Of a stretch of 58,396 nucleotides of DNA, positions 1 through 58,396 are shown piece after piece. This DNA comes from Myxococcales bacterium. Its GTDB lineage: Bacteria; Myxococcota_A; Polyangia; Polyangiales; Polyangiaceae. The stretch lies in contig JAAFHV010000022.1 of assembly GCA_013297655.1 (NCBI GenBank), positions 1 to 58,396 of the forward strand. The letters are read 5' to 3'. Under the pieces are notes generated by a model, which had not been told where the DNA came from, did no database searches, and was given only the letters and a program-made list of their open reading frames with translations. Within the stretch, counting starts at the first letter, position 1. Each line of letters starts with the position of its first letter. Both the position numbers and the translations under genes were made by a program.

Positions 1-1056
1 ACTCCCCACGATGAGGCGAGCTTTGCCTACACGAAAGGCAATAGGCTCGTCCACGTCGACCGTTCCGATGGGTCGACGTTGCTTTACGAATACGACGCGT
101 GCGGACAGGTGGTGGCGAAGACGCTTCGGCGCGGCGACCATAACGTCGCCACCTGGGGTTATGCCTGGAACGCCCGCGGAGAGCTTGTCCGTTTTACGAC
201 ACCGAACGGCAAAGAGTGGCACTACCGCTACGACACTATCGGAAGGCGGGTGGAGAAGCGGAGTCCCACGGGAGACGTATGGCGCTATGTTTGGGCTGGC
301 GCGGTCCTCCTCCACACCCTCAGGAACGGGGTGCTCGTCGAGACGTACGTGCACGAGCCCGGCGGCCGCTGCCCGCTCGCGCGAATCGCCGACGAGCTCC
401 GGTACATCGTCCCGGACTCCGTAGGCGCGCCGAGTGAGGAGCTCGCCCCCGACGGGAGGCTCACGTGGATCGCGCAGAAGGGGACCTGGGGCGAAGGATT
501 CGTGCGCACCGGCCCGACCGGAGGCGAGCCCTTCCTCGGGCAGTGGGCGGACTCCGAGAGCGGCCTTTTCTACAACTTCTTCCGGTACTACGATCCCGAC
601 CTCGGCCGGTACCTCTCGCCGGATCCCATCGATCTCCTCGGAGGGCTCAATCTTTATGTAGGTGTAACGGACCCGTTTCAAGAGGTCGATCGGTGGGGGC
701 TTTGTCCTATCAAGGTGCCCCAACCGGGGCAGCCTCCCCAAAAACCGTGGTCGTCCGCCTCGGTCTCGCGAGCGGCGAAGCTACTCGACGCGGGCGAACA
801 CGAGGTATCCGTCGCCAGCCGAAGTGAAGCCGAAGAACTCTTTTTAGGCAAGTTCCAGGGACAAGGCTATCGGAACGTCACCGATCTTGGAAACGAACTC
901 TTCGAAAAGAAGATGACATATCATTGGGACACGCAGTTTGGCCCCGACGGTTATCTGGTTGGACACAGCCCGACCAACCCCCACGCCACTGTGCCCCACC
1001 TTCAGCTGCATCCTAGTCGCGGCCCCATTGTCCGAATCTTTATCAGGCCGCCGTAA
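1..1056 (+). CDS. RHS-repeat polymorphic toxin, C-terminal part (5' end outside window)
   Basis: The frame is open from base 1, so the gene starts upstream of the window. The visible part begins with YD-type RHS repeats (for example YEYDACGQ and WHYRYDTIGRR) and reaches the RHS-associated core signature, with motifs FFRYYDPDLGRYLSPDPIDL and NLYVG followed by DRWGL, at about 585-700. In this family the core closes a beta cocoon and is cut just after this point, releasing a variable C-terminal toxin. Here the tail is about 115 residues and carries GYRNVTD, a YHWDT motif and PHLQLHPSRGPIVRIF near the end. I do not recognise the toxin fold; the His residues could be catalytic. The next gene is a likely immunity protein. 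RHS identification is firm; toxin activity is inferred from family architecture. Confidence 0.9.
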   Translation, partial: TPHDEASFAYTKGNRLVHVDRSDGSTLLYEYDACGQVVAKTLRRGDHNVATWGYAWNARGELVRFTTPNGKEWHYRYDTIGRRVEKRSPTGDVWRYVWAGAVLLHTLRNGVLVETYVHEPGGRCPLARIADELRYIVPDSVGAPSEELAPDGRLTWIAQKGTWGEGFVRTGPTGGEPFLGQWADSESGLFYNFFRYYDPDLGRYLSPDPIDLLGGLNLYVGVTDPFQEVDRWGLCPIKVPQPGQPPQKPWSSASVSRAAKLLDAGEHEVSVASRSEAEELFLGKFQGQGYRNVTDLGNELFEKKMTYHWDTQFGPDGYLVGHSPTNPHATVPHLQLHPSRGPIVRIFIRPP

Positions 1057-1096
1057 CTTGTGAGCGAGTTCCGACATTCAGCCCGCGGTGTTACCA

Positions 1097-1468
1097 ATGT
1101 CAAATGCCATCATCTCCGCCCTTTCTCGAGACCAGATTCTTCACCTGGCCAGCCTCGAAACCCTTACAGCCCGTGCCCGGTCGAGTCACCCAGGTCGACT
1201 CGCCTGGGTTGGCGTCGTCTCCCTTGAAGCACCGAAAACGCTGTACCTAAATACAGCACTCCCTCACGAGCTCGGTCGCCTCCGTATCACATACTTCGAG
1301 GTCGATGCCGCGCACATCAAAAGCCAGTACGATACGCACCCGGACGATCTGGTTAATGCCTCCGAGCGCGACGTTGATAATTGTGCCGGCCTTCCGGACG
1401 TTCTCGCATTGTATGGTGTCGAGGTTACTGAGCTCACGTTTAAGGGTAACACGGACTATCCGCTGTAG
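1097..1468 (+). CDS. Putative immunity protein for the RHS toxin
   Basis: This 123-residue protein lies 40 bp downstream of the RHS gene on the same strand. It has no signal peptide or membrane segment, is mildly acidic and begins MSNAIISALS. I recognise no family. Its small size, cytoplasmic character and position directly behind a variable toxin tail are what is expected of a cognate immunity protein, so the function is inferred from position only. A GTG at 1088 would add three residues; I prefer the ATG at 1097, although neither has a good Shine-Dalgarno sequence. Base composition is visibly less GC-rich than the core genes further right, which fits a laterally moving toxin/immunity cassette. 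Confidence 0.55.
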   Translation: MSNAIISALSRDQILHLASLETLTARARSSHPGRLAWVGVVSLEAPKTLYLNTALPHELGRLRITYFEVDAAHIKSQYDTHPDDLVNASERDVDNCAGLPDVLALYGVEVTELTFKGNTDYPL

Positions 1469-1526
1469 ACGGCGTTCCTGAAGCAGGCCAACCCCGTGGG
1501 CGTTCAGCCGTCAGTACAAGGCTAGA

Positions 1527-1963
1527 GTGTCAACGGATAAATTCACCAGGTGGGTGAACAACGAAATGGGGCAAGACCGTACCGGTGAGTGTAGCGACGC
1601 AAGGGCCGAACCAGCAGTACGCGCATACCCCACACCCTTTGAAACGGCTCGGGTCAGCGCTCGACCAGGCGGTCACCCTTCGCCCTGAAGAGCTTGGTGC
1701 CGGCAACCACGAGCGGATCCGACGGATGTCTCGCCGGGTTCGGCAGGTTCGCCTGAGCTCGTCAGTGTTGAGGTCGGCGGCAGAACTCTGCTCGGATATG
1801 GCTGGTCAGACGGTGTAGGGTGGATGGAGAGCTACTTCGTCGAGGCGGTAGCGATGTGTATGAAATTCAGGTGTCGGCGAGTCCGTTCCTGTCGGACGAT
1901 GGCAGCCAGAGCTCTGCTATTGAAGCTGCAAAGATGGCCATTCGGTTCGTTGCGCTCGAGTGA
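1527..1963 (+). pseudogene. Decayed small gene downstream of the RHS cassette
   Basis: Protein-like sequence is scattered over two frames. The frame starting at GTG 1527 reads MSTDKFTRWVNNEMGQDRTG, meets a TGA at 1686, and continues in the same frame with coherent sequence (VEVGGRTLLGYGWSDGVGW, then MESYF) to about 1845. Coherent sequence then resumes one frame over (GSDVYEIQVSASPF, then AIEAAKMAIRFVALE) and ends at TGA 1961-1963. The best reading is one gene of about 140 codons broken by an in-frame stop and a frameshift near 1845. The position suggests a discarded immunity or toxin-associated gene. Sequencing error could produce the frameshift but would not explain the stop as well. Confidence 0.4.
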
Positions 1964-2083
1964 CCTTGCCAAGGCGATGCGGCTCGTTTGGTCCCAGCAC
2001 TCGATCCCATCGAGGCGACTGCACCTTCCGCGGCCCGCCTCCGAAAACAGGCCGTCTCCGCGAGCTCACTCGCAGAATACCCA

Positions 2084-3403
2084 CTACCACCCCGTCTGCA
2101 AACGAATGAAGGGCGCGATTTCGCCCGCCATACGCTGATAAAGCGCGAACGTGGGGTGATACTGACACGCGCCCAGGTCGGCGTCCGACGCGGGGCTGAA
2201 GGTGAACGTCTTCACCTTCGTGTCCCCCGCTGCGACCCGCGCGGCGACGGCGTCCGCGATGCCGCCGATCATCTTCGTGCGCGCCATGTACGGCTGTCCG
2301 CCCGTGTCCACGCCGGGGTACGAGTTGGACGTGGTGGGGCTCGTTGCAGCCACGATGTGCGCGCTCGGGTTCTTCGCCCGCACCGTCACCAGGAATTGCT
2401 CGTAGGCCGCCGCGAACGCTGCCTGCGATGGCGGCGGGTCCACCTGCGGATTCGAGAGATCGGTGCCGCCAATCATGATGACCACGACGTCGGGCTGCCA
2501 ACTCGTAAAATTCCAAAGCGGCGCTTGGCGCGGCGCTGTTCGCGGATACGTCACGTGGATGAGGTTCGTGTCGAGCGGGTTCTCGTTGTAAAGTACACCC
2601 GTTCCGGAGGCGGTTGGGGCGTAGTCCTCCGCGTCCAGGTTCGTCGCCAAGAGCTGAATGAGCGAGCGGCGCGCATTGTGAACCGCGCTCGTCGAACAAA
2701 CGGCATCGCCACGCACGCCATCTACGCCATATCCAGATAGCGTTGAATTGCCCACGATCTCGATGTGCCGCGTCTTCCGCGGCGGGGGAGGCAACAGCAC
2801 GCCGCCGTTCGGAAACGCGAACGACGAGAGCTTCAGCGTGCCGGTGAACGCTTCGGTGCGCTTGTATATCTCGATGGTGTGCTCGCCGGCGGCGAGGTTC
2901 TCCGCGAGCACCACGGTTCGTGGCGCGGTGCCCTGAATGCGAACGGCAGTCGGCGCGTTCGCGTCCACCGAGACGTCGATCCAGGTCTCGTTTACCCCGT
3001 CGCGTGCCGTGACCTCCGCGGCCGTCCCACGAAACTTCACGATCGCTCGAGAAGCGGGGTACGCGGCGGTCGCCTCCGTCGCTCCCAACTCCCAACGGCC
3101 CACGTACTGAACCGCTGGAACGGGCGGCGGCGCGCTGTCCACGCCCGCGTCTCCCGGCCCCGCGTCGCTCGCGGCGTCACCCGTGTTCGGGGAGGCATCG
3201 GCGGTCGCGTCGGCAGCCCCGTCCGCGCCCGAATCGCGGCCGACGGGCGACGCGTCCGTCGGCGCGGTCGGTACCGGTGCCGCGTCGCCCGCGGGTGGAC
3301 TGCCGGCGTCCGGCCCGCCTGCATCGGGACCGGATTGAACGGACGCGCTCGAGCACGCGAGGAGCCAGAGCAGCCCCGCCGCCGTAGCAAAGGATCGCCT
3401 CAT
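2084..3403 (-). CDS. SGNH/GDSL esterase lipoprotein, carbohydrate esterase family 2-like
   Basis: This 439-residue protein has a lipoprotein signal with lipobox LLAC (Cys17), then a 75-residue Asp/Ala/Pro-rich linker. Residues about 98-200 form a jelly-roll-like domain (YVGRWELG, then AIVKFRGT), and 215-439 an SGNH hydrolase domain. The nucleophile block is IVGNSTLSGYG with Ser220, a GNS variant of GDS; IGGTDLS resembles block III; His416 in CQYHPTF is the catalytic His. An N-terminal beta domain plus C-terminal SGNH domain is the CE2 arrangement, whose members deacetylate polysaccharides. It should be anchored on the outer face of a membrane. It is the last gene of the run that starts with the kinase at 12670, 45 bp after the third paralogous lipoprotein. 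The substrate is not predictable. Confidence 0.8.
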   Translation of the reverse strand: MRRSFATAAGLLWLLACSSASVQSGPDAGGPDAGSPPAGDAAPVPTAPTDASPVGRDSGADGAADATADASPNTGDAASDAGPGDAGVDSAPPPVPAVQYVGRWELGATEATAAYPASRAIVKFRGTAAEVTARDGVNETWIDVSVDANAPTAVRIQGTAPRTVVLAENLAAGEHTIEIYKRTEAFTGTLKLSSFAFPNGGVLLPPPPRKTRHIEIVGNSTLSGYGVDGVRGDAVCSTSAVHNARRSLIQLLATNLDAEDYAPTASGTGVLYNENPLDTNLIHVTYPRTAPRQAPLWNFTSWQPDVVVIMIGGTDLSNPQVDPPPSQAAFAAAYEQFLVTVRAKNPSAHIVAATSPTTSNSYPGVDTGGQPYMARTKMIGGIADAVAARVAAGDTKVKTFTFSPASDADLGACQYHPTFALYQRMAGEIAPFIRLQTGW

Positions 3404-3448
3404 CCTTCAGGAATACCACGAAAGCAAAAAGAGGCCCGTAAACCGAGG

Positions 3449-5626
3449 CTACGGACAGGCTTCCGCCGCGGGCGGGGCCATGGAGTACACGCGGCCGTCG
3501 TTCGTCGCGAAGTAGAGCTTCGTGCCCGACCGAGCCACCGCGTACGTCGTGTTGTCTTGCGCCCCCGCGGTCGGGAAGAGGGCCTTCGGTGCCACCGCGC
3601 GCGTGGTGCACGTGGAGATCGCCATAGGGCCCGAAGCTCCTCCACCCCAGTATACGTAGTTGGCGTCGGCCGCGAGCGTGGGTACGAGCTCGCCAATGGT
3701 GTAGGGCAAGGGGGGCGTCGTCATCGCGGTGGCCTCTGTTGCCGCGGCTTGGCTCAGCGCGCGCCGCGCGAGGGTAGCGCTCGTCCCCGTGGCGTTGCCG
3801 ACGGTAAAGAAGAGCTCCGTCGAGTTCGCGGTGAGCACAACGGTCGGCGCGTCATTGCCCACTATCGCTGTAGCGGTCGCGGGGAGCTGGGCCAAGACGG
3901 AAGACGCCACACTAGTGCCATGAACGAGCGGGCCAGACGACACTCGAATCTCGCCAGTGGTCCCGAAGGTCGCCGCGGTCGCGAACGCGCCTCGCCCGTC
4001 GGAGAGCATCGTCGCCCCGAAAACGGCGCCGCCCGGTGGCACGCTCATTCTGGCTTCTGCTGCCGTTCCGTTCGGATAAAGTGATACCGCTCCAACGTGG
4101 TAAGTGATTGGGCCCGCGGTGTTGGGGGAGGGGACGAATGCTCCTTTGACCGGCGAGAGCTTTCCGTCGATGACCAACTGCTTGGCAATCGTCTCCGACG
4201 CCACGATGTCGCGCGACGTCAGCGTGTAGCACCACAGCTTCGCCCCAGGCCCGGAGGTGCCGGCGCAGGCCGAATTGCCGACCGCCTCGATATCGGAGGG
4301 GCCGTTGCCATTGTCCGCGACTGCCGTAATCGTCGGGAGCGGCGACGTCTCGGTCGCGCTCGAAGGCCCGCGCGCGTCCAGGAACGCGAGCCCAATGCGG
4401 CCCCGCACCCAAACGCGGTCATTCGCGATGGCAAGCTTTCGCGGCGCCTGAAGCTGCGTCAGCGTGGCGAGCAATACGGGAGGAGCCGGCGGCGGCGGTG
4501 ACGCGTCGGGCACAGAGCCATCGAGCGGCGTGGGTCCGCTGTCCGGTAACTCCAGCCCACTGGAGTAATATGGAGCCCGATTGGGATCCGAAGGTGCCTT
4601 GTCCCTTACCGCACCAAAGAGCCCGTTGCAGCGCGGCCTGGAGGCCATCTTGGCGTCGCAGTTGGTGGCGACGGCGATGCGGGTGGAAGCGATGGTCTTG
4701 TCGCCCACGTCGATGCGTTTGCAAACCTGGGGCGGGAACGTGAAAGTCGCAGAGGCCTCGTCGTATTTCCCGTCCCAGTCGAGGGGAACGAAACAACCCC
4801 TACCCGTGCAGCCACTCTCTTTCTCGCGCACGATCGCAAAGTTGACGGTCTTGCTCGAAGACAGACCCGCCGGAAGTGCCACTTTGCAGCCCTGGCGATC
4901 GGCCTCCTTGAGCGTTTGCTCGTTGGCAAAACAGGCGTCGACATCGAAGCACGTGCCACCCTCCGCGACGCCGTTCGCGTCGACCCCGAGCGCGCCGCCG
5001 TACACCTCCCGCACAAGATCGCCGGACGAGATCTTCTGAAGGATAGCCGTGGCGTCGACGCACTCGCCATCCGCCGAAGTCTGGCCTTGCGCACAAGGTG
5101 AGGCATATCCCGGAAAGAACGAATCGAACTCGGAGAACGAGTTGTCGCCCGGCACCGCGCGAATCCTCACGTTGCCTGGGCTGCCCGCGGTCTGCGTGGT
5201 GGGCCCGGCGCTCGCGGGTTTGTGCGTGGAGGCGAGCCACGAGAGCGGCACGCGGAGGAGCGAGAGCTGGCCGCTCGGCACGGTGGTTATCGCGTCACGC
5301 ACCACCTTGAGAGTGCCATTCTTGTATCCTGCGACCCGCACGTGCACCGGAGTCGAAGCGTCGCTCGGCTGCAGGATCGAGAGCGTGCCCGGGAGCTTCG
5401 CTGGCGCCCCAGACGAAGTGGGGGTGCGAAGGCTGGTCTTTACCTCGCCTGCGACTCCCACATAGAGCCCGAGCTCGTCGAGATCGCCATCGACGACCAT
5501 GTCGGTGGTGACCGCGACGATCACCGCAGTTGGCTCAGCAGAGCAAGCGACATGACCAGCACAAAGCCCTGCCGCGACGAGGGCAAGGGCACACGTCGCG
5601 CGTCGGTGAAGAATCGAGAGCGCCAT
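3449..5626 (-). CDS. Mosaic lipoprotein paralogue 3 (725 aa)
   Basis: Third copy in transcription order of a tandem family. It has a lipoprotein signal with lipobox HVAC (Cys28), then a conserved N-terminal half to about residue 425 starting with EPTAVIVAVTTDMVVDGDLD and containing many paired Cys. A divergent middle follows, and a highly conserved C-terminal block of about 80 residues with YVYWGGG and AQDNTTYAVARSGTKLYF. A conserved Cys pair (SAC ... WCY) lies at the entry to the variable part. The repeated short strands and WGGG/YFATNDGRVYSM motifs suggest a beta-propeller-like C-terminal half, but I do not recognise a named family. It follows the second copy by a 27-bp gap, so the copies are almost certainly cotranscribed. 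Surface exposure is inferred from the lipobox. Confidence 0.85.
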   Translation of the reverse strand: MALSILHRRATCALALVAAGLCAGHVACSAEPTAVIVAVTTDMVVDGDLDELGLYVGVAGEVKTSLRTPTSSGAPAKLPGTLSILQPSDASTPVHVRVAGYKNGTLKVVRDAITTVPSGQLSLLRVPLSWLASTHKPASAGPTTQTAGSPGNVRIRAVPGDNSFSEFDSFFPGYASPCAQGQTSADGECVDATAILQKISSGDLVREVYGGALGVDANGVAEGGTCFDVDACFANEQTLKEADRQGCKVALPAGLSSSKTVNFAIVREKESGCTGRGCFVPLDWDGKYDEASATFTFPPQVCKRIDVGDKTIASTRIAVATNCDAKMASRPRCNGLFGAVRDKAPSDPNRAPYYSSGLELPDSGPTPLDGSVPDASPPPPAPPVLLATLTQLQAPRKLAIANDRVWVRGRIGLAFLDARGPSSATETSPLPTITAVADNGNGPSDIEAVGNSACAGTSGPGAKLWCYTLTSRDIVASETIAKQLVIDGKLSPVKGAFVPSPNTAGPITYHVGAVSLYPNGTAAEARMSVPPGGAVFGATMLSDGRGAFATAATFGTTGEIRVSSGPLVHGTSVASSVLAQLPATATAIVGNDAPTVVLTANSTELFFTVGNATGTSATLARRALSQAAATEATAMTTPPLPYTIGELVPTLAADANYVYWGGGASGPMAISTCTTRAVAPKALFPTAGAQDNTTYAVARSGTKLYFATNDGRVYSMAPPAAEACP

Positions 5627-5653
5627 AATCGAGCTTTCGTGAGTCGGGTAAAA

Positions 5654-7774
5654 CTACGGACAGGGCTCGGCCGCGGGCGGGTCCATCGAGTAGACACGCC
5701 CATCGTTCGTAGCGAAGTAGAGCTTCGTGCCAGCGCGAGCGACCGCGTAGGTCGTGTTGTCCTGAGCGCCCGCCGTGGGGAAGAGTGCTTTCGGCGTGAC
5801 TGCGCGCGCGATGCAAGTCGAGACGGCCATAGGCCCCGCCGCGCCCCCACCCCAGTAGACGTAGTTGGCGTCGGCCGCGAGACTCGTTGATCCTACGCCG
5901 CTGCCGGACGGGGCGGGGACCTGGTTGCTTGTCAGTAGTATGCCAGGGGTAGGACCGGCATCGGCGTATCGCTTTCGGAAAATTGCACCAGTGCCAGCGT
6001 CACTGAGGGTGAAGAAAGCCTCGGTCGCGTTGGTCGCGATATCTATCTGGCTCTGGTGATTGTCGTACGGTGCCGGAAAAGTCGAGAAAATACCCGTCGG
6101 CTGGTCCGCCGCAGTGAGATCATTGAGCGTAATTCTCAGCGAGGGCTCATTCGTGATGTACGCTAGAAGGAGTCGATTGAGCGGAGTGAAGGCAGCTCCC
6201 GCAACGACCGCCGGAGACGGTAGATTGAAGAGCGGGCGTGAGCTAGATACCGGAGTCTCTAGCTCGAGCTCGACCGGCGCTGCTGTGACAATCTGTCCAC
6301 CATTCGAGGCGACGCCACCAACGTAGTTGATCCCTTTTGTCACGAGTGCGGAACTGAGCGTGTAACACCAGCGACCCGTCTTCTGAACGATAACATGCGA
6401 AGTACATGCGCTGTTGCCTGCTGCCGCCAGTGACACTCCGACGCCGCCCGTGTCCTGAATGCCGCCCGCCGACGGAAGCATGATTTGCTCGGGCGTGGAT
6501 GGGCCCCGGGCGTCGGTGAACGCAAGGCCAATGTCACCGCGAATCCAGACTCGGTCGTTGGCAACCGCGAGCTTCCGAGGCCGCTGAAGTTGACTAAGGG
6601 TCGCCAAGAGAAGCGGCCCGGGCGGTGCCGCGTCAGGCTTGTTCGCGTCCGCTGGCCCTGCGTCCGGCAGCACTACGGGCGCCCCGTCGTTCGGATTGGG
6701 CGGCTCGGCAGAGTAATACGGGGCCCGATTGGGATCCGAAGGCCCCTTGTCTCTCACCGCACCAAAGAGCCCGTTGCAACGCGGTCGGGAGGCCATCTTG
6801 GCGTCGCAGTTGGTGGCGACGGCGATTCGGGTGGAGGCAATGGTCTTGTCTGCCGCGCCGATGCGCTTGCAGACCTGGGGCGCGAACGTAAACGTGCTGG
6901 TCCCCTCGTCGTACTTGCCATCCCAGTCGAGGGGCGCAAAACACGCTTTGCCGGTACATCCGGTAGCGTCGTTGCGCACGACTGCGAAGTTTACGGTCTT
7001 CGGCCCGGAGAGGCCCGCCGGGATGGTTACCTTGCAGTTCTGATAGTCGGCTTCTTTGAGCGTCTGTTCGTTGGCAAAACACGCCTCGACATCGAAGCAC
7101 GTGCCGCCCTCGGCGACGCCGTTCGAGTCGACCCCGAGCGCGCCGCCGTATACCTCGCGGACGAGATCGCCGGACGAGATTTTCTGGAGCACGGCGGTCG
7201 CGTCGACGCACTCGCCGTCGGCCGACGTTTGCCCTTGCGCACAAGGTGAGACGTATCCCGGGAAGAACGAAGCGAACTCGGAGAAGGAGTTGTCGCCCGG
7301 CACGGCGCGAATCTTCACGTTGCCGGCGGTGCCCGCGGTCTGCGTGGTGGGCCCAGCGCCCGCGGGTTTGTGCGTGGAGGCGAGCCACGAGAGGGGCACT
7401 CGGAGGAGCGAGAGCTGGCCACTCGGCACGGTGGTAATCGCGTCGCGCACGACCTTGAGGGAGCCATTCTTGTAGCCGGCGACCCTCACGTGAATGGGCG
7501 TGGAAGCGTCGCTCGGCTGCAGGATCGAGAGCGTGCCGGGAAGCTTCGCCGGCTGGTCGGCGGAAGTGGGCGTACGAAGGCTCGTCTTAATCTCGCCTGC
7601 GACACCTACGTAGAGGCCAAGCTCGTCCAAGTCGCCATCGACGACCATGTCGGTCGTCACCGCGACGATGACCGCCGTAGGCTCGCGAGAGCAAGCCACG
7701 TGGCCGGCGCACAATCCTGCCGCGACGAGGGCAAGGGCACACGTCGCGCGTCGGTGAAGAATCGGGAGCGCCAT
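5654..7774 (-). CDS. Mosaic lipoprotein paralogue 2 (706 aa)
   Basis: Second copy of the tandem family. The signal peptide is nearly identical to that of copy 3 (MALPILHRRATCALALVAAG), with Cys28 after GHVA. The first ~350 residues are close to identical to both neighbours, including at the DNA level, up to the DPNRAPYYS motif. The following linker and the segment up to about residue 625 differ strongly from the other copies (for example GNSACTSH ... RWCYTLSS). The last ~80 residues match again (YVYWGGGAAGPMAVSTC). The 27-bp spacer on its downstream side is nearly the same as the spacer before it, which points to duplication of a gene-plus-spacer unit. The function is unknown; a cell-surface, ligand-binding role is a guess. 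Confidence 0.85.
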   Translation of the reverse strand: MALPILHRRATCALALVAAGLCAGHVACSREPTAVIVAVTTDMVVDGDLDELGLYVGVAGEIKTSLRTPTSADQPAKLPGTLSILQPSDASTPIHVRVAGYKNGSLKVVRDAITTVPSGQLSLLRVPLSWLASTHKPAGAGPTTQTAGTAGNVKIRAVPGDNSFSEFASFFPGYVSPCAQGQTSADGECVDATAVLQKISSGDLVREVYGGALGVDSNGVAEGGTCFDVEACFANEQTLKEADYQNCKVTIPAGLSGPKTVNFAVVRNDATGCTGKACFAPLDWDGKYDEGTSTFTFAPQVCKRIGAADKTIASTRIAVATNCDAKMASRPRCNGLFGAVRDKGPSDPNRAPYYSAEPPNPNDGAPVVLPDAGPADANKPDAAPPGPLLLATLSQLQRPRKLAVANDRVWIRGDIGLAFTDARGPSTPEQIMLPSAGGIQDTGGVGVSLAAAGNSACTSHVIVQKTGRWCYTLSSALVTKGINYVGGVASNGGQIVTAAPVELELETPVSSSRPLFNLPSPAVVAGAAFTPLNRLLLAYITNEPSLRITLNDLTAADQPTGIFSTFPAPYDNHQSQIDIATNATEAFFTLSDAGTGAIFRKRYADAGPTPGILLTSNQVPAPSGSGVGSTSLAADANYVYWGGGAAGPMAVSTCIARAVTPKALFPTAGAQDNTTYAVARAGTKLYFATNDGRVYSMDPPAAEPCP

Positions 7775-7801
7775 GATCGAGCTTTCGTGAGTCGGGTGGA
7801 A

Positions 7802-9940
7802 CTACGGACAGGGCTCAGCCGCGGGCGGGTCCATCGAGTAGACACGCCCATCGTTCGTAGCGAAAAAGAGCTTCGTGCCAGCACGAGCGACCGCGTAGGT
7901 GGTGTTGTCTTGCGCGCCCGCCGTGGGGAAGAGGGCTTTCGCGGTGACGGGTCTCGTCTTGCATGTGGAAATGGCCATTGGGCCCATAGAGCCCCCGCCC
8001 CAGTAGACGAAGTTGTCGTCCGCGGCTAGCCCTGCACTCACGTCTCCGGTTGTGTACGGTACCGAAGTCGACGTCACTATTGCGAGCAGCGCGGCGGTGG
8101 TGTCGGCCAGTCCTCTTCTTGCGATAGCGCCAGTAAGAGTTGTTGGATCGCTCAACGCGCAGAAGGCCTCTGTCGCGTTGCTCGTGCAGCCCACCCGTCC
8201 GGTAAAGGCTCGATACCCGGTTGGCGCTGCGCCGTACGGAGATGCCGGCACATTCACGCCTGCTGTCACAGCGGCGGCGGTGATGGCGACGCTGGACATT
8301 CCAGTCGAGAACGTGATCGATACGACCGCTCGACCTGTGGCCGTGGAGTGAATGCCGTTGAGGCCGCCGTTGACGGGTAGTTGGATCGACCCTTCAGTGA
8401 AGCCAATGCTGAAGAACTGACCGCTCGGGTAGACGTATCCCAACTGCGAATCAAAAGAGAATAGTCCGATCATCCCATCAGGGACTTCTCGTGTGACCCC
8501 CGGAACAGTCAGATTGTAACACCAGATATGCCCAGGCGTACCCAGCGATCCGGCACACGCTTCGTTCCCCCTCAGTACGAGGTCGACTTGCTTTGTTCCA
8601 TCATCCGCTGCGTTGCCCGCGATGGCAGGGAGTGGCGCAAACTGAGCCGGAGCTGCTGGTCCTCGCGCGTCGACAAAACCGAGGCCCACCGCGCCTCGCA
8701 CCCAAAGCCGATCGTTGGCAACCGCGAGCTTTCGAGGCCGCTGAACTTGAGTGAGCGTTGCCAATAGCATCGGCCCGGGCGGCGCGGCATCCGCCGCGTC
8801 CGGCGTACTCACGTCCGGCGGGGACCCATCCGGTAGCGCTACGGGCGCCCCGTCGTTCGGATTGGGGTCCTCGCCCGAATAATACGGAGCCCGATTGGGA
8901 TCCGAAGGCGCCTTGTCCCTCACTGCACCAAAGAGCCCATTGCAGCGCGGCCTGGATGCGATCTTGGCGTCGCAGTTGGTGGCGACGGCGATGCGCGTGG
9001 AGGCGATGGTCTTGTCTGCCGCGCCGATGCGCTTGCAGACCTGAGGCGCGAACGTAAACGTGCTGGTACCCTCGTCGTACTTGCCATCCCAGTCGAGGGG
9101 CGCAAAACACGCTTTGCCGGTGCACCCGGAAGCGACGTCGCGCACGACTGCGAAGTTTACGGTCTTCGGCCCGGAGAGGCCCGCCGGAATCGTTACCTTG
9201 CAGTTCTGGTAGTCGGCCTGTTTGAGCGTCTGCTCGTTGGCAAAACACGTCTCGACATCGAAGCATGTGCCACCCTCGGCGACGCCGTTCGCGTCGACCC
9301 CGAGCGCGCCGCCGTACACCTCGCGGACGAGATCGCCGGACGAGACCTTCTGAAGGATAGCCGTGGCATCGACGCACTCGCCATCGGCCGAAGTCTGGCC
9401 TTGCGCACACGGTGAGACGTATCCCGGAAAGAACGAATCGAACTCGGAGAACGAGTTGTCGCCCGGCACCGCGCGAATCTTCACGTTGCCGGCGGTGCCC
9501 GCGGTCTGCGTGGTGGGCCCAGCGCCCGCGGGTTTGTGCGTGGCGGCGAGCCACGAGAGGGGCACGCGGAGGAGCGAGAGCTGGCCACTCGGCACGGTGG
9601 TTATCGCGTCGCGCACGACCTTGAGGGAGCCATTCTTGTAGCCGGCGACCCTCACGTGAATGGGCGTGGAAGCGTCGCTCGGCTGCAGGATGGAGAGCGT
9701 GCCGGGAAGCTTCGCCGGCTGGTCGGCGGAAGTGGGCGTACGAAGGCTCGTCTTGATCTCGCCTGCCACACCCACGTAGAGCCCGAGCTCATCCAAGTCG
9801 CCATCGACGACCATGTCGGTCGTGACCGCCACGATCACGGCCGTAGGCTCGCGAGAGCACGCCACGTGACCCGCACACAGCGCGGCGACCGAAAGCACCG
9901 CCGCCGAACCAAGGACCTTCCGACTAAGCAAAGATCGCAT
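7802..9940 (-). CDS. Mosaic lipoprotein paralogue 1 (712 aa)
   Basis: First copy of the tandem family in transcription order. Its signal peptide differs from the other two (MRSLLSRKVLGSAAVLSVAA) but keeps the same lipobox region GHVACS. The N-terminal half and the C-terminal block match the other copies. The middle is private to this copy and carries GNEACAG ... IWCYNL in place of the SAC ... WCY element. The start is well supported: a GAGGA sequence overlapping the TGA of the PEGA gene lies about 7 nt upstream of the ATG, so translation is probably coupled to that gene. The distinct signal peptide suggests this copy is the older one, or that the other two share a later duplication. Confidence 0.85.
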   Translation of the reverse strand: MRSLLSRKVLGSAAVLSVAALCAGHVACSREPTAVIVAVTTDMVVDGDLDELGLYVGVAGEIKTSLRTPTSADQPAKLPGTLSILQPSDASTPIHVRVAGYKNGSLKVVRDAITTVPSGQLSLLRVPLSWLAATHKPAGAGPTTQTAGTAGNVKIRAVPGDNSFSEFDSFFPGYVSPCAQGQTSADGECVDATAILQKVSSGDLVREVYGGALGVDANGVAEGGTCFDVETCFANEQTLKQADYQNCKVTIPAGLSGPKTVNFAVVRDVASGCTGKACFAPLDWDGKYDEGTSTFTFAPQVCKRIGAADKTIASTRIAVATNCDAKIASRPRCNGLFGAVRDKAPSDPNRAPYYSGEDPNPNDGAPVALPDGSPPDVSTPDAADAAPPGPMLLATLTQVQRPRKLAVANDRLWVRGAVGLGFVDARGPAAPAQFAPLPAIAGNAADDGTKQVDLVLRGNEACAGSLGTPGHIWCYNLTVPGVTREVPDGMIGLFSFDSQLGYVYPSGQFFSIGFTEGSIQLPVNGGLNGIHSTATGRAVVSITFSTGMSSVAITAAAVTAGVNVPASPYGAAPTGYRAFTGRVGCTSNATEAFCALSDPTTLTGAIARRGLADTTAALLAIVTSTSVPYTTGDVSAGLAADDNFVYWGGGSMGPMAISTCKTRPVTAKALFPTAGAQDNTTYAVARAGTKLFFATNDGRVYSMDPPAAEPCP

Positions 9941-9950
9941 CGAAATATCC

Positions 9951-10991
9951 TCAGAACCTGTAGGCCGTGTTCACGATGTTTGGCGGCAACGAGCCGCCAG
10001 GTACGCCATCTTCGCGGCCCGGCTTTGCAGCAAAATAGATGCCCGTGGTAGCCCCCGCCGCGGCGACCACGCCGACGCCGACGAGCACCCACGGGATGAT
10101 GCTGCCCTTCTTCTCCTCGAGCGTGACTTGCAAGTCGCGATTCTCGTGATCGCGCAGGGCGACCTCTTTTTCGTAGGCCACCTTGCCGGGCGCAGTGACC
10201 TTCACGCTGTGGCCGCCGCTCTTCACCGTGCCGCGAAACGACCCCGTTCCCACGACCTTCCCGTCGAGCGCGATCGTGTCCGAAGCACCCGCGCGAATCG
10301 CGAGCTGCGCCTCGTGCACGAGCGGCTTCAACTCGATGGGCACCTCGACCGTTCCGCGGCCGGGGCCGGAGACCTTGGTTTGCAGATCGGCGAAGTCGTC
10401 CTTCTTGGCGACGACGGTGTGCTCGCCCACGTTCACCAAGAGCGGCTTCTCCGGGCTGCCAACGACCTCGCCGTCGATCGATATCGAAGCGCCCGTGGTC
10501 TTCACGACGAACTTGAGCGTGGTCGTGAGCGAAGCAAGGCCTTCTTCGATGTTCTTCGCGTCTTGAATGTCGCTCTCGGCGAGGAGGCCCTTGCCTTCTT
10601 CGATATACCGCCGAACCAGGGTGAGCGATTTGCCGTAGTGCTGGAGGTTCTTCTCGCACGTGGCCATGTTCCAAAGGAGACGCGGGTCCGGGAACTTGAA
10701 GTGCGCGGCCTCGAACTTCGCGAGCGCCCCTTTGAAGTCGTTGTTCCGCACGAGCACGATCGCGTCGTCGTATTCGGCTTTTGCCTCTTTGGGCAGCGTC
10801 TCGGCGAGCGAGCGCATCTTCCCGCCGGTGCTCGGCGCGGCAGCGGCCGGGGCAGCCGCGGCGGCGGCGGGCGCCTTTGGGCCGTGTTTTTGCGCGCTGG
10901 CGCTGGTGGAGAGAAGCATAACTGTGGCGGCGATCGCGAAGCCGCGGCCGGCGAATTTGAGGTTGCGTGTGCCGAGTGCCAGTGTCGTCAT
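9951..10991 (-). CDS. Exported TPR/PEGA-domain protein
   Basis: This 346-residue protein has a signal peptide ending near STSASAQ, an Ala/Pro-rich linker, and a helical TPR-like stretch at about 60-150 (DFKGALAKFEAAHFKFPDPR, then LLWNMATCEKNL). Two PEGA-type beta repeats follow at about 160-275 (ISIDGEVVGSPEKPLLVNVG and IALDGKVVGTGSF), then a hydrophobic segment near 300-325 (IPWVLVGVGVVAAAG). This is a common myxobacterial architecture, usually envelope-anchored and often found next to Ser/Thr kinases. The ATG overlaps the kinase stop codon by four bases (ATGA), indicating translational coupling. The protein could be a sensor partner or substrate of the kinase; no biochemical role can be read from sequence. 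Confidence 0.85.
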   Translation of the reverse strand: MTTLALGTRNLKFAGRGFAIAATVMLLSTSASAQKHGPKAPAAAAAAPAAAAPSTGGKMRSLAETLPKEAKAEYDDAIVLVRNNDFKGALAKFEAAHFKFPDPRLLWNMATCEKNLQHYGKSLTLVRRYIEEGKGLLAESDIQDAKNIEEGLASLTTTLKFVVKTTGASISIDGEVVGSPEKPLLVNVGEHTVVAKKDDFADLQTKVSGPGRGTVEVPIELKPLVHEAQLAIRAGASDTIALDGKVVGTGSFRGTVKSGGHSVKVTAPGKVAYEKEVALRDHENRDLQVTLEEKKGSIIPWVLVGVGVVAAAGATTGIYFAAKPGREDGVPGGSLPPNIVNTAYRF

Positions 10992-12670
10992 TTGATGATC
11001 ATGTCGTTAGCAGTGGGCTTTTTGGGTTGCCCGGTGGGGGCCTGTTGGGCCGGAGTAACTACCGTAGGCGGCGTCACGGTCGGGGGGGAGGGCTTGGCCG
11101 CGGGGGTCGCTGGCGGTGTCGGTGTGGTTGCGGCGGGCGGGTGCGCTGGACCGGCGTGGCTCGCTGCCTTCGCCCCGGCGTCGACGCTCGCGGCCTGTTC
11201 GGGAGCGTGCGGCGGCGGAGGCACCGGCACTGGCGCTGCGGCAACCGTGCTCGCGCTCGCTGTTTGAGCTGGCGCCGAGGTGGCTGCGGGAGAGCTGCTC
11301 GCCCCTGCGCTCGGACCACTCCGCACGAGGAAAATCGCAGCGCCCACGCCCACCAGCGCGAGCGCCACCGCGGCGCCGACGGCCATCGCCGGAAGGAAGG
11401 GGGAGCGAGGCGGCGCCCCGCCGGTGCTGGAGAACGCCGGAGCGAGCACCACCGGACCTGCCGCTGCGCCCGTGCTCGAGCTCGGAGCAGAAGAGCCTCC
11501 CTGCGCCGCAGGCGGGATGAGCGCCGGACCAAGCGGCGCCGTCGCCGCGCGAAGTGCAGGCCCGGGCGCGGGCTGAGCGGAGCCGATCACCTGGAGGGGA
11601 GCGCCGCCTTGCGCTGCCGCGCCACGTTTCATCACGTCGACGTTCAGCGTCCCGAGCTGGTCCATCCCCGGAGCGACGAGGCGCATGATGCGCGTCGCCC
11701 GCTCCCTCGCGGTCTCCGTCCCGACGACCCCCGCGAGATCCATCGCGAGCTCGCCGATATCCACGTAGCGCTGCGACGGGTCCCTTTGTGTGCATAGTGC
11801 AACAACGCGCCGAACGAGCGGCGGAGCATCTGGCCGAAGCTGCTCTACCGGTACGAGCGATCCCTCCATCACCCGCGCGATGACCTCCGGACCAGTGGTG
11901 CCGGGGAAGGGATAATTCTGAGTTACCAGCTCGTAAAAAGTGACGCCCAAGGCCCAAATGTCGGTTCGTTCGTCGCAGTGACGAGCGTCGCGCATTTGCT
12001 CGGGCGCCATATAGGGAATAGACCCGAAGCTGGTTTGGGTCTGCGTGATACCGGCGGCCGAGTCTTCGAGCATCTTGCTGATGCCGAAGTCGAGCACCTT
12101 CACCATCTCGGAGCCGTCGGGCCGAGCGGCGAGGAACAGATTGCTCGGCTTGAGGTCGCGGTGAATGATGCGCATCGAGTGCGCCTCACCGATCGCCTCG
12201 CACGCCTCGAGCACGTAGGCAGCGGCCTGACGAAAGTCGAGCCGCCCGAGGCGAGTGAGCCTCTCGGAGAGGTCTTCTCCCTCGAGATACTCCATCACCA
12301 TGAACGGCGTACCGTCCTCGAGCTCGTCCACGTCGGTGACCTTCGCGACGTGATCGCCGCGAATTTTGGCCGCCGCGCGCGCCTCCAGCGCAAAGCGCTT
12401 TACCAGGTCTTTTCGCTTTGCCGTCTCCGGGCGAAGGAATTTGAGGGCCACCCGCTGGTCGAGCTGGAGGTGCGTCGCGAGCGCGACGTACCCCATGCCC
12501 CCCGCCCCGAGCAGTCTATCGAGCCGATACTTCCGAGCGACCACCTGCCCCACCTCGAGCGGAGCGGGCTGCGCGTCCTGCTCCTCCGGCATGATGGACG
12601 CGCGAGGCTGCGGATTCCCTGATTGGGAGGGATATCCGGGAATGGAGGGGGGATTGGACTTGTCGCTCAC
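10988..12670 (-). CDS. Membrane-anchored Ser/Thr protein kinase (PknB type)
   Basis: This is a 560-residue Hanks-type kinase. The catalytic domain spans about 48-325, with glycine loop GAGGMG, ATP-binding Lys77 (VALKFLRPE), catalytic loop HRDLKPSN (170-177), DFG (194-196) and APE (222-224), so all key residues are present and it should be active. An Ala/Pro-rich juxtamembrane region leads to one membrane segment at about 425-450 (AVGAAVALALVGVGAAIFLV), followed by a low-complexity Pro/Ala-rich tail of about 100 residues outside the cytoplasm with no recognisable sensor domain. The start is a GTG without a clear ribosome site. It heads the operon PEGA protein, three mosaic lipoproteins, SGNH esterase, so it may regulate them or sense through the PEGA protein. 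Confidence 0.93.
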   Translation of the reverse strand: MSDKSNPPSIPGYPSQSGNPQPRASIMPEEQDAQPAPLEVGQVVARKYRLDRLLGAGGMGYVALATHLQLDQRVALKFLRPETAKRKDLVKRFALEARAAAKIRGDHVAKVTDVDELEDGTPFMVMEYLEGEDLSERLTRLGRLDFRQAAAYVLEACEAIGEAHSMRIIHRDLKPSNLFLAARPDGSEMVKVLDFGISKMLEDSAAGITQTQTSFGSIPYMAPEQMRDARHCDERTDIWALGVTFYELVTQNYPFPGTTGPEVIARVMEGSLVPVEQLRPDAPPLVRRVVALCTQRDPSQRYVDIGELAMDLAGVVGTETARERATRIMRLVAPGMDQLGTLNVDVMKRGAAAQGGAPLQVIGSAQPAPGPALRAATAPLGPALIPPAAQGGSSAPSSSTGAAAGPVVLAPAFSSTGGAPPRSPFLPAMAVGAAVALALVGVGAAIFLVRSGPSAGASSSPAATSAPAQTASASTVAAAPVPVPPPPHAPEQAASVDAGAKAASHAGPAHPPAATTPTPPATPAAKPSPPTVTPPTVVTPAQQAPTGQPKKPTANDMIIK

Positions 12671-12762
12671 GTGGGCATGCTTTGCTGGCGCGCTCCCGGA
12701 GAGTCGTGTCGAGAGACTACCATGATGACTCCGTCGACCCGAAGGATGTCTGTCGGCTTGGC

Positions 12763-14325
12763 TTATAAGGCGAGGATGTCGGCAGCCGCGGCGGGCGTCG
12801 CGGCTGGAATCGTGGCGCCACCCTCACTCATCGCGGCGGGGCTCGTGCCCGCGGTGTCGTGAAAGAGTTGAGAGTCCACCACGACCGCCTTCGCGTTTGC
12901 GTCGTTGGCGATAGCGACGGATGGCCCGCCCGCCCCGTGCCCGCTAATCCCAGCGGGGCGCCCGGGCTGTCCCGCGGCCGCGCACGGGAAGCACATTGCC
13001 GAGGGCGGGTCAGCTGCGGGTTGTCCGCTGGTTGGGGGGGTACTGAATGTACCACGTCCACCGTTACCGCCCTTCATGCTTCGGAGGGTCATTTTCTCGA
13101 ATCGAACTGGGCTACGAACGAGCAATGCCGCGGTGCTCGCTCCTCCGCCCGTCCCCGCCGTTCCGGCGAGGCCTGCGCAGCCGCCCGCACCCCCCCCCCC
13201 GTTCCATCCCCAGGTGACCCCCGAAAGTGCCGGACCCGGTTCACTCAAAACGTTCGGGGTGCCGCCCTTTCCGGCCTGACCCAACGAGCCGTCCGTGCCC
13301 TTCACGCCGTCGCCCCGCACGAAGCCCGTGGCTGAGAATTCTCCCCCAGCTGACGACGATCCCGGCACTCCCGGACCGCCACCGGGCGTGCCATCCAAAC
13401 CTGCAGTGCCGAACACGATGGCGGCGTTGCTGTTGGGTCTAAACACTGTCGAGCTGCCGCCGTAGCCACCGCTCGACAGCGGGCCCGACGCTACCCCCTG
13501 GTAGCACTGAATCCGCCCGCCGGGCTGGCCTCCTCGTTGCGAGTACGATGTTTCGCTGCAGCGAACATTGGTGTTGTTGCGGAAACATTCTGCTGGTGCC
13601 GCAGCCCCTTGAACTGGGGATACCAGCACTTGCGAAAATGGTGTCGGCGAAATGCCGTCGGTGCCGTTCCTTCCCGCGCCTGCCTCGAGTTTCCCCAGCG
13701 TCATGGTGAGGCCGGGCGAATCAACGGCCAATAGCGCGATACTCGACGGTTCGGTTTCGGTTCCGGCGGGCGCAATCACCTCGAGACCATCGACGCGCGT
13801 TGCGGTGGCGATCGCCTGTGCGGTCACTGCCGGGCTGGTCGGCGATACCACGGTGGTCCGTGCTTCCGAGATCTCCCACTTGCTCGGGTCAACACACTTA
13901 AGGTTTCCGATGATCGACACTCCGTTTCGGAGGATGACGGCCTCTGGGTACGTTCCGGCGCACACGTAAAGGCGCTTCTTCACCGTCTCGGCTTTGTCGA
14001 GACCCTCCGAAATCGTGGTGAACGGCTTCGCTCGCGTTCCGTCGCCGCCTGCAGCCGCACCCTTGGAAACGAAGATCCCGAAATCGTCGGTCACCTCGTC
14101 CTGCTTCGCGGGCGGTGGCGGCGGCAACCCCACCAGCTCGCCGGCATCCGCAGCATCACCCCCCGCTTCGACCGGGGGCGGCGGGGGCGGGGTCGTGCTC
14201 GTCGGCGCCGACCCGTCGGGGATGGCCGGCATCTCTGCCGTATCCGACCCGCAGGCCACCCCGATGCTCCCAACCAAAAGAACAAGAAGACTCGAAGCGA
14301 CCACGGTGCGTTTGCGCGTTGTCAT
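12763..14325 (-). CDS. Gly-rich right-handed beta-helix lipoprotein with a G11 tract
   Basis: This 520-residue lipoprotein starts at the ATG 14325, which has a GGAAAGG ribosome site; reading further upstream adds 40 unlikely residues. The lipobox is GVAC, followed by a Pro/Ala linker. Residues about 95-170 match the entry of DUF1565/pectate-lyase-like right-handed beta-helix proteins (DDFGIFVSKG, GDGTRAKPFTTISEGL, LYVCAGTYPEAV). The rest is rich in GG/GAGG repeats like PE-PGRS-style or collagen-like surface proteins and has several Cys. The coding strand contains 11 consecutive G at 13190-13200 (Asn-Gly-Gly-Gly-Gly-Ala) and a C7 run at 13034-13040. The function is unknown; a surface carbohydrate-binding or adhesive role is a guess. 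Confidence 0.8.
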   Translation of the reverse strand: MTTRKRTVVASSLLVLLVGSIGVACGSDTAEMPAIPDGSAPTSTTPPPPPPVEAGGDAADAGELVGLPPPPPAKQDEVTDDFGIFVSKGAAAGGDGTRAKPFTTISEGLDKAETVKKRLYVCAGTYPEAVILRNGVSIIGNLKCVDPSKWEISEARTTVVSPTSPAVTAQAIATATRVDGLEVIAPAGTETEPSSIALLAVDSPGLTMTLGKLEAGAGRNGTDGISPTPFSQVLVSPVQGAAAPAECFRNNTNVRCSETSYSQRGGQPGGRIQCYQGVASGPLSSGGYGGSSTVFRPNSNAAIVFGTAGLDGTPGGGPGVPGSSSAGGEFSATGFVRGDGVKGTDGSLGQAGKGGTPNVLSEPGPALSGVTWGWNGGGGAGGCAGLAGTAGTGGGASTAALLVRSPVRFEKMTLRSMKGGNGGRGTFSTPPTSGQPAADPPSAMCFPCAAAGQPGRPAGISGHGAGGPSVAIANDANAKAVVVDSQLFHDTAGTSPAAMSEGGATIPAATPAAAADILAL

Positions 14326-15033
14326 CGCCTTTCCATTGGCGTCTGGAACGCGCGTCCGCAAGCAAAAACTAGGCGCCAGACACGAGATTTTCTCCACGAC
14401 CGGAGGTGCGCCAGAGTTGGCGCGCCACATTTGGCGTAGGGTCACATGGTGTCACGAGCGAGATAATTTCGGAGAATGCCAAGAGAGTCGCGCTCTTCGC
14501 GTCACCCGAGCCTCAGAGCCTACCACGCGACCTCGCTGCGTCCAGCGTCAACGACGGGGGGCTTGGCCCACAGGAGAGCTCTTCGTACGGAACCTAAACA
14601 TCCCGTAAGGTCCGCGTTGACAGCGCGCCTCGCACCTTGCAACGCCCTCACTGCAGAGGCTCATTTTGTGCCCCTGGCGTCGCGAGGAGCCGTTCGTCGC
14701 CCTCGGACCTCCCTCCCGACCGGACGAGCGCGGCTCGTTGGGGCGGGACGATGGACCGTGGCACGCTGGGGGCGTGCCGGCGGGTCCGCGTCGCGCCTGA
14801 CCCCGGTCGGCAGCGACGTCTCGCGCATCGTCGCCGGGCGTCGGCTGACACGCTCGCGCCGCGCGGGCACGATCGCAGGCAAGGCCACGCGTCGGCTGAT
14901 CGACCGTCCGTGGCGCGTCCGCGTGGCGTGACGCGCTGCTCGTGTTGCTTTTTTTTGCCCGTAAAACCACGACGAATCGCGGGATCTACGCCACGAACCG
15001 ACCCGTCCCGGCGTGGCCGTGTACCGTGCCTCG
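14326..15033 (+). other. Gene-free stretch between lipoprotein and ankyrin gene
   Basis: I see no convincing gene in this ~700 bp. The open frames here (for example 14476-14931) are Arg/Ser/Pro-rich and have no start signal or protein-like composition. It should hold the promoter of the minus-strand lipoprotein. A run of eight T at 14949-14956 follows a short inverted repeat (CGCGT ... ACGCG, about 14920-14935) and could be a weak terminator on the plus strand. Confidence 0.4.
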
Positions 15034-15873
15034 ATGCTGACCCGTTCCATCCGCTCCGGCATCCTCGACGTCGAGTACTCCCGCGAGCATTCCACCTCGA
15101 CCGCCTCGAATCGCGACACGGTGCCCGAGCTCCCCAGCGAGGCGTACTTCGTCCCCGGCGAAGCGTGGAAAAAAGGGCAGTGGGTCCGCCTCGTGTTCGA
15201 GAAGACCGGTCGCGGCAAGGCCCTCCAGTTCATCTGCGTCGGCACCCTCGTCTCCGCCAGCGACTCCGAGGCCACGGTCGAGCGTGTGCTGTACGAACGC
15301 GGCAATGCTCCCGATGACTTTGCGCTCCACCATTGGCGCGCCATCGTAAAAAAAGAAGGCGACGATTGGAACGTGACCGAGCTCACCGGCGAGCGTGATC
15401 ACGAAAAGGCCATTGCCCTCGTGCGCGTCGCGATCACCAAAGGCAACTTGGCCGACGTTGAGGAGATCCTCGATGGCGGACTCCCACTCGAACATGCCCT
15501 CGGCCACGACGGCACGCCGCTCGTCCTCGCCGCGAAACAAGGCCAAGACGCGATCGTCAAAATGCTCCTCGCGCGCGGCGCGAGCGTGAACGCGCGGTCT
15601 TCGGCGGGGGCCCTCTACGAAGTGGCGCGGCGCGGAAAAGCGAGCCTCGAGCTGCTCGCGGTGCTCCGAACCGCCGGCGCGACCACTCCCGAAGAGATCG
15701 CGCTCGCAGCCGCTCCCGTGGTGCCGTTTCCGGTCGGCGCCGAAGTGAGGCACCCCAAGTTCGGCGCTGGCACCATCGTCGTGAGCGAGGGCACCGGCGA
15801 GGCCCTCAAAGTGACCGTCAAGTTCGAGGACGGCACGTCACGAGCGCTCCTCGCGAAGTACCTCGCGTCCTGA
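15034..15873 (+). CDS. Ankyrin-repeat protein with UvrD-type Tudor-like C-terminus
   Basis: This 279-residue cytoplasmic protein has three parts. Residues about 1-120 are of unknown type and include WKKGQWVRLVFEKTGRGKAL. Residues about 130-210 form ankyrin-like repeats (AITKGNLADVEEILDGG, then DGTPLVLAAKQGQDAIVKML with LLARGASVNARS). The last ~45 residues (VGAEVRHPKFGAGTIVVSEG, then VKFEDGTSRALLAKYL) match the Tudor/SH3-like tail of UvrD/PcrA helicases, which contacts RNA polymerase. The combination suggests a small protein-protein adaptor. ATG 15034 is chosen; a GTG at 15013 is also in frame. Neither has a clear ribosome site. Confidence 0.7.
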   Translation: MLTRSIRSGILDVEYSREHSTSTASNRDTVPELPSEAYFVPGEAWKKGQWVRLVFEKTGRGKALQFICVGTLVSASDSEATVERVLYERGNAPDDFALHHWRAIVKKEGDDWNVTELTGERDHEKAIALVRVAITKGNLADVEEILDGGLPLEHALGHDGTPLVLAAKQGQDAIVKMLLARGASVNARSSAGALYEVARRGKASLELLAVLRTAGATTPEEIALAAAPVVPFPVGAEVRHPKFGAGTIVVSEGTGEALKVTVKFEDGTSRALLAKYLAS

Positions 15874-15905
15874 AAAAGGTCTCGCAGCTAGCAGCAGTAG
15901 GACTC

Positions 15906-15921
15906 GTCCCTCGTCAGGGAC
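15906..15921 (+). terminator. Short perfect hairpin after the ankyrin gene
   Basis: GTCCCT-CGTC-AGGGAC is a perfect 6-bp stem with a 4-nt loop, 33 bp after the ankyrin stop and between two convergent genes. There is no U tract, so termination activity is uncertain. Confidence 0.25.
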
Positions 15922-16108
15922 TTGCGGCCCTGTAGCGTCGTCGTCGCGCCTCGCACGGCTCGCAACTCGGCGAAAATCCTCGGTCATTGAGCGGTTCGGT
16001 GCTCTCGGTGCGCAGCGCTCCGTTCCTCGTAACGGGTAATCGGCCGGCTGCGGGGGAGGTCGGTTGCGGGCACGAAATGCTGCGCTGCACGACCTCTGGC
16101 AGCGCAGC

Positions 16109-16951
16109 CTATCGGCCGAAGAGCGGCGTCAGCACGAGCGCCACGACCAGCCCGAGTAGCCCGAGCGACGCGCCGCCGACTCCGGCTCCTACTGCCCAGT
16201 AATGCGTGAACCGCGGCACGAACGCCTGCATCGCGGCGCTCGACCGCGCGGTGCGCTCGCGGAGCTCAGTCGTCTCGTCGGCGAGCACGGCCTCGCGCTC
16301 GTTTACGATGTTCGCGTCGAGGAGGCTCGTGGTCGCGCAATACGCGCAGGTGGCGACCCCGCCCCAAACCCCCGGAAGCGCCGCGCCACAGCAGCGGCAC
16401 CGGGCCGGCGAGCCCGGAACGAGCGGTGGCTTGGCGCGCCGGAACGACTCGAGGTGCCCGCGAAGTATGCGCCATGCACGGATGTACCCGGCGGTGCTCC
16501 CCACGATCAGCCCGAGGGAGAAACCCGACATGCCAAATACGCTGCGGAGTACCTCGCCCCGCGTCGCCGCGTCGATGGTGTCGCCAGCGGCGTGGAGCGA
16601 CCATAGCGAGGAGCCGATTCCCCGCAGGACCTGAAAGAGGATCATGATCACGCCGAATCCGAGCGGCATGAGGTGGCGCCGGAGCGTACCCTCGGCCAGC
16701 GCGACGAGCGGAGCCTCCGCGGCCGTGACCGCCTCGCGAAGCCGCCGAAGACGCTCTTCCGACTGCTGAAGATGAGCTTCCGCTACTTGCTTGGAGGCGC
16801 CACACGCCGGACACGACCAAGCGCCGGCCCCGGCCCTCTGCATCGGCGAGCCGCAGGCGCCGCAGTACACGAGCTTCGAGCCGCTCTCGAGAGAGCTGCG
16901 TCCAGCGGCGCCTTGTCCATGAACCATCGCCTGAGGATCGAGCTCGGGCAT
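16109..16951 (-). CDS. Zinc-ribbon integral membrane protein
   Basis: This 280-residue protein has a zinc ribbon at about 30-52 (YCGACGSPM ... WSCPACGAS), then a coiled-coil-like stretch (HLQQSEERLRRLREAV). Two membrane segments lie at about 92-112 and 138-160, followed by a second zinc ribbon at about 180-207 (CRCCGAALPG ... TCAYCATTSL), a charged helical region, and a last membrane segment at about 252-276. I know of no named family; such zinc-ribbon membrane proteins are common in Myxococcota and mostly uncharacterised. It stands alone: the ankyrin gene converges on it and the gene upstream is about 200 bp away. The start at 16951 is plausible but unsupported by a ribosome site; ATG 16927 is an alternative. 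Confidence 0.65.
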   Translation of the reverse strand: MPELDPQAMVHGQGAAGRSSLESGSKLVYCGACGSPMQRAGAGAWSCPACGASKQVAEAHLQQSEERLRRLREAVTAAEAPLVALAEGTLRRHLMPLGFGVIMILFQVLRGIGSSLWSLHAAGDTIDAATRGEVLRSVFGMSGFSLGLIVGSTAGYIRAWRILRGHLESFRRAKPPLVPGSPARCRCCGAALPGVWGGVATCAYCATTSLLDANIVNEREAVLADETTELRERTARSSAAMQAFVPRFTHYWAVGAGVGGASLGLLGLVVALVLTPLFGR

Positions 16952-17157
16952 GTCGGGCGCAAGAAGGTGGGGTCCGGCTCAACAACGACCGCGACGGCTC
17001 TTTGCTTCAAAAGCGTCACTGCGCAGGAGAAGCGTCACTGCCCCAGAATTCGGCGCCAAGGCGAAGCGACTACGCCGATCGTGCTCGTCGCGTCCGCCTC
17101 CCTTGGGCCGAAATTTGGCTTCGCCCCGAGACCCCTCAGCGGGACCTCGCCGCCGAC

Positions 17158-18003
17158 CTACATGCGAATGCCGCGCAGACGCTCCGATAGGGCCATTCCG
17201 GTTCGGACGAGGCTCGGGTACGTGTTCGGGAAGAGCCGCACCATCGCCTGAATCAAGCGTGCGTCGGGGCCGACGAGGATGCGCGCGTCGTTGCGCATGA
17301 CACCCTTCCAGATGATCTCGGCCGCGCGCTCGGACGTGGTGCCCGCGAGCTGCTCGAACTTCTTTGCCGTCTCTTCCGTGGTGGTGGCCTCGCCATTGGC
17401 CGTTTGGTAGTGGCGGCCATTGGCCACGATGCCGGTCTTGATACCGCCGGGGCACACCACCGACACGTGAATACGCGAGCCTTCGAGCTCCTGCGCGAGG
17501 GCCTCCGTGAAGCCGCGGACCGCGAATTTGCTCGCGTTGTACGCCGATTGACCGGGCACGCCGATGAGCCCGAACACACTCGAGATGTTCACGACGTGGC
17601 CTTCGTCGCGGGTCTTCATCTGCGGGAGGAACGCCTCGGTGCCGCGGACCACGCCCCAAAAGTTGATATCCATGAGCCAGGCGAAATCTTCGCGCTTCAT
17701 GGAGCCGACCGCGTCCGAGAGCGAGACGCCGGCGTTGTTCACGACCACGTGCGCGCCGCCCATCTTGCTCTGCACGAGATCGGCGAAGGCGCCCACCTCG
17801 TCGTCGCTTCGGACGTCGACCTGACGCACGAGGATGCGGCCCGGGGTCACGTCGGCGAGCCTTCGCGTCTCTTCGACCGCGGGAAGGTTCCAATCGGAGA
17901 GGGCCACGTTGGCCCCTTGCTTCAGCGCCGAGAGGGCCAACGCGCGGCCAATCCCAGAGCCTGCTCCAGTGATCACGACAACCTTGTGTTCCAGTGTCTT
18001 CAC
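17158..18003 (-). CDS. Short-chain dehydrogenase/reductase
   Basis: This 281-residue classical SDR has the NAD(P)-binding motif TGAGSGIG (12-19), NNAG at 89-92, catalytic Ser near 142 (NISSVFG), and the YxxxK pair Tyr155/Lys159 (SAYNASKF). Asp at the end of the second strand (LSDWN) suggests a preference for NAD(H). I place the start at GTG 18003 because a GGGAG ribosome site lies about 8 nt upstream and the homology begins there; an ATG at 18027 lacks proper spacing. It is the last gene of the minus-strand run with two PF10118-type hydrolases and a TetR regulator, 60 bp downstream of the nearer hydrolase. The substrate is probably lipid-like, judging only from the neighbours. Confidence 0.9.
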   Translation of the reverse strand: MKTLEHKVVVITGAGSGIGRALALSALKQGANVALSDWNLPAVEETRRLADVTPGRILVRQVDVRSDDEVGAFADLVQSKMGGAHVVVNNAGVSLSDAVGSMKREDFAWLMDINFWGVVRGTEAFLPQMKTRDEGHVVNISSVFGLIGVPGQSAYNASKFAVRGFTEALAQELEGSRIHVSVVCPGGIKTGIVANGRHYQTANGEATTTEETAKKFEQLAGTTSERAAEIIWKGVMRNDARILVGPDARLIQAMVRLFPNTYPSLVRTGMALSERLRGIRM

Positions 18004-18063
18004 GGCTTTATCTCCCGGCGCGACCATACCTCAGCGGGCGCTCCGCGTGGGGCAAAAGCCCGG

Positions 18064-18915
18064 TCACGCTGCTTCTTCGGCGCGCGCTGCGTCGGCTCCT
18101 TCGCGGTCGTAACCGAGGCGCTCCCGAGCCCGCGCGAGCGCCTCGCTGGGATCGCGGTCCCACGGGTGGAAGTCCCTCCGGAAATAGTCGAGGTAGGCGG
18201 GCACGAGGCGCCGAAACCAGCCTGGTTTGCCCCACATCGTCCACGCTCCGCGCAGGTTCGAGAGCAGCCCGCCGGCGTTCGGATCGGTCTTCATGAGGTG
18301 CCGCTTCATCCAGGCGACGTGGGTCATGAAGCGGAACGTGACGAGCGCCATCACGAAGACGCGGCGAGGATAGTTGCCACTCACCGTCTGATAGACATCG
18401 AACGCGACCGCCTTGTGCTCCGTCTCTTCGACGGCGTGCCACAGCCACAAGCGCGCCATGTTCGGATCGAAGTCGGCGATGAGCTCCGGCTCGGTGAGGA
18501 GCTGCTCTGCCATGATCGCGGTGAAGTGCTCGAGCGCGCAGGTGACGGCGAGGCGCCCGATCGGGGGCACCTTTTTTCCGAGCGCGATGCGCGCCTTCAC
18601 GCTCGCGTCGAGCGCCGCCATGTCGAACCCGTGCGAAGCGATCCACGCGTTGAATTCTTCGTGCGCCTTGGCGTGGCTCTCCTCCTGCGCCAAAAACCTC
18701 GCGATCTCTTTTCGTAGCGCAGGATCCCGGATCTCTTTTCGGTAGTGTGCGACGGACTCGACGAACATTCGCTCGCCATCCGGGAAGGCGGCGGAGAGCG
18801 CGTGCAGGAGGTGGGTGAGCGAGGGCTCGCCCTTTAGCCAATACGGGCGCTCCTCGGCATACGAGAACGACGGCTTTCGCACCGGCATCGGACGTGGCGA
18901 ACGTTCTGACGTCAT
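18064..18915 (-). CDS. PF10118-type metal-dependent hydrolase, copy 2
   Basis: This 283-residue all-helical protein belongs to the family annotated as predicted metal-dependent hydrolases (PF10118), which has ferritin-like metal ligands. Candidate ligands are in EESHAKAHEEFN, CALEHFTAIMAE and HAVEETEHKAVAFDVY, giving repeated Glu and ExxH pairs. The ATG at 18915 has a GGAG ribosome site; the frame extends up to a TTG at 18945, which is less likely and does not align with the neighbour. It is about half identical to the next gene upstream, so the two arose by tandem duplication. The reaction is not established for the family; the SDR and TetR context hints at lipid or hydrocarbon metabolism. 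Confidence 0.85.
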   Translation of the reverse strand: MTSERSPRPMPVRKPSFSYAEERPYWLKGEPSLTHLLHALSAAFPDGERMFVESVAHYRKEIRDPALRKEIARFLAQEESHAKAHEEFNAWIASHGFDMAALDASVKARIALGKKVPPIGRLAVTCALEHFTAIMAEQLLTEPELIADFDPNMARLWLWHAVEETEHKAVAFDVYQTVSGNYPRRVFVMALVTFRFMTHVAWMKRHLMKTDPNAGGLLSNLRGAWTMWGKPGWFRRLVPAYLDYFRRDFHPWDRDPSEALARARERLGYDREGADAARAEEAA

Positions 18916-18969
18916 GATCGGCTCCAACGGCGTAATTTGGCGCAACCTCGGCTCGGCGGCAACCTCGGA

Positions 18970-19833
18970 CTACGCGGCGCGCGCGTGTGCCTCGCGCCCC
19001 TCGGGATCGAACCCGAGCGCGGCGCGCGCTCGCCTCAAGAGCGCCGAGGAGTCACGATCCCAAGGGTGGAACCCGGGCCGAAAGTAGTCGAGATAGCCAG
19101 GGATCAAGCGGCGGAACCAGCCCTCCCGGCCCCACATGACGTCGATCCCGGATAGCCAATGACGAAACCCCTGCGCGCCCGGATCGCGGCGCACGAGGTC
19201 GTTCTTCATGTGGTTGATCGCGAGGAGGAAGAACACGGTGACCCCGGCCATCACGGCGACACGGGTGGCGTACTTCCCGCCGGTGGCCTCGTACACGTCG
19301 AACGCGACCGCCTTGTGCTCCGATTCTTCGATCGCGTGCCAGGCCCAGAGCTTGCGAATGCTGGGCTCGAACTTCTCCAAGAGCTCCGGATGCTCGAGGA
19401 GCTGCTCGGCCAAGAGCGACGTGAAATGCTCGAGCGCGCAGGTGACGGCGAGCTGGGCGCGGGGCGGTAGCGTGCGCCCCCGATTCAAGAGGAAGAGCAC
19501 CACGCTCTCCTCCAAGTGCTTCGTCTCTACGCCATTGTCCGCGAGCCACGCGTTGAACGCGACGTGCTCTCGCGTGTGCGCGGCCTCCTGCCCCAAGAAA
19601 CGCGCCACCTCCTGCCGGAGCGCGGGATCGGTAATGCGCTTTCGGTAGTGCGCGACCGAGTCCATGAAGAACTTTTCGCCCTCGGGGAACGCCGCCGAGA
19701 GCGCGTTCATCACGTGGGTGACTTGTGGGTTGCCGCCGAACCAATAGCGCGTCGCTGCGTAGGCGAGGTCCACCCGGCGGACGGGCATGGGGCGGGGCGC
19801 ACGAGGGGAGGCCGCTCGAATCATGCGCTCCAT
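18970..19833 (-). CDS. PF10118-type metal-dependent hydrolase, copy 1
   Basis: This 287-residue paralogue of the downstream gene shares motifs PMPVRxxxxAYA, HYRKxIxDPALRxEVARFL, CALEHFTSLLAEQLL, EESEHKAVAFDVYEA and the C-terminal GWFRRLIPGYLDYFRPGFHP. The putative metal ligands are the Glu/His residues of EAAHTREH and IEESEHKA. The start at ATG 19833 is chosen from the alignment; ATG 19824 is possible. It is the first hydrolase gene after the TetR gene, and the 85-bp gap between them carries two TGAC-type palindromes that could be the TetR operator. The product should be cytoplasmic, with no signal peptide. Confidence 0.85.
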   Translation of the reverse strand: MERMIRAASPRAPRPMPVRRVDLAYAATRYWFGGNPQVTHVMNALSAAFPEGEKFFMDSVAHYRKRITDPALRQEVARFLGQEAAHTREHVAFNAWLADNGVETKHLEESVVLFLLNRGRTLPPRAQLAVTCALEHFTSLLAEQLLEHPELLEKFEPSIRKLWAWHAIEESEHKAVAFDVYEATGGKYATRVAVMAGVTVFFLLAINHMKNDLVRRDPGAQGFRHWLSGIDVMWGREGWFRRLIPGYLDYFRPGFHPWDRDSSALLRRARAALGFDPEGREAHARAA

Positions 19834-19845
19834 TGTGTACCCTGC

Positions 19846-19880
19846 TGACGAAGAGTCAATAGGTTGTTGAGCGAGAGTCA
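19846..19880 (-). promoter_or_regulatory. Paired palindromes, candidate TetR operator
   Basis: TGACGAAGAGTCA (19846-19858) is a perfect TGAC-N5-GTCA palindrome. TGAGCGAGAGTCA (19868-19880) is the same pattern with one mismatch. Their centres are 22 bp apart, close to two helical turns. They sit 13-47 bp upstream of the first hydrolase start and just downstream of the TetR gene, so binding would block a local hydrolase/SDR promoter. No -35/-10 was assigned. Confidence 0.45.
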
Positions 19881-19918
19881 GTAGGACGTGCCGGACGAGC
19901 AAGCGACGCGAAGCGAGA

Positions 19919-20635
19919 CTATTTTTTGCGCTTCTTGAGCTTGTCCTCGGCCACCCCGAGGAAACGCTGGGCGCTGCGAACCGCGGCGACGGCGCCCTTC
20001 GCGACGAGGCTCTCCCACGACGTCGCGACGTGCGCGACGCAGGTGGTGAAGGTGGCGAGCGCGAGCTCGAGCGGCTCCTCGAGGGGCACGTCGTCGCGCG
20101 CGGCCCACTCGAGGCTCAGGGCCTCCACGAACCCAATCCAGCCCCGCAGCGCGAGCACGAGGCGCGGATCGTCTTTCTCGACGAATGGCAACTTCGCGAT
20201 GATGCGATCGAGCAAGCGTTGCCGGGTCCGCTCCAAGATCTTGGCGATCTCCCCGCTGCTCCTCCCGCGCATGAGGGCGACGAAGCCTCCGCGGTGTGTC
20301 TCCACGTATTGCAGATAGGCGCGTACGCCTTGAGAGAGCATCTCGGCGGGTGGCAGGCTCTCGTCCGGCGCCGTCATCTCGAGGAGCTTCTCGGCCGCTT
20401 CCTCTACACACGCGCTGAAGAAATCCTTCTTCGTGGGGAAGTAGTGGTAAATCAGGCCCTTCGAGATCGCGAGCTGCTTCGCGACGTCGTCGAGGCTCAC
20501 CTCGTCGTAGTCGGTCGACGAGAACATCTGCATTCCGAGGGCGAGGAGCTGCGCGCGCCTCTCGTCCACCTCGAGCCGAACGCGTACTGGCTTGTCGAGC
20601 GATGTCTTCTTCGCGGCGGCCTTTGCTTTTGCCAT
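19919..20635 (-). CDS. TetR-family transcriptional regulator
   Basis: This 238-residue regulator starts with a Lys/Ala-rich tail (MAKAKAAAKKTSLDK), then the TetR helix-turn-helix at about 28-75 (VSLDDVAKQLAISKG and LIYHYFPTKKDFFSA). The rest is the helical ligand-binding and dimerisation domain, with a TetR_C-like region and a Lys/Arg-rich end. The ATG at 20635 overlaps the last base of the TGA of the glutamine-synthetase-like gene (TGATG), so the two are translationally coupled. The frame stays open upstream but that part is the shadow of the neighbour. It probably represses the downstream hydrolase/SDR genes, and itself, through the palindromes at 19846-19880; the inducer may be an acyl or polyamine-type metabolite (inference). 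Confidence 0.9.
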   Translation of the reverse strand: MAKAKAAAKKTSLDKPVRVRLEVDERRAQLLALGMQMFSSTDYDEVSLDDVAKQLAISKGLIYHYFPTKKDFFSACVEEAAEKLLEMTAPDESLPPAEMLSQGVRAYLQYVETHRGGFVALMRGRSSGEIAKILERTRQRLLDRIIAKLPFVEKDDPRLVLALRGWIGFVEALSLEWAARDDVPLEEPLELALATFTTCVAHVATSWESLVAKGAVAAVRSAQRFLGVAEDKLKKRKK

Positions 20636-22002
20636 CAGATCCCTTCGAAGTAGCGCTCGAGCTCCCAATCGGTGACGGCGCGCTCGTATTGGCGAATTTC
20701 CCACTCCCGGGTGCGCACGTAGTGGTCCACGAACGTTTCGCCGAGGAGCGCTCGTGCCGTGTTGCTCGCTTCGAGGCGCGCCGTCGCGTCGCGCAGGCTG
20801 CGCGGCAAAACAAGGGATGGATCGCGCCCTCCGGAGGCGTCGCCCTTGGATGCCGCGGGGGCGACCAGCTTCTCGCGAATGCCATGAAGGCCGGCGGCGA
20901 GACACGTCGCGATCGCGATATACGGGTTCATGTCGGCCGCGGTTTGTCGGTACTCGAGGCGTGTACCAGAGGCGCCGCCGGAGATCGCGCGAATGGCGCA
21001 GGTGCGGTTCTCGATACCCCACGTCGCGGTGAGGGGAGCCCACACGCCGGGCACGTAGCGCTTGTAGGCGTTCACGGTCGGGGCATAAAGCGCCGTGAGC
21101 TCGGGCATGAGCGCGATTTGACCGGCGAGGTAGTGTCTTGCCGTGTCGCTGAGGTCGCCCTCGGCGCCTTGTTGGAAGAAGACGTTGCTCTTTTGGCCCG
21201 CGGCGTCCTCGCTCCAAAGCGATTGATGCAAGTGCCCACTCGAGCCGGGGAGCTGCGCGTTCCATTTGGCCATGAACGTGGGCATGAGCCCGTGGCGATG
21301 GGCGATCTCTTTGGCCTGCGTCTTGAACAGGGCGGCTTTGTCGGCCATGCGAATCGCGGCGTCGTACTCCAGCGCGACCTCGTACACGCCGGGGCCGGTC
21401 TCGGTGTGGAGGCCCTCGATCGGGATGTCGAACGCGGCGCTCTCGTTCCACAGCGCCTCGCAAAAGGCCTTGTTCTCCGCGGTGCGGAGCCACGAATAGC
21501 CGAACATCCCGGGGGAGAGGGGAGTGAGCTTTTTGTAGCCCTTCTCGCGCACGGACTCGGGAGTCTCTTTGAAGACGAAGAACTCGAGCTCTGCCGCGAA
21601 CGTGGCGGAGTAGCCCATCGCCTTGGCGTCGCGGAGCACCTTCTTCAGGAGGCCGCGCGGACAGGCGGGGTGCGCGGCGCCCTCTTTTGTCACGAAATCG
21701 AGGAGAAATGCGGCCGTATCGGGCTCGTTTGGCAAGATTCGGAACGTGTCGAGGTCGAGCGTCGCGTGGGTATCGGGGTATCCCGAGTCCCAGCCGGTGA
21801 CCTTCACGTTGTCATAAAGGACGTCGTGCATGTCCCAGCCGAAGATGACGTCGCAGAAGCCGAAGCCGCCCTTCAGCGCGCTCTCGAACTTGGCGAGCGA
21901 TACGTACTTTCCGCGCAAGATCCCGTCGATGTCGAAACCACCGACCTTGACCTTCTTGATGCCCTTCTTGCGGAACGCCTCGAGGATTTCTGTGGGGCTC
22001 AT
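20635..22002 (-). CDS. Glutamine-synthetase-family ligase (gamma-glutamyl ligase-like)
   Basis: This 455-residue protein has the GS fold: an N-terminal beta-Grasp domain (about 15-105, GFDIDGILRGKYVS) and a catalytic domain with ELEFFVF, ETGPGVYEVAL, GSSGHLHQSLW, the substrate/ATP loop NAYKRYVPGVWAP, and NRTCAIRA followed by RLEYRQTAADMNPYIAIA. The C-terminal adenylylation Tyr region of enterobacterial GlnA is absent and the sequence resembles gamma-glutamylpolyamine synthetase (PuuA) and related enzymes more than the ammonia-assimilating GlnA. It probably ligates glutamate to an amine using ATP; the amine is unknown. It overlaps the TetR gene by one base, so enzyme and regulator are made together. 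The ATG at 22002 is the first in frame. Confidence 0.85.
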   Translation of the reverse strand: MSPTEILEAFRKKGIKKVKVGGFDIDGILRGKYVSLAKFESALKGGFGFCDVIFGWDMHDVLYDNVKVTGWDSGYPDTHATLDLDTFRILPNEPDTAAFLLDFVTKEGAAHPACPRGLLKKVLRDAKAMGYSATFAAELEFFVFKETPESVREKGYKKLTPLSPGMFGYSWLRTAENKAFCEALWNESAAFDIPIEGLHTETGPGVYEVALEYDAAIRMADKAALFKTQAKEIAHRHGLMPTFMAKWNAQLPGSSGHLHQSLWSEDAAGQKSNVFFQQGAEGDLSDTARHYLAGQIALMPELTALYAPTVNAYKRYVPGVWAPLTATWGIENRTCAIRAISGGASGTRLEYRQTAADMNPYIAIATCLAAGLHGIREKLVAPAASKGDASGGRDPSLVLPRSLRDATARLEASNTARALLGETFVDHYVRTREWEIRQYERAVTDWELERYFEGI

Positions 22003-22085
22003 GGAAGCCCGAGCGTACGAGACTCGCGCGCGGAGGTGCGGGAAATCCCTAGGAATGACGCGCCGCCCCTCGGGATTCGGCAGCG

Positions 22086-23975
22086 TCAGGGGACCAGATC
22101 GCTCACTTCGAGGGCGCCGTGGGTGAGCACCATCCGCCGCACGAGCTGCGACACGACAGGGTCGTCCTTCGCGACGTAGGGCCGCACCTCGTCGAGGGCC
22201 TTCGAGAGGTTCTCACGCTCGCCCACCGCGCCGATCGCGATCGCGCGTGCGCGGAGGAGGCGCGCGATGAGGCCTTGGAGGCGCGTGTCGCGGCTCGTCC
22301 CGGCGACCTCCTGCGCGAGGTAGGCGCGCCGCTTGACCGATTTTTCCATCGCGATTCGGCGATCGCTTAGGCCCTGCGGCTCGGGCTCGAAGCGGGAGAA
22401 CAAGCCATCGGGGACGAGGTGCTTCGCGAGTCCCGCTTTCCACTTCGGATCGTACGAGAGCAAGAGAGGGCGCGCCGCGGCGAGCGACGAGAGGGACCAC
22501 TCTTCGGGCAAAATGCCGAGCGCGAGGTCACGGTAAAGACCGGAGAGGCGCGGCTCGTGGTCGACCGCGTCGCGTGCGAGAGGGCTCTTCAGATCGAACG
22601 TGGGGAACGGCTCCACGTCTTCGCGGAGGAGACCCGCCGCGCGCGCGGCTTGAAGCCGTCGAAGCACGTCCGCGTCTCCCACGAGCAGGATCGCGCACGG
22701 CGGCGCGCTGCCGAGGGCCGAGGTCGCGAACGCGTGCGGCGCGTGCCGAGAGAGCGCCGCGCGACGCGTGAACGAGTCGTCCGCGGCGCGAACCGGGAGC
22801 GTCCACTCGAGGACCACGAGGAGGGCCGCGCTCGCCGGCGCGAACGGGACACGGATGTTTCGGACGTGGCGCACGAGCTCGTAGAGGCCCGAGCCTGCCA
22901 GCGCACCGAGGGCCGCGACGGCGACGAGCACGACCGCCGCATACCTTGTTTTTCCGTGCGAAAGGTCGAGGGCGTACGCGAGCGGGAGCCCGAGGGAGAG
23001 CACCACGAGCACCGCCGCGCGCGGCCGCGTCTCCGGGCGACGAAGCGCGAGGACCGCGCCGACCGCCGCCGCCACCATGAACAGGTACCCGAGCTCGTCG
23101 GACACGAAGTCACGTAGAGGCGCGCCTCGTTCACCGTGCTCGCCGAGCGCGTTCTGCCAGGTGTCACGGCTCGCCGACAGCGCGAGCGAGCCCGCCTTCG
23201 CGACGAACGCGAGCCCGAACGGCGCGAGCCCGAGCACGAACGCCGCGGCCATCCGTAACGAGCGCCCGCGCGATGGAACCTTCGGCATTTTCCCCGCAAA
23301 CGCGAGCGGCACGAGCGCAGAGGCGAGCGCCATCACCCCCACGAGCGGCTCCCACCCGAGGGCCGCGCCGACCAACAGCGCGATACGTGCAGAGCGCACG
23401 TTTTTCTCGAGCCCCAGGTACGCGGCGGCGAGCACGAGCACGGCGCCGGTCACCGTTCCACCGACGGCCGAGCCCTCGATTTGCCATGGGGGCGACGCGA
23501 GCGCGGTCACGACGCCGAGCGCGGTGACGGCGTACGAGAGGCGGGAAGGCCCTTTTTTCTCGTCTCGTTCGTGGCGTCCGTCGGCCCTTCGGGCCTCCCT
23601 TCCCACGCGCGAATGAACGATCCGTACGAGCTCCGCTCGTCCGGCTTGCTCGTCTCGTTCGAAGAGCGGCTCTGCCAAGAGGAACGTCACGAAGCCAGCG
23701 AGCCCGGTCACGATCGCGCACGCGAGGCTCGCGCGAAACGATCGTGTCCCGAGCGGGAGCGTCATGAGCGGCCCCGCGATCCACGTGTCGAGCGCGCGAA
23801 ATGGGCCCGTGAAACTGAGGCCGAGGACACGGATCGCGGCGTCGTCGTGGGCCGCGTCGGGGTGCGAGCGGGTGCCGAGGATCGCCACCGCGAGCGGAAC
23901 GACGAAGCTCGCCCACGCGAACAAGAGGCGCGTCCGCGGGTGGTGGGAGGTCTCGTTCGGGGTCTTCACGGCCAC
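22086..23975 (-). CDS. Multispanning membrane protein, DUF2723/mannosyltransferase-like
   Basis: This 629-residue protein has about 8-10 membrane helices in residues 18-400 and a soluble C-terminal domain of about 220 residues. The first luminal loop carries PDAAHDDAAIRVLGLSFTG, resembling the first-loop region of GT-C glycosyltransferases and DUF2723 proteins, where acidic residues bind the lipid-linked donor. The soluble part includes CAILLVGDADVLRRLQAARA and a nearby LPEEWSLSSLAAARPLLL, typical of DUF2723 members. I suggest a divergent protein glycosyltransferase-like membrane protein, with function unproven. It starts at ATG 23975 and is divergent from aspS, leaving about 140 bp for both promoters. 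Confidence 0.65.
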   Translation of the reverse strand: MAVKTPNETSHHPRTRLLFAWASFVVPLAVAILGTRSHPDAAHDDAAIRVLGLSFTGPFRALDTWIAGPLMTLPLGTRSFRASLACAIVTGLAGFVTFLLAEPLFERDEQAGRAELVRIVHSRVGREARRADGRHERDEKKGPSRLSYAVTALGVVTALASPPWQIEGSAVGGTVTGAVLVLAAAYLGLEKNVRSARIALLVGAALGWEPLVGVMALASALVPLAFAGKMPKVPSRGRSLRMAAAFVLGLAPFGLAFVAKAGSLALSASRDTWQNALGEHGERGAPLRDFVSDELGYLFMVAAAVGAVLALRRPETRPRAAVLVVLSLGLPLAYALDLSHGKTRYAAVVLVAVAALGALAGSGLYELVRHVRNIRVPFAPASAALLVVLEWTLPVRAADDSFTRRAALSRHAPHAFATSALGSAPPCAILLVGDADVLRRLQAARAAGLLREDVEPFPTFDLKSPLARDAVDHEPRLSGLYRDLALGILPEEWSLSSLAAARPLLLSYDPKWKAGLAKHLVPDGLFSRFEPEPQGLSDRRIAMEKSVKRRAYLAQEVAGTSRDTRLQGLIARLLRARAIAIGAVGERENLSKALDEVRPYVAKDDPVVSQLVRRMVLTHGALEVSDLVP

Positions 23976-24114
23976 GGTCTCGCGTAACAGAGGCGCTCAC
24001 GGACGGGAAAATTCCCTGCATTTCGGGCGGATCGAGGCCCACGAGCGGTGCACGCCGCGGCGCATAAATGCTAGCCTTTGCCGGCTTTCCCTACCCGAAT
24101 CCCGAGGTCATGCC

Positions 24115-26004
24115 GTGGCAAGGTTCATCGACGAGCTCAAGCGCACCCATCACAACGGCGCCCTCCGCGGCGCGAACGTCGGCGAAGAGGTCGTCCTCTT
24201 CGGCTGGGTCGCCAGCTACCGCGATCACGGTGGCTGCGTGTTCGTCGACCTCCGCGATCGTGAGGGCATCACCCAGATCGTGTTCGACCCGAACCTGAGC
24301 GGCCACGGGGATACGCCGAAAGACGCCTACGATCGCGCGCAGGCGCTTCGTTCGGAGTGGGTCATCGGCATTCGCGGCGTGGTGGTGAGCCGCGGCAAGA
24401 ACGTGAACCCCAAGCTGCCTACCGGCGAGATCGAGATCCACGCGATCGAGCTCGGCGTGTTCAACAAGGCCGAGACCACGCCCTTCGAGATCTCCGACTC
24501 GATCGACACCGGCGAGGAAAAACGCCTCGAATACCGCTACTTGGATCTTCGCCGCGCGCCGCTCCAGCGCACCCTTCGTGTGCGTCACAACATCAACCAG
24601 ACGGTGCGTCGGTACTTCGACGACCAGGGCTTCCTCGAGCTCGAGACGCCCTTCATGGTGAAGTACACGCCCGGCGGCGCGCGAAACTTCCTCGTCCCGA
24701 GCCGCCTCAACCAGGGAAAGTTTTACGCCTTGGCGGAGAGCCCGCAGCTCTTCAAGCAGCTCTACATGGTGGCCGGCTTCGATCGTTACTTCCAGATCGT
24801 GAAGTGCTTCCGCGACGAAGACCTCCGCATCGATCGTCAGCCCGAGTTCACCCAGATCGACGTCGAGATGAGCTTCGTCTCGCAGGACGACATCTTCGCG
24901 AAGATGGAGGGCCTGGTGTTCACGATCTGGAAGACGGTGCTCGGCATCGATCTGAAGGAAAAATACCCTTCCGGGCGCTTCCCGCAGATGCCCTTCTACG
25001 ACTCGATGGAGAAGTACGGGAACGACAAACCCGACCTCCGCTTCGACCTCCCCCACACCGACGTGACCGATCTCGTGATCGATCACGCGGGCGGCGGAGT
25101 GCCCTTCTGGAAAGACATCGCCGACAAATTCACGAGCGGGCAGTACCGCCGCGACCTGCCTACCGAGATCGTGAAGGCGATGCGGATCCCGGCCGACGTG
25201 GCGGGCAAGCTCTCCCGCGCGGAGCTCGACAAGCTCGAGGACTTCGTGAAGGGCATGGGCGCCAAGGGCCTCGCCCGCGCCAAGGTCGACGGCACCGGCG
25301 CGTGGACGCAGTCACCCCTCGCGAAGATGATCGGCGAAGATCTCCGGAAGGCCTTCAACGAGAAAATTGGCGCAAAAGAAGGCGATTTGCTCTTCTTCCA
25401 GTTCGGCAAAGAGTCGGTCGTGCACACCGTAATGGCGAACCTCCGCATTCACCTCGCGAAGAAGCTCGGCATGATCCCGGACTTCGGTCACGGCGGGAAA
25501 TTCGAGTTTCTCTGGGTCGTGAACCCGCCGCTCTTCGAGTACGACGAGGAGCGCAAGGGCTGGGCCGCTGCGCACCACGCGTTCACCCGCCCGCACGACG
25601 ACTGCGTCGAGCTCTTGGACAAGGATCCGGGCAAGGTTCTCTGTTACCGCTACGATCTCGTCTTGAACGGCTTCGAGATCGGCGGCGGCTCGATTCGTCT
25701 CCACGATCCGGAGGTGCAGGCGAAGGTGTTCGCCGCGCTTGGCATCGGCACCGAAGAGGCGCGCCAGAAGTTCGGCTTCCTCCTCGACGCGCTCAAGTAC
25801 GGCGCGCCTCCGCACGGCGGCATCGCGGTCGGCATGGATCGCCTCGCGATGCTGCTCTCCGGCGCCGAGAGCCTGCGCGATGTCATCCCGTTCCCGAAGA
25901 CCCAGCGCGGAACTGATCTCATGACCGACGCGCCCAACGTAGTCTCCCCGGAGCAGCTCGCCGAGCTGAGGATTCGGACGGTGGAGCCGGTGAAGGCTCC
26001 ATGA
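24115..26004 (+). CDS. aspS: Aspartate--tRNA ligase
   Basis: This is a 629-residue class IIb aminoacyl-tRNA synthetase that charges tRNA-Asp (or tRNA-Asp/Asn) in translation. It has an N-terminal OB fold (about 15-110, GWVASYRDHGGCVFVDLRDR), motif 1 around TPFMVKYTPGGARNFLVPSR, motif 2 FRDEDLRIDRQPEFTQIDVE, a bacterial GAD insertion, and motif 3 near GIAVGMDRLAMLL. The start is GTG 24115 with GAGG about 8 nt upstream, beginning MARFIDELKRTHHNGALR as in other AspRS. The open frame extends upstream to 23764 but that stretch has no homology. Its last four bases overlap the next lipoprotein gene (ATGA), so the two are coupled. Length is slightly above the usual ~590. Confidence 0.97.
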   Translation: MARFIDELKRTHHNGALRGANVGEEVVLFGWVASYRDHGGCVFVDLRDREGITQIVFDPNLSGHGDTPKDAYDRAQALRSEWVIGIRGVVVSRGKNVNPKLPTGEIEIHAIELGVFNKAETTPFEISDSIDTGEEKRLEYRYLDLRRAPLQRTLRVRHNINQTVRRYFDDQGFLELETPFMVKYTPGGARNFLVPSRLNQGKFYALAESPQLFKQLYMVAGFDRYFQIVKCFRDEDLRIDRQPEFTQIDVEMSFVSQDDIFAKMEGLVFTIWKTVLGIDLKEKYPSGRFPQMPFYDSMEKYGNDKPDLRFDLPHTDVTDLVIDHAGGGVPFWKDIADKFTSGQYRRDLPTEIVKAMRIPADVAGKLSRAELDKLEDFVKGMGAKGLARAKVDGTGAWTQSPLAKMIGEDLRKAFNEKIGAKEGDLLFFQFGKESVVHTVMANLRIHLAKKLGMIPDFGHGGKFEFLWVVNPPLFEYDEERKGWAAAHHAFTRPHDDCVELLDKDPGKVLCYRYDLVLNGFEIGGGSIRLHDPEVQAKVFAALGIGTEEARQKFGFLLDALKYGAPPHGGIAVGMDRLAMLLSGAESLRDVIPFPKTQRGTDLMTDAPNVVSPEQLAELRIRTVEPVKAP

Positions 26005-26525
26005 GTCACGCTCCCAAAACCACCCGCGTCGTCGGCGCGATCGCCTTGTTTTCCCTGGCCGCGGCGCTCGTTGCCGTGGCCGCGTGCGAAAACCAGACGG
26101 GCACGTATGTCTATCGTGGTCGTCAGTACGACCCGAAAGAGAAGTGCCTCGGTGCGACCCGTGCGCTCGACGTCATCGACCTCACGACCGAGCCCGCCCT
26201 CTGCGCTCCCGTTTGTCTCGTGCAGACGAAGTACGACGGCGGCGAAGCGGTCTACGTGAGCAACGTGTGCCCGCCTTATCCTCCCGATTTCGACACGTCG
26301 GGATCGAACGCCCTCTGCCCCGAGGCCCTCGTCGCCGCCGACAACGCGAGCGGCTGCGTGCCGCAGCCCCCCGACGCCGGACCAGACGCCGCGCCAGACG
26401 CCACGGTGGAGGACGCAGCCCCCACCGATGCGAGCGACGCAGCTCCCCTCGACGGCGCCCCTGCTGACGCGAGTGACGGCGCCCCGACCGACGCCGGCAC
26501 GGACGCCGACGACGCGTCGGGCTGA
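26001..26525 (+). CDS. Lipoprotein with Asp/Ala-rich tail
   Basis: This 174-residue lipoprotein has a signal peptide to residue ~29 with lipobox VAAC, then a compact domain of about 75 residues with six Cys (EKCLGATRA, LCAPVCLVQTKYD, NVCPPYPP, ALCPEAL, GCVPQ). The last 60 residues are DA/PDA repeats of low complexity. The ATG overlaps the aspS stop codon by four bases, so translation is coupled to a housekeeping gene. I recognise no family beyond 'Cys-rich myxobacterial lipoprotein'. It probably sits on the envelope; function unknown. Confidence 0.8.
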   Translation: MSHAPKTTRVVGAIALFSLAAALVAVAACENQTGTYVYRGRQYDPKEKCLGATRALDVIDLTTEPALCAPVCLVQTKYDGGEAVYVSNVCPPYPPDFDTSGSNALCPEALVAADNASGCVPQPPDAGPDAAPDATVEDAAPTDASDAAPLDGAPADASDGAPTDAGTDADDASG

Positions 26526-26625
26526 CCCTTGTAGAATGCATGCACCTCGGCGCGGCGCTTTGGCGAGCACCCGCGTCGAGGCCCGCGCCAGGACAGCGTC
26601 GAGGCCCGCACCTTCAGAGCGATGC

Positions 26626-27030
26626 TCACGCGTTTCGCAAGAACGTGGCGACCTCGGCGAAACGGGCGTCGAGGTGGGCTCGAACGGGCCCGGTGATCCC
26701 GCATTGGTCCATCGCGAGGGTCATGCAGCGCACCCACGCGTCGCGCATCGCTTCGTCCACCGGCACCTGCGCGTGTCGCATGCGGAGCCGCGGATGGCCG
26801 TGTTTTTCCATGTATTCTTGCGGTCCGCCGAGCCAGCCGACGAGGAAAAGCGCGAACCTATCGCGTGATCTTCGGCTCACACGTCCCGCGTCGTCGAGCT
26901 CGTGGAGCTTGGCGAGGGCGGGCTCGGTGGCGTCCATCGCGTCGTAAAAAGCTTCCGCGAGGGCAAGGGTAGCCTCGCGTCCGCCGACCAGCTCGTAGGG
27001 GGTCCTCTCGGGCATCGCGGCGCGGACCAT
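26626..27030 (-). CDS. Group II truncated haemoglobin
   Basis: This 134-residue 2-on-2 globin follows the group II (TrHbO/YjbI-like) pattern: YELVGGREATLALAEAFYDA with a Tyr at position B10, WLGGPQEYMEKHGHPRLRMR leading to the proximal His F8 (RMRH), and Trp at G8 (DAWVRCM). It binds haem and O2; roles in oxygen delivery or NO and peroxide handling are reported for the family. The start may be ATG 27030 or 27015; neither has a good ribosome site. It is transcribed divergently from the kynureninase-like gene with only a few tens of bases between the starts, so the two share a promoter region and perhaps a regulator. Confidence 0.92.
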   Translation of the reverse strand: MVRAAMPERTPYELVGGREATLALAEAFYDAMDATEPALAKLHELDDAGRVSRRSRDRFALFLVGWLGGPQEYMEKHGHPRLRMRHAQVPVDEAMRDAWVRCMTLAMDQCGITGPVRAHLDARFAEVATFLRNA

Positions 27031-27052
27031 AGCGTGATTGAGTGGCTTTTCG

Positions 27053-28222
27053 ATGGCTACCCCGATCGATCCGAACGTGCTCCGTCCCCACTACGCGGCG
27101 TTCCTCCGCGCCGATCGTGTGCTCCTCACCGGGCACTCGCACCAGGCGTGGCCCGATGTCGCGCGCGAAGGCAACACCGACGCGTTCGACGCTGCTGCCC
27201 TTCACGTCGACGACAAGTGGGGCAAGGCCTTCGAGGCCGCCGCCACGGTACGCGCGAAGATCGCGAACATGACTGGCGCGGGCGTCGATCGCATCGCGCT
27301 CGGCGGGAGCACCCACGAGCTCGTCGTGAGGCTGCTCTCTGCGCTTCCACTCGAGAAAAAAAGACACATCGTGACGACCGCGGGCGAATTTCACACGCTC
27401 TATCGTCAGCTCCGGAGGCTCTCCGAGGAGGGGGTCGAGGTCGACTTCGTGGAGGTCGCGCCTCTCGAAACGCTCGCCGAGCGGCTCGCCGCGAAGGTGC
27501 GCACCGACACCGCGGCGCTCTTCGTTTCGACCGTGCTCTTCGAGACGAGCACCGTCGTCCCCAACCTCGCCCACGCCGTGTCGGCGGCGCGCGCGAAGGG
27601 GGCCGAGGTGGTGCTCGACACGTACCATCACTTCTTCGTGAAGCCGCTCCGTGAGGCCGACTATGGCGACGTGTTCCTCGTCGGTGGTGGCTACAAGTAC
27701 GCGCAGTGGGGGGAGGGCGTGTGCTTCATGACGGTGCCCGCGGGCTGCAATTTGCGGCCTGCGGTGACGGGTTGGTTCTCGGACTTCGAGCACCTCTCGG
27801 CGCCTCGGGACGGCGCGAAGGTCACTTACGGGCCCACCCTCGCGGAGCGCTTCGCTGGCTCGACCTACGATCCGACGAGCCACTTCCGAGCGCAGCGCGT
27901 GATCCGCTTCTTCGAGGCGCAGGGGATGACCCCCGAGCGCCTCCACGCCGGTTATACCATGCAAACTGCACGTATCGCGGACGCGCTCGTCGCGAAGGGG
28001 CACGAGGTGCTCTCTCCCCTCGACGCGGCGTGGCGTGGCGGCTTCGTAGCGGTGCGGGTCGAGAACCCCGACGTGGTCATTTCAAAGTCGCGGGAGGCGG
28101 GAGTGCACTTCGACGCGCGGGGAAGCATCGTTCGCCTCGGCCCCGCCCCCTACCTCACGGACACCGAGATCGATCGAGGAATTGCCGTGTTTTGTGAGCA
28201 TGCGCGACGGCTGGCACGCTAG
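27053..28222 (+). CDS. Kynureninase-like PLP-dependent enzyme
   Basis: This 389-residue fold-type I PLP enzyme belongs to the aminotransferase class V/kynureninase group. Lys215 in GGGYKYAQWGEG is the Schiff-base lysine, as in the YKY motif of kynureninases; the preceding EVVLDTYHHF gives the ring Asp and a His; ALGGSTHELVVRLL supplies the phosphate-binding region. Kynureninase cleaves kynurenine or 3-hydroxykynurenine to anthranilate derivatives and alanine. ATG 27053 is preferred over the in-frame TTG 27038. No tryptophan 2,3-dioxygenase, formamidase or other kynurenine gene is nearby, so a specialised substrate is possible. Its divergent partner is the truncated haemoglobin. Confidence 0.82.
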   Translation: MATPIDPNVLRPHYAAFLRADRVLLTGHSHQAWPDVAREGNTDAFDAAALHVDDKWGKAFEAAATVRAKIANMTGAGVDRIALGGSTHELVVRLLSALPLEKKRHIVTTAGEFHTLYRQLRRLSEEGVEVDFVEVAPLETLAERLAAKVRTDTAALFVSTVLFETSTVVPNLAHAVSAARAKGAEVVLDTYHHFFVKPLREADYGDVFLVGGGYKYAQWGEGVCFMTVPAGCNLRPAVTGWFSDFEHLSAPRDGAKVTYGPTLAERFAGSTYDPTSHFRAQRVIRFFEAQGMTPERLHAGYTMQTARIADALVAKGHEVLSPLDAAWRGGFVAVRVENPDVVISKSREAGVHFDARGSIVRLGPAPYLTDTEIDRGIAVFCEHARRLAR

Positions 28223-28330
28223 CGCGCCTGGCCTTCGGCGAAGAGTTTGCCCCCGGCCGGTGAATCGTCCGATGAACGGGCTCGTCCGAGACTTGTTACG
28301 CTCGACGCGGGAACCCTAGGGAGGATCACT

Positions 28331-28978
28331 TTGAAAATCGACAAGACTCGCTTTTTTGCCATCACGGGTGTGCTCGCCGCCGCGAGCGGCCTCGGCGCCA
28401 TCTCCGCGTGTACCTTGACCACCGTCAACGGTGGCGAGCCCGACGCCGCGACCACGCCGCTCCCGGATTCGAGCACCACCGATCCGGACGCCACGACCAC
28501 CGGCGACTCGAGCACCACCACCGACGCGACCACCACCGACGCCACCGCGGATGCTTCGTCGTGCCTCGGTGACGACAAGATGTTGAACCCGTCCTGCGCC
28601 TCGTTCGCTGACGCGGGCACCAACTGCGCGAGCTCCGAGGGCGGCCAGTTTTACTGCCCCAACGTGCAGGCGAACTACGTGAACGGCGTCGCGCGCTCGA
28701 TCATGCAGTGCCTCTCCCTCGCGCCCACGTGCGAGGCGGTGCCCGACCCGTTCGCCACGTGTACCCTCGCCGCGCTCGACAAGGCGTGTCCCGATGCGGC
28801 AGCGGCGGCTCCCTGCGCCGCGGCGGCACAAGCCTGCGCGGCCGAGCAAGTCACCCCCACGATCAACCAGGCGAAGTGCCAGCAATACTACTCCGGCTTG
28901 AGCAGCGTCGGTCGCACCCGCTTCACGAGCTGCGCCGCCGAGGGATGTGCCCTCGTCGAAAACGCGGGCTGCTTCTGA
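28331..28978 (+). CDS. Cys-rich lipoprotein with Thr/Asp linker
   Basis: This 215-residue lipoprotein has lipobox ISAC (about Cys26). The start is TTG 28331, chosen because a strong GGGAGG ribosome site lies about 8 nt upstream and the signal peptide begins there (MKIDKTRFFAITGVLAAASG); the longer frame from 28247 has a poor start. A linker of about 50 residues is made of Thr/Asp repeats (TTDATTTDATADAS), followed by a globular domain with about 14 Cys (NPSCASF, YCPNV, MQCLSLAPTCEAV, ATCTLAAL, KACPDA, APCAAAAQACAAE, AKCQQYY). The even Cys spacing suggests a disulfide-rich extracytoplasmic fold. I know of no named family. It precedes the MurE-like gene by 13 bp, in what is probably one transcript. 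Confidence 0.78.
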   Translation: MKIDKTRFFAITGVLAAASGLGAISACTLTTVNGGEPDAATTPLPDSSTTDPDATTTGDSSTTTDATTTDATADASSCLGDDKMLNPSCASFADAGTNCASSEGGQFYCPNVQANYVNGVARSIMQCLSLAPTCEAVPDPFATCTLAALDKACPDAAAAAPCAAAAQACAAEQVTPTINQAKCQQYYSGLSSVGRTRFTSCAAEGCALVENAGCF

Positions 28979-28991
28979 GCACGAGCCGAGC

Positions 28992-30203
28992 ATGAGCGCG
29001 ACGATCGTGGTGCCGGCGCCGCCGGCGTGGGCACCCGACCTCCTCACGGTGGGCGTGACCGGGACGAACGGGAAGAGCACCACCACCACGTGGGTCGCGG
29101 CCGCGCTCGGCGCGATGGGTACGAGGGTCGTCCGTGTGACGACCCTCGGCTTTTTTGTCGACGACGAGGAGCAGCGCGTCGAAAAAAGCTACGACGGGTT
29201 CCTCGAGTGCATGCGCCGCGGGCACACGAAAGGCGCGCGTTATGCCGCGATCGAGCTCACGAGCGAGGCGCTCGCGCGAGGCTTCGCGAAGGCGTGGCCG
29301 TGCCAGGTAGGCGTCTTCACGAACCTCTCCCACGACCACCTCGACGCGCACGGAACTCCCGAGCACTACCTCGCGAGCAAGGCGCAGCTCTTCGTTTCTC
29401 TCGCACCCGGCGCGACTGCGGTGCTGAACGCGCGCGACGAGTCGAGTGCCCTCCTCGCCGAGATCCTCGCGGACGGTGTGAAGACGCTCACGTACGGCGT
29501 GCCCTCCCGTGGTGAGGCGTGCCTCCCGGAGGACGCGAGCGTCACCGCGCTCGCCCTCGGCTGGGACGGAACGCGGGTTTCATGTAGGATGCATGGGTCG
29601 CCGGTGGAGCTTCGTATCCGTGCGATCGGCGAGGTCCACGCCGAGAACGCGCTCGCCGCGTGGCTCGCGGCGGAGGCAGCAGGGGTGCCTCGTGAAGAGG
29701 TGCTTGCTCGTCTCGCCGCCGCGCCCGCGCCTCCGGGTCGCTTCGAGGTGATCACGAAGGAGCCGTACGTCGTGGTCGACTACGCGCACACCCCGGACGC
29801 CCTCGCGCGCACCGTGGTCACAGCCAAGGCGCTCGCGTCGCAGCGTGATGGCGCGCGGGTACACGTGGTCTTCGGCGCCGGCGGCAAGCGCGACAAGGCG
29901 AAACGCGAGCCGATGGGAAAGGCCGCGAGCGTCGCCGATTTCGTGGTCCTCACGAGCGACAACCCGCGCGACGAGAGCCCCGCTGCGATCGCCGCGGAGA
30001 TCGCGAAGGGCCTCGAAGGCCACCCCGCGGTGCGCACGATCCTCGATCGCGCGGAGGCGATTCGTCATGCCGTCACCACGGCGGGCAGGGAAGACGTGGT
30101 GCTGCTCGCCGGCATGGGCCACGAGCGCGAGCAAACCATCGGCGCGCGCAAGATTCCGTTCTCCGACGTGGACGAAGCCAAAAAAGCTTACGCAGAGCGC
30201 TGA
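28992..30203 (+). CDS. MurE-like Mur ligase lacking the N-terminal UDP-binding domain
   Basis: This 403-residue Mur ligase has the ATP-binding motif GTNGKSTTT (24-32) in the central domain, NLSHDHLDAHGTPEHYLASKA (Mg and Lys-carbamate region) and a C-terminal domain with VVDYAHTPDALARTV and DNPRDESP (323-330). The DNPR motif is that of MurE enzymes that add meso-diaminopimelate to UDP-MurNAc dipeptide. Normal MurE (~490 residues) has a first domain of about 85-100 residues that binds the UDP sugar; here the central domain begins at residue ~15. It may therefore act on another substrate, for instance recycled peptides or a cell-wall-like peptide. No other mur/fts genes are adjacent. ATG 28992 is chosen from the homology start. 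Confidence 0.83.
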   Translation: MSATIVVPAPPAWAPDLLTVGVTGTNGKSTTTTWVAAALGAMGTRVVRVTTLGFFVDDEEQRVEKSYDGFLECMRRGHTKGARYAAIELTSEALARGFAKAWPCQVGVFTNLSHDHLDAHGTPEHYLASKAQLFVSLAPGATAVLNARDESSALLAEILADGVKTLTYGVPSRGEACLPEDASVTALALGWDGTRVSCRMHGSPVELRIRAIGEVHAENALAAWLAAEAAGVPREEVLARLAAAPAPPGRFEVITKEPYVVVDYAHTPDALARTVVTAKALASQRDGARVHVVFGAGGKRDKAKREPMGKAASVADFVVLTSDNPRDESPAAIAAEIAKGLEGHPAVRTILDRAEAIRHAVTTAGREDVVLLAGMGHEREQTIGARKIPFSDVDEAKKAYAER

Positions 30204-30224
30204 ACGACGCGCGCGAGCGACGTC

Positions 30225-31220
30225 TCAGCGCGCGAGCAACGTGCGCATCACCTCGAGCGGATCGAACCCGAGCACCTGCGCGAGATCGCTGTCTCCCGCT
30301 GCGTCGCCGATGGTGTCTCGAATGAGCGAGAAAAATGGCTCGAAGCGCTTCACCGCGGGCAGCTTGCCGATCTTCTCGGCCGCGAACCGCGCGCCGTCTA
30401 CCCCGAGCGCGAGCGCGATCGCGGGAGGCATCGGCGACACGGACACCTCGCGGATCGCGACCGCGCGGCCCCACTCGCCCGGCTTGGCCTCGCGCTGGAG
30501 GCGGCAGAACGTGTCGACCTCGGTGAACACGCCGAACCCGAGCGGCCCGTAGATCTCCTCCACGGTGCGTGCAAGATACATGGAGTCGCGACGCCAATCG
30601 CCGGAGAGCGGGCCGACCTTCGGCGTGACCTCCGCGGGGCCGGCGAACACGTCGAAACCTTTACCTTTTCGGCGCAACACGGCGGCGGTGTAGAGCTCGC
30701 CGTTCTCGAAGAGACCCAGCATCACGGCCTTGCCGTCGGGGCACAAGGCGTCGAGCGCGCGGAGCACCACGCTCGGGGTGGGCGGCGGCACCCCGTGGAG
30801 GCGGCGCGGCCAGCGATCGAGGAGCCCCTCCGCCGTCATTTGCTGGATGATGCCGACGAGGGTGAGCGCCTGCGCGGTGAGGTCGTCGGTGCGGCGAATG
30901 CGGGAGCCGAAGCGCTCCATGACCTCTTCCAAGGCATAACGTTCGGCGCAGAAGACCCAGCTCGCTTCGTATTTTTCGGCGAGCACCGGCATGAGGGCGG
31001 CGCGCTCGGGGCCCGAAGCGGGGAACGCTTCGCCGAGGGGCAAACGTCCGCGCCGCGTGTGGAGGAGCTTCTTTACGACCCCGCCCTCGTGGAGCAAAAA
31101 GAGCCCCCCTTGCGGTCGCTCGCCTTCGCGTTCCGGCGGCGCGCTGGGCTTCCACACGGACAAAAACCGGGTCCACGAGTCGTGCGTCCAGCCCTCGAAG
31201 CGTAGGTCGGCGGTGAGCAT
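30225..31220 (-). CDS. Conserved hypothetical protein (331 aa)
   Basis: This 331-residue cytoplasmic-looking protein starts at ATG 31220, with a GAGGG ribosome site a few bases upstream. It has no signal peptide or membrane segment. Visible features are an N-terminal WTHDSWTRFLSVW, a Trp-rich EASWVFCAERYALEE segment, a helical region that may be an HTH-like bundle (LTAQALTLVGIIQQM), and a beta-rich half (LFENGELYTAAVLRRKGKG). I recognise no family. It converges on the MurE-like gene (21 bp) and diverges from the next unknown gene with 126 bp between the starts. The pair could share a control region. The much longer open frame continuing upstream to 32264 is a shadow of the plus-strand gene. 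Confidence 0.7.
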   Translation of the reverse strand: MLTADLRFEGWTHDSWTRFLSVWKPSAPPEREGERPQGGLFLLHEGGVVKKLLHTRRGRLPLGEAFPASGPERAALMPVLAEKYEASWVFCAERYALEEVMERFGSRIRRTDDLTAQALTLVGIIQQMTAEGLLDRWPRRLHGVPPPTPSVVLRALDALCPDGKAVMLGLFENGELYTAAVLRRKGKGFDVFAGPAEVTPKVGPLSGDWRRDSMYLARTVEEIYGPLGFGVFTEVDTFCRLQREAKPGEWGRAVAIREVSVSPMPPAIALALGVDGARFAAEKIGKLPAVKRFEPFFSLIRDTIGDAAGDSDLAQVLGFDPLEVMRTLLAR

Positions 31221-31346
31221 ACGAGCCCTCGCATTGCTATCGTCGCGCGAACCTTCCTGCAAGGAGGGCCTCGCGGACGAAGCCGGGCGCGGCGGGAATA
31301 CGCCCGTGTTGCCAGCGCGCGGGCCACCATTTACGGTCCCCGCGCT

Positions 31347-32288
31347 TTGCACGCCGACCAACTCTTTCGCTCGCTGTTTCTCCCGCTCTACCCCGCCGCC
31401 GCCAAGGACGACCTCGCCCGCGCGCGCACGGTCGACGCGAACCCGGCGAAGAACCCGGCCCTCCTCGCGCACCTCGGCGACGCGGCGGAGCGCTTCGCGG
31501 TCCTCTTTCCGAAGCTCGCGGGCGAAGATCCGAACCTCGATTTTTCGGACGCGAGCGTGCATCGCCTGTCGCGCTTGCTCACCGCCGAACGCCGCGACGC
31601 CTGGCTCGCGAGCGGCGCGGAGGGCACCGCCGACAACGCCCTCTTCAACCTGGTCGTGCACGGCGCGGCGTACGTGGGCGCGTGCATCGTCAAGAACCAC
31701 GGCGGCACGTGGGCGATGCGAAACCCGATGTGGGAGAGCCTCGTCACGTTGAGCTCTCGCGCGGGCACGGGTGACGTCCCGCTGTTTCATTGGTGGCTCA
31801 AGTCGCTCGCCGACGCGCCCTCGAAAGACGAGCACTCCTCCCACGCGTCGCTCGCCGACCGGTACCGCGCCAACGTCGAGGTGCCGCGCTCGAAGCCGGA
31901 AGACCTTCCGCCCATATTTACCGGCGAACGCAAGCTCCCGCGGATCACGAAGGTTCGCTACGATGTATTCTACAAGTACCTGAAGGCGCACGTACCGGAG
32001 CTCCGCGATCTCGGCGATTTCCCCTCTCCCGAGCGCTTCGAGGAGCTCGGGCTCAAGTGGCTCGACGTGCACGCCCTCGGCGAAAACCGCGTGCTGCTCG
32101 TGGTCGGCTTCGGCAAGTCGGGGCTCCACCTGTTCTTCTTCACGTCGGCGGGCTTCGACAAGGCGCTCTACTACCCAGCCGACGCGTTCCCCGAGCCGCT
32201 CGTGCGTCCGCGCGGGGACAAGCTCGAGGTGCACCTCGCGGTCGGCGAGAAGCCGATGGTGCACGAGATGCTCTACTGGGGCATCTGA
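31347..32288 (+). CDS. Conserved hypothetical protein (313 aa)
   Basis: This 313-residue soluble protein is probably translated from TTG 31347 (HADQLFRSLFLPLYPAAAK). It has a mid-region with HGAAYVGACIVKNHGGTWAM followed by NPMWESLVTL, and a C-terminal beta-rich part (LVVGFGKSGLHLFFFTSAG, KLEVHLAVGEKPMVHEML). No motif points to a known enzyme. The start codon is unusual and lacks a strong ribosome site, so the true start may differ by some residues. Its divergent neighbour is the 331-residue unknown, and the next gene in the same direction is the thioredoxin-like protein 65 bp downstream. Confidence 0.65.
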   Translation: MHADQLFRSLFLPLYPAAAKDDLARARTVDANPAKNPALLAHLGDAAERFAVLFPKLAGEDPNLDFSDASVHRLSRLLTAERRDAWLASGAEGTADNALFNLVVHGAAYVGACIVKNHGGTWAMRNPMWESLVTLSSRAGTGDVPLFHWWLKSLADAPSKDEHSSHASLADRYRANVEVPRSKPEDLPPIFTGERKLPRITKVRYDVFYKYLKAHVPELRDLGDFPSPERFEELGLKWLDVHALGENRVLLVVGFGKSGLHLFFFTSAGFDKALYYPADAFPEPLVRPRGDKLEVHLAVGEKPMVHEMLYWGI

Positions 32289-32353
32289 CGGCGGCCTCGT
32301 CGCGGCGCACGATTCGGCCTTTCTGTCGACGCGTGATAAATTCCCTCCACGTC

Positions 32354-32962
32354 ATGTCCGAACCCGAGATCGAGCCGAAAAAGGCCACGAAACCCAAGCC
32401 CGCGCAGGCGCCGAGCGACGGCCCTTTTTACGCCGTCAGCGTCGCCATCGTGGTGCTCGGGCTGCTCTTCGGCTTCTACATTTTGCCGCGTGTCTTCCGC
32501 TCCAACCACGCCGCGCACCTCGGAAAAGAGGCACCCTCGTTCACCCTCCCGGTCATGACGAACGGCGAGGAACAGAAGGCGATCGTGGACGACAAGCTCG
32601 CCCTCGGCGCGCTCAAGGGGAGCCCCGTGCTCCTCGACTATTGGGCTACCTGGTGCGGCCCCTGCCAGGCCGAGGCCCCGGTGGTCGATCGCATCTACCG
32701 GCGCCACAAAGATCAGGGCCTCGTGGTGCTCGGAATCAACGTGAACCAGCGCGGTGACACCGCCGGCGTCACGCCGTGGGTTCGCAAGAAGGGCCTCAGC
32801 TTCACCATCTTGCACGACTTCGACAACTCCGCGTCGCTCGCCTTCGACGTGCAAAACATCCCCACGTTGGTGCTCATCACCCGCGACGGAAAGGTCTCCG
32901 CGATCCGCTCCGGCGTCACGAGCGACGAAGATCTCGATCGGCTCGTGAAGGACGTTTTGTAG
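32354..32962 (+). CDS. Membrane-anchored thioredoxin-like protein (TlpA/ResA type)
   Basis: This 202-residue protein has a short Lys/Pro-rich N-terminus, a membrane anchor at about 24-45 (FYAVSVAIVVLGLLFGFYIL), and a thioredoxin-fold domain with the active site WCGPC (Cys101, Cys104), a LLDYWATWCGP approach, and the cis-Pro loop NIPTLVLI. The orientation places the redox site outside the cytoplasm, where such proteins reduce apocytochromes or other disulfides. The closest role assignment is a TlpA/ResA-like thiol-disulfide oxidoreductase; its partner is not identifiable here. ATG 32354 is the first Met of the homologous region. The convergent ABC ATPase ends 9 bp downstream. Confidence 0.9.
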   Translation: MSEPEIEPKKATKPKPAQAPSDGPFYAVSVAIVVLGLLFGFYILPRVFRSNHAAHLGKEAPSFTLPVMTNGEEQKAIVDDKLALGALKGSPVLLDYWATWCGPCQAEAPVVDRIYRRHKDQGLVVLGINVNQRGDTAGVTPWVRKKGLSFTILHDFDNSASLAFDVQNIPTLVLITRDGKVSAIRSGVTSDEDLDRLVKDVL

Positions 32963-32971
32963 CGTTTCGCT

Positions 32972-33763
32972 TCACTTCGGGGCCCTTGGAAGTCCCGGGC
33001 GAGGGACGACCCTCGGCACGAGCACCTCGCGCGTCTCGAGCTCCACGTCGAACAGCGCGGCGAGCCTCTCGTGAGAGAGCGTGGCACCCGCTTCGCCGGT
33101 CGCGACGACCTGTCCTTCGCCGAGGAGCATCGCGTGCGACGCGGCTCGTTGCGCTGCGGCGAAATCGTGAAGCACCATGACGACGGTGACGCCCGCGGTC
33201 TCGGCGAGCTCTCTGACGATTCCGTAAAGACGCGCCTCGTTCTTCACGTCGAGGGACGCGGTGGGCTCGTCGAGCAAGAGCACCTTTGGTTCCTGCGCCA
33301 GCGCACGCGCGAGGGCGACCCGTTTTCGCTCGCCCCCCGAGAGCGCCTCGACCGCGCGATCCGCCAGATTTTCCAGGGCGAAACGCTCGATTTCGCGCGC
33401 GACGATCTTCGCGTCGTTCGTGTCTTCTCCGCGCCACGATGCCCCGTGCGGCGCGCGCCCCATCGCGACGACCTCGCGCGCCGTGAAGTCGAACGCGATC
33501 TCCGCGTCCTGCGGCACGTACGCGAGCGACCGGGCGATCCGTCCGCGATCGAGGCTCGCGATGGCCTCTCCGAGCAAACGAACCGTGCCCTGCCGCGGAA
33601 AAAGTAGACCGGCCATAACGCGAAGCAGCGTGGACTTGCCCGACCCATTGGGCCCGCAGATCGCCCAAGTTTCCCCAGCGTTCATGGCACACGTAACTTC
33701 GCGCAGAGTGTCGGTTTTTCCGTATCCGACGTGAACCGCGTCAAGCTCGATGGAGGGCGTCAT
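32972..33763 (-). CDS. ABC transporter ATP-binding protein (iron/cobalamin type)
   Basis: This 263-residue ABC ATPase has Walker A GPNGSGKST (37-45), Q-loop YVPQDAE, signature LSGGERKRVALARAL, Walker B VLLLDEPTASLD and switch His (VLHDF). It resembles the FecE/BtuD/HmuV class that drives uptake of iron chelates, haem or cobalamin (KTDTLREVTCAMNAGE start, DRGRIARSLAYVPQ). No permease or binding protein lies in the window, which is unusual because the three are normally one operon; they would have to be elsewhere, or the ATPase acts with a distant permease. ATG 33763 is the natural start. Confidence 0.93.
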   Translation of the reverse strand: MTPSIELDAVHVGYGKTDTLREVTCAMNAGETWAICGPNGSGKSTLLRVMAGLLFPRQGTVRLLGEAIASLDRGRIARSLAYVPQDAEIAFDFTAREVVAMGRAPHGASWRGEDTNDAKIVAREIERFALENLADRAVEALSGGERKRVALARALAQEPKVLLLDEPTASLDVKNEARLYGIVRELAETAGVTVVMVLHDFAAAQRAASHAMLLGEGQVVATGEAGATLSHERLAALFDVELETREVLVPRVVPRPGLPRAPK

Positions 33764-33923
33764 GACGAAAGCACCTGACTCTTCGCGTTAGTGTGTATTC
33801 TTTCGAGACGAACGTGACGCGCCTACTGGCGAGCGAAGCTCGAACGGTTGGCTCGCCCGACCGTGGGAAGGAAGGTCCGAAGGACCGACCGACGCCGCGC
33901 ACTTCATTCTGGGTGGAGGCAAA

Positions 33924-34505
33924 ATGGAAACGACGAAGACGGAAGTACCGGAGGCCGAGCGGCCGCGTCGCGTCATCAAGCGGTACTCGAACCGTAAGCT
34001 CTACGACACGAAGGACAGCCGGTACGTCACGCTGCTTCAAATCGCGGAGATGGTCCGCGGCGGCGAAGAAGTACAGATCATCGACAACAACACGAAGGAC
34101 GATCTCACCGAGGTGACCCTCGCGCAGATCATCTACGAAGAGAAGAAGGCGAACAGCCGTACCGTTCCGCTCCAAACGCTGAAGGAGCTCATCCACCAGC
34201 GCACGGAGAAGGTCATCGCCGATCTCCGCGAGGGCCCGATCGGGCGCCTCATCCCTGGCGGCAAAGCCGACGGAACCGTCGAGACGAAAGAAGAGCCGCC
34301 CGCGCCTCCGCCGGTCGCTGCCGCTGCCGCCCCTCCGAAGCCCACCCTCGTCGATCAGGCGAAGATGTCGTTCGAGGAGTGGCAACACAAGATGGACGAC
34401 CGCATCAAGAGCGTCGTTCCGTGGCACGAGCTCCAGCAAGAAGTGAAGCGCCTCGCCGCCCGCGTCGACGAGCTCGAAGCCAAGCTGAAGAACGGCAAGA
34501 GCTGA
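33924..34505 (+). CDS. Polyhydroxyalkanoate-type regulator (PHB_acc_N domain)
   Basis: This 193-residue protein has at about 15-80 the DNA-binding domain of PhaR-type polyhydroxyalkanoate synthesis regulators (KRYSNRKLYDTKDSRYVTLL, QIAEMVRGGEEVQIID, TLAQIIYEEKK). A Pro/Ala-rich linker at about 115-140 leads to a helical, coiled-coil-like tail (ELQQEVKRLAARVDELEAKL). In proteobacteria such proteins bind PHA granules and DNA and repress phasin genes. No PHA synthase or phasin is in the window, so the target is unknown. The ATG at 33924 is followed by METTKTEVPE, with a GGAGG ribosome site about 8 nt upstream. Confidence 0.88.
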   Translation: METTKTEVPEAERPRRVIKRYSNRKLYDTKDSRYVTLLQIAEMVRGGEEVQIIDNNTKDDLTEVTLAQIIYEEKKANSRTVPLQTLKELIHQRTEKVIADLREGPIGRLIPGGKADGTVETKEEPPAPPPVAAAAAPPKPTLVDQAKMSFEEWQHKMDDRIKSVVPWHELQQEVKRLAARVDELEAKLKNGKS

Positions 34506-34690
34506 TCGCTACCGTCGTGTCTCCCGGAGAGCACCCTCACCCGCAGGCCCACCCCCTGCGCACGTGAGCAGGTGCTCTCTCTCGTTTTGCCTGAGATTTC
34601 GCGGCTTTCTCGAAGACTTCGGCCCATCGCTCGTCCATGGGAATACGGCGTTCGCCTCTAAGGTTTGCCCCTCGAAAGGCGGCGCGTACG

Positions 34691-35338
34691 ATGGTCCCGT
34701 TCCGAGCGAAGGCGAAAGCACCGATGACCAGAGACACCTTCGTCGACGACGCCGTTTCCCACCTCGATGCGCTGCACGCGGTCGCTTGCCGACTGACGCG
34801 CAACCCCACCGAGGCCGAGGATCTCGTCCAAGACACCCTCGTGAAGGCCATGCGCGCCCGCGATCAGTTCCAGCCCGGCACCAACATGAAGGCCTGGCTC
34901 TGCCGCATCCTCACGAACACGTTCATCAACAAGTACCGCCGTGGCGGCCTCGAGCGCGCCGTCTTCGATGGCCCCGATGCCGACCCGCTCGCCGACGGCT
35001 GGGTCAGCGCCTCCACCATGCGTCAGCTCCGCGATCCCGAGCAAATCGCCCTCACCCCGCTCGTCGCGGTGGAGCTTCAGCGTGCGCTCGACGAGCTCCC
35101 CGACGAGTTCAAGATGGCGGTCATGTTGAGCGACGTGGAAGAGCTGTCGTACGAAGAAATTTCCCAGATCATGGGCTGCCCGATGGGCACCGTGATGAGC
35201 CGTCTCCACCGTGGACGAAAGCTGCTCCAGCGCTCGCTCTACAATCACGCGCTCGCGATGGGCATCGTGAAGGGCGAAGAGCGCGCGGAGAAGCCCGCGG
35301 ACCTCGCCGAGTATCGCCGCAAGCGAGGTGCCGCGTGA
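34691..35338 (+). CDS. ECF RNA polymerase sigma factor
   Basis: This sigma-70 group IV factor, about 215 residues, has region 2 (HLDALHAVACRLTRN, EAEDLVQDTLVKAM, AWLCRILTNTFINKYRR) and region 4 (LDELPDEFKMAVMLSDVEEL, YEEISQIMGCPMGTVMSRLH). It redirects RNA polymerase to stress-type promoters. The start is uncertain: ATG 34691 is used, ATG 34724 (MTRDTFVDDAV) would be typical for the family, and 34637 is too long. The anti-sigma gene begins 52 bp downstream and probably lies in the same transcript. The sigma factor is likely held inactive by that protein. No -35/-10 autoregulatory promoter could be assigned. Confidence 0.93.
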   Translation: MVPFRAKAKAPMTRDTFVDDAVSHLDALHAVACRLTRNPTEAEDLVQDTLVKAMRARDQFQPGTNMKAWLCRILTNTFINKYRRGGLERAVFDGPDADPLADGWVSASTMRQLRDPEQIALTPLVAVELQRALDELPDEFKMAVMLSDVEELSYEEISQIMGCPMGTVMSRLHRGRKLLQRSLYNHALAMGIVKGEERAEKPADLAEYRRKRGAA

Positions 35339-35390
35339 TGATCGCTGCCTACGAATGCTCGGCGAACGAACCTCCGATAGGGAGCGCAAG

Positions 35391-36329
35391 ATGATGGCGT
35401 CGTGTCGTGAAAACTCGCGTCTCGTCGGGATTTATCTCGATGGCCAGCTCGACGCGGTGAAGACCCTCGACGTGGAAGAGCACGTCACCGTATGCGAAGA
35501 CTGTCGCGAGCGGATCGAGCTCGAGCGGGCCATTCGGGCGTCCCTCAAGCGCGCGGTCCGCGAATCTGCAGCACCCAAGAGCGAAGGCCTGAAGGAGCGC
35601 ATGATGGCCGCGATGCGCGCGGAAGAAGCGCGCCTCTCCGCCATCGCCGACGAGCTCGAGTCCGAAGAGGACGAAGAAGAAGAGCCGCTCTCGCACCCCG
35701 AGGCGGTCGCCGCCGAAGCCGACGTGGTCGTGCTCGCCCCTCGCCCCGGAAAGCCGAAAAAGGCTGGATTTTCCTGGCGAACGTTGGTCCCGCTCGCTGC
35801 CGCCGCCGCGCTCGTCATCGCGTGGGGCTCGCTCTCGCAAGGTCCCGGTCCGCGCGGAGTCGGCGGATCGGCGCACGCGGGCTTCGTCGGCAACGACGCG
35901 ATCTCGGAGCTCCTCGCCGAGCACGCGAGCCCGCTCCCTCCCGAGCGCACCAACGCGAAGGACATGCGCGCCCTCGAGCGCTACGTCGGTGTCCCGGTGC
36001 GTGCACCTTCGTTCCGCAGCCCGCAGGCGAAGTTCGTCGGCGGTCGCTTGTTCAACGTGCAACGCACCCACGCCGCGATGCTGCAGTACCAGCTCGGCGA
36101 CGGCGCGAAGCAGCAGCGGGTCACCGTGTTCATCTACGATCCGCAGAAGGTCCGCATCGACGACGACGGCCTCGCGCCGCGCGCGGTGGGCACGTCCGAG
36201 GTTCGTGTCGGTCACGCCGATGGTCACTCCCTCGCCGTCACCCAGCGCGCGGGCGTGGGTTACGCCTTCGCGTCGGACCTCGATCCCGAAGCGAGCATGC
36301 AGCTCGTCGACTTCAAAGACGAAGAGTGA
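35391..36329 (+). CDS. Membrane-anchored zinc anti-sigma factor
   Basis: This 312-residue protein has an N-terminal zinc-binding anti-sigma domain with the HxxxCxxC signature (His31, Cys35, Cys38: EEHVTVCEDC) preceded by LDGQLDA, then a helical acidic region, one membrane segment at about 129-148 (RTLVPLAAAAALVIAWGSLS) and an extracytoplasmic domain of ~160 residues with RYVGVPVRAPSF and AAMLQYQLGDGA. It should bind and inhibit the ECF sigma factor encoded immediately upstream, releasing it on an envelope or redox signal. ATG 35391 has a GGGAG ribosome site; the longer frame from 35328 is unlikely. A strong hairpin (36377-36404) follows. Confidence 0.92.
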   Translation: MMASCRENSRLVGIYLDGQLDAVKTLDVEEHVTVCEDCRERIELERAIRASLKRAVRESAAPKSEGLKERMMAAMRAEEARLSAIADELESEEDEEEEPLSHPEAVAAEADVVVLAPRPGKPKKAGFSWRTLVPLAAAAALVIAWGSLSQGPGPRGVGGSAHAGFVGNDAISELLAEHASPLPPERTNAKDMRALERYVGVPVRAPSFRSPQAKFVGGRLFNVQRTHAAMLQYQLGDGAKQQRVTVFIYDPQKVRIDDDGLAPRAVGTSEVRVGHADGHSLAVTQRAGVGYAFASDLDPEASMQLVDFKDEE

Positions 36330-36376
36330 TGGCGCGGGCCGCCACGCGCGGCCTGACGTGAACGCTACGACCCTCG

Positions 36377-36404
36377 CGGGCGCCCTCGGAGACGAAGGCG
36401 CCCG
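36377..36404 (+). terminator. Hairpin after sigma/anti-sigma pair
   Basis: CGGGCGCC ... GGCGCCCG is a perfect 8-bp GC stem with a 12-nt loop, about 50 bp after the anti-sigma stop, followed by TATTCAT. It has no long U tract, so it is a probable but not certain intrinsic terminator. Confidence 0.45.
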
Positions 36405-36409
36405 TATTC

Positions 36410-36450
36410 ATGTGCATCACGCATACGCTATCACGTGTACGATGCATGCA
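36410..36450. promoter_or_regulatory. GTGCAT/ATGCAT-rich palindromic cluster upstream of gshB
   Basis: The stretch contains GTGCAT (36412-36417), an ACGTGT element, and GATGCATGC (36441-36449). The outer parts form an imperfect inverted repeat of about 10 bp. It lies 140 bp upstream of gshB and after the hairpin at 36377. A similar perfect palindrome GTGCATGATGCAC occurs at 55775. A protein-binding role is only suggested. Confidence 0.25.
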
Positions 36451-36590
36451 ATGGGCGGGGGCCGTTCTCCGCCCGCGCGGCCGGTGCTCGTGAAGCGCCC
36501 GATCGACCATGATCTGGCGGCGAAGGCGGTGTCCGTTCGGTGAGAAAACCCTGCTAAGGTCCGTCCTCGAAACCGAACCGAGAAGGTGAC

Positions 36591-37544
36591 ATGCGCTTCA
36601 TCTATCTGATGGACCCGATGGAGAAGGTCCTCCCCGACAAGGACACCACGTTCGCGTTCCAGCGCGCCGCGCAAGCGAGGGGGCACGTCGCGCTCCACGC
36701 CGAGCTCCGCGATTTGTTCGTGAAGGACGGCGACGTCTACGCGAACGTGCGCGAGCTCTTGGTCGGCGAGACGCCGCCTTACTTCCGCCTCGGGGCCTCG
36801 TCGCGGGTGCGGATCGCGGACGTCGAGGCCGTGTTCATTCGCAAAGATCCGCCGTTCGACGACGCGTACCTCTACGCCACGTTGCTCCTCGAGCGCGCGC
36901 GTGGTCGCACCGTGATCATGAACGATCCGCGTGGCCTTCGTGACGCGAACGAGAAGCTCTACGCCCTTCATTTCTCGCGCCACATGCCGCGCACGCTGGT
37001 CACGGCGAACCAGGCTCTCGTCCTCGAGTACCTCGACGAGGTAGGCGGAAAAGCGGTCATCAAGCCGCTCGACGGCGCCGGCGGGGCGGGTGTCCTCCTC
37101 ATCCAAAAGGAAGACAAGAACACGAAGAGCATCCTCGAGCTGCTCACCCACGAGGGGAAGCGCCTCGTGATGGTGCAAGAGTTCTTGCCGAAGGTGGTCG
37201 CGGGCGACAAGCGCGTGCTCCTCCTCGACGGCGAGATCCTCGGCGCGATCAACCGCGTCCCGATGGCCGACGATTTGCGCTCGAACATCCACGTCGGCGG
37301 CCGCGTCGAGCCCTGCGACGTCACCGACGAAGAGCGCGCCGTGGTGGCCGACATCGCGCCGCGGCTCAAGGAAGACGGCCTCGTGTTCGTGGGCCTCGAC
37401 ATGATCGGCGGGCGCCTCACCGAGGTGAACGTGACCTCCCCGACCGGCATTCAAGAGCTCTCGCGTCACCGCGGCGAAGACATGTCGACGAAGGTCATCG
37501 AGTGGGTCGAGCGCAAAGCGGCCGATCTTCGCCCGCTGATCTGA
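36591..37544 (+). CDS. gshB: Glutathione synthetase
   Basis: This 317-residue ATP-grasp enzyme joins gamma-glutamylcysteine and glycine to make glutathione. The N-terminal domain carries IYLMDPMEKVLPDKDTTFAF and RKDPPFDDAYLYATLLLERA, as in GshB, and the ATP-grasp part has KPLDGAGGAGVLLIQ, a PKVVAGDKRVLLL loop, NIHVGGRVEPC and the Mg site EVNVTSPTGIQEL. Length matches the family. A GAAGGTG ribosome site precedes the ATG. The FHA gene starts 3 bp after the stop, probably one transcript. gshA is not in the window. The enzyme is cytoplasmic. Confidence 0.96.
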   Translation: MRFIYLMDPMEKVLPDKDTTFAFQRAAQARGHVALHAELRDLFVKDGDVYANVRELLVGETPPYFRLGASSRVRIADVEAVFIRKDPPFDDAYLYATLLLERARGRTVIMNDPRGLRDANEKLYALHFSRHMPRTLVTANQALVLEYLDEVGGKAVIKPLDGAGGAGVLLIQKEDKNTKSILELLTHEGKRLVMVQEFLPKVVAGDKRVLLLDGEILGAINRVPMADDLRSNIHVGGRVEPCDVTDEERAVVADIAPRLKEDGLVFVGLDMIGGRLTEVNVTSPTGIQELSRHRGEDMSTKVIEWVERKAADLRPLI

Positions 37545-37547
37545 ACC

Positions 37548-38696
37548 ATGCCCGTTACGCTCGTTGTCCTCCCGAAGAACCATTCGAATCCGCCGGACTC
37601 GCGTGGCGCGGACAGCGGGCACGGTGAGAGACGAACGAGACCCGACGGACCGAACGATCCCGTCCCCGTCCCTCGCAGCGCGTTCGAGCAAACGTTGCCC
37701 GAGGGGGAGACCGCGGTCACGTTCGAGGGCACGCGGATCGTGCTCGGACGCGGAGCTTCGTCCGACTTGGTCCTCCCCGACGCGAGCGTTTCGTTGCGTC
37801 ATGCATCCATTCGAACCAGCGGCGCCGAGTACGTGCTGCTCGACGAAGGAAGCACGAACGGCACGTTCTGCGGCGAGACGAGGCTCACTCCCAACCTCCC
37901 GAAGCCGCTCAAGAACGGCGAGCGCATCCGCCTCGGGCGCATTTGGGTCGAGGTTCGGATCGGCGCCGCCGCCGTCACGCGGGACGTCGCGAACACCACA
38001 CGTGACCTCGCCCTCGCGATGGTCGCCGAGATGCTCGTCGCCGGCGGGGGTGACACCACCGCGCGCGTCGAGGTGCAAGGAGGCCCCGACGGGGGCGCGA
38101 CGCTCCGCCTCGCGATCGAAGCGCGTCACTACATCGTGGGCCGTGGCGAGGCGTGCGATCTCAAAGTAGCGGACCCCGATTGTTCACGGGAGCACGTGAT
38201 TTTCCTGCGGAGAGGCGCGCAGACGTTCGTCGTCGACCTCGGGTCGAAGAACGGGAGCTACCTTGGGAGCCATCGCCTCGCAGCGCACGTGGAGACGCGG
38301 GTTCACTCGGGTCGTCTCGTGCAAGTGGGCCGCACGGTGCTCCTCGTCGAAGAGCCCGCGGAGCTCGCCCTCGCCGGCCTCGAGAACGTGTCCGACGAGG
38401 TGCTGGGGGAAGGGGACGTGCCCCTCGCGCCGCCGGTCTCGTCTCGGGCGAAGCCGCACTCGGGGAGCCACGATCCGCCCGCTTCGCGCGCCGACATCCC
38501 GCCGCAATCGACGGCCGCGATCGCGGAGGTGCCGAGGTCGCTCCCCAGGCCTCCCGAGGCGCCACCCTCTCGTCGCCTCGCGCCGCGGAAAGGAAAGGGG
38601 ATCAGCGCCGCCGACGTCGTCGTCGTGCTCGTCGCGCTGTCGCTCATCGGGCTCTCCGTCGCGGGGCTCTACTGGATCGTCGGTCCAGGAAAGTAG
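37548..38696 (+). CDS. Double-FHA-domain protein with C-terminal membrane anchor
   Basis: This 382-residue protein has two forkhead-associated domains that bind phosphothreonine. FHA1 is at about 55-130 (IVLGRGASSDLVLPDASVSL, then RHASI and GSTNGT). FHA2 is at about 190-270 (YIVGRGEACDLKVADPDCSR, then EHVIF and GSKNGS). A Pro-rich stretch leads to one membrane helix near 355-378 (VVVVLVALSLIGLSVAGLYW) at the C-terminus, so the FHA domains face the cytoplasm. It would dock proteins phosphorylated by Ser/Thr kinases such as the one at 10988-12670, but no partner is adjacent. ATG 37548 follows the gshB stop by 3 bp. The first residues are low complexity. Confidence 0.88.
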   Translation: MPVTLVVLPKNHSNPPDSRGADSGHGERRTRPDGPNDPVPVPRSAFEQTLPEGETAVTFEGTRIVLGRGASSDLVLPDASVSLRHASIRTSGAEYVLLDEGSTNGTFCGETRLTPNLPKPLKNGERIRLGRIWVEVRIGAAAVTRDVANTTRDLALAMVAEMLVAGGGDTTARVEVQGGPDGGATLRLAIEARHYIVGRGEACDLKVADPDCSREHVIFLRRGAQTFVVDLGSKNGSYLGSHRLAAHVETRVHSGRLVQVGRTVLLVEEPAELALAGLENVSDEVLGEGDVPLAPPVSSRAKPHSGSHDPPASRADIPPQSTAAIAEVPRSLPRPPEAPPSRRLAPRKGKGISAADVVVVLVALSLIGLSVAGLYWIVGPGK

Positions 38697-38705
38697 AATT
38701 TTTGT
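38672..38705 (+). terminator. Weak hairpin with T run between convergent genes
   Basis: CTGGA ... TCCAG (38672-38688) overlaps the end of the FHA gene and is followed after 10 nt by five T (38699-38703). The short stem makes it a weak candidate. Confidence 0.2.
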
Positions 38706-38739
38706 CCGTTTATGGGAGCGACGTCGTTGCTCCCCACGC

Positions 38740-39498
38740 TCACCCTCTCGCGCGGTCGAAGGTGCGAGCTACCGGCACGATGGCGCGTGGATTGTTCGTG
38801 ACGACGCCATCGGCGCCGACCGAGAAGAGACGCGCGGCATCGGCAGGATCGTCGATCGTCCAGTAGTCGACGCGCACACCGAGGCGCTGGCACTTGGCCA
38901 CGAACGCGGCCCCATCGAGGCGGACCGGACCTTGATTGGTAGGGATTTGGGCTGCATTTCCGCGTGGCGCGAGGCGCTCGAGGACGGCCGTCGGGAGCGC
39001 GAAGAGCGAGAGCACCTCGGACAGGCCGAGCCCTGTACACCCGTACCCGAGCCGTCTCGCCGCGCGCACGTTCGCCGCGTGGAAGCTCGTGAGACGCACG
39101 CGCTGCTCTGCCCCGAGCGCCCGCACGAGCCCCACCGCGCGCTCGGCGAGGGTGTCGCTCCGAGGCTTGAGATCGACGTTGAAGAACGTCTCGGGGAACG
39201 CCTCGAGCGCCTCGCGGAACGTGGGCGCGACGAACCTGCCGGTAGCCTTTGCGTGGTATTTTCCCACGTTCCATGAGCGAACCTGGTCGAGGGTGGACTC
39301 GGCGACCAGCGACGGATCGTGGGCCGTGCGCGTCGCCGTCGCGTCGTGGAACACGACGATCTCGCCGTCGCGCGTGAGGTGAACGTCCGTCTCGATCGCG
39401 TCTGCGCCCACCTCGATCGCGCGCGCGAATCCTTCGAGGGTATTCTCCGGAAGCTCCGCGGGTGCGCCCCGGTGCCCGTAAACGATCTTGGATCCCAC
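38740..39498 (-). CDS. Glycerophosphodiester phosphodiesterase (UgpQ-like)
   Basis: This 252-residue TIM-barrel GDPD has the HRG motif (9-11: YGHRGAPAELPENTLEGFA), metal ligands Glu36 and Asp38 (AIETDVHL) and catalytic His51 (VVFHDATATRT). It hydrolyses glycerophosphodiesters to glycerol-3-phosphate and an alcohol. No signal peptide, so cytoplasmic and UgpQ-like. The start is GTG 39498 with GGAGG 12 nt upstream; the frame remains open far upstream but that belongs to the opposite gene. It is divergent from the metallohydrolase at 39565 with 66 bp between, so they may share a promoter. Confidence 0.92.
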   Translation of the reverse strand: MGSKIVYGHRGAPAELPENTLEGFARAIEVGADAIETDVHLTRDGEIVVFHDATATRTAHDPSLVAESTLDQVRSWNVGKYHAKATGRFVAPTFREALEAFPETFFNVDLKPRSDTLAERAVGLVRALGAEQRVRLTSFHAANVRAARRLGYGCTGLGLSEVLSLFALPTAVLERLAPRGNAAQIPTNQGPVRLDGAAFVAKCQRLGVRVDYWTIDDPADAARLFSVGADGVVTNNPRAIVPVARTFDRARG

Positions 39499-39564
39499 CG
39501 TCCTTCGGTATCCTCCGGCGTCGTAGCGGTCCAGGATTGTCTCTCTCGGTAGCGGAGCTCGTCG

Positions 39565-40485
39565 ATGTCGTCCCTCTACGAACGCATCTTCCCAAGATGG
39601 CAGAAAGACTCGTTTTTCCGACCAACGGGGAGGCCGGCAGAGGGGGGAGTCACGCTCACGTGGCTCGGCACCGCGAGCTTCGTCGTTCGAACCGCGACGA
39701 CGACGGTGCTGGTCGATCCGTACCTGACGAGGCTCTCGATCCCGGGGCTCCTCTTTTCTCACGAGCCGGACGAGCGCGCGATCTTCTCCGTGCTGCCGCC
39801 GCGAGTGGACGCGATCGTGTGTGGCCACTCGCACTACGACCACGTCGCGGACGCGCCTCGCATCGCGAAACGAACGGGCGCGATGCTGGTGGGCTCGGAG
39901 AGCACCTGCGCGTGGGGCGCAGCGGAGGGCCTCGACGAGTCGCGCCTCGTGCGTATCTCGCCGCGTGGCGGGAGCGTCACCGTCGGTGACATCGAGATTC
40001 GTATGGTGCCGAGCCGCCATGGAAAGGCCCTCTTCCACCGCGTGCCGCTCCCCGGCTTCGTCGATGGCGCGCCGAGGCTCCCGCAGCCGATTTGGGCCTA
40101 CAAGATGGGCGGCGCGTTCGGGGTGCTTCTCCGCACCGAGGGCTGCTCGATTTACCACAACGGGAGCGCCGATCTCGTAGACGCCGAGCTTCGTGGGCTC
40201 TCGGCCGACGTGCTCCTCGCGTGCCTCGCCGGTCGTCGCGGGACGCAGAGCTACCTCAAGCGCCTCGTCGATCATCTCGCGCCGCGGCTCATCGTTCCCA
40301 CCCACCACGACGCCTTTTTTTCGCCGCTCTCGCAGGGGGTGCACCTGCTTCCGGGCATCGATTTGCAGGGTTTCCTCTCCGAGTGCGCCGTCTATGGGAA
40401 CGGCGCGTCGCGCGTCACTGTCGACTACGAAGAGGCCCTCTCGATTCCTCGCGGTGACGCTCGCGGCGCCGTGCTCGTCTCCTGA
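39565..40485 (+). CDS. Metallo-beta-lactamase-fold hydrolase (NAPE-PLD/UlaG-like)
   Basis: This 306-residue protein has the MBL metal motif HSHYDHV (His88, His90, Asp92, His93), preceded by LTWLGTASFVVRTATTTVLV as in NAPE-hydrolysing phospholipase D and UlaG-type enzymes, and later SRHGKALFHR, YHNGSADL and PTHHDAFF with further His ligands. The NAPE-PLD-like group cleaves N-acylphosphatidylethanolamine; the similarity is general rather than specific. No signal peptide. It is divergent from the glycerophosphodiesterase with a 66-bp gap, which supports a role in phospholipid head-group turnover (inference). ATG 39565 is the first Met. Confidence 0.85.
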   Translation: MSSLYERIFPRWQKDSFFRPTGRPAEGGVTLTWLGTASFVVRTATTTVLVDPYLTRLSIPGLLFSHEPDERAIFSVLPPRVDAIVCGHSHYDHVADAPRIAKRTGAMLVGSESTCAWGAAEGLDESRLVRISPRGGSVTVGDIEIRMVPSRHGKALFHRVPLPGFVDGAPRLPQPIWAYKMGGAFGVLLRTEGCSIYHNGSADLVDAELRGLSADVLLACLAGRRGTQSYLKRLVDHLAPRLIVPTHHDAFFSPLSQGVHLLPGIDLQGFLSECAVYGNGASRVTVDYEEALSIPRGDARGAVLVS

Positions 40486-40573
40486 GCGGCGCTTCGGTGC
40501 CGCGGCGCCGCTCGCGGAGGGCGAAACGGGGGGCACGAAATGCGAGGACGGTCGCGCGAACGACCACGAATTC

Positions 40574-43500
40574 ATGCCTTCGCGCGGATGGAGAAGTAGA
40601 ATCCCGGCGTCCGTCTTGCGCTTCCTTCGTTCTCTCGCGAAATCGTGTCTCTTCGGTGCCGTGCTCCTCGTGGGAACAATCCCCGCGACGGACGCGCGCG
40701 CGGCGTTCGATCCGGAGCTCGACTACTCGACGATCGAATCGAAGCACTTTCGCGTCACGTACTACCGCGGCCTCGAGGACGTCGCGAAGCGGGTGGCCGA
40801 CTACGCGGAGTCTGCCCACGAGACGCTGAGCCCCACCATGGGCTGGGACCCGGCAGGGAAGACCGAGCTCCTCATCGGCGACGCGACCGACGGCGCGAAC
40901 GGGTCGGCGACCGCGATCCCGTACAACGCGATCCGGCTCAACATCACCGCGCCGGAAGATCTCTCTCCTCTCGGCGACGTGGACGACTGGCTCCTTGCGT
41001 TGATCACCCACGAGCACACCCACGTGCTCCACCTCGACGACATGAGCGGGCTCCCGGTCGTGGTCAATCGGGTGATAGGCAAAGTGCTCGCCCCGAACCA
41101 GGTGCAGCCGCGTTGGATCTTGGAGGGCACCGCCGTCTACATGGAGACGTCGCGCACGAGCGGCGGGCGTCTTCGCTCCAGCCTGTGGAACATGTATCTG
41201 CGCACTGACGTGCTCGAGAAGAACTTCGCGACCCTCGACCAATTCTCGAACTACGTGCGGCGCTGGCCGCAGGGAAATATTTGGTATCTTTACGGCTCGT
41301 TCTTCATCGATTGGGTCGCGCGCACCTACGGTGAAGAGGCCATTCGTCGCATGGCCGAGGAGTACGGCCAGCACGTGGTGCCTTGGGGCCTATCCCGCAC
41401 CATGCGGCGGATCACGGGAAAGACGTGGGACGAGCTCTACGAGGGCTTCCGCGCCGACATGATCCGCAAAGCGGTAGACGTGCGCAACGGCGTGGTCGCG
41501 CGCGGCATTCGCGAAGGGGTTCGCCTCTCGTTCCATGGGCAGAACGCGCGTTATCCGCGTTGGATCCCGAAGGGCACGTATCCCGATCACGAAGGCGCGA
41601 TACTTTATTATCGCGAAGACGCGGACACCCGCGCCGGCCTCTACGCGGTGGACGTGGTGCGCGACGCGGAGGGGGCGCCGATCGTGGGCAAAACCGCGCC
41701 GTCGACGGAGCTCTTGGTGCGCACCGCGGGCGAGGCCGCGGCGAGCTTCGCGCCGGACGGTAATCTCTATTACAATACGCCGGCGTTCTTCTCGAACCTG
41801 TTCGTTTACAACGAGCTTTACCGCGTCGAAAAAGGCAAAAAGACGCCCACCGCGCTCGACGGCGTACCCGAGCGCCTCACCGACGGATACCGCGCGACCG
41901 ATCCGAGCATCTCCCCCGACGGGCGGAGCGTGACGTACGTGACGAACCATCACGGCACGCGCTATTTGCAAATCGCGGACGTAGGCCCCGATGGGGTGAC
42001 GAACACGCGTTCCCTCGTGCGGAGCGCGCCCTACGAACAGGCGTTTACCCCGCGCTTCTCTCCGAACGGAAGGACCGTCGCTTATAGCCATTGGGCGAAG
42101 GGTGGATACCGCGACATCTGGCTCGTCGACGTCGCTTCCGGCACGGTGAAGGAGGTCACACGGGACCGCGCCGTCGACGGCGGGTGCTCCTTCTCCCCCG
42201 ATGGGCGCACGCTTTATTACCACTCGGATCGCAGCGGCATCTCGAACGTCTACGCGTATTCGATCGACAGCGGGCGCACCCAGCAAGTCACGAACTTGCT
42301 CACCGGCGCGTACTACCCGGAGGTGAGCCCCGACGGCAAGACGCTAGCCTATGTAGGATACACGAAAGACGGCTTCGACCTCTTCGCGATGAAGCTCGAT
42401 CCGGCGCGCTTCTTGGAGCCGCTGCCTTACGTCGACACCCGGCCCTCGCCGCCGCACCCGATGATGACCGGGCACTACGAGCCGAAGCCCTATTCACCTT
42501 GGCGGACCCTTCGCCCGCGGCGTTATTCGCTCTCCACGTCGCCCGGCAATTTCGGCCAGCTCGTCACCGCGAGCGTCTCCGCGAACGACATCGCGGGGCT
42601 CCACGGGGTGGCCGCCACGTTGACGCAAGAGCTCGAGCGCCCGGAGCTGCAGGGGAGTCTCTCGTATGCCTATTACGGGCAGAGGTTCGATCCCTCGATC
42701 TCGATCTCGCGCAGCATCGCCCCGCGGCCCTACCAAATCGGCGGACAGAAGCTCGCCGCGGTGCAAGAGACGACCAGCCTCTCGACCAGCCTCGCGTACA
42801 ACCGGACGCGCCTCTACGACTCGCAGTCGTACTCGATCGGGTACTCCCTCCAGAACTTCGGCGTGAAGCTGCCGACGAACGACGTGCGCCTCGATCCGTA
42901 CGAGACGCCGCAGGTGATTCGCACGGGCCTCGCGGGGGTGATCTCGCTCGCGTACGTGTACTCGAGCGCGGAGCGTTACCTGAAGAGCGTAGGGCCCGAG
43001 CGGGGGTCCACCCTCGGGATGAACGTGAGCATGGCCCACCAGGCGCTCGGCGGCGACTTCGAGGGCATGAGCGCGAGCGCGTCGTTCGCGCAGTACTTCA
43101 CGATGCCGTGGCTCTCGCATCACTCCCTCGGGCTCCGCCTCGGCGCCGGCACGAGCGGCGGATCGTACCCCGGCCGGGCGGCCTATTTCGTGGGCGGGTT
43201 CGTCGATTTGCCCGTCATCGACACCGTCGCCGAGTCGCTCATCCAGAGCGGGATCGTGCTGCGCGGCTACCCCGCCGGGTTTCAGGGGGGCTCCCACTTC
43301 ACGCTCTTCAACGCCGAGTATCGGTTCCCGATCGTGAACTTCGATCGCGGCTCGTCGACCTTGCCGTTCTTCTTGAATCGGCTCACCGGCGCGGCGTTCT
43401 TCGACTACGGGAGCGCGTTCGACAGCTTCGCCGACGCAAAGTACAAATCGGGCACCGGGGCCGAGCTCTGGCTCGACACGTACCTCGGGTACGGCCTCGC

Positions 43501-43585
43501 GATGACCTTCCGCCTCGGCTACGCGCGGGGGCTCGCGAGCGAAGGAATCGACAAGATTTACGGGGTCGCGGCCGTCCCGTTCTGA
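40574..43585 (+). CDS. Exported HExxH protease fused to TolB-like propeller and beta-barrel
   Basis: This 1003-residue exported protein has a signal peptide ending near ATDARA. Residues about 45-340 are a peptidase MA-like gluzincin domain with HEHTH (146-150: LITHEHTHVLHLDD) and the third ligand Glu184 (WILEGTAVYMET). Residues about 360-620 carry WD40/TolB-like repeats (SPDGRSVTYVTNH, SPNGRTVAYSH, SPDGRTLYYHSD, SPDGKTLAYVGY). The last ~380 residues are a surface-antigen-type beta-barrel (YSIGYSLQNFGV, LFNAEYRFPIVNFDRG) ending in Phe. The arrangement suggests an outer-membrane barrel carrying a periplasmic or surface protease. The start ATG 40574 is chosen because it begins the signal peptide. 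Substrate and export partner are unknown. Confidence 0.87.
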   Translation: MPSRGWRSRIPASVLRFLRSLAKSCLFGAVLLVGTIPATDARAAFDPELDYSTIESKHFRVTYYRGLEDVAKRVADYAESAHETLSPTMGWDPAGKTELLIGDATDGANGSATAIPYNAIRLNITAPEDLSPLGDVDDWLLALITHEHTHVLHLDDMSGLPVVVNRVIGKVLAPNQVQPRWILEGTAVYMETSRTSGGRLRSSLWNMYLRTDVLEKNFATLDQFSNYVRRWPQGNIWYLYGSFFIDWVARTYGEEAIRRMAEEYGQHVVPWGLSRTMRRITGKTWDELYEGFRADMIRKAVDVRNGVVARGIREGVRLSFHGQNARYPRWIPKGTYPDHEGAILYYREDADTRAGLYAVDVVRDAEGAPIVGKTAPSTELLVRTAGEAAASFAPDGNLYYNTPAFFSNLFVYNELYRVEKGKKTPTALDGVPERLTDGYRATDPSISPDGRSVTYVTNHHGTRYLQIADVGPDGVTNTRSLVRSAPYEQAFTPRFSPNGRTVAYSHWAKGGYRDIWLVDVASGTVKEVTRDRAVDGGCSFSPDGRTLYYHSDRSGISNVYAYSIDSGRTQQVTNLLTGAYYPEVSPDGKTLAYVGYTKDGFDLFAMKLDPARFLEPLPYVDTRPSPPHPMMTGHYEPKPYSPWRTLRPRRYSLSTSPGNFGQLVTASVSANDIAGLHGVAATLTQELERPELQGSLSYAYYGQRFDPSISISRSIAPRPYQIGGQKLAAVQETTSLSTSLAYNRTRLYDSQSYSIGYSLQNFGVKLPTNDVRLDPYETPQVIRTGLAGVISLAYVYSSAERYLKSVGPERGSTLGMNVSMAHQALGGDFEGMSASASFAQYFTMPWLSHHSLGLRLGAGTSGGSYPGRAAYFVGGFVDLPVIDTVAESLIQSGIVLRGYPAGFQGGSHFTLFNAEYRFPIVNFDRGSSTLPFFLNRLTGAAFFDYGSAFDSFADAKYKSGTGAELWLDTYLGYGLAMTFRLGYARGLASEGIDKIYGVAAVPF

Positions 43586-43637
43586 CCATCGCGCAAAGAA
43601 CTTGGCCGCCGGGTCCGGTTTCTACGAGGGTGGAGGC

Positions 43638-44159
43638 ATGCGCTGGTATCCCCTCCTCGCCCTTCCGCTCCTCGTCGCGTGTGCTGGTCAGTCGCGCCCC
43701 GCGCGGATGCAAGAGGCCGCGATGGAGGTGAACCTGAACGCTCGCTTCGGTCGCATGGAGCTCGCCGGCGAGCACGTCGCGCCGCAAGGACGCCCCGCGT
43801 TCTTCGGGCATCGCAAGGTGTGGGGCTCGCGCGTGCGCATCGTCGACTCCGAGCTCATCGGCGTCCGTTTCTTGAAGGACGACGCGGAGGCCGAGGCCCA
43901 GGTTCGCATCGCGTGGCAGCCCGTCGACGACGGCGACATGCGCATGACCACCGTGAAGCAGACCTTCAAAGAGATGAAGAGCGGCTGGTACCTCGTCTCC
44001 GAAGAGCGCTCGGAGGGCGACGTCGGCGTGTTCGGCGAGAAGCCCGAGTCGCCCAAAGACGCTCCGGTGCAGATGCCGCGAAAGACGAAGTTCGACACCA
44101 TCCGTCTCGGCCAGTCGAGCGCGTCGCCTTCGCACGAGAACACGGTCGACGATCCCTGA
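43638..44159 (+). CDS. Small lipoprotein
   Basis: This 173-residue lipoprotein has lipobox VAC (LPLLVACAGQSRPAR). GGAGG ends one base before the ATG 43638, and the signal peptide begins there; a longer frame from 43602 is less likely. The mature part has a two-layer beta-like pattern (EVNLNARFGRMELAGEHVAP, VRIVDSELIGVRFLKDD, VRIAWQPVDDGDMRMTTV). I know of no named family, though similar lipoproteins occur in myxobacteria. It lies 52 bp after the protease-barrel gene on the same strand and may form a unit with it. Confidence 0.75.
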   Translation: MRWYPLLALPLLVACAGQSRPARMQEAAMEVNLNARFGRMELAGEHVAPQGRPAFFGHRKVWGSRVRIVDSELIGVRFLKDDAEAEAQVRIAWQPVDDGDMRMTTVKQTFKEMKSGWYLVSEERSEGDVGVFGEKPESPKDAPVQMPRKTKFDTIRLGQSSASPSHENTVDDP

Positions 44160-44195
44160 CCTTGACGTTCGAGGCTCGCGCTACACGCTGTCCGC

Positions 44196-44837
44196 GTGAC
44201 GAAACGCGCCAAGGCCCTGCGCCTCCTCGTGTACGACGCCACCTGCACGGGCTCTGGCTTGTCGCCCGGCCTCTCCGACGCATGGAGCGCGGGGGCTCGT
44301 TTGTATCGCGCGCTCGGTCGCGTCGACGCCGCCCGTGGTGTCCGTAACTGGCGGGAAGCGCTCAATTTTTTGACGACGTACGGCGACGATACGCCGCTCG
44401 GCGAGGTCCAGTACTGGGGCCACGGTACGTTCGGGAAAATCTGGATCGCGCGCGACGCGGTGGACCGCGCGCGGCTCGACGATCCCACGCTCGCGCCGGA
44501 CCTCGATCGCCTCGCGTCGCGGCTCGCAGAGTCGCGCGCGCCGAACCACGAGCCCCTGTTCTGGATACGCACCTGCGAGACGATGGGCGGGCCGAGCGGT
44601 CACGCGTTCGCCAAAGCCCTCACGAGCCGCCTCGGTTGCCGCGTCGCCGGCCACACCCACGTCATCGGGGTGCTCCAGAGCGGACTCGTCGCGCTACGGC
44701 CCGGCGAGGAGCCCGGGTGGCCGCTCGAGATGGGCCTCGGGCCGAAGGGCGAAGAGGGTCAAGGCCTGCCGTCCACGCCCGCGGCGCCGAGCACGGTGCA
44801 CTTCCTCACCGGCGCGCTCCCCGAAGACCTCGCCTGA
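44196..44837 (+). CDS. Putative clan CD (caspase-like) protein, 213 aa
   Basis: This 213-residue soluble protein starts at GTG 44196. It has a beta strand ending in YWGHG (His76-Gly77) and a second strand ending in WIRTCETMGG (Cys127), then GHAFAKALTSRLGCRVAGHT. A hydrophobic strand followed by His-Gly and a later one followed by Cys is the dyad pattern of clan CD cysteine peptidases and resembles DUF4347-type proteins, in which the sequence after the second strand is also G-rich. The enzyme class is an inference; the Cys could be non-catalytic. It follows the lipoprotein by 36 bp in the same direction, so it may be part of the same transcript. Confidence 0.6.
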   Translation: MTKRAKALRLLVYDATCTGSGLSPGLSDAWSAGARLYRALGRVDAARGVRNWREALNFLTTYGDDTPLGEVQYWGHGTFGKIWIARDAVDRARLDDPTLAPDLDRLASRLAESRAPNHEPLFWIRTCETMGGPSGHAFAKALTSRLGCRVAGHTHVIGVLQSGLVALRPGEEPGWPLEMGLGPKGEEGQGLPSTPAAPSTVHFLTGALPEDLA

Positions 44838-44920
44838 GCACAAAAGGCGACGAGCGAACCTACCGATGTCCGGCGGGCTCGCTCGTGCTCCTCGTCCGCG
44901 ATGGATCGCGGCGTGGGCGC

Positions 44921-45070
44921 CTACTTGGCGGCGGCTTTTTTCGCCGGCTTCTTCGCGGCCGAGGTCTTCTTGACCTCGGGGGTGCGGGCGCGCATGTCAC
45001 GCGCCTTCTTCTTGGCTTGGGCCTTGCGGCGCTTCATCTTTTGCGAGTTGCGGCGATCGAACTTGCCCAT
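44921..45070 (-). CDS. Small basic Lys/Ala-rich protein (49 aa)
   Basis: This 49-residue protein starts MGKFDRRNSQKMKRRKAQAK and ends in a Lys/Ala-rich tail. The ATG 45070 has an AGGA ribosome site 8 nt upstream. Such short, strongly basic, highly conserved proteins occur in myxobacteria and look like nucleic-acid-binding or ribosome-associated factors, but no function is known to me. The larger frame open upstream to 45919 is a shadow. It converges with the gene at 44196-44837. Confidence 0.65.
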   Translation of the reverse strand: MGKFDRRNSQKMKRRKAQAKKKARDMRARTPEVKKTSAAKKPAKKAAAK

Positions 45071-45262
45071 CGTGCGTTCCTGTCTACAAGGGGGGGCGAA
45101 GGCGAGACGCACGACGCCGGGAAAGGGTCGCGGATGGAAGGCGAAATCGCAGCGAATGTCAAGAAGAAGGCGTTCCAAGGTTTCGCCCACCTGGTCGAAA
45201 AGTTCGCATCCTCCAGGGGATAGCGCATTGACGGCGACGCTGGAGAAGGGGACGCTCGGTAG

Positions 45263-45835
45263 ATGGGCAACTTCTCTCACGTCGCCCGCTGCGCGGATCT
45301 CGCCCGTGCCGACATCCTCGCCGCGCTGGTCTCTCCCGATGCGACGTACGAGCTGTGCGCTCGGCTCTCGTACGTGTCGCGCTCCGGCGAATCGGCCGAG
45401 GCGGTGCTGCGTGTGTTCTCGCTGCTCGCGTCCGGCTCTGCCGATTGGATTCGTGGCGAGCTCCGCGTGACGGTGGAGGCGAGCGGCGCGCACGCGATCG
45501 TGACGGCGTTCGAGCGACGGGAGGACGGCCGCTTCGGGGAGCTCTTCCCGCCGTTGCGTTTCGCCCTCGCGCTCACGGAGCTGCGCCTGCTCGTGGAGAG
45601 CAACCCGGCCGCGCTCGGCGGCCTCGAGCTTTGGGAGGCGCCGCGCGGGATCGAGCTCGGCCTCCCGCAGGGTGGACAGCAGCCGTCGGTGGTCCCGCGC
45701 ACGGCCGCTTCGGGAGTTCGGCCCGCCATGAACCAACCGGGGAGCAACGAGCGACCCTCGAGCTCGCCCACCCGCCGCGAGACGAAGAAGGTCCAAGTGC
45801 CTCACGAGGCCCTTCGGAAGCTCAAAGAAGGCTGA
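45263..45835 (+). CDS. Conserved hypothetical protein (190 aa)
   Basis: This 190-residue protein has an N-terminal globular part of about 130 residues (LARADILAALVSPDATYELC, then RLSYVSRSGESAEAVLRVFS, and FPPLRFALALTELRLLVES) and a disordered Pro/Ser/Gln-rich tail ending in VPHEALRKLKEG. No known domain is visible. ATG 45263 is preceded by GGGGACG. The divergent small basic gene and the hairpin at 45885 flank it, so it is probably a single-gene transcript. Confidence 0.65.
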   Translation: MGNFSHVARCADLARADILAALVSPDATYELCARLSYVSRSGESAEAVLRVFSLLASGSADWIRGELRVTVEASGAHAIVTAFERREDGRFGELFPPLRFALALTELRLLVESNPAALGGLELWEAPRGIELGLPQGGQQPSVVPRTAASGVRPAMNQPGSNERPSSSPTRRETKKVQVPHEALRKLKEG

Positions 45836-45884
45836 AGAGAAGCCTGTTCCTTCTCTTCGCGCTCTTCGCAGCCGCGAAACGACG

Positions 45885-45912
45885 ACGCCCTCTCGCTGCT
45901 GCGGGAGGGCGT
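45885..45912 (+). terminator. Hairpin after the 190-residue gene
   Basis: ACGCCCTC ... GAGGGCGT is a perfect 8-bp stem with a 12-nt loop, 50 bp after the stop codon and followed by ATCTCATT. It lacks a strong U tract but separates convergent genes. Confidence 0.4.
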
Positions 45913-45973
45913 ATCTCATTGGGAGCGGAGAGCTTCGAGCGGCGACGGCCCCGCCTTCGTCAGCCGCCCTTCG

Positions 45974-46222
45974 TCAGCCGGTGTTCTCGGCGACGTCGGC
46001 TTCGCGGTTGCGGACCTCGAGGCGGTAACGGCTGTTGATGGTCTCGATGTAGAAGACCTCGCGGCCGGCCATGCGGAGCACGCGCTTGACGGGGGTGGTG
46101 ACGTACTCGTGCATCCCGTCAGGGAACTCGATGACGACCACGGAGCCCTTCCTTGGCGCCCTCACGAGACGTCCTGCGACGGCTCTTGAGCCTTTGCCTA
46201 GCTTGCGAAGGACTACTTCCAC
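45974..46222 (-). CDS. Small conserved hypothetical protein (82 aa)
   Basis: This 82-residue basic protein starts at GTG 46222 (MEVVLRKLGKGSRAVAGRLV, then RAPRKGSVVVIEFPDG). The beta-rich middle HEYVTTPVKRVLRMAGREVF, followed by YIETINSRYRLEV, suggests a small SH3- or OB-like fold. I recognise no family. No strong ribosome site precedes the GTG, so the start is uncertain. It stands alone between the gene at 45263-45835, which converges on it, and the divergent thymidine kinase gene. Confidence 0.6.
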   Translation of the reverse strand: MEVVLRKLGKGSRAVAGRLVRAPRKGSVVVIEFPDGMHEYVTTPVKRVLRMAGREVFYIETINSRYRLEVRNREADVAENTG

Positions 46223-46443
46223 ACTTCGAGGATAGCATCGCGATGCTCGTCGTCTACTCGGAGATCACGCCACTTCGACGTGATTGCGCGCAACGCAAGA
46301 GTGCCACGAATTGTGCTGCGCAGGAGACCAGGTGGGCCTCGCGCCTACGATGGAAAAGGCGCTGAAAACTCAGTCCGATCCATCGAACACCAAAACCGTC
46401 CGGGATCGACGCGGTTCGTGAAGGCTGCTAAGGCCGGCCAGCG

Positions 46444-47067
46444 ATGGACCGATCGCGGCTCGCCGAGCACCTCTCCACCCCATCCGACGGTCCGCGCGAT
46501 CCTTCGCAGCTACGCGGCTGCATCGAGGTCGTGTGCGGCTCGATGTTCAGCGGAAAGACGGAGGAGCTCCTTCGCCGCGTGAAGCGCGCCAAGCTCGCGC
46601 GCCTTCGTGTGCAGCTCTTCAAGCCGCGGATCGACAACCGCTACGACGAGGTCCGCGTCGTGAGCCACGAAGGCCTCACCGCCGACGCGACGCCGGTCGC
46701 CACCGCGGAGGAGCTCGCAGGCCACGTGCTCGAGGGCACCCACGTGGTCGGAATCGACGAGGTGCAGTTCTTCGACATGGGCGTGCTCGCGCTCGCGCAG
46801 ACCTTGGCCGATCGTGGGACGAGGGTGATTTGCGCGGGGCTCGACCAGGACTACCGCGGCGAGCCGTTCGGCTGCATGCCGCAGCTCATGGCGATCGCAG
46901 AGTACGTCACCAAGCTGCATGCAGTGTGCACGCGTTGCGGAGGCGAGGCGAGCCGCTCGCAGCGGGTGGTCGCAAAAGAGGGCCAGCTCTTCGTCGGCGG
47001 CGCTTCGGATTACGAGGCGCGCTGCCGGAAGTGCTTCGTGCCGACGATGGTCGAGCCCTCGCGCTGA
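46444..47067 (+). CDS. tdk: Thymidine kinase
   Basis: This 207-residue type II thymidine kinase phosphorylates thymidine with ATP in pyrimidine salvage. The P-loop is GSMFSGKTEELLRR (32-45), the DEVQFFD motif provides the catalytic Glu, and a C-terminal zinc ribbon is present (CTRCGGEASRSQR ... ARCRKCF). The length suits the family, with a ~25-residue N-terminal extension. ATG 46444 is the first Met. It converges with the transpeptidase gene. Confidence 0.96.
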   Translation: MDRSRLAEHLSTPSDGPRDPSQLRGCIEVVCGSMFSGKTEELLRRVKRAKLARLRVQLFKPRIDNRYDEVRVVSHEGLTADATPVATAEELAGHVLEGTHVVGIDEVQFFDMGVLALAQTLADRGTRVICAGLDQDYRGEPFGCMPQLMAIAEYVTKLHAVCTRCGGEASRSQRVVAKEGQLFVGGASDYEARCRKCFVPTMVEPSR

Positions 47068-47107
47068 CTCCGCCTCGCGCCGCGCGCCCGGCTCCTCGTG
47101 AGCGCCC

Positions 47108-48475
47108 CTACTTGCCCTTGCGGCGCGCGACCTGGGTCGCGTGCACCTCGGGGAAGGTGACACCCTGCACGTTCTCGGTCGCGAAGAAGCCGCGGAGCAT
47201 TTCGCGCGCGACCACGTTCGCTTTCACTTTCCAAACCGGGCCGTTCACCACGAGGGTCGCGATCGCGACTTGGCGCTGGCCGGGCTGCGGGTGGCTCGGC
47301 GCGAAGCCAGTGAACCACGTGTAGTATCTCTGCTTCTCGCCGTCGGTGAGGGTGCCCGTCTTGCCGGCGACCTGGACTCCAGCGAGGTGCGCGTTCCCCT
47401 TGAGATCGTGGAATGCCTTGTACGAGGTGCCGTCGGCGACGGTCTTGTCCATCATCTGCGTGACGGCGGCGGCGACGGTCTGGCTCACGATCCGCTTGCC
47501 CACTTGCGGCGCGGGCATGGTGTAGATCGACTTGCCGGTCGCGTCGGTGACCTCGGCCACGATGCGGGGGCGAATCGGCTCCCCGCCGCGGGCCATGACG
47601 GTGCTGAGCCAGGCCGCGTGCATCGGCGAGAGGGTGGTGTTCCAGAAGCCGGCCGCGGTGCGCGCGAACGCGAGCGACTCGGTGGGGACCTTGATCGAGC
47701 TCGACTGCACCGGCACGTCGAACGGGAGGTGATCTCCGAACGCGAGCGCGTGCGCGGTCTCCTCGAGCTTTTCGGGCTTGAGGTGACGAAGGGCGAGGCG
47801 CGCGAACACGGTGTTCAAGCTGCGGCCCATCGCGCCGGCGAGGGTGGAGCACCACTTGTCGCGCGCGGGATCGGGCTCGAGGTCCTTCTCCGTGATGCGC
47901 TGCTCGCCGCCGGAGTAACACTCCTTTTGCTCGGGGCTCACGCCGGCCGAGTCGACGAGGGTCGTGCCGGTGACGATTTTGAACACGCTCGCCGCGGGCG
48001 CGGTGGCCTCGACCGCGAGATCGCGCGGGCCGCCTTTTTCCATGTGGCTCGCGTAGGCGAGCACGTTGCCCGTCGCGACGTCGATCATGACGACGGTGGC
48101 CTCGGGGATGTGCTGCGCTTCGAGGTACGTCTTCGCGAGCCGCTGGAGGCGCGGGTCGGCGGTGAGCTTCGCCGTCTTCCGCTCCGGCATCGGCGCCATC
48201 ACGTTGTTTCCCTCGACGTAGATCTTCGCGAGGTCGAGGCCGGCGAGGGCGGGGGACGCGGGCTGGCCGAAGCGCTGCCGAATCGCGAGCGACTCGTCGT
48301 CGTCTGCGTTCTCCGCGGTCGTTCCTGTGACGGAGCCGGCGACGCCGTCTGTCGGGCCGTCCTTGACCTGTGCCGGAACGCGCTTGGCGGCGACGATCAC
48401 GAGCCCCAGTGCCAGTACGGGCACACCCATTCCGATCCAGCGCTTACGCATTGACGACCCAATCGCACGCGCCAT
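47108..48475 (-). CDS. Penicillin-binding transpeptidase (class B-like, single domain)
   Basis: This 455-residue protein has an N-terminal signal anchor at about 13-30 (IGMGVPVLALGLVIVAA), a variable region to ~105, and a transpeptidase domain with SxxK Ser163-Val-Phe-Lys166, SxN Ser219-Leu-Asn221 and KTGT (372-375). It cross-links peptidoglycan stems and should be beta-lactam sensitive. It is shorter than FtsI/PBP2 (~600) because the usual dimerisation domain is reduced or absent, so it may be a specialised or class D-like enzyme. The start could be ATG 48475 or 48451. It is divergent from the lipoprotein gene at 48700. Confidence 0.9.
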   Translation of the reverse strand: MARAIGSSMRKRWIGMGVPVLALGLVIVAAKRVPAQVKDGPTDGVAGSVTGTTAENADDDESLAIRQRFGQPASPALAGLDLAKIYVEGNNVMAPMPERKTAKLTADPRLQRLAKTYLEAQHIPEATVVMIDVATGNVLAYASHMEKGGPRDLAVEATAPAASVFKIVTGTTLVDSAGVSPEQKECYSGGEQRITEKDLEPDPARDKWCSTLAGAMGRSLNTVFARLALRHLKPEKLEETAHALAFGDHLPFDVPVQSSSIKVPTESLAFARTAAGFWNTTLSPMHAAWLSTVMARGGEPIRPRIVAEVTDATGKSIYTMPAPQVGKRIVSQTVAAAVTQMMDKTVADGTSYKAFHDLKGNAHLAGVQVAGKTGTLTDGEKQRYYTWFTGFAPSHPQPGQRQVAIATLVVNGPVWKVKANVVAREMLRGFFATENVQGVTFPEVHATQVARRKGK

Positions 48476-48699
48476 GCCCCGCGGCCAAGTTTCGGACGGG
48501 GGTTCGTGACCCCGGCGCGCGGTGACGCGAATCCCTCGACGTAGCGGACACTTCCGCGCCTTCCGCGACCGTAGAGCGGGCCGTCGCTCACGAGCGCGCG
48601 AGAAAAAATGTCGGCGCCAGGCAACGGCTTCGCGGGGCGGCGCCGAGAGAACGGCATCGCAGGCCACTTCGGCCTCGGACGACCCGAAAGGACCACGCC

Positions 48700-49134
48700 A
48701 TGTTCTCCCGTAGCGACTCCGTGACCACGAACACCCGCACCGAAGCCCAGCGCAGCTCGTTTTGGCCCGCGCGAGCGATTCCTCTCCTGCTCGCGATCGG
48801 CTTCGCGGTGCTCGCGTTGGCGTGCTCGAGCGGGTCAGCCGATGGGACCAGCCCAAGCGGCGAGCTCACGGGCAGCTGCCTATTCATGCAGGACTCGAAG
48901 GTAACGAGTTGCTACGAGTTCTACGGGAAGGACTCCGTCGGCAACGCGAAGACGCAGTGTGACCGTTTCCATAAGCCCGAGTACGGGGCGACGACAGGTG
49001 TCTCGACCGGCAAGTGCCCCGAAGAGGGCAAAACCTTTCATGACTTCATCGAGGACCCCGACCGAGACTTTCGAATGGACAACTTTGGCTACAACACCGG
49101 AAGCGAGGTCAGCGCCGACGCAGGAACGAAGTAG
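48700..49134 (+). CDS. Small lipoprotein with Cys pairs
   Basis: This 144-residue lipoprotein has a Thr/Arg-rich N-terminus, a hydrophobic core and lipobox LALAC (about residue 42). An AAAGGA ribosome site lies 7 nt before the ATG. The mature part is short with Cys at SCLFM, TSCYEFYG, TQCDRFH and KCPEEG, suggesting two disulfides. I know of no family. It is divergent from the transpeptidase gene, with about 220 bp between their starts. Confidence 0.75.
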   Translation: MFSRSDSVTTNTRTEAQRSSFWPARAIPLLLAIGFAVLALACSSGSADGTSPSGELTGSCLFMQDSKVTSCYEFYGKDSVGNAKTQCDRFHKPEYGATTGVSTGKCPEEGKTFHDFIEDPDRDFRMDNFGYNTGSEVSADAGTK

Positions 49135-49245
49135 TCACGAGCCTGCGCTCGAGGGCGACGGTAGGGCCGAAGAGCTCCCCGTCGCTCTTCTTGCGTGGAC
49201 GCGCGGACCTACCCCACGTTCGCGGAATCGTGATGAAGTTCGCGC

Positions 49246-51615
49246 GTGAAGCGCATCTCTGCCGCCCCGTTCGTCCTCGCCCTCGCCCTCGTGACCGCTC
49301 GCAGCTACGCAGCAGACGCGGACGTGCCGGGGCTCTCCGTCACCGTCGCGAAGGACGCGAAGTCGCTCAAGGTCGTGCGCCCCTCCGGGAGCCGCGAGAT
49401 CGCGGTCGATGGAACGCCGAAACCAGGACAAAAGCCCGAGGTCTCCGCGATCGGGGTGGGGCAAGGAAAGTCGGTCGTTCGTGTCGTGATCGCCACCGTG
49501 GAAGGCCCATGGGAAGCGCTCCTCGCGCCAGGACAAGACGCGCCGCTCTTCGTAGGACGCACCGGGTATTCGCGAGGGACGGAGGGCGAACGGGAAGGCA
49601 CGCGCATCGACGTGACCCCGCGCGCGGACGGCACGAAGGGCGTGCTCGTCGCGGATATCAGGGAAGATACACGCATCTGCGGAGAGGCCTCGACCGCGCT
49701 CCGTCCACGGGGAATCGACCCGAAGACGCTCGCGCTTCGTGGCGCGACGGTGCAGCGGCTGTCGACCGACGCGCGGGCGCACGCGAAGAAGGTCGTGCTC
49801 ACCCGCGTCGCGGGTTCGCGCTCTTCACCGCCGATCGCGAAGCTGCTCTCGCCCGCGGGAGAGAGCGGATCGGAGGGAACTGGGAAGAACCTGCTCGACG
49901 AGCGATCCGAGACGGCGTGGACCGAAGATCGTCCCGGCGTGGGGCAGGGGGAGTTCGTTACGTTTCGGCTGCCGGAAGAGGTGCCAATCGACAGGCTCGT
50001 GTTCGGGCTCACCCCCTCTGCGCCGCTCGCGGATTTTGCCGCGCCGCACACGTTTTACCTGGTGACGCCGGGGGAGGTGCGCGAGCTCACGGTGCCAGAC
50101 GACGCGGCGTTCGCGGCGGGCGGCGAGGTCGAGGTTCGTTTCGCGACCCCGATCCGAACCGAGTGCGTCTCGATCGTGCTGGGGGACGCGTATGCGGAAG
50201 GTGTTACGGCGCCGAAGGTGGGGCTCTCGGGGGTCGCTGCGTATGCGGCGCTCGAGGCAAAATCGCTCGACGACGTGGCGAAAGAGCTCGGCGCCGGAGG
50301 AGAGCCGGCGGCCGCGGCGACCGCTTTTTTGAAGCGCGCGGGGGCTCCTGGGCTCGCCGCGATCGCGAAGAGCTACGGCGCGCTCGATCCTTCGGGCCGT
50401 GCGCGCGCGATCGACGTCGCGACCGCGGCGCCCTCGTGCGAAGCCGCTGGCGACGTGCTGCTCCTCGGGGTCGTCGATCCGGACAAGGAGGCCTCACGAA
50501 AAGCACGCGACCGGATCGAGCGCTGCGGAAAAGGCTCCGCGAAGGCGCTCGCGACCGGCCTCGGCTCGAGCGATCCCAAGCTGCGCGCGGTGTCGGCGGA
50601 GCTGTTCGGGCTCGTCGCGCCGCGCGAGGCCCTCGAGCCGCTGGTGCTCGCCCTCGGTCGTGGCGAACGACCGGAGCGCGCCGCGGTGCGTGCCGCCGTC
50701 GCGAAAGCTTCGCGCAACGCCCCGCCGGCGACCCTCGAGGGATGGCTCACGAGCGAAAATACAGTACAGAAACGTATCGAAATTCTGCGCGCGTTTTCTG
50801 CACGTCTCGGTGAAATCGGGAAAGCCGAGGAGCTGCTCGTCGCGTCGTCGAGGGCGCCGGAGATGGGCTCGCGTTACGTGCTCGTGGAGCCAGCGCGCGC
50901 GTTCTCCCTCGCGCGTCCGGAGCGACCGTCGCCTCTCGTGGCGCTCCTCGACGACGCGGATCCGTACGTGCGCGCACACGCGGCGGAAGGTGCGGCGGGG
51001 GTTCCTCGGGTCGCGCCGAAGCTCGTGGCGCACCTCGTCGATCCCGAGCCGCGTGTTCGTGAGGCGTCGTTGCTCGCCCTCGGATCGACGGGCGCCGCGC
51101 CGGAGCGCGAGGCCTCGGCGCTGCTCGTAAACGACGAGTGGTCGTTCGTCCGCGTCGCTGCGGCGAGCGCGCTCGGAGCCGTAAAAAGCCCCACCGCCGA
51201 GGGAAACGCTGCGCTCGAGAAGGTGCTCGAGGGCCGCTCTCCGGTGGTCGCTCCGGCGGCGCTTCTGGCTCTCGGCGAGCGTCGCGCGACGGGATCGGCC
51301 GGCGCGATGGCGACCCTCGCGAAGAGCCAGGAGGCGCAGCTCGACCTTCGCGTCGCAGCGGTACGCGCGCTCGGCGCGGTGTGCGCAACGAGCGAGCTCG
51401 ACTACCTCACGCGTGCTGCCGTGCGTGCGCTCCAGCCGATGGACGAAGCAGACCTGCGCCTCGGGGTCGCGGCGATCGACGCCCTCGGGAGGATTCACCC
51501 CGCCGATCTCGCGAAGCGTCTCGAGAAGCTCAAAGCGAAGGATGTGCGGCCCCCGCTTCGTCACGCCGCGGAGCGCGCTCTCGCCGAGCCGTCGGTCTGC
51601 GTCGCGCCGAAATGA
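49246..51615 (+). CDS. Exported HEAT-repeat protein with discoidin-like domain
   Basis: This 789-residue exported protein starts at GTG 49246 with a signal peptide (MKRISAAPFVLALALVTARS, cleaved near AADA). Residues about 200-335 resemble an F5/8-type (discoidin) carbohydrate-binding module (NLLDERSETAWTEDRPGVGQ, and FRLPEEVPIDRLVFGL). From ~340 to the end runs a series of HEAT-like helical repeats (PAAAATAFLKRAGAPGLAAI, DPYVRAHAAEGAAGVPRVAP, PRVREASLLALGSTGAAPER). It is probably a periplasmic or surface scaffold. It converges with the DUF4105 gene, 4 bp apart. Confidence 0.8.
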   Translation: MKRISAAPFVLALALVTARSYAADADVPGLSVTVAKDAKSLKVVRPSGSREIAVDGTPKPGQKPEVSAIGVGQGKSVVRVVIATVEGPWEALLAPGQDAPLFVGRTGYSRGTEGEREGTRIDVTPRADGTKGVLVADIREDTRICGEASTALRPRGIDPKTLALRGATVQRLSTDARAHAKKVVLTRVAGSRSSPPIAKLLSPAGESGSEGTGKNLLDERSETAWTEDRPGVGQGEFVTFRLPEEVPIDRLVFGLTPSAPLADFAAPHTFYLVTPGEVRELTVPDDAAFAAGGEVEVRFATPIRTECVSIVLGDAYAEGVTAPKVGLSGVAAYAALEAKSLDDVAKELGAGGEPAAAATAFLKRAGAPGLAAIAKSYGALDPSGRARAIDVATAAPSCEAAGDVLLLGVVDPDKEASRKARDRIERCGKGSAKALATGLGSSDPKLRAVSAELFGLVAPREALEPLVLALGRGERPERAAVRAAVAKASRNAPPATLEGWLTSENTVQKRIEILRAFSARLGEIGKAEELLVASSRAPEMGSRYVLVEPARAFSLARPERPSPLVALLDDADPYVRAHAAEGAAGVPRVAPKLVAHLVDPEPRVREASLLALGSTGAAPEREASALLVNDEWSFVRVAAASALGAVKSPTAEGNAALEKVLEGRSPVVAPAALLALGERRATGSAGAMATLAKSQEAQLDLRVAAVRALGAVCATSELDYLTRAAVRALQPMDEADLRLGVAAIDALGRIHPADLAKRLEKLKAKDVRPPLRHAAERALAEPSVCVAPK

Positions 51616-51619
51616 CTGC

Positions 51620-53569
51620 CTAAAAATAGAAGAGCCCGCTCACGCCGAGGTCGGCCGAGACGAGGGCGCGACGCAGGAAAAATCCCAGCGACACCGAGTG
51701 CGAGAGCTCGAGCCGTGTCTCGAACATGGCCTCCGCGGTGAAGGCTCGGCTCGCCCCCGGCAGCCACGCGACGCGACCTTCTCCGAGCGCGACGAGACGC
51801 TCACCGAGGCGTAGGCGAGCGCCCGCGGAGGGGCCCGTGCCTACCCGAAACGCGCGTCCGTCGAGGCCATCGAGGTTCGGCCCTGCTTCCAGGGTCACGC
51901 CTCCGCGCGCGAACACGAGCGCGCCGGGGCCGAGCTCGGTCGCCGCGCCCATCGCCATGTCGATCTTGGCGACGAAGCAGCCGGAGCAGCCGTGGTCGCG
52001 GACACGGTCGCCGCCCAGGAAAAAGCGGTACGAGAGGCCTCCATCGAGGGTGCCCAACGGCGCGAGCCTGTCGACGTGGACGAGGGTCAGTCGCTCCAGC
52101 GCGACGCTCTGGGAGGCGGCGTACGCACGCGCTCGAACCTCCAAAATTTCGAGGGTCGCGAGGGGAGGGAGACCGTGGCTCGGATCGAGGAGATCGTGCA
52201 TCGAGAGGCGCGCGCGTGCTTCGAGGAATGCGCCTCCCATCGAGCCGTACCCCGTGCCCAATGCGACACGGCGCGCGCCGTGGGCGAGGTGAGGCGCGGC
52301 GCCTTCGGGGGCTGGCACGTCGAGCTCGGGGCTCCGTACGTCGAGCGCGGCGCGCATCGCGAGGAGCTCGAACTTCCTCGTCCTTGCAGGGCTTTCGCTC
52401 GTGCTCTCGGCGAGGAGCTCGGGGTGCGCGACGTCGAGCAAGTCGGCCGCGGCGTCGAGCACGCGCGCCCGCGCGACGAGGGAGAGGCGCGCGAGGTCAC
52501 GATTGGCTTCCGATCTTCCCGGCACCTTCGCGAGAGCTTCGGCGAGGAGGCGCTCGTCGCTCGCGAGCGCGGCGAGACGTGCGGCGGCGGCGCGTCGTGC
52601 GGAGGGACGGAAGCGAACCTTCGCGACGAGGCCCTTCGCGCTCCACACCGCGGCGAGCGCGTCGGCGGGGATGACGGGACGCGAGAGCGCGGCGAGCAAG
52701 TGTGCCTCTGGCCTCACCACGTCGAGGAGCGCGAGCACGTGGTAGGCGCAGTTCTCGGTCGCGTAAAAGTAGTCGAAGCTGGTCTGTCCGAGCTCCCATA
52801 AGTGCTCGAGAAACGTGCGCTTTTCGTCGCTCGTGAGCGACAGCTCGTACTCCCAGAGATCGCGCGCCTCGAAGTCTTGGTACTCGCGCACCTTGGCCGC
52901 GTAGGGCATCGCCTTGAACGTCCCGCGGAACTGTCCGAAGAGCCCTTTGAACGCGTAGCTGATCGCGTTCTCGGCGCCGACGTCGGCCGAATAGTCGATC
53001 CCGAGATCGGCGAGGGTGTGCGGTCCCGCGTCCTTCCGCAAGATGCCGGTGTCGTCGCGCTCGACGCGGAGGAGCACGTGGCCGAACGCGGAGGCGGGGC
53101 TCTCCACGTGGTACGAGCTGAACACGAAGAGCACCTTGTTCGGCCGAAGGTGCGCGAAGAACGCGTCGCGCGCCGAGCAGGTGGGACGCGGGAGATCGCC
53201 CAGGTGCAGGAAATCCTCGAGGAAACGCGCGCGCGCGGGGAACATGCAGAGTGCATGAGAGTCGCCGCGCGACGCGGGCAGGTAGAGCGCCTCGATCGTC
53301 GCGAGCATCTCCGCTTCGGGGTCGAAGGTGCCGCGATCGGAGAGGAAAAACGCGGGCCCATCGGGCTCCGCTTCCCATCCGTGCTGCGAGGTAGGGTGCA
53401 CGTGGAGGAGCCTTCGCCACGCCGCGGTGTCGAAGAGCCGGGTCGCGCGCGCCTCGGCTCGGGCCTGCGCGACGTGGGGAGCTTGTGCGGCGCTCGCGCT
53501 GTTCGCCGCGAACGAGAGACCGAGCCACACGAGGAGCGCCACCGTCACGGTACGCCCGAGGCTACTCAT
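51620..53569 (-). CDS. DUF4105/Lnb-like protein with C-terminal barrel
   Basis: This 649-residue exported protein has a signal peptide (ANSASAAQA) and an N-terminal domain at about 85-290 matching DUF4105, now linked to the Lnb family of lipoprotein N-acyltransferases. Candidate catalytic residues are His154 (SSYHVES), His164 (AFGHVLLRV) and Cys274 (TENCAYHVL), the pattern of a papain-like fold. A helical linker of ~120 residues follows, then a beta-rich C-terminal half ending in LGVSGLFYF, an aromatic end typical of outer-membrane barrels. The DUF3015 gene is 10 bp upstream in the same direction. If it acts on lipoproteins, the many lipoproteins in this window would be candidate substrates (inference). 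Confidence 0.82.
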   Translation of the reverse strand: MSSLGRTVTVALLVWLGLSFAANSASAAQAPHVAQARAEARATRLFDTAAWRRLLHVHPTSQHGWEAEPDGPAFFLSDRGTFDPEAEMLATIEALYLPASRGDSHALCMFPARARFLEDFLHLGDLPRPTCSARDAFFAHLRPNKVLFVFSSYHVESPASAFGHVLLRVERDDTGILRKDAGPHTLADLGIDYSADVGAENAISYAFKGLFGQFRGTFKAMPYAAKVREYQDFEARDLWEYELSLTSDEKRTFLEHLWELGQTSFDYFYATENCAYHVLALLDVVRPEAHLLAALSRPVIPADALAAVWSAKGLVAKVRFRPSARRAAAARLAALASDERLLAEALAKVPGRSEANRDLARLSLVARARVLDAAADLLDVAHPELLAESTSESPARTRKFELLAMRAALDVRSPELDVPAPEGAAPHLAHGARRVALGTGYGSMGGAFLEARARLSMHDLLDPSHGLPPLATLEILEVRARAYAASQSVALERLTLVHVDRLAPLGTLDGGLSYRFFLGGDRVRDHGCSGCFVAKIDMAMGAATELGPGALVFARGGVTLEAGPNLDGLDGRAFRVGTGPSAGARLRLGERLVALGEGRVAWLPGASRAFTAEAMFETRLELSHSVSLGFFLRRALVSADLGVSGLFYF

Positions 53570-53579
53570 CTGGTCCGCG

Positions 53580-54287
53580 TCACTCGGGGAGGTTTTCGCA
53601 CGCGAGCGCGGCGTCGGCGCGGAGCACCTGCCGCATCGAGCGCGCGACTTGTTCGTTGCCGACGCGGGCGTGGGGAAAAATACGGGCGAAGCTGCCCTTG
53701 AGCCTTTGCCCGACGGACACGGGATCGGCGCAGCCGGCGATCGCCGTGATCGTCGCGATCGTCTCGCCCGAGCCGCGCGCGACGTCCTTCATGAGGGCCT
53801 CGCGGTTCATCGTGACGAAGGAGTCGAGCGTCTCGTGGTCGTCGATCGAGTCGCAGTTCTCGGTGCCGCTCGTGATGCCGAACGTCTGGCCACCGAACGT
53901 GTTCGTCGACGCGGCGGTGACTTGCACGAGCCCGGGCTTGGGTCCAAAAATAATCGAGCCGAGCCCGCAGCCTGCCGCGCCGTACCTCGGCTTCGGTCGT
54001 CGTCGCGCGCGCACCATCGGGCGCTCGGCCACGCTGACGAGGGGCGTGGCGGCGTCACGTGGGGCAGCGATCGCAGCGTCTTGGGGGGCGCCAGCGTCCT
54101 TCGTGAGCGACTTTGCGGGATCGCCCACCGTCGCATCCGGGCTCGCGTCGGCGAACATGGCGTCGACGTTCGAGGCATCTGCCGAGGGGCCGAAAGGCGA
54201 GGCCTTCCCGTCGGCTCCCGCGGAGCCTGCCACGAAGAGCGCAACGGCCACGAGGCCGATCGCCGTAGACATCGCCAATCGCGTCAT
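53580..54287 (-). CDS. DUF3015-family exported protein
   Basis: This 235-residue exported protein has a signal peptide ending near GSAGADG, an Ala/Asp-rich linker of about 70 residues, and a DUF3015 domain (YGAAGCGLGSIIFGPKPG, NTFGGQTFGITSGTENCD, and a third Cys pair near GCADPV). The fold is small and Cys-stabilised; its function is not known. ATG 54287 is chosen; a GTG 54311 is also in frame. It is the first gene of a two-gene operon with the DUF4105 protein, a pairing I believe recurs in other proteobacteria. Confidence 0.85.
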   Translation of the reverse strand: MTRLAMSTAIGLVAVALFVAGSAGADGKASPFGPSADASNVDAMFADASPDATVGDPAKSLTKDAGAPQDAAIAAPRDAATPLVSVAERPMVRARRRPKPRYGAAGCGLGSIIFGPKPGLVQVTAASTNTFGGQTFGITSGTENCDSIDDHETLDSFVTMNREALMKDVARGSGETIATITAIAGCADPVSVGQRLKGSFARIFPHARVGNEQVARSMRQVLRADAALACENLPE

Positions 54288-54647
54288 GCGCGTCGCGACA
54301 TTACGAGCCACGTCGGGACGGGGTCAACGTCCGAACCTTTCGCGCCAACCGATCGGGCCAAGCGCGGACGGGGCAAGGTCGACCGAGGCGACGACGCCCG
54401 TGCACGTCTGTCCCTTCGAGTCTCGGCCGCAGCCGCTGCTCGAAGTCCCTGCCGACGATGGAACTTTCCGCTGGAGGCGGTGTCTCGGGCCGACGTGTCA
54501 GGAACGCGACGTCTCCTGGATGGCCTCATCGCCACCATCGACGAAGCGGAGAAAGCTCTCGGGGCGCGGGAGGGCAAGGCCGCGGTGCGCGCGGAGCCCG
54601 AGATTCGCACGCGATCCTGGCCTCATGGTACCGTCGCGCCAGAGTCC
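54288..54647. other. Intergenic region between divergent DUF3015 and sigma genes
   Basis: This ~360-bp divergent region should hold promoters for both operons. The plus-strand sequence from about 54480 reads as plausible coding in the sigma frame (LDGLIATIDEAEKALGAREG), so an N-terminal extension of the sigma factor starting at GTG 54480 or 54495 is possible. No operator or -35/-10 was assigned. Confidence 0.35.
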
Positions 54648-55253
54648 GTGGCGCTACCGGAAGACGTCGAAGCGAAGCTGATCGAGCGCATCGTCCAGCG
54701 GGACGAACATGCGTTTACGGAGCTGATGCGGGCGTATCAGGGCCGGGTGTTCGGCCTCATCTTGCGCATGCTGGGAAACCACGCCGAGGCCGAAGAGGTC
54801 GCGCAAGAGGTGTTCATCCAGGTGTTCAAGTCGATAGGCTCGTTCCGCGGCGAGTCGAAGTTCTCGACCTGGATTTACCGGGTCGCCGTGAACCACTGCA
54901 AAAACCGAGTGAAGTACCTCAAGGTGCGCCACTCGAAGGAGCAGGACGAGCTCGAGGCGGTCGCGGAGCGCATGCCCCTCGGCGACGCGCGTCGCGCGAA
55001 CGTGGGCCAGATCGAGCGACCCGACGAGGCCCTCGCCGGCAGGCAAGTCGAGCGCATCGTGCAAGAGGCGATCGCCCAGATTGACCCGAGCTTCCGCGAG
55101 TGTCTCATTCTGAGAGACGTCGAGGAGCTCAGCTACGAAGAGATCGAATCCATCACGGGGCTCGCCGCCGGAACGGTAAAAAGCCGTATTTTCCGCGCCC
55201 GCGCGCAGCTTCGCGAAATCGTCGAGGCCAGGCTCGGAGAGAAGATCGGATGA
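54648..55253 (+). CDS. ECF RNA polymerase sigma factor (RpoE-like)
   Basis: This sigma-70 group IV factor of 201 residues has region 2 (AFTELMRAYQGRVFGLILRM, EAEEVAQEVFIQVFKSIGSF, STWIYRVAVNHCKNR) and region 4 (FRECLILRDVEELSYEEIES, ITGLAAGTVKSRIFRARAQL). The start GTG 54648 gives the usual family length; an upstream extension is possible. Its TGA overlaps the ATG of the next gene by four bases (ATGA), so the two are coupled. The partner is a probable anti-sigma factor. Confidence 0.93.
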   Translation: MALPEDVEAKLIERIVQRDEHAFTELMRAYQGRVFGLILRMLGNHAEAEEVAQEVFIQVFKSIGSFRGESKFSTWIYRVAVNHCKNRVKYLKVRHSKEQDELEAVAERMPLGDARRANVGQIERPDEALAGRQVERIVQEAIAQIDPSFRECLILRDVEELSYEEIESITGLAAGTVKSRIFRARAQLREIVEARLGEKIG

Positions 55254-55714
55254 GCGACGAGAAAGATCCGAAGGGGGATGTCCCCGAGAACGCGGAAGCG
55301 GCGCCGTTCGACGACGACGCGCTGCGGAAGCTCGTGAAGCGCGCGATGACGGACGCGAAAGACCCCGACGCCGCCTCGCCAGACGCGACCGCGGCCGAGA
55401 TCGCCACCACACCGAGCGAGTCCGACGAGGCGCCTTCTTCGATCGACGATCCGCCGCTCCCGCCGGACGCCGAAGAAGACGTTGCGATCCAGAGCCTGCT
55501 CCGCAAGGCGGTCGAAAAATCTCCGGTCGTGGTGCCCGACCTCGTGAGCGGCGTGCAGCGAAAGCTCCGCAAACGATCGCGTGGCAAGTTCTACCGCGAC
55601 AGGTTCAGCACCACCGCGTCCCGCACCAGCTACGCGATCGTCGCCGTCGCGATGCTGCTCGTGCTCGCCCTCGCCTATCTCGTGCTCGGCCCTACCGGCT
55701 TCTCGATCCGCTGA
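55250..55714 (+). CDS. Probable membrane anti-sigma factor without zinc motif
   Basis: This 154-residue protein has a long acidic, Asp/Ala/Pro-rich cytoplasmic part, a basic stretch (VQRKLRKRSRGKFYRDRFST) and one membrane helix near the C-terminus (YAIVAVAMLLVLALAYLVLG) with almost no outer part. The HxxxCxxC signature of zinc anti-sigma factors is absent. It is identified by position: the ATG overlaps the sigma stop codon. A short segment near 75-100 (IQSLLRKAVEKSPVVVPDLV) may be the sigma-binding element. The release signal is unknown. Confidence 0.6.
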   Translation: MSDEKDPKGDVPENAEAAPFDDDALRKLVKRAMTDAKDPDAASPDATAAEIATTPSESDEAPSSIDDPPLPPDAEEDVAIQSLLRKAVEKSPVVVPDLVSGVQRKLRKRSRGKFYRDRFSTTASRTSYAIVAVAMLLVLALAYLVLGPTGFSIR

Positions 55715-55736
55715 CAAAATCGGCGGCTCCAGATTG

Positions 55737-55787
55737 GTGTAAAGTACACGAGCCTCCGGCGCCTCGCGCGGTCGGTGCATGATGCAC
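55737..55787. promoter_or_regulatory. Two palindromes between convergent genes
   Basis: GTGTAAAGTACAC (55737-55749) has perfect 5-bp arms around 3 bp, and GTGCATGATGCAC (55775-55787) is a perfect palindrome around one base. They lie in the 89-bp gap between the anti-sigma stop and the lyase stop. They could be weak terminators or protein-binding sites. Confidence 0.3.
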
Positions 55788-55803
55788 GCAGTGGAGGCAG
55801 CGA

Positions 55804-57249
55804 TCAGCGGCGCGCGATCCGCGCCTTCACCGCGTCCCACAGGTCGAACGCTGCCGGCGCGTATTCCTTGAGCTTTTCCATGACGGGGCCCTCCTTCGAC
55901 GCGGCGGCGAGGTCGAGGGTCCCGTCGGGGCCGTACATGCTTTCCATGACCTTCTCGACGCCCTTGCGGACCATGCCGCGGAAGGGGACCTTGGCCATCA
56001 TCCCGTACATCGCGGCGTTGCCGCGGCTCTTCCGGGTCGGGTCGGAGCGCACCTCGGCGACCGCGCCGCGGACGTCTTCCAGGTAACGCTCGATGACGCC
56101 GTCGTGCTTCGCCATGAGCGTGCAGTGGATGCAGTTCGGGCGCTGCTGACGGTCGACGTGCCAGCCGCGGTCTTCGAGCACGTCGGCGACGGCGTAGATG
56201 TCGAGGGTGGGATCGATCGACGCGTACGACACGATCGTCGAGTTGGGCGCGCCGAGCACGGAGAGCCCCGGGATCGCGTCGATGCCTTCGATGAGCTTCT
56301 TTTTTGCGGAGAGCGTCTTCTTCGTGAGGTCGAGGTAGCCCGCCTCGCCGAGCCCTTGGAGGGCCGCCCACGCCGCCGCGATCGCGCCGCCGGGCCGTGT
56401 GCCAGGCATGCTGGGCGACGCGTAGATGCCGCCCGGCCAGTCGGTCGCGACGAAGAACTGGTGCTTCATGTAGGTCATGTCGCGGTAGACGACCACGCTC
56501 GCGCCCTTCGCCGCGTAGCCGTACTTGTGGAGGTCGGCCGAGATCGACGTGACGCCATCGACGCGGAAGTCCCACTTGGGAACACGCTCGCCGAGGCGCT
56601 CGATCCAGGGCAGCACGAAGCCTCCGATGCACGCATCGACGTGGAAGGGCACGCCCCGCGCGCGGGTGATCGCCGCGATCTCCTCGATCGGATCGACGAC
56701 CCCGTGCGGGTACTGCGGCGCCGACGCGGCGACGAGGACCGTGTTTCGGTTCACCATCCGCGAAAGCTCGCGCACGTCGACGCGGAAGTCGTCCGCGAGC
56801 GGCACGTGGCGAATCTTGAGCCCGAAGTAGTGCGCCGCTTTGTCGAACGCGACGTGGATGCTCTTCGGCACCACGATCTCCGGCGTGCCCGTGAAAAACC
56901 CTGATTTCTTCGCACGATCGCGCGCTGCTTTGACGGCGAGCAGGATCGACTCGGTGCCGCCGGAGGTCATCGTCCCGACCGCGCCTTCGCGAGCGTGGAA
57001 GAGCGCGAGCGAGATCTTCACGACGTCGGTCTCCATCCGCCGAAGGCTCTTGAAGGCCATCGGGTTGAGCCCGTTCTCCGAGAAATACAGAGAATATGCA
57101 CGTTTCAGGAGGTCTTGATGGGCCTCGCCTCCGTCGTACACGAGGCTCATCACTTTGCCGTCGCGCCACTTGGCGTCGTCGTCGCGGAGCGAAGCGAGGT
57201 CGCTCAAGATGGCGTCGTGGGATCGGCCTTCGCGCGGGAGCTCGGTCAT
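55804..57249 (-). CDS. Sphingosine-1-phosphate lyase-like PLP enzyme
   Basis: This 481-residue fold-type I PLP enzyme is of the group II decarboxylase superfamily. Motifs fit the S1P lyase branch: AYSLYFSENGLNPMAFKSLR, RMETDVVKISLALFHAREG, MTSGGTESILLAVKAARDRA, HVDACIGGFVLPW, VTSISADLHKYGYAAKGASV with the Schiff-base Lys242, and GGIYASPSMPGTRPGGAIAA. S1P lyase cleaves phosphorylated sphingoid bases to a fatty aldehyde and phosphoethanolamine. Glutamate decarboxylase is less likely because of the Gly-Ile-Tyr-Ala-Ser loop. ATG 57249 is chosen; a TTG at 57279 is also in frame. It is cytoplasmic, with no N-terminal membrane helix, unlike eukaryotic enzymes. A terminator at 57363 separates it from the FHA gene. 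Confidence 0.82.
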   Translation of the reverse strand: MTELPREGRSHDAILSDLASLRDDDAKWRDGKVMSLVYDGGEAHQDLLKRAYSLYFSENGLNPMAFKSLRRMETDVVKISLALFHAREGAVGTMTSGGTESILLAVKAARDRAKKSGFFTGTPEIVVPKSIHVAFDKAAHYFGLKIRHVPLADDFRVDVRELSRMVNRNTVLVAASAPQYPHGVVDPIEEIAAITRARGVPFHVDACIGGFVLPWIERLGERVPKWDFRVDGVTSISADLHKYGYAAKGASVVVYRDMTYMKHQFFVATDWPGGIYASPSMPGTRPGGAIAAAWAALQGLGEAGYLDLTKKTLSAKKKLIEGIDAIPGLSVLGAPNSTIVSYASIDPTLDIYAVADVLEDRGWHVDRQQRPNCIHCTLMAKHDGVIERYLEDVRGAVAEVRSDPTRKSRGNAAMYGMMAKVPFRGMVRKGVEKVMESMYGPDGTLDLAAASKEGPVMEKLKEYAPAAFDLWDAVKARIARR

Positions 57250-57362
57250 CGCGCGAACGTAGCAGCTCGTGGGCGCCAAAAAGGGCTCCAGCGCGTCTCG
57301 ACCCCGTGCGTTCCCGCGCCGATCCTCGCGCGTCGTGGTTCACCGGGTCGCGTCCCGGACGT

Positions 57363-57396
57363 GAAAAACCCGCGTGCGGCCGGAGCTGCACGCGGG
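57363..57396 (-). terminator. Rho-independent terminator of the FHA gene
   Basis: On the minus strand a perfect 9-bp GC-rich stem (CCCGCGTGC/GCACGCGGG, 57369-57396) with a 10-nt loop is followed by five U (A run at 57364-57368). It lies 24 bp after the stop of the FHA gene and is the clearest intrinsic terminator in the window. Confidence 0.8.
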
Positions 57397-57419
57397 CGGG
57401 GGAACGCGCTCGGTGCGAG

Positions 57420-58202
57420 CTACGCGGCGGTGATCTCGACGCGCAGGAGCTTGCGGCCGATGAACACGTAGTCGCCGTGGGTGAGCTCGCGCTCGCCCTT
57501 CACGCGGACGAACGTCCCGTTGCGGCTCGTCGCGTCGTTCAACGTGAACTTGCCGCCCGCTTCCTCGAGCTTGCAGTGGCTGCCAGACATGTAGAGGTCG
57601 GTCGGGAAGTTCAAGTCGCCGCCTTCGCGCCCGATTTGCAGCGAATTGCCGCGCGCGCACACCGTCGCCCCGAGGGCGCCGCCCTGGAGGATCTGGGTCA
57701 CCCGGAAGGCGCTCCCGTGCTTCGGCGAGGAGTAAAAATACGTGCCGTCGGCCTCGGCGCCGTCGGTCTCGCGCGGGGGGCCGTCGAGGCGGAACACCTG
57801 CTCGCCGGCGAGGAACAAGTCGCCGCTCACGAGCTCGGCCGCGCCTCGAACGCGGACGTACACGCCGTTGAGCGAGTCTTCGTCGCGGACGACGAGCTTC
57901 TGCGCGCGGTAGAAGAAGTTCGCGTGCTTCGGCGAGACGAACGGGTCGTCCGGGAAGACGAGCTCGCCGCGGCGGCCGACGGCGTGGTTCTCCGCGTTGA
58001 GCTGGTAGCTCAAGCCTTCGACGCCCTCGCCGCGGATGAGGATCAGCTTCGCGCGGCCAGGAGCCTGGAGCTGCCCGAAGAACTGCGTGCGCGCCTGCAT
58101 GATCTCGGCCGGGACCGCGGCACCGCAGCGACCGCAGAACTTGTGTCCCATCGGCACGGGGGTGGAGCAGGAGCGGCAAACGAAGTTCTTGGCTTGGTCC
58201 AT
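57420..58202 (-). CDS. Zinc-ribbon protein with two FHA domains
   Basis: This 260-residue protein has an N-terminal zinc ribbon (Cys9, Cys12, Cys23, Cys26: CRSCSTPVPMGHKFCGRC), then FHA1 at about 60-125 (HAVGRRGELVFPDDPFVSPK, DEDSLNGVYVRV) and FHA2 at about 170-250 (LQIGREGGDLNFPTDLYMSG, then SHCKL and DATSRNGTFVRV). The FHA domains bind phosphothreonine peptides. There is no membrane segment, so it is cytoplasmic, in contrast to the anchored double-FHA protein at 37548. The ATG is preceded by GAGGAA. It is the first gene of its transcript and ends at a strong terminator. Confidence 0.9.
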   Translation of the reverse strand: MDQAKNFVCRSCSTPVPMGHKFCGRCGAAVPAEIMQARTQFFGQLQAPGRAKLILIRGEGVEGLSYQLNAENHAVGRRGELVFPDDPFVSPKHANFFYRAQKLVVRDEDSLNGVYVRVRGAAELVSGDLFLAGEQVFRLDGPPRETDGAEADGTYFYSSPKHGSAFRVTQILQGGALGATVCARGNSLQIGREGGDLNFPTDLYMSGSHCKLEEAGGKFTLNDATSRNGTFVRVKGERELTHGDYVFIGRKLLRVEITAA

Positions 58203-58396
58203 GAGTTCCTCGATCGAGAGGGCTGCGGGAGGCTCGACTACGGTTGCGTCAACGCCAGCGGCGGGCTGCGTTGGGGTGAAAGAGCGGGGTGGTTCGTCGC
58301 GAGCGTCGCGCCTTCGACGGAGCGGCTCCTCGAAGATGCGCGCGCTCGGGACCCCGTTCGTGCGATCGGTCGGCGGCGTGGAGTCTTCGTAGGCCC
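58203..58396. other. Upstream region of the FHA gene to window end
   Basis: These ~195 bp should include the promoter of the minus-strand FHA gene. I see no complete gene and no clear -35/-10 or operator in it. Confidence 0.4.

Follow-up and report, generated by a model that had tools for sequence, protein, structure and literature searches.

The locus analysed here raises the question of how three tandem lipoprotein genes can keep both of their ends closely alike while their centres differ strongly, and of what such an arrangement may mean for the encoded proteins. The genes were examined on positions 1-58,396 of contig JAAFHV010000022.1 from a soil-dwelling Myxococcales bacterium (Polyangiaceae; assembly GCA_013297655.1), and this whole stretch is referred to as the window; the source genome is a draft of 546 contigs that is 97.6% complete. 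A preliminary description had claimed three tandem lipoproteins, and both their coordinates and the minus strand proved right, with all three frames open. The features are as follows.

2084..3403, minus strand: CE2-like GDSL carbohydrate esterase, a lipoprotein encoded 45 nt downstream of g1 (CE2_N, E 3.1e-21)
3449..5626, minus strand: g1, lipoprotein paralogue, 725 aa
3677..4369, minus strand: private centre of g1 (from the search with the g1 centre)
4559..5536, minus strand: N module of g1, residues 31-356 (from identity and silent sites)
5627..5653, minus strand: 27-nt spacer between g2 and g1
5654..7774, minus strand: g2, lipoprotein paralogue, 706 aa
5870..6517, minus strand: private centre of g2 (from the search with the g2 centre)
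6707..7684, minus strand: N module of g2, residues 31-356 (from identity and silent sites)
7775..7801, minus strand: 27-nt spacer between g3 and g2
7802..9940, minus strand: g3, 712-aa lipoprotein paralogue, nearest to the promoter and with a signal peptide of its own
8021..8668, minus strand: private centre of g3, roughly blades 2-5 of the predicted C-terminal propeller (from searches and model strands)
8873..9850, minus strand: N module of g3, residues 31-356, Cys-rich, homogenised by gene conversion (from silent sites and the family alignment)
9951..10991, minus strand: PEGA-domain protein with a TPR-like stretch, cassette partner (PEGA, E 9.6e-13)
10988..12670, minus strand: Ser/Thr protein kinase, cassette partner (Pkinase, E 1.8e-43)

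As g1, g2 and g3 all lie on the minus strand, g3 is transcribed first. The kinase and PEGA genes overlap by 4 nt, the PEGA gene ends 10 nt upstream of g3, and the two spacers between the lipoprotein genes, described beforehand as duplicated, are indeed both 27 nt long and the same at 24 of 27 positions. This spacing suggests that the kinase gene, the PEGA gene and g3-g2-g1 form one operon, of which the CE2-like esterase gene is possibly the last member; scans for promoters and terminators yielded no more hits than shuffled sequence did. Reading the translations by eye, we found one membrane helix in the kinase, and a signal peptide together with a C-terminal membrane helix in the PEGA protein. 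The signal peptides of the lipoproteins end in a lipobox-like HVAC, and the invariance of the lipobox cysteine in 18 family members makes lipoprotein processing of the three products probable. At the very start of the contig, a fragment of an RHS-repeat protein whose RHS core is followed by a short tail (79-1056, plus strand) precedes a small ORF (1088-1468, plus strand), which has no family match and could encode an immunity protein.

The layout of conserved ends and private centres was borne out, with two refinements. The N modules are 88% identical between g1 and g2, 88% between g1 and g3, and 96% between g2 and g3, in keeping with the near-identical N-terminal halves noted before, except that the signal peptide of g3 is not common to the others (50-54% identity, as against 97% between g1 and g2). 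A conserved C-terminal stretch of about 80 residues had likewise been proposed, and the last 78 residues are 79-85% identical among the copies. The predicted first propeller blade, just before the centre (alignment columns 394-422), is conserved too, with 76-83% amino-acid identity. The centres themselves (columns 423-667), claimed to differ strongly, fall to 26-33% identity; in centre-against-centre searches they still find each other at 31-33% identity with E values of 1e-8 to 1e-10, so that they are diverged copies and not unrelated sequences. Beyond the array, no convincing homologue of a centre was detected in 108 Polyangiaceae genomes, the organism's own included, and neither silent partial copies nor other centre-like sequences were found in that draft, 97.6% complete genome.

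The C module of the array resembles a beta-propeller in structural modelling. An AlphaFold model of g3 built from 14 sequences has low confidence (mean pLDDT 52); its residues 386-707 nevertheless superimpose on seven-bladed WD40-type propellers with a best Z of 14.8 (rmsd 3.6, 206 aligned residues), a match which at pLDDT 52 makes the propeller and its blade limits statements of fold class only. A model of the C domain alone from three sequences was set aside as poor (pLDDT 43). The profile of the relatives' C modules matches 1rwi, the sensor of PknD (E 2e-10), as well as propellers of the LDL-receptor type, and hhalign linked the C domains of the window weakly to the relatives' propellers (55 columns, probability 51%, E 1.5e-4). 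None of the three lipoproteins (P0001-P0003) has a Pfam hit. Under this modelled fold, blades 1, 6 and 7 would be the conserved ones and blades 2-5 private, and the conserved start (blade 1) and end (blades 6-7) would be neighbours in the closed ring, leaving the centre as the remaining arc.

The history of the different segments can be read from their silent sites, measured as the rate of codon differences at positions where two copies encode the same amino acid and compared with that expected from an independent draw of codons. In the N module this rate is 0.31 and 0.26 for the pairs with g1 and 0.16 for g2/g3, against expectations of 0.57-0.58, whereas in the centre it is 0.60, 0.64 and, for g2/g3, 0.70, against 0.59-0.61, that is, saturated; the difference between the two segments gives Fisher p values from 7e-5 to 3e-17. 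As a control, a fourth family member, from contig C507 of the same genome and 37% identical to the array copies in the N module, is saturated against all three over the same region (0.52-0.58), which indicates that there is no intrinsic constraint on silent sites in this module. The N modules of other tandem pairs in the family are at or near saturation (0.40 against 0.48 expected, 0.40 against 0.43, and 0.53 against 0.59), so that, of the arrays compared, only this one shows a strong reduction in silent divergence.

The relationships among the copies also change along the gene. The signal peptide region favours the pairing of g1 with g2, codons 61-100 of the N module that of g2 with g3 (12 of 13 polymorphic codons), codons 161-222 that of g1 with g3 (12 of 20), and codons 223-300 again that of g2 with g3 (19 of 25). 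Permutation tests with 6, 8 and 10 bins support both the heterogeneity of topology along the N module (p = 0.0006, 0.0004 and 0.0046) and the spread of silent differences between windows (p = 0.0202, <0.0002 and 0.0336). Strict exact-run tests of the GENECONV type, based on the longest run, were mixed (p from 0.006 to not significant), the window-based and topology tests being the stronger ones. The array combines two marks of concerted evolution, a silent divergence that is low or saturated segment by segment and a topology that shifts along the gene, and we conclude that mosaic gene conversion has taken place between the N modules of the copies.

At the C end, silent differences amount to 0.44 and 0.49 for the pairs with g1 and to 0.27 for g2/g3; the latter value stands against 0.70 in the centre of the same pair (p = 1.5e-6), and the C end has likely been homogenised by gene conversion between g2 and g3, while that of g1 is held similar to the others mostly by purifying selection. 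In blade 1, the rates of 0.74 and 0.67 for g1 against the others show silent saturation and hence no recent conversion, with 0.43 for g2/g3. Recombination among the copies, which the preliminary description had placed at the centre, is therefore real but located in the conserved ends. As a separate observation, the centres and first blades of g2 and g3 have a GC3 of 0.62-0.64, compared with 0.81-0.82 in their N modules, whereas the two values for g1 hardly differ (0.79 and 0.78). This could mean that the N module has undergone GC-biased conversion, or that the two centres with low GC3 are of foreign origin.

The divergence of the centre is old, and no donor copies were found for it in the genomes searched. 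Between g1 and the others, dN is 0.16-0.19 in blade 1 and 0.84-0.99 in the centre, although both segments are silently saturated, so that at equal age the centre tolerates or favours about five-fold more amino-acid change. Diversifying selection had been proposed for it. The divergence is there, but no estimate gave an omega above 1: NG86 values are 0.32-0.50 and the maximum-likelihood dS is unbounded, omega being poorly estimable where dS is saturated. Since positive selection is not demonstrated, a relaxation of constraint there would explain the data almost equally well.

The three lipoproteins have no credible match in Pfam, NCBIfam or PADLOC, neither P0003 in phmmer against the PDB nor the N module in a profile search gave a credible match, and a scan of genome contigs with the alignment of the three proteins returned no relative. 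A single-sequence search at E <=1e-12 detected the N module in 23 of 108 Polyangiaceae genomes. Six cysteines (C28, C189, C226, C232, C247 and C302), that of the lipobox included, do not vary among 18 members of the family. Where the lipoprotein was the way into a locus, kinase and PEGA genes were often present as well, and such a cassette, to which the locus in the window belongs by the adjacency of both genes to the array, recurs in many Polyangiaceae loci. A search starting from the adjacent PEGA protein recovered 25 loci, titled Labilithrix, Sorangium, Polyangiaceae, Myxococcales/Myxococcota or, in older naming, delta-proteobacteria, and nearly all from MAGs; the N module was also present in 14 of them (one weakly), many of the loci being contig ends. 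A second, single-copy kinase-PEGA-lipoprotein cassette lies in the same genome on contig C507 (L034, 8895-13630). The N module occurs alone, in open frames of about 330-385 aa, in loci L037, L063, L068 and L069, with full-length neighbours in L063 and L068.

The C modules of the family are diverse. In place of the propeller, loci L039 and L051 have an FGE-sulfatase domain; elsewhere we found an NHL propeller (L057), LamG (L066), Big_2 (L073 and L038) and a weak Ldl_recept_b propeller (L046 and L070). Judged from its sequences, the family consists of a Cys-rich N module with interchangeable C modules (NHL/YWTD propellers, LamG, Big_2, FGE), and its genes repeatedly lie next to those of a Ser/Thr kinase and a PEGA protein. 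The C part evolves faster in every comparable tandem pair, with amino-acid identities of 0.31-0.33 against 0.47-0.57 in the N part, and the swapping of whole C modules suggests that the C part carries specificity. A literature search for the kinase-PEGA-lipoprotein cassette found no description of it in the papers covered. The family has no Pfam or NCBIfam model, yet recurs beside Ser/Thr kinases through the Polyangiaceae with very different outer modules.

We propose, with about even confidence, that the proteins are kinase-linked surface sensors or adhesins, in which a shared dock has been homogenised by conversion and the binding face diversified. The three paralogous lipoproteins are an old tandem set that shares an apparent operon with genes for a membrane Ser/Thr kinase and a PEGA/TPR protein. 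The N module may act as a lipid-anchored dock fitting a common partner, the PEGA protein together with the kinase, and the need to fit this partner would keep it uniform through conversion and purifying selection. The propeller would be the outward face for contact with ligands or cells; blades 6, 7 and 1, which adjoin in the closed ring, might keep the scaffold, and the free arc of blades 2-5 could give each copy a specificity of its own. The operon would then express several sensors or adhesins feeding one kinase, an arrangement like that of the PknD kinase with its propeller sensor moved onto separate lipoproteins. These roles of dock and binder are inferred from the conserved gene neighbourhood, the swapping of modules and the analogy with PknD. 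Ligand-receptor diversification, one of the readings offered beforehand, fits best among them, the diverged part being the likely binding module of kinase-linked modular lipoproteins. A more specific form of the proposal, which we regard as rather doubtful, is a split receptor with one membrane kinase and several lipoprotein sensors, whose dock is kept by conversion and whose ligand domains (propeller, LamG, FGE or Ig-like) are interchangeable or diversified.

Other histories could produce a similar pattern. It is possible, if less than probable, that only the N module is converted while the centre drifts, since blades tolerate substitution and diverged sequence is no longer convertible; the copies would then be redundant and serve dosage, with no diversified binding. 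An omega that does not exceed 1, the faster C part of every other comparable tandem pair and the lack of a convincing homologue of the centres outside the array would all agree with such drift. The retention of three full-length open copies in one operon and the tight conservation of blades 1 and 7 point instead to a propeller under selection, and the exchange of whole C modules in the family again suggests that specificity resides there. We consider it improbable that a recent tandem triplication was followed by the import of diverged centres through homologous recombination from other strains or lost paralogues. This would yield the same low-high-low silent profile, uncouple the histories of ends and centre, and agree with the GC3 of the g2 and g3 centres lying below that of their N modules; against it, a search of 108 genomes of the family, the organism's own included, revealed no donor, GC3 is alike in the centre and the N module of g1, a single recent triplication would not be expected to leave the N module a mosaic, and the silent gradient of g2/g3 is gradual (0.16, 0.25, 0.43, 0.70) and not stepped.

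Antigenic or phase variation, in which expressed and silent copies shuffle the centre, had been suggested for the conserved-variable-conserved layout of tandem predicted lipoproteins, but we find it very unlikely. Each of the three genes is complete and in frame, and they run in the same direction within an apparent operon; neither silent cassettes nor donor copies of the centre turned up in the draft genome, and the closest relatives with a name belong to environmental Polyangiaceae. A diversity-generating retroelement acting on the centres was rejected as well: reverse transcriptases (RVT_1) occur only on contigs C15 and C540, and none is adjacent to the array or elsewhere on this contig. 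Least credible of all is a set of polymorphic lipoprotein toxins for kin discrimination like the SitA toxins of Myxococcus, which carry C-terminal nucleases and have cognate immunity proteins (PMC8546572). The array resembles SitA as a tandem of modular myxobacterial lipoproteins with a conserved N part and, within the family, an exchangeable C module; unlike SitA, it has a conserved C-terminal end and matches no toxin family, and its 27-nt spacers leave no room for immunity genes.

Should the split receptor be true, the array would represent a receptor repertoire in which conversion maintains a uniform dock and leaves the binding arc at liberty to specialise. If the N module docks to the PEGA protein or the kinase, this would hint at a way in which myxobacteria connect various sensors to a single signalling component.

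Among known systems, the myxobacterial surface receptor TraA, whose polymorphism sets the specificity of recognition (PMC6372800), is comparable in that the array copies are predicted candidates for cell-surface receptors; TraA is a single locus that varies between strains, whereas here three copies stand in one genome, and no Pfam or NCBIfam model matches these lipoproteins. In PknD of Mycobacterium tuberculosis, a Ser/Thr kinase is fused to a beta-propeller sensor (PMC3601408, PDB 1rwi). The likeness would lie in the pairing of a membrane Ser/Thr kinase with a beta-propeller outside the cytoplasm, and the relatives' profile matches 1rwi; in the array, the predicted propeller is on separate adjacent lipoproteins that would be coupled to the kinase, whose own ORF has no propeller match and terminates in a low-complexity tail. 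A close evolutionary parallel is found in the avian receptors TLR2A and TLR2B, in which both ends are gene-converted and the centre is not, identical codons making up 99% of the ends and 56% of the centre (PMC3125219). There as here, the ends of paralogues are homogenised and the centre escapes, as judged by the same silent-codon test. TLR2A and TLR2B are animal receptors with orthologues for comparison, and in the bacterial lipoproteins the C end of g1 is kept mostly by purifying selection; the array is a clear case from bacteria in which conversion keeps paralogues alike at their ends as the centre diverges.

Follow-up and report, generated by a model that had tools for sequence, protein, structure and literature searches.

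The window, a stretch of 58,396 nucleotides of Myxococcales DNA, carries at positions 40574..43585 (+) a gene that runs from ATG to stop and encodes a protein of 1003 amino acids (hereafter the window protein), in which three domains follow one another on a single chain: a gluzincin-like metallopeptidase domain, a TolB-like β-propeller and an Omp85-type outer-membrane barrel. The frame is taken to be coding because its GC content at codon positions 1, 2 and 3 (0.61, 0.49 and 0.86, respectively) fits GC-rich coding DNA, and the gene is present in one copy in its own genome. Residues 1–43 (40574..40702, +), read by eye, form a putative Sec-type signal peptide with a basic n-region and a hydrophobic core, in which ARA precedes AFD; most relatives also begin with a hydrophobic N-terminus that closes with A-x-A, and Sec export of the protein is probable. 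Pfam finds PD40 (E 2.4e-19, in four stretches) and Omp85 (E 4.5e-5), and the AlphaFold2 model of the full-length protein, calculated from an alignment of 17 rows (the window protein and the 16 named relatives described below), has a mean pLDDT of 69.2 and a pTM of 0.65. The open reading frame, the Pfam matches, the model and the fold matches together bear out the proposal of an earlier note on this DNA that three modules are joined in one polypeptide.

A short-peptide-pattern scan of named genomes yielded 16 loci that encode near full-length relatives of 42–53% identity, their titles naming Polyangiaceae, Sorangium, Polyangium, Labilithrix and other Myxococcales or Deltaproteobacteria. Aligned with the window protein and with 80 further loci, these make up 97 rows (24–53% identity to the window protein), which represent 96 distinct loci, as L013 and L057 are one locus (99.9% identical); removal of rows above 70% identity leaves 86, with a median pairwise identity of 31%. 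The 80 further loci were hand-picked from match lists, favouring matches uncut by contig ends, and because they were picked in this manner, the presence of HExxH in 80/80 of them is uninformative on genomes without the gene. Across 282 Myxococcota genomes, a search with the whole protein gave some match in 279, many of these being propeller-only, and a protease-domain profile matched 247 at E ≤ 1e-3 and 201 at E ≤ 1e-30 (hand count). The best identity drops with kinship, from about 40–53% in the same family to about 28–36% for full-length matches elsewhere in the phylum, a gradient such as vertical descent would give.

The predicted peptidase domain comprises residues 46–312 (40709..41509, +), as judged from an 85-member alignment, from clan-MA matches in relatives and from Foldseek. 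It is the most conserved part of the protein in the 97-row alignment, with 16 invariant columns, compared to one in the propeller and two in the barrel. The gluzincin motif to which the earlier note had drawn attention is present as HEHTH at residues 146–150 (41009..41023, +), comprising the expected zinc ligands H146 and H150 and the expected catalytic residue E147, followed by E184 (41123..41125, +), the expected third zinc ligand, in the context W-x-x-E-G-x-A-x-x-x-E. All four residues are identical in 97/97 rows, which rules out a chance HExxH, and a further 12 positions are likewise invariant (97/97): D103, N109, G110, P127, G169, G185, E191, G198, R199, P232, Y238 and G241. Y238 (41285..41287, +), the first tyrosine of Y-L-Y-G, is a candidate transition-state residue: in the YxxG motif of M1 peptidases, a tyrosine stabilizes the transition state, and a weak profile match (E 0.93) places the corresponding Y-x-x-G opposite PYVKG of an M1 aminopeptidase. 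The pattern of invariance in this domain is that expected of an active enzyme. HExxH with a downstream glutamate ligand, the hallmark of the gluzincin type, is found in 97/97 rows; the spacing of M1 peptidases, HExxH-x18-E, is not, as H150 and E184 are separated by 33 residues in 91/97.

No Pfam peptidase family matched the window protein at E ≤ 1. When 85 relatives were scanned singly against Pfam at this threshold, matches were obtained to Peptidase_MA_2 (PF13485; 20/85, best E 9.1e-7), M48 (PF01435; 13/85, best E 3.6e-5), BSP (14), DUF1570 (12), M9 (7) and M61 (6), none of which matched the window protein itself; Peptidase_MA_2, BSP, M48, M9 and M61 are HExxH peptidase families of clan MA, whereas DUF1570 carries no such assignment in its name. 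Placement of the domain among the clan-MA gluzincins is well supported at the level of sequence, and its assignment to one named family is not supported. The models are less informative in this region: in the full-length model, pLDDT drops below 50 near the active site, and the N-terminal domain modelled alone (pLDDT 55.5) is worse than within the full-length protein. With this low-confidence isolated domain as query, Foldseek returned gluzincin-type folds (best E 3.2e-3) from M1 enzymes, M9 collagenases and TFIID entries, the matched TFIID chain presumably being the M1-like TAF2. The VIA-align 2 superpositions of the isolated domain were poor (Z at most 8.8, with an rmsd of 14.7), the rows either having an rmsd near 15 or covering only half the domain; families missing from these rows may still be similar. 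The protease fold is weakly supported by the predicted structures and clearly supported by motif conservation together with the clan-MA family matches in relatives.

Residues 313–611 (41510..42406, +) follow as a six-bladed TolB-like β-propeller, recognized by PD40 and by sequence matches to TolB chains (E 1.1e-29). The earlier note had counted four or more propeller repeats, a number with which both the four PD40 stretches and the six modelled blades agree. The modelled propeller (residues about 311–611) superimposes on TolB with a Z of about 25 over 240 aligned residues (rmsd 2.3), the six-bladed propeller being the extent of the likeness: the TolB N-terminal domain is absent from the window protein. 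Scored with the TolB profile TIGR02800, the protein reaches 112.2 bits, compared to a cut-off of 343.15, and over profile positions 195–355 only; within its own genome, this propeller is the best TolB match (113 bits). The same genome contains a second TolB-like open reading frame of 519 aa (G000:C246), also below the TolB cut-off. A role as TolB substitute in the Tol-Pal system was set aside, given the score far below the cut-off and the other TolB-like open reading frame.

The last ~357 residues (647–1003; 42512..43582, +) are modelled as an Omp85/BamA-type outer-membrane barrel with a C-terminal phenylalanine. Sixteen strands can be counted in the model (residues about 647–1001), which matches BamA and TamA barrels, including that of Deinococcus BamA (8xnb; Z 22.5, rmsd 4.3 over 325 aligned residues), as anticipated by the earlier note, which had placed a barrel at the C terminus. 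With the Pfam cut-off for Omp85 at 24 bits, the match scores 23.6 bits when the protein is scanned and 24.7 bits, above the cut-off, in a six-frame scan of the genome; 13/17 members have an Omp85 match at E ≤ 1. The final residue is F in 61/97 rows and Y in 17/97. R897-G898-Y899 (43262..43270, +), which we take to be the loop-6 (V)RG(F/Y) motif of Omp85 barrels, is highly conserved (R in 95/97, G in 97/97, Y or F in 94/97). The earlier note had named two findings that would speak against its reading, namely a C terminus without a barrel and an HExxH not conserved in homologues; both were examined and neither occurred. No POTRA domain precedes the barrel: in the model, the propeller extends to about residue 611 and the barrel begins at 647, and there is no POTRA match in Pfam. 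The barrel is described as the defining feature of the Omp85/TpsB superfamily by Heinz & Lithgow 2014 (PMC4104836), and the window protein has both the 16-stranded barrel and the loop-6 motif of that superfamily; membership in its POTRA-bearing subfamilies (BamA, TamA, TpsB and PlpD) was rejected on account of the missing POTRA.

Protease and barrel are tightly coupled. In an architecture search across Myxococcota of the kind the earlier note had called for, a barrel-only profile matched 92 of 121 genomes at E ≤ 1e-8, and in every one of these 92 the protease domain is found at E ≤ 1e-30, so that at these two thresholds a barrel without the protease occurs in 0/121 genomes. Of the other 29, nine lack a protease match and 20 have a weak one (E between 1.5e-21 and 6.5e-4); nine of these 29 negative genomes were assigned as barrel-negative by elimination among the matches listed. 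A divergent paralogue lineage retains all three parts, with five open reading frames of one family keeping HExxH, the downstream glutamate and the barrel, and in five more that were fetched alongside the paralogues HExxH and the glutamate are also kept. Outside the phylum, a Salinibacter ruber protein of 633 aa (WP_118831798.1, plasmid pSR116), named ‘basic secretory protein-like protein’, carries the same gluzincin domain, which scores 61.9 bits with the family profile, and then the same kind of propeller, but no barrel. The protease–propeller pair thus exists without a barrel, and the comparison suggests that protease and propeller may be the working unit, with the barrel as an added anchor or platform. 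Salinibacter ruber aside, the other matches listed in the plasmid searches were mostly to the propeller.

The neighbouring genes are less constant. Upstream lies a gene for a metallo-β-lactamase-fold protein (PF13483 by Pfam; 39565..40485, +), a homologue of which is the immediate same-strand neighbour in 5/96 other loci (four independent, L013 and L057 being the same). An open reading frame with a PilZ domain is found in 27/96 other loci, in 26 of them upstream and on the same strand. No neighbour is conserved across the phylum among the 96 other loci, many of whose flanks end at contig ends or at 4 kb. Six-frame clustering of the flanks also gave large clusters from antisense frames, which were ignored. 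The assignment of a partner from the neighbourhood was given up, the neighbours being too narrowly conserved. As to the rest of the genome, it also encodes BamA-like and TamA-like proteins and holds five M48 matches above the cut-off. BepA has an HExxH motif and an M48-TPR make-up, and with these five matches present the idea that the window protein stands in for a missing BepA is not supported. More generally, a gap in quality control is not evident, because the genome has BamA-like and TamA-like proteins as well as M48 peptidases.

Parts of this architecture have described counterparts. Heinz & Lithgow defined a WD40-Omp85 subfamily whose propeller is closest to TolB, and suggested that its members resemble a BamA-BamB fusion (PMC4104836). 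The window protein shares with this subfamily, as described there, a TolB-like propeller N-terminal to an Omp85 barrel and the absence of POTRA, a likeness of described architecture rather than of compared member sequences; by contrast, the word ‘peptidase’ has 0 occurrences in the main text of that paper and none is named there for WD40-Omp85 proteins. The view of the earlier note that such modules are usually separate therefore does not extend to the pairing of propeller and Omp85 barrel. Another comparison concerns PF00149, the calcineurin-like phosphatase family. Proteins of the ‘Metallo’ Omp85 subfamily also bear an N-terminal metal-dependent enzyme on an Omp85 barrel, but according to the description in PMC4104836 this enzyme belongs to PF00149 and no propeller is described, whereas the window protein has an HExxH gluzincin. 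PlpD, too, is a fusion of an N-terminal enzyme with an Omp85 barrel, in this case a patatin lipase together with POTRA in place of gluzincin and propeller (PMC11116518); the same article (2024) calls the WD40-like and metalloprotease Omp85 subfamilies not well characterized. In E. coli, BepA is described as a zinc peptidase that acts on proteins under assembly at BAM (PMC8423444, PMC13067283). It resembles what the window protein is proposed to be, namely a periplasmic zinc peptidase for outer-membrane proteins in assembly, yet is depicted in these sources as a separate, soluble, BAM-binding protein with neither a fused barrel nor a fused propeller. No description of a gluzincin–propeller–Omp85 protein was recognized among titles and abstract openings in open-access PubMed Central (a set without preprints, subscription papers and supplements), and the available text of a Myxococcus xanthus outer-membrane survey (PMC3222651) held nothing informative on this protein. 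The propeller–barrel half is already known; what seems to be new is the invariant peptidase in front of the propeller and how closely it is tied to the barrel throughout Myxococcota.

From these features we infer an enzyme activity, an orientation and a substrate class for the 1003-residue protein: it may be an outer-membrane-anchored peptidase that performs BepA-like trimming or quality control while fixed to a BamA-type barrel, a reading to which we assign a probability of roughly 0.5. After Sec export, the 16-stranded Omp85-type barrel would insert into the outer membrane, with the TolB/BamB-like propeller beneath it as a docking platform. The N-terminal gluzincin would bind zinc through H146, H150 and E184, use E147 as its general base and Y238 as the likely transition-state residue, and cleave proteins on the inner side of the outer membrane. 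Most probably it would trim outer-membrane or surface proteins, or control their quality, while these are being assembled. By analogy, the peptidase most likely faces the periplasm and not the cell surface: the N-terminal domains of Omp85 barrels lie in the periplasm, and PlpD, whose enzyme had earlier been placed on the outside, is described in PMC11116518 as keeping this domain in the periplasm. The periplasmic side is favoured because of the even strand number, the N-terminal position of the enzyme and this precedent. The earlier idea of a self-anchored outer-membrane protease is thus supported, with the qualification that the protease more likely faces the periplasm than the cell surface; for the assembly factor that the earlier note offered as an alternative, the findings speak neither for nor against.

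The same barrel could instead be the catalytic part, as in BamA, TamA or FhaC, so that the protein would be an assembly or translocation factor for the insertion or export of a client, aided by propeller and peptidase as accessory domains that handle and process this client, in effect a fused BamA-BamB-peptidase. The conserved loop-6 RGY motif and the BamA/TamA-like barrel are in keeping with this idea, as is the comparison of WD40-Omp85 proteins to a BamA-BamB fusion made in PMC4104836; however, the interval between the propeller, ending at about residue 611, and the barrel, modelled from 647, contains no POTRA, conservation is strongest in the peptidase and not in the barrel, and PlpD, as presented in PMC11116518, shows that an Omp85 barrel may serve otherwise. 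On balance we regard such a factor as unlikely, although a credible contender.

The loci related to the window protein come from myxobacteria, which are predatory, and a self-anchored protease whose peptidase and propeller pass through or past the barrel could act outside the cell, for example to remodel the matrix or in predation. PlpD was at first proposed to be displayed on the surface, and Heinz & Lithgow consider display for the ‘Metallo’ Omp85 proteins (PMC4104836), but an even-stranded barrel with an N-terminal enzyme argues against it, the PlpD enzyme domain was detected in the periplasm only according to PMC11116518, and one conserved type in 92/121 genomes looks more like housekeeping than like a variable surface weapon, leaving this possibility distinctly improbable. 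Least plausible is a non-catalytic scaffold, a TolB-like envelope tether with the zincin domain turned into a binding module: that the propeller is the genome's best TolB match at 113 bits and that the window protein lacks a peptidase family match would fit, but every expected zinc ligand is invariant, as are the general base and Y238, and a dead enzyme is disfavoured because some of these site residues should be lost at 31% median identity.

For the family as a whole, the invariant zinc-peptidase site in a widespread propeller–barrel protein gives the group a biochemical activity that can be tested and probably links it to quality control by proteolysis at the outer membrane. A review in Chem Rev 2026 (PMC13067283) lists among its open questions the way in which BepA cleaves stalled clients and the means by which related peptidases reach theirs; a natural barrel–peptidase fusion fixes the geometry and could help to answer both. 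More speculatively, and in our estimation with rather poor odds, the protein might be a proofreading machine in one polypeptide, fused since early Myxococcota, in which the BamA-type barrel assembles clients and the BepA-type peptidase cuts those that fail or need maturation, with a BamB/TolB-type propeller alongside. If true, an outer-membrane insertase would here be coupled to a protease, in contrast to E. coli, where the parts are separate. As a conserved, mostly single-copy envelope protein, it is also a target for Myxococcota genetics.

A divergent second lineage of the three-domain protein (gluzincin-like domain, TolB-like propeller and Omp85-type barrel) occurs at five loci, L147-L151, in the Myxococcota genomes G013, G023, G033, G018 and G072. 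These proteins are ~1000 amino acids long and carry CHE-x-x-H where the window protein has THEHTH, with the downstream glutamate retained. A protease-propeller protein without the barrel is encoded on Salinibacter ruber plasmid pSR116 (locus L144, 3581-5482), where it adjoins a gene matching serine carboxypeptidase S10 (5917-7398). PF00149 is a calcineurin-like phosphatase family. It is this family on which, in Heinz and Lithgow 2014 (PMC4104836), the term metalloprotease for the ‘Metallo’ Omp85 group is based, and the label is repeated in the 2024 PlpD paper (PMC11116518).

The genome from which the window comes also harbors two related ORFs, at loci L138 and L139, each combining an N-terminal lipobox-like stretch with an Omp85 barrel; at L139, the barrel ORF is followed by an ORF that, judged by eye, is TamB-like.

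Directly downstream of the gene, the window encodes a probable small lipoprotein (43602-44159, +) with no Pfam match. Frames homologous to it occur near the gene, on one strand or the other, in 23 of the 96 other loci, which leaves the gene frame of these homologues uncertain in several loci. Another protein encoded in the window (44196-44837, +) has a weak DUF4347 match (E 0.0036), and no homologue of it was found near the gene among the other loci examined.

Upstream in the window, the gene at 37548-38696 (+) adjoins a glutathione synthetase gene; its product carries two FHA domains and, at the C-terminus, a transmembrane-like stretch. A same-strand gene for a PilZ-domain protein (for example, L016:4820-5854) lies upstream in 26 of the 96 other loci; in the window, this position is occupied by a metallo-beta-lactamase-fold gene, with a GDPD gene farther upstream. 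A connection to c-di-GMP may exist.
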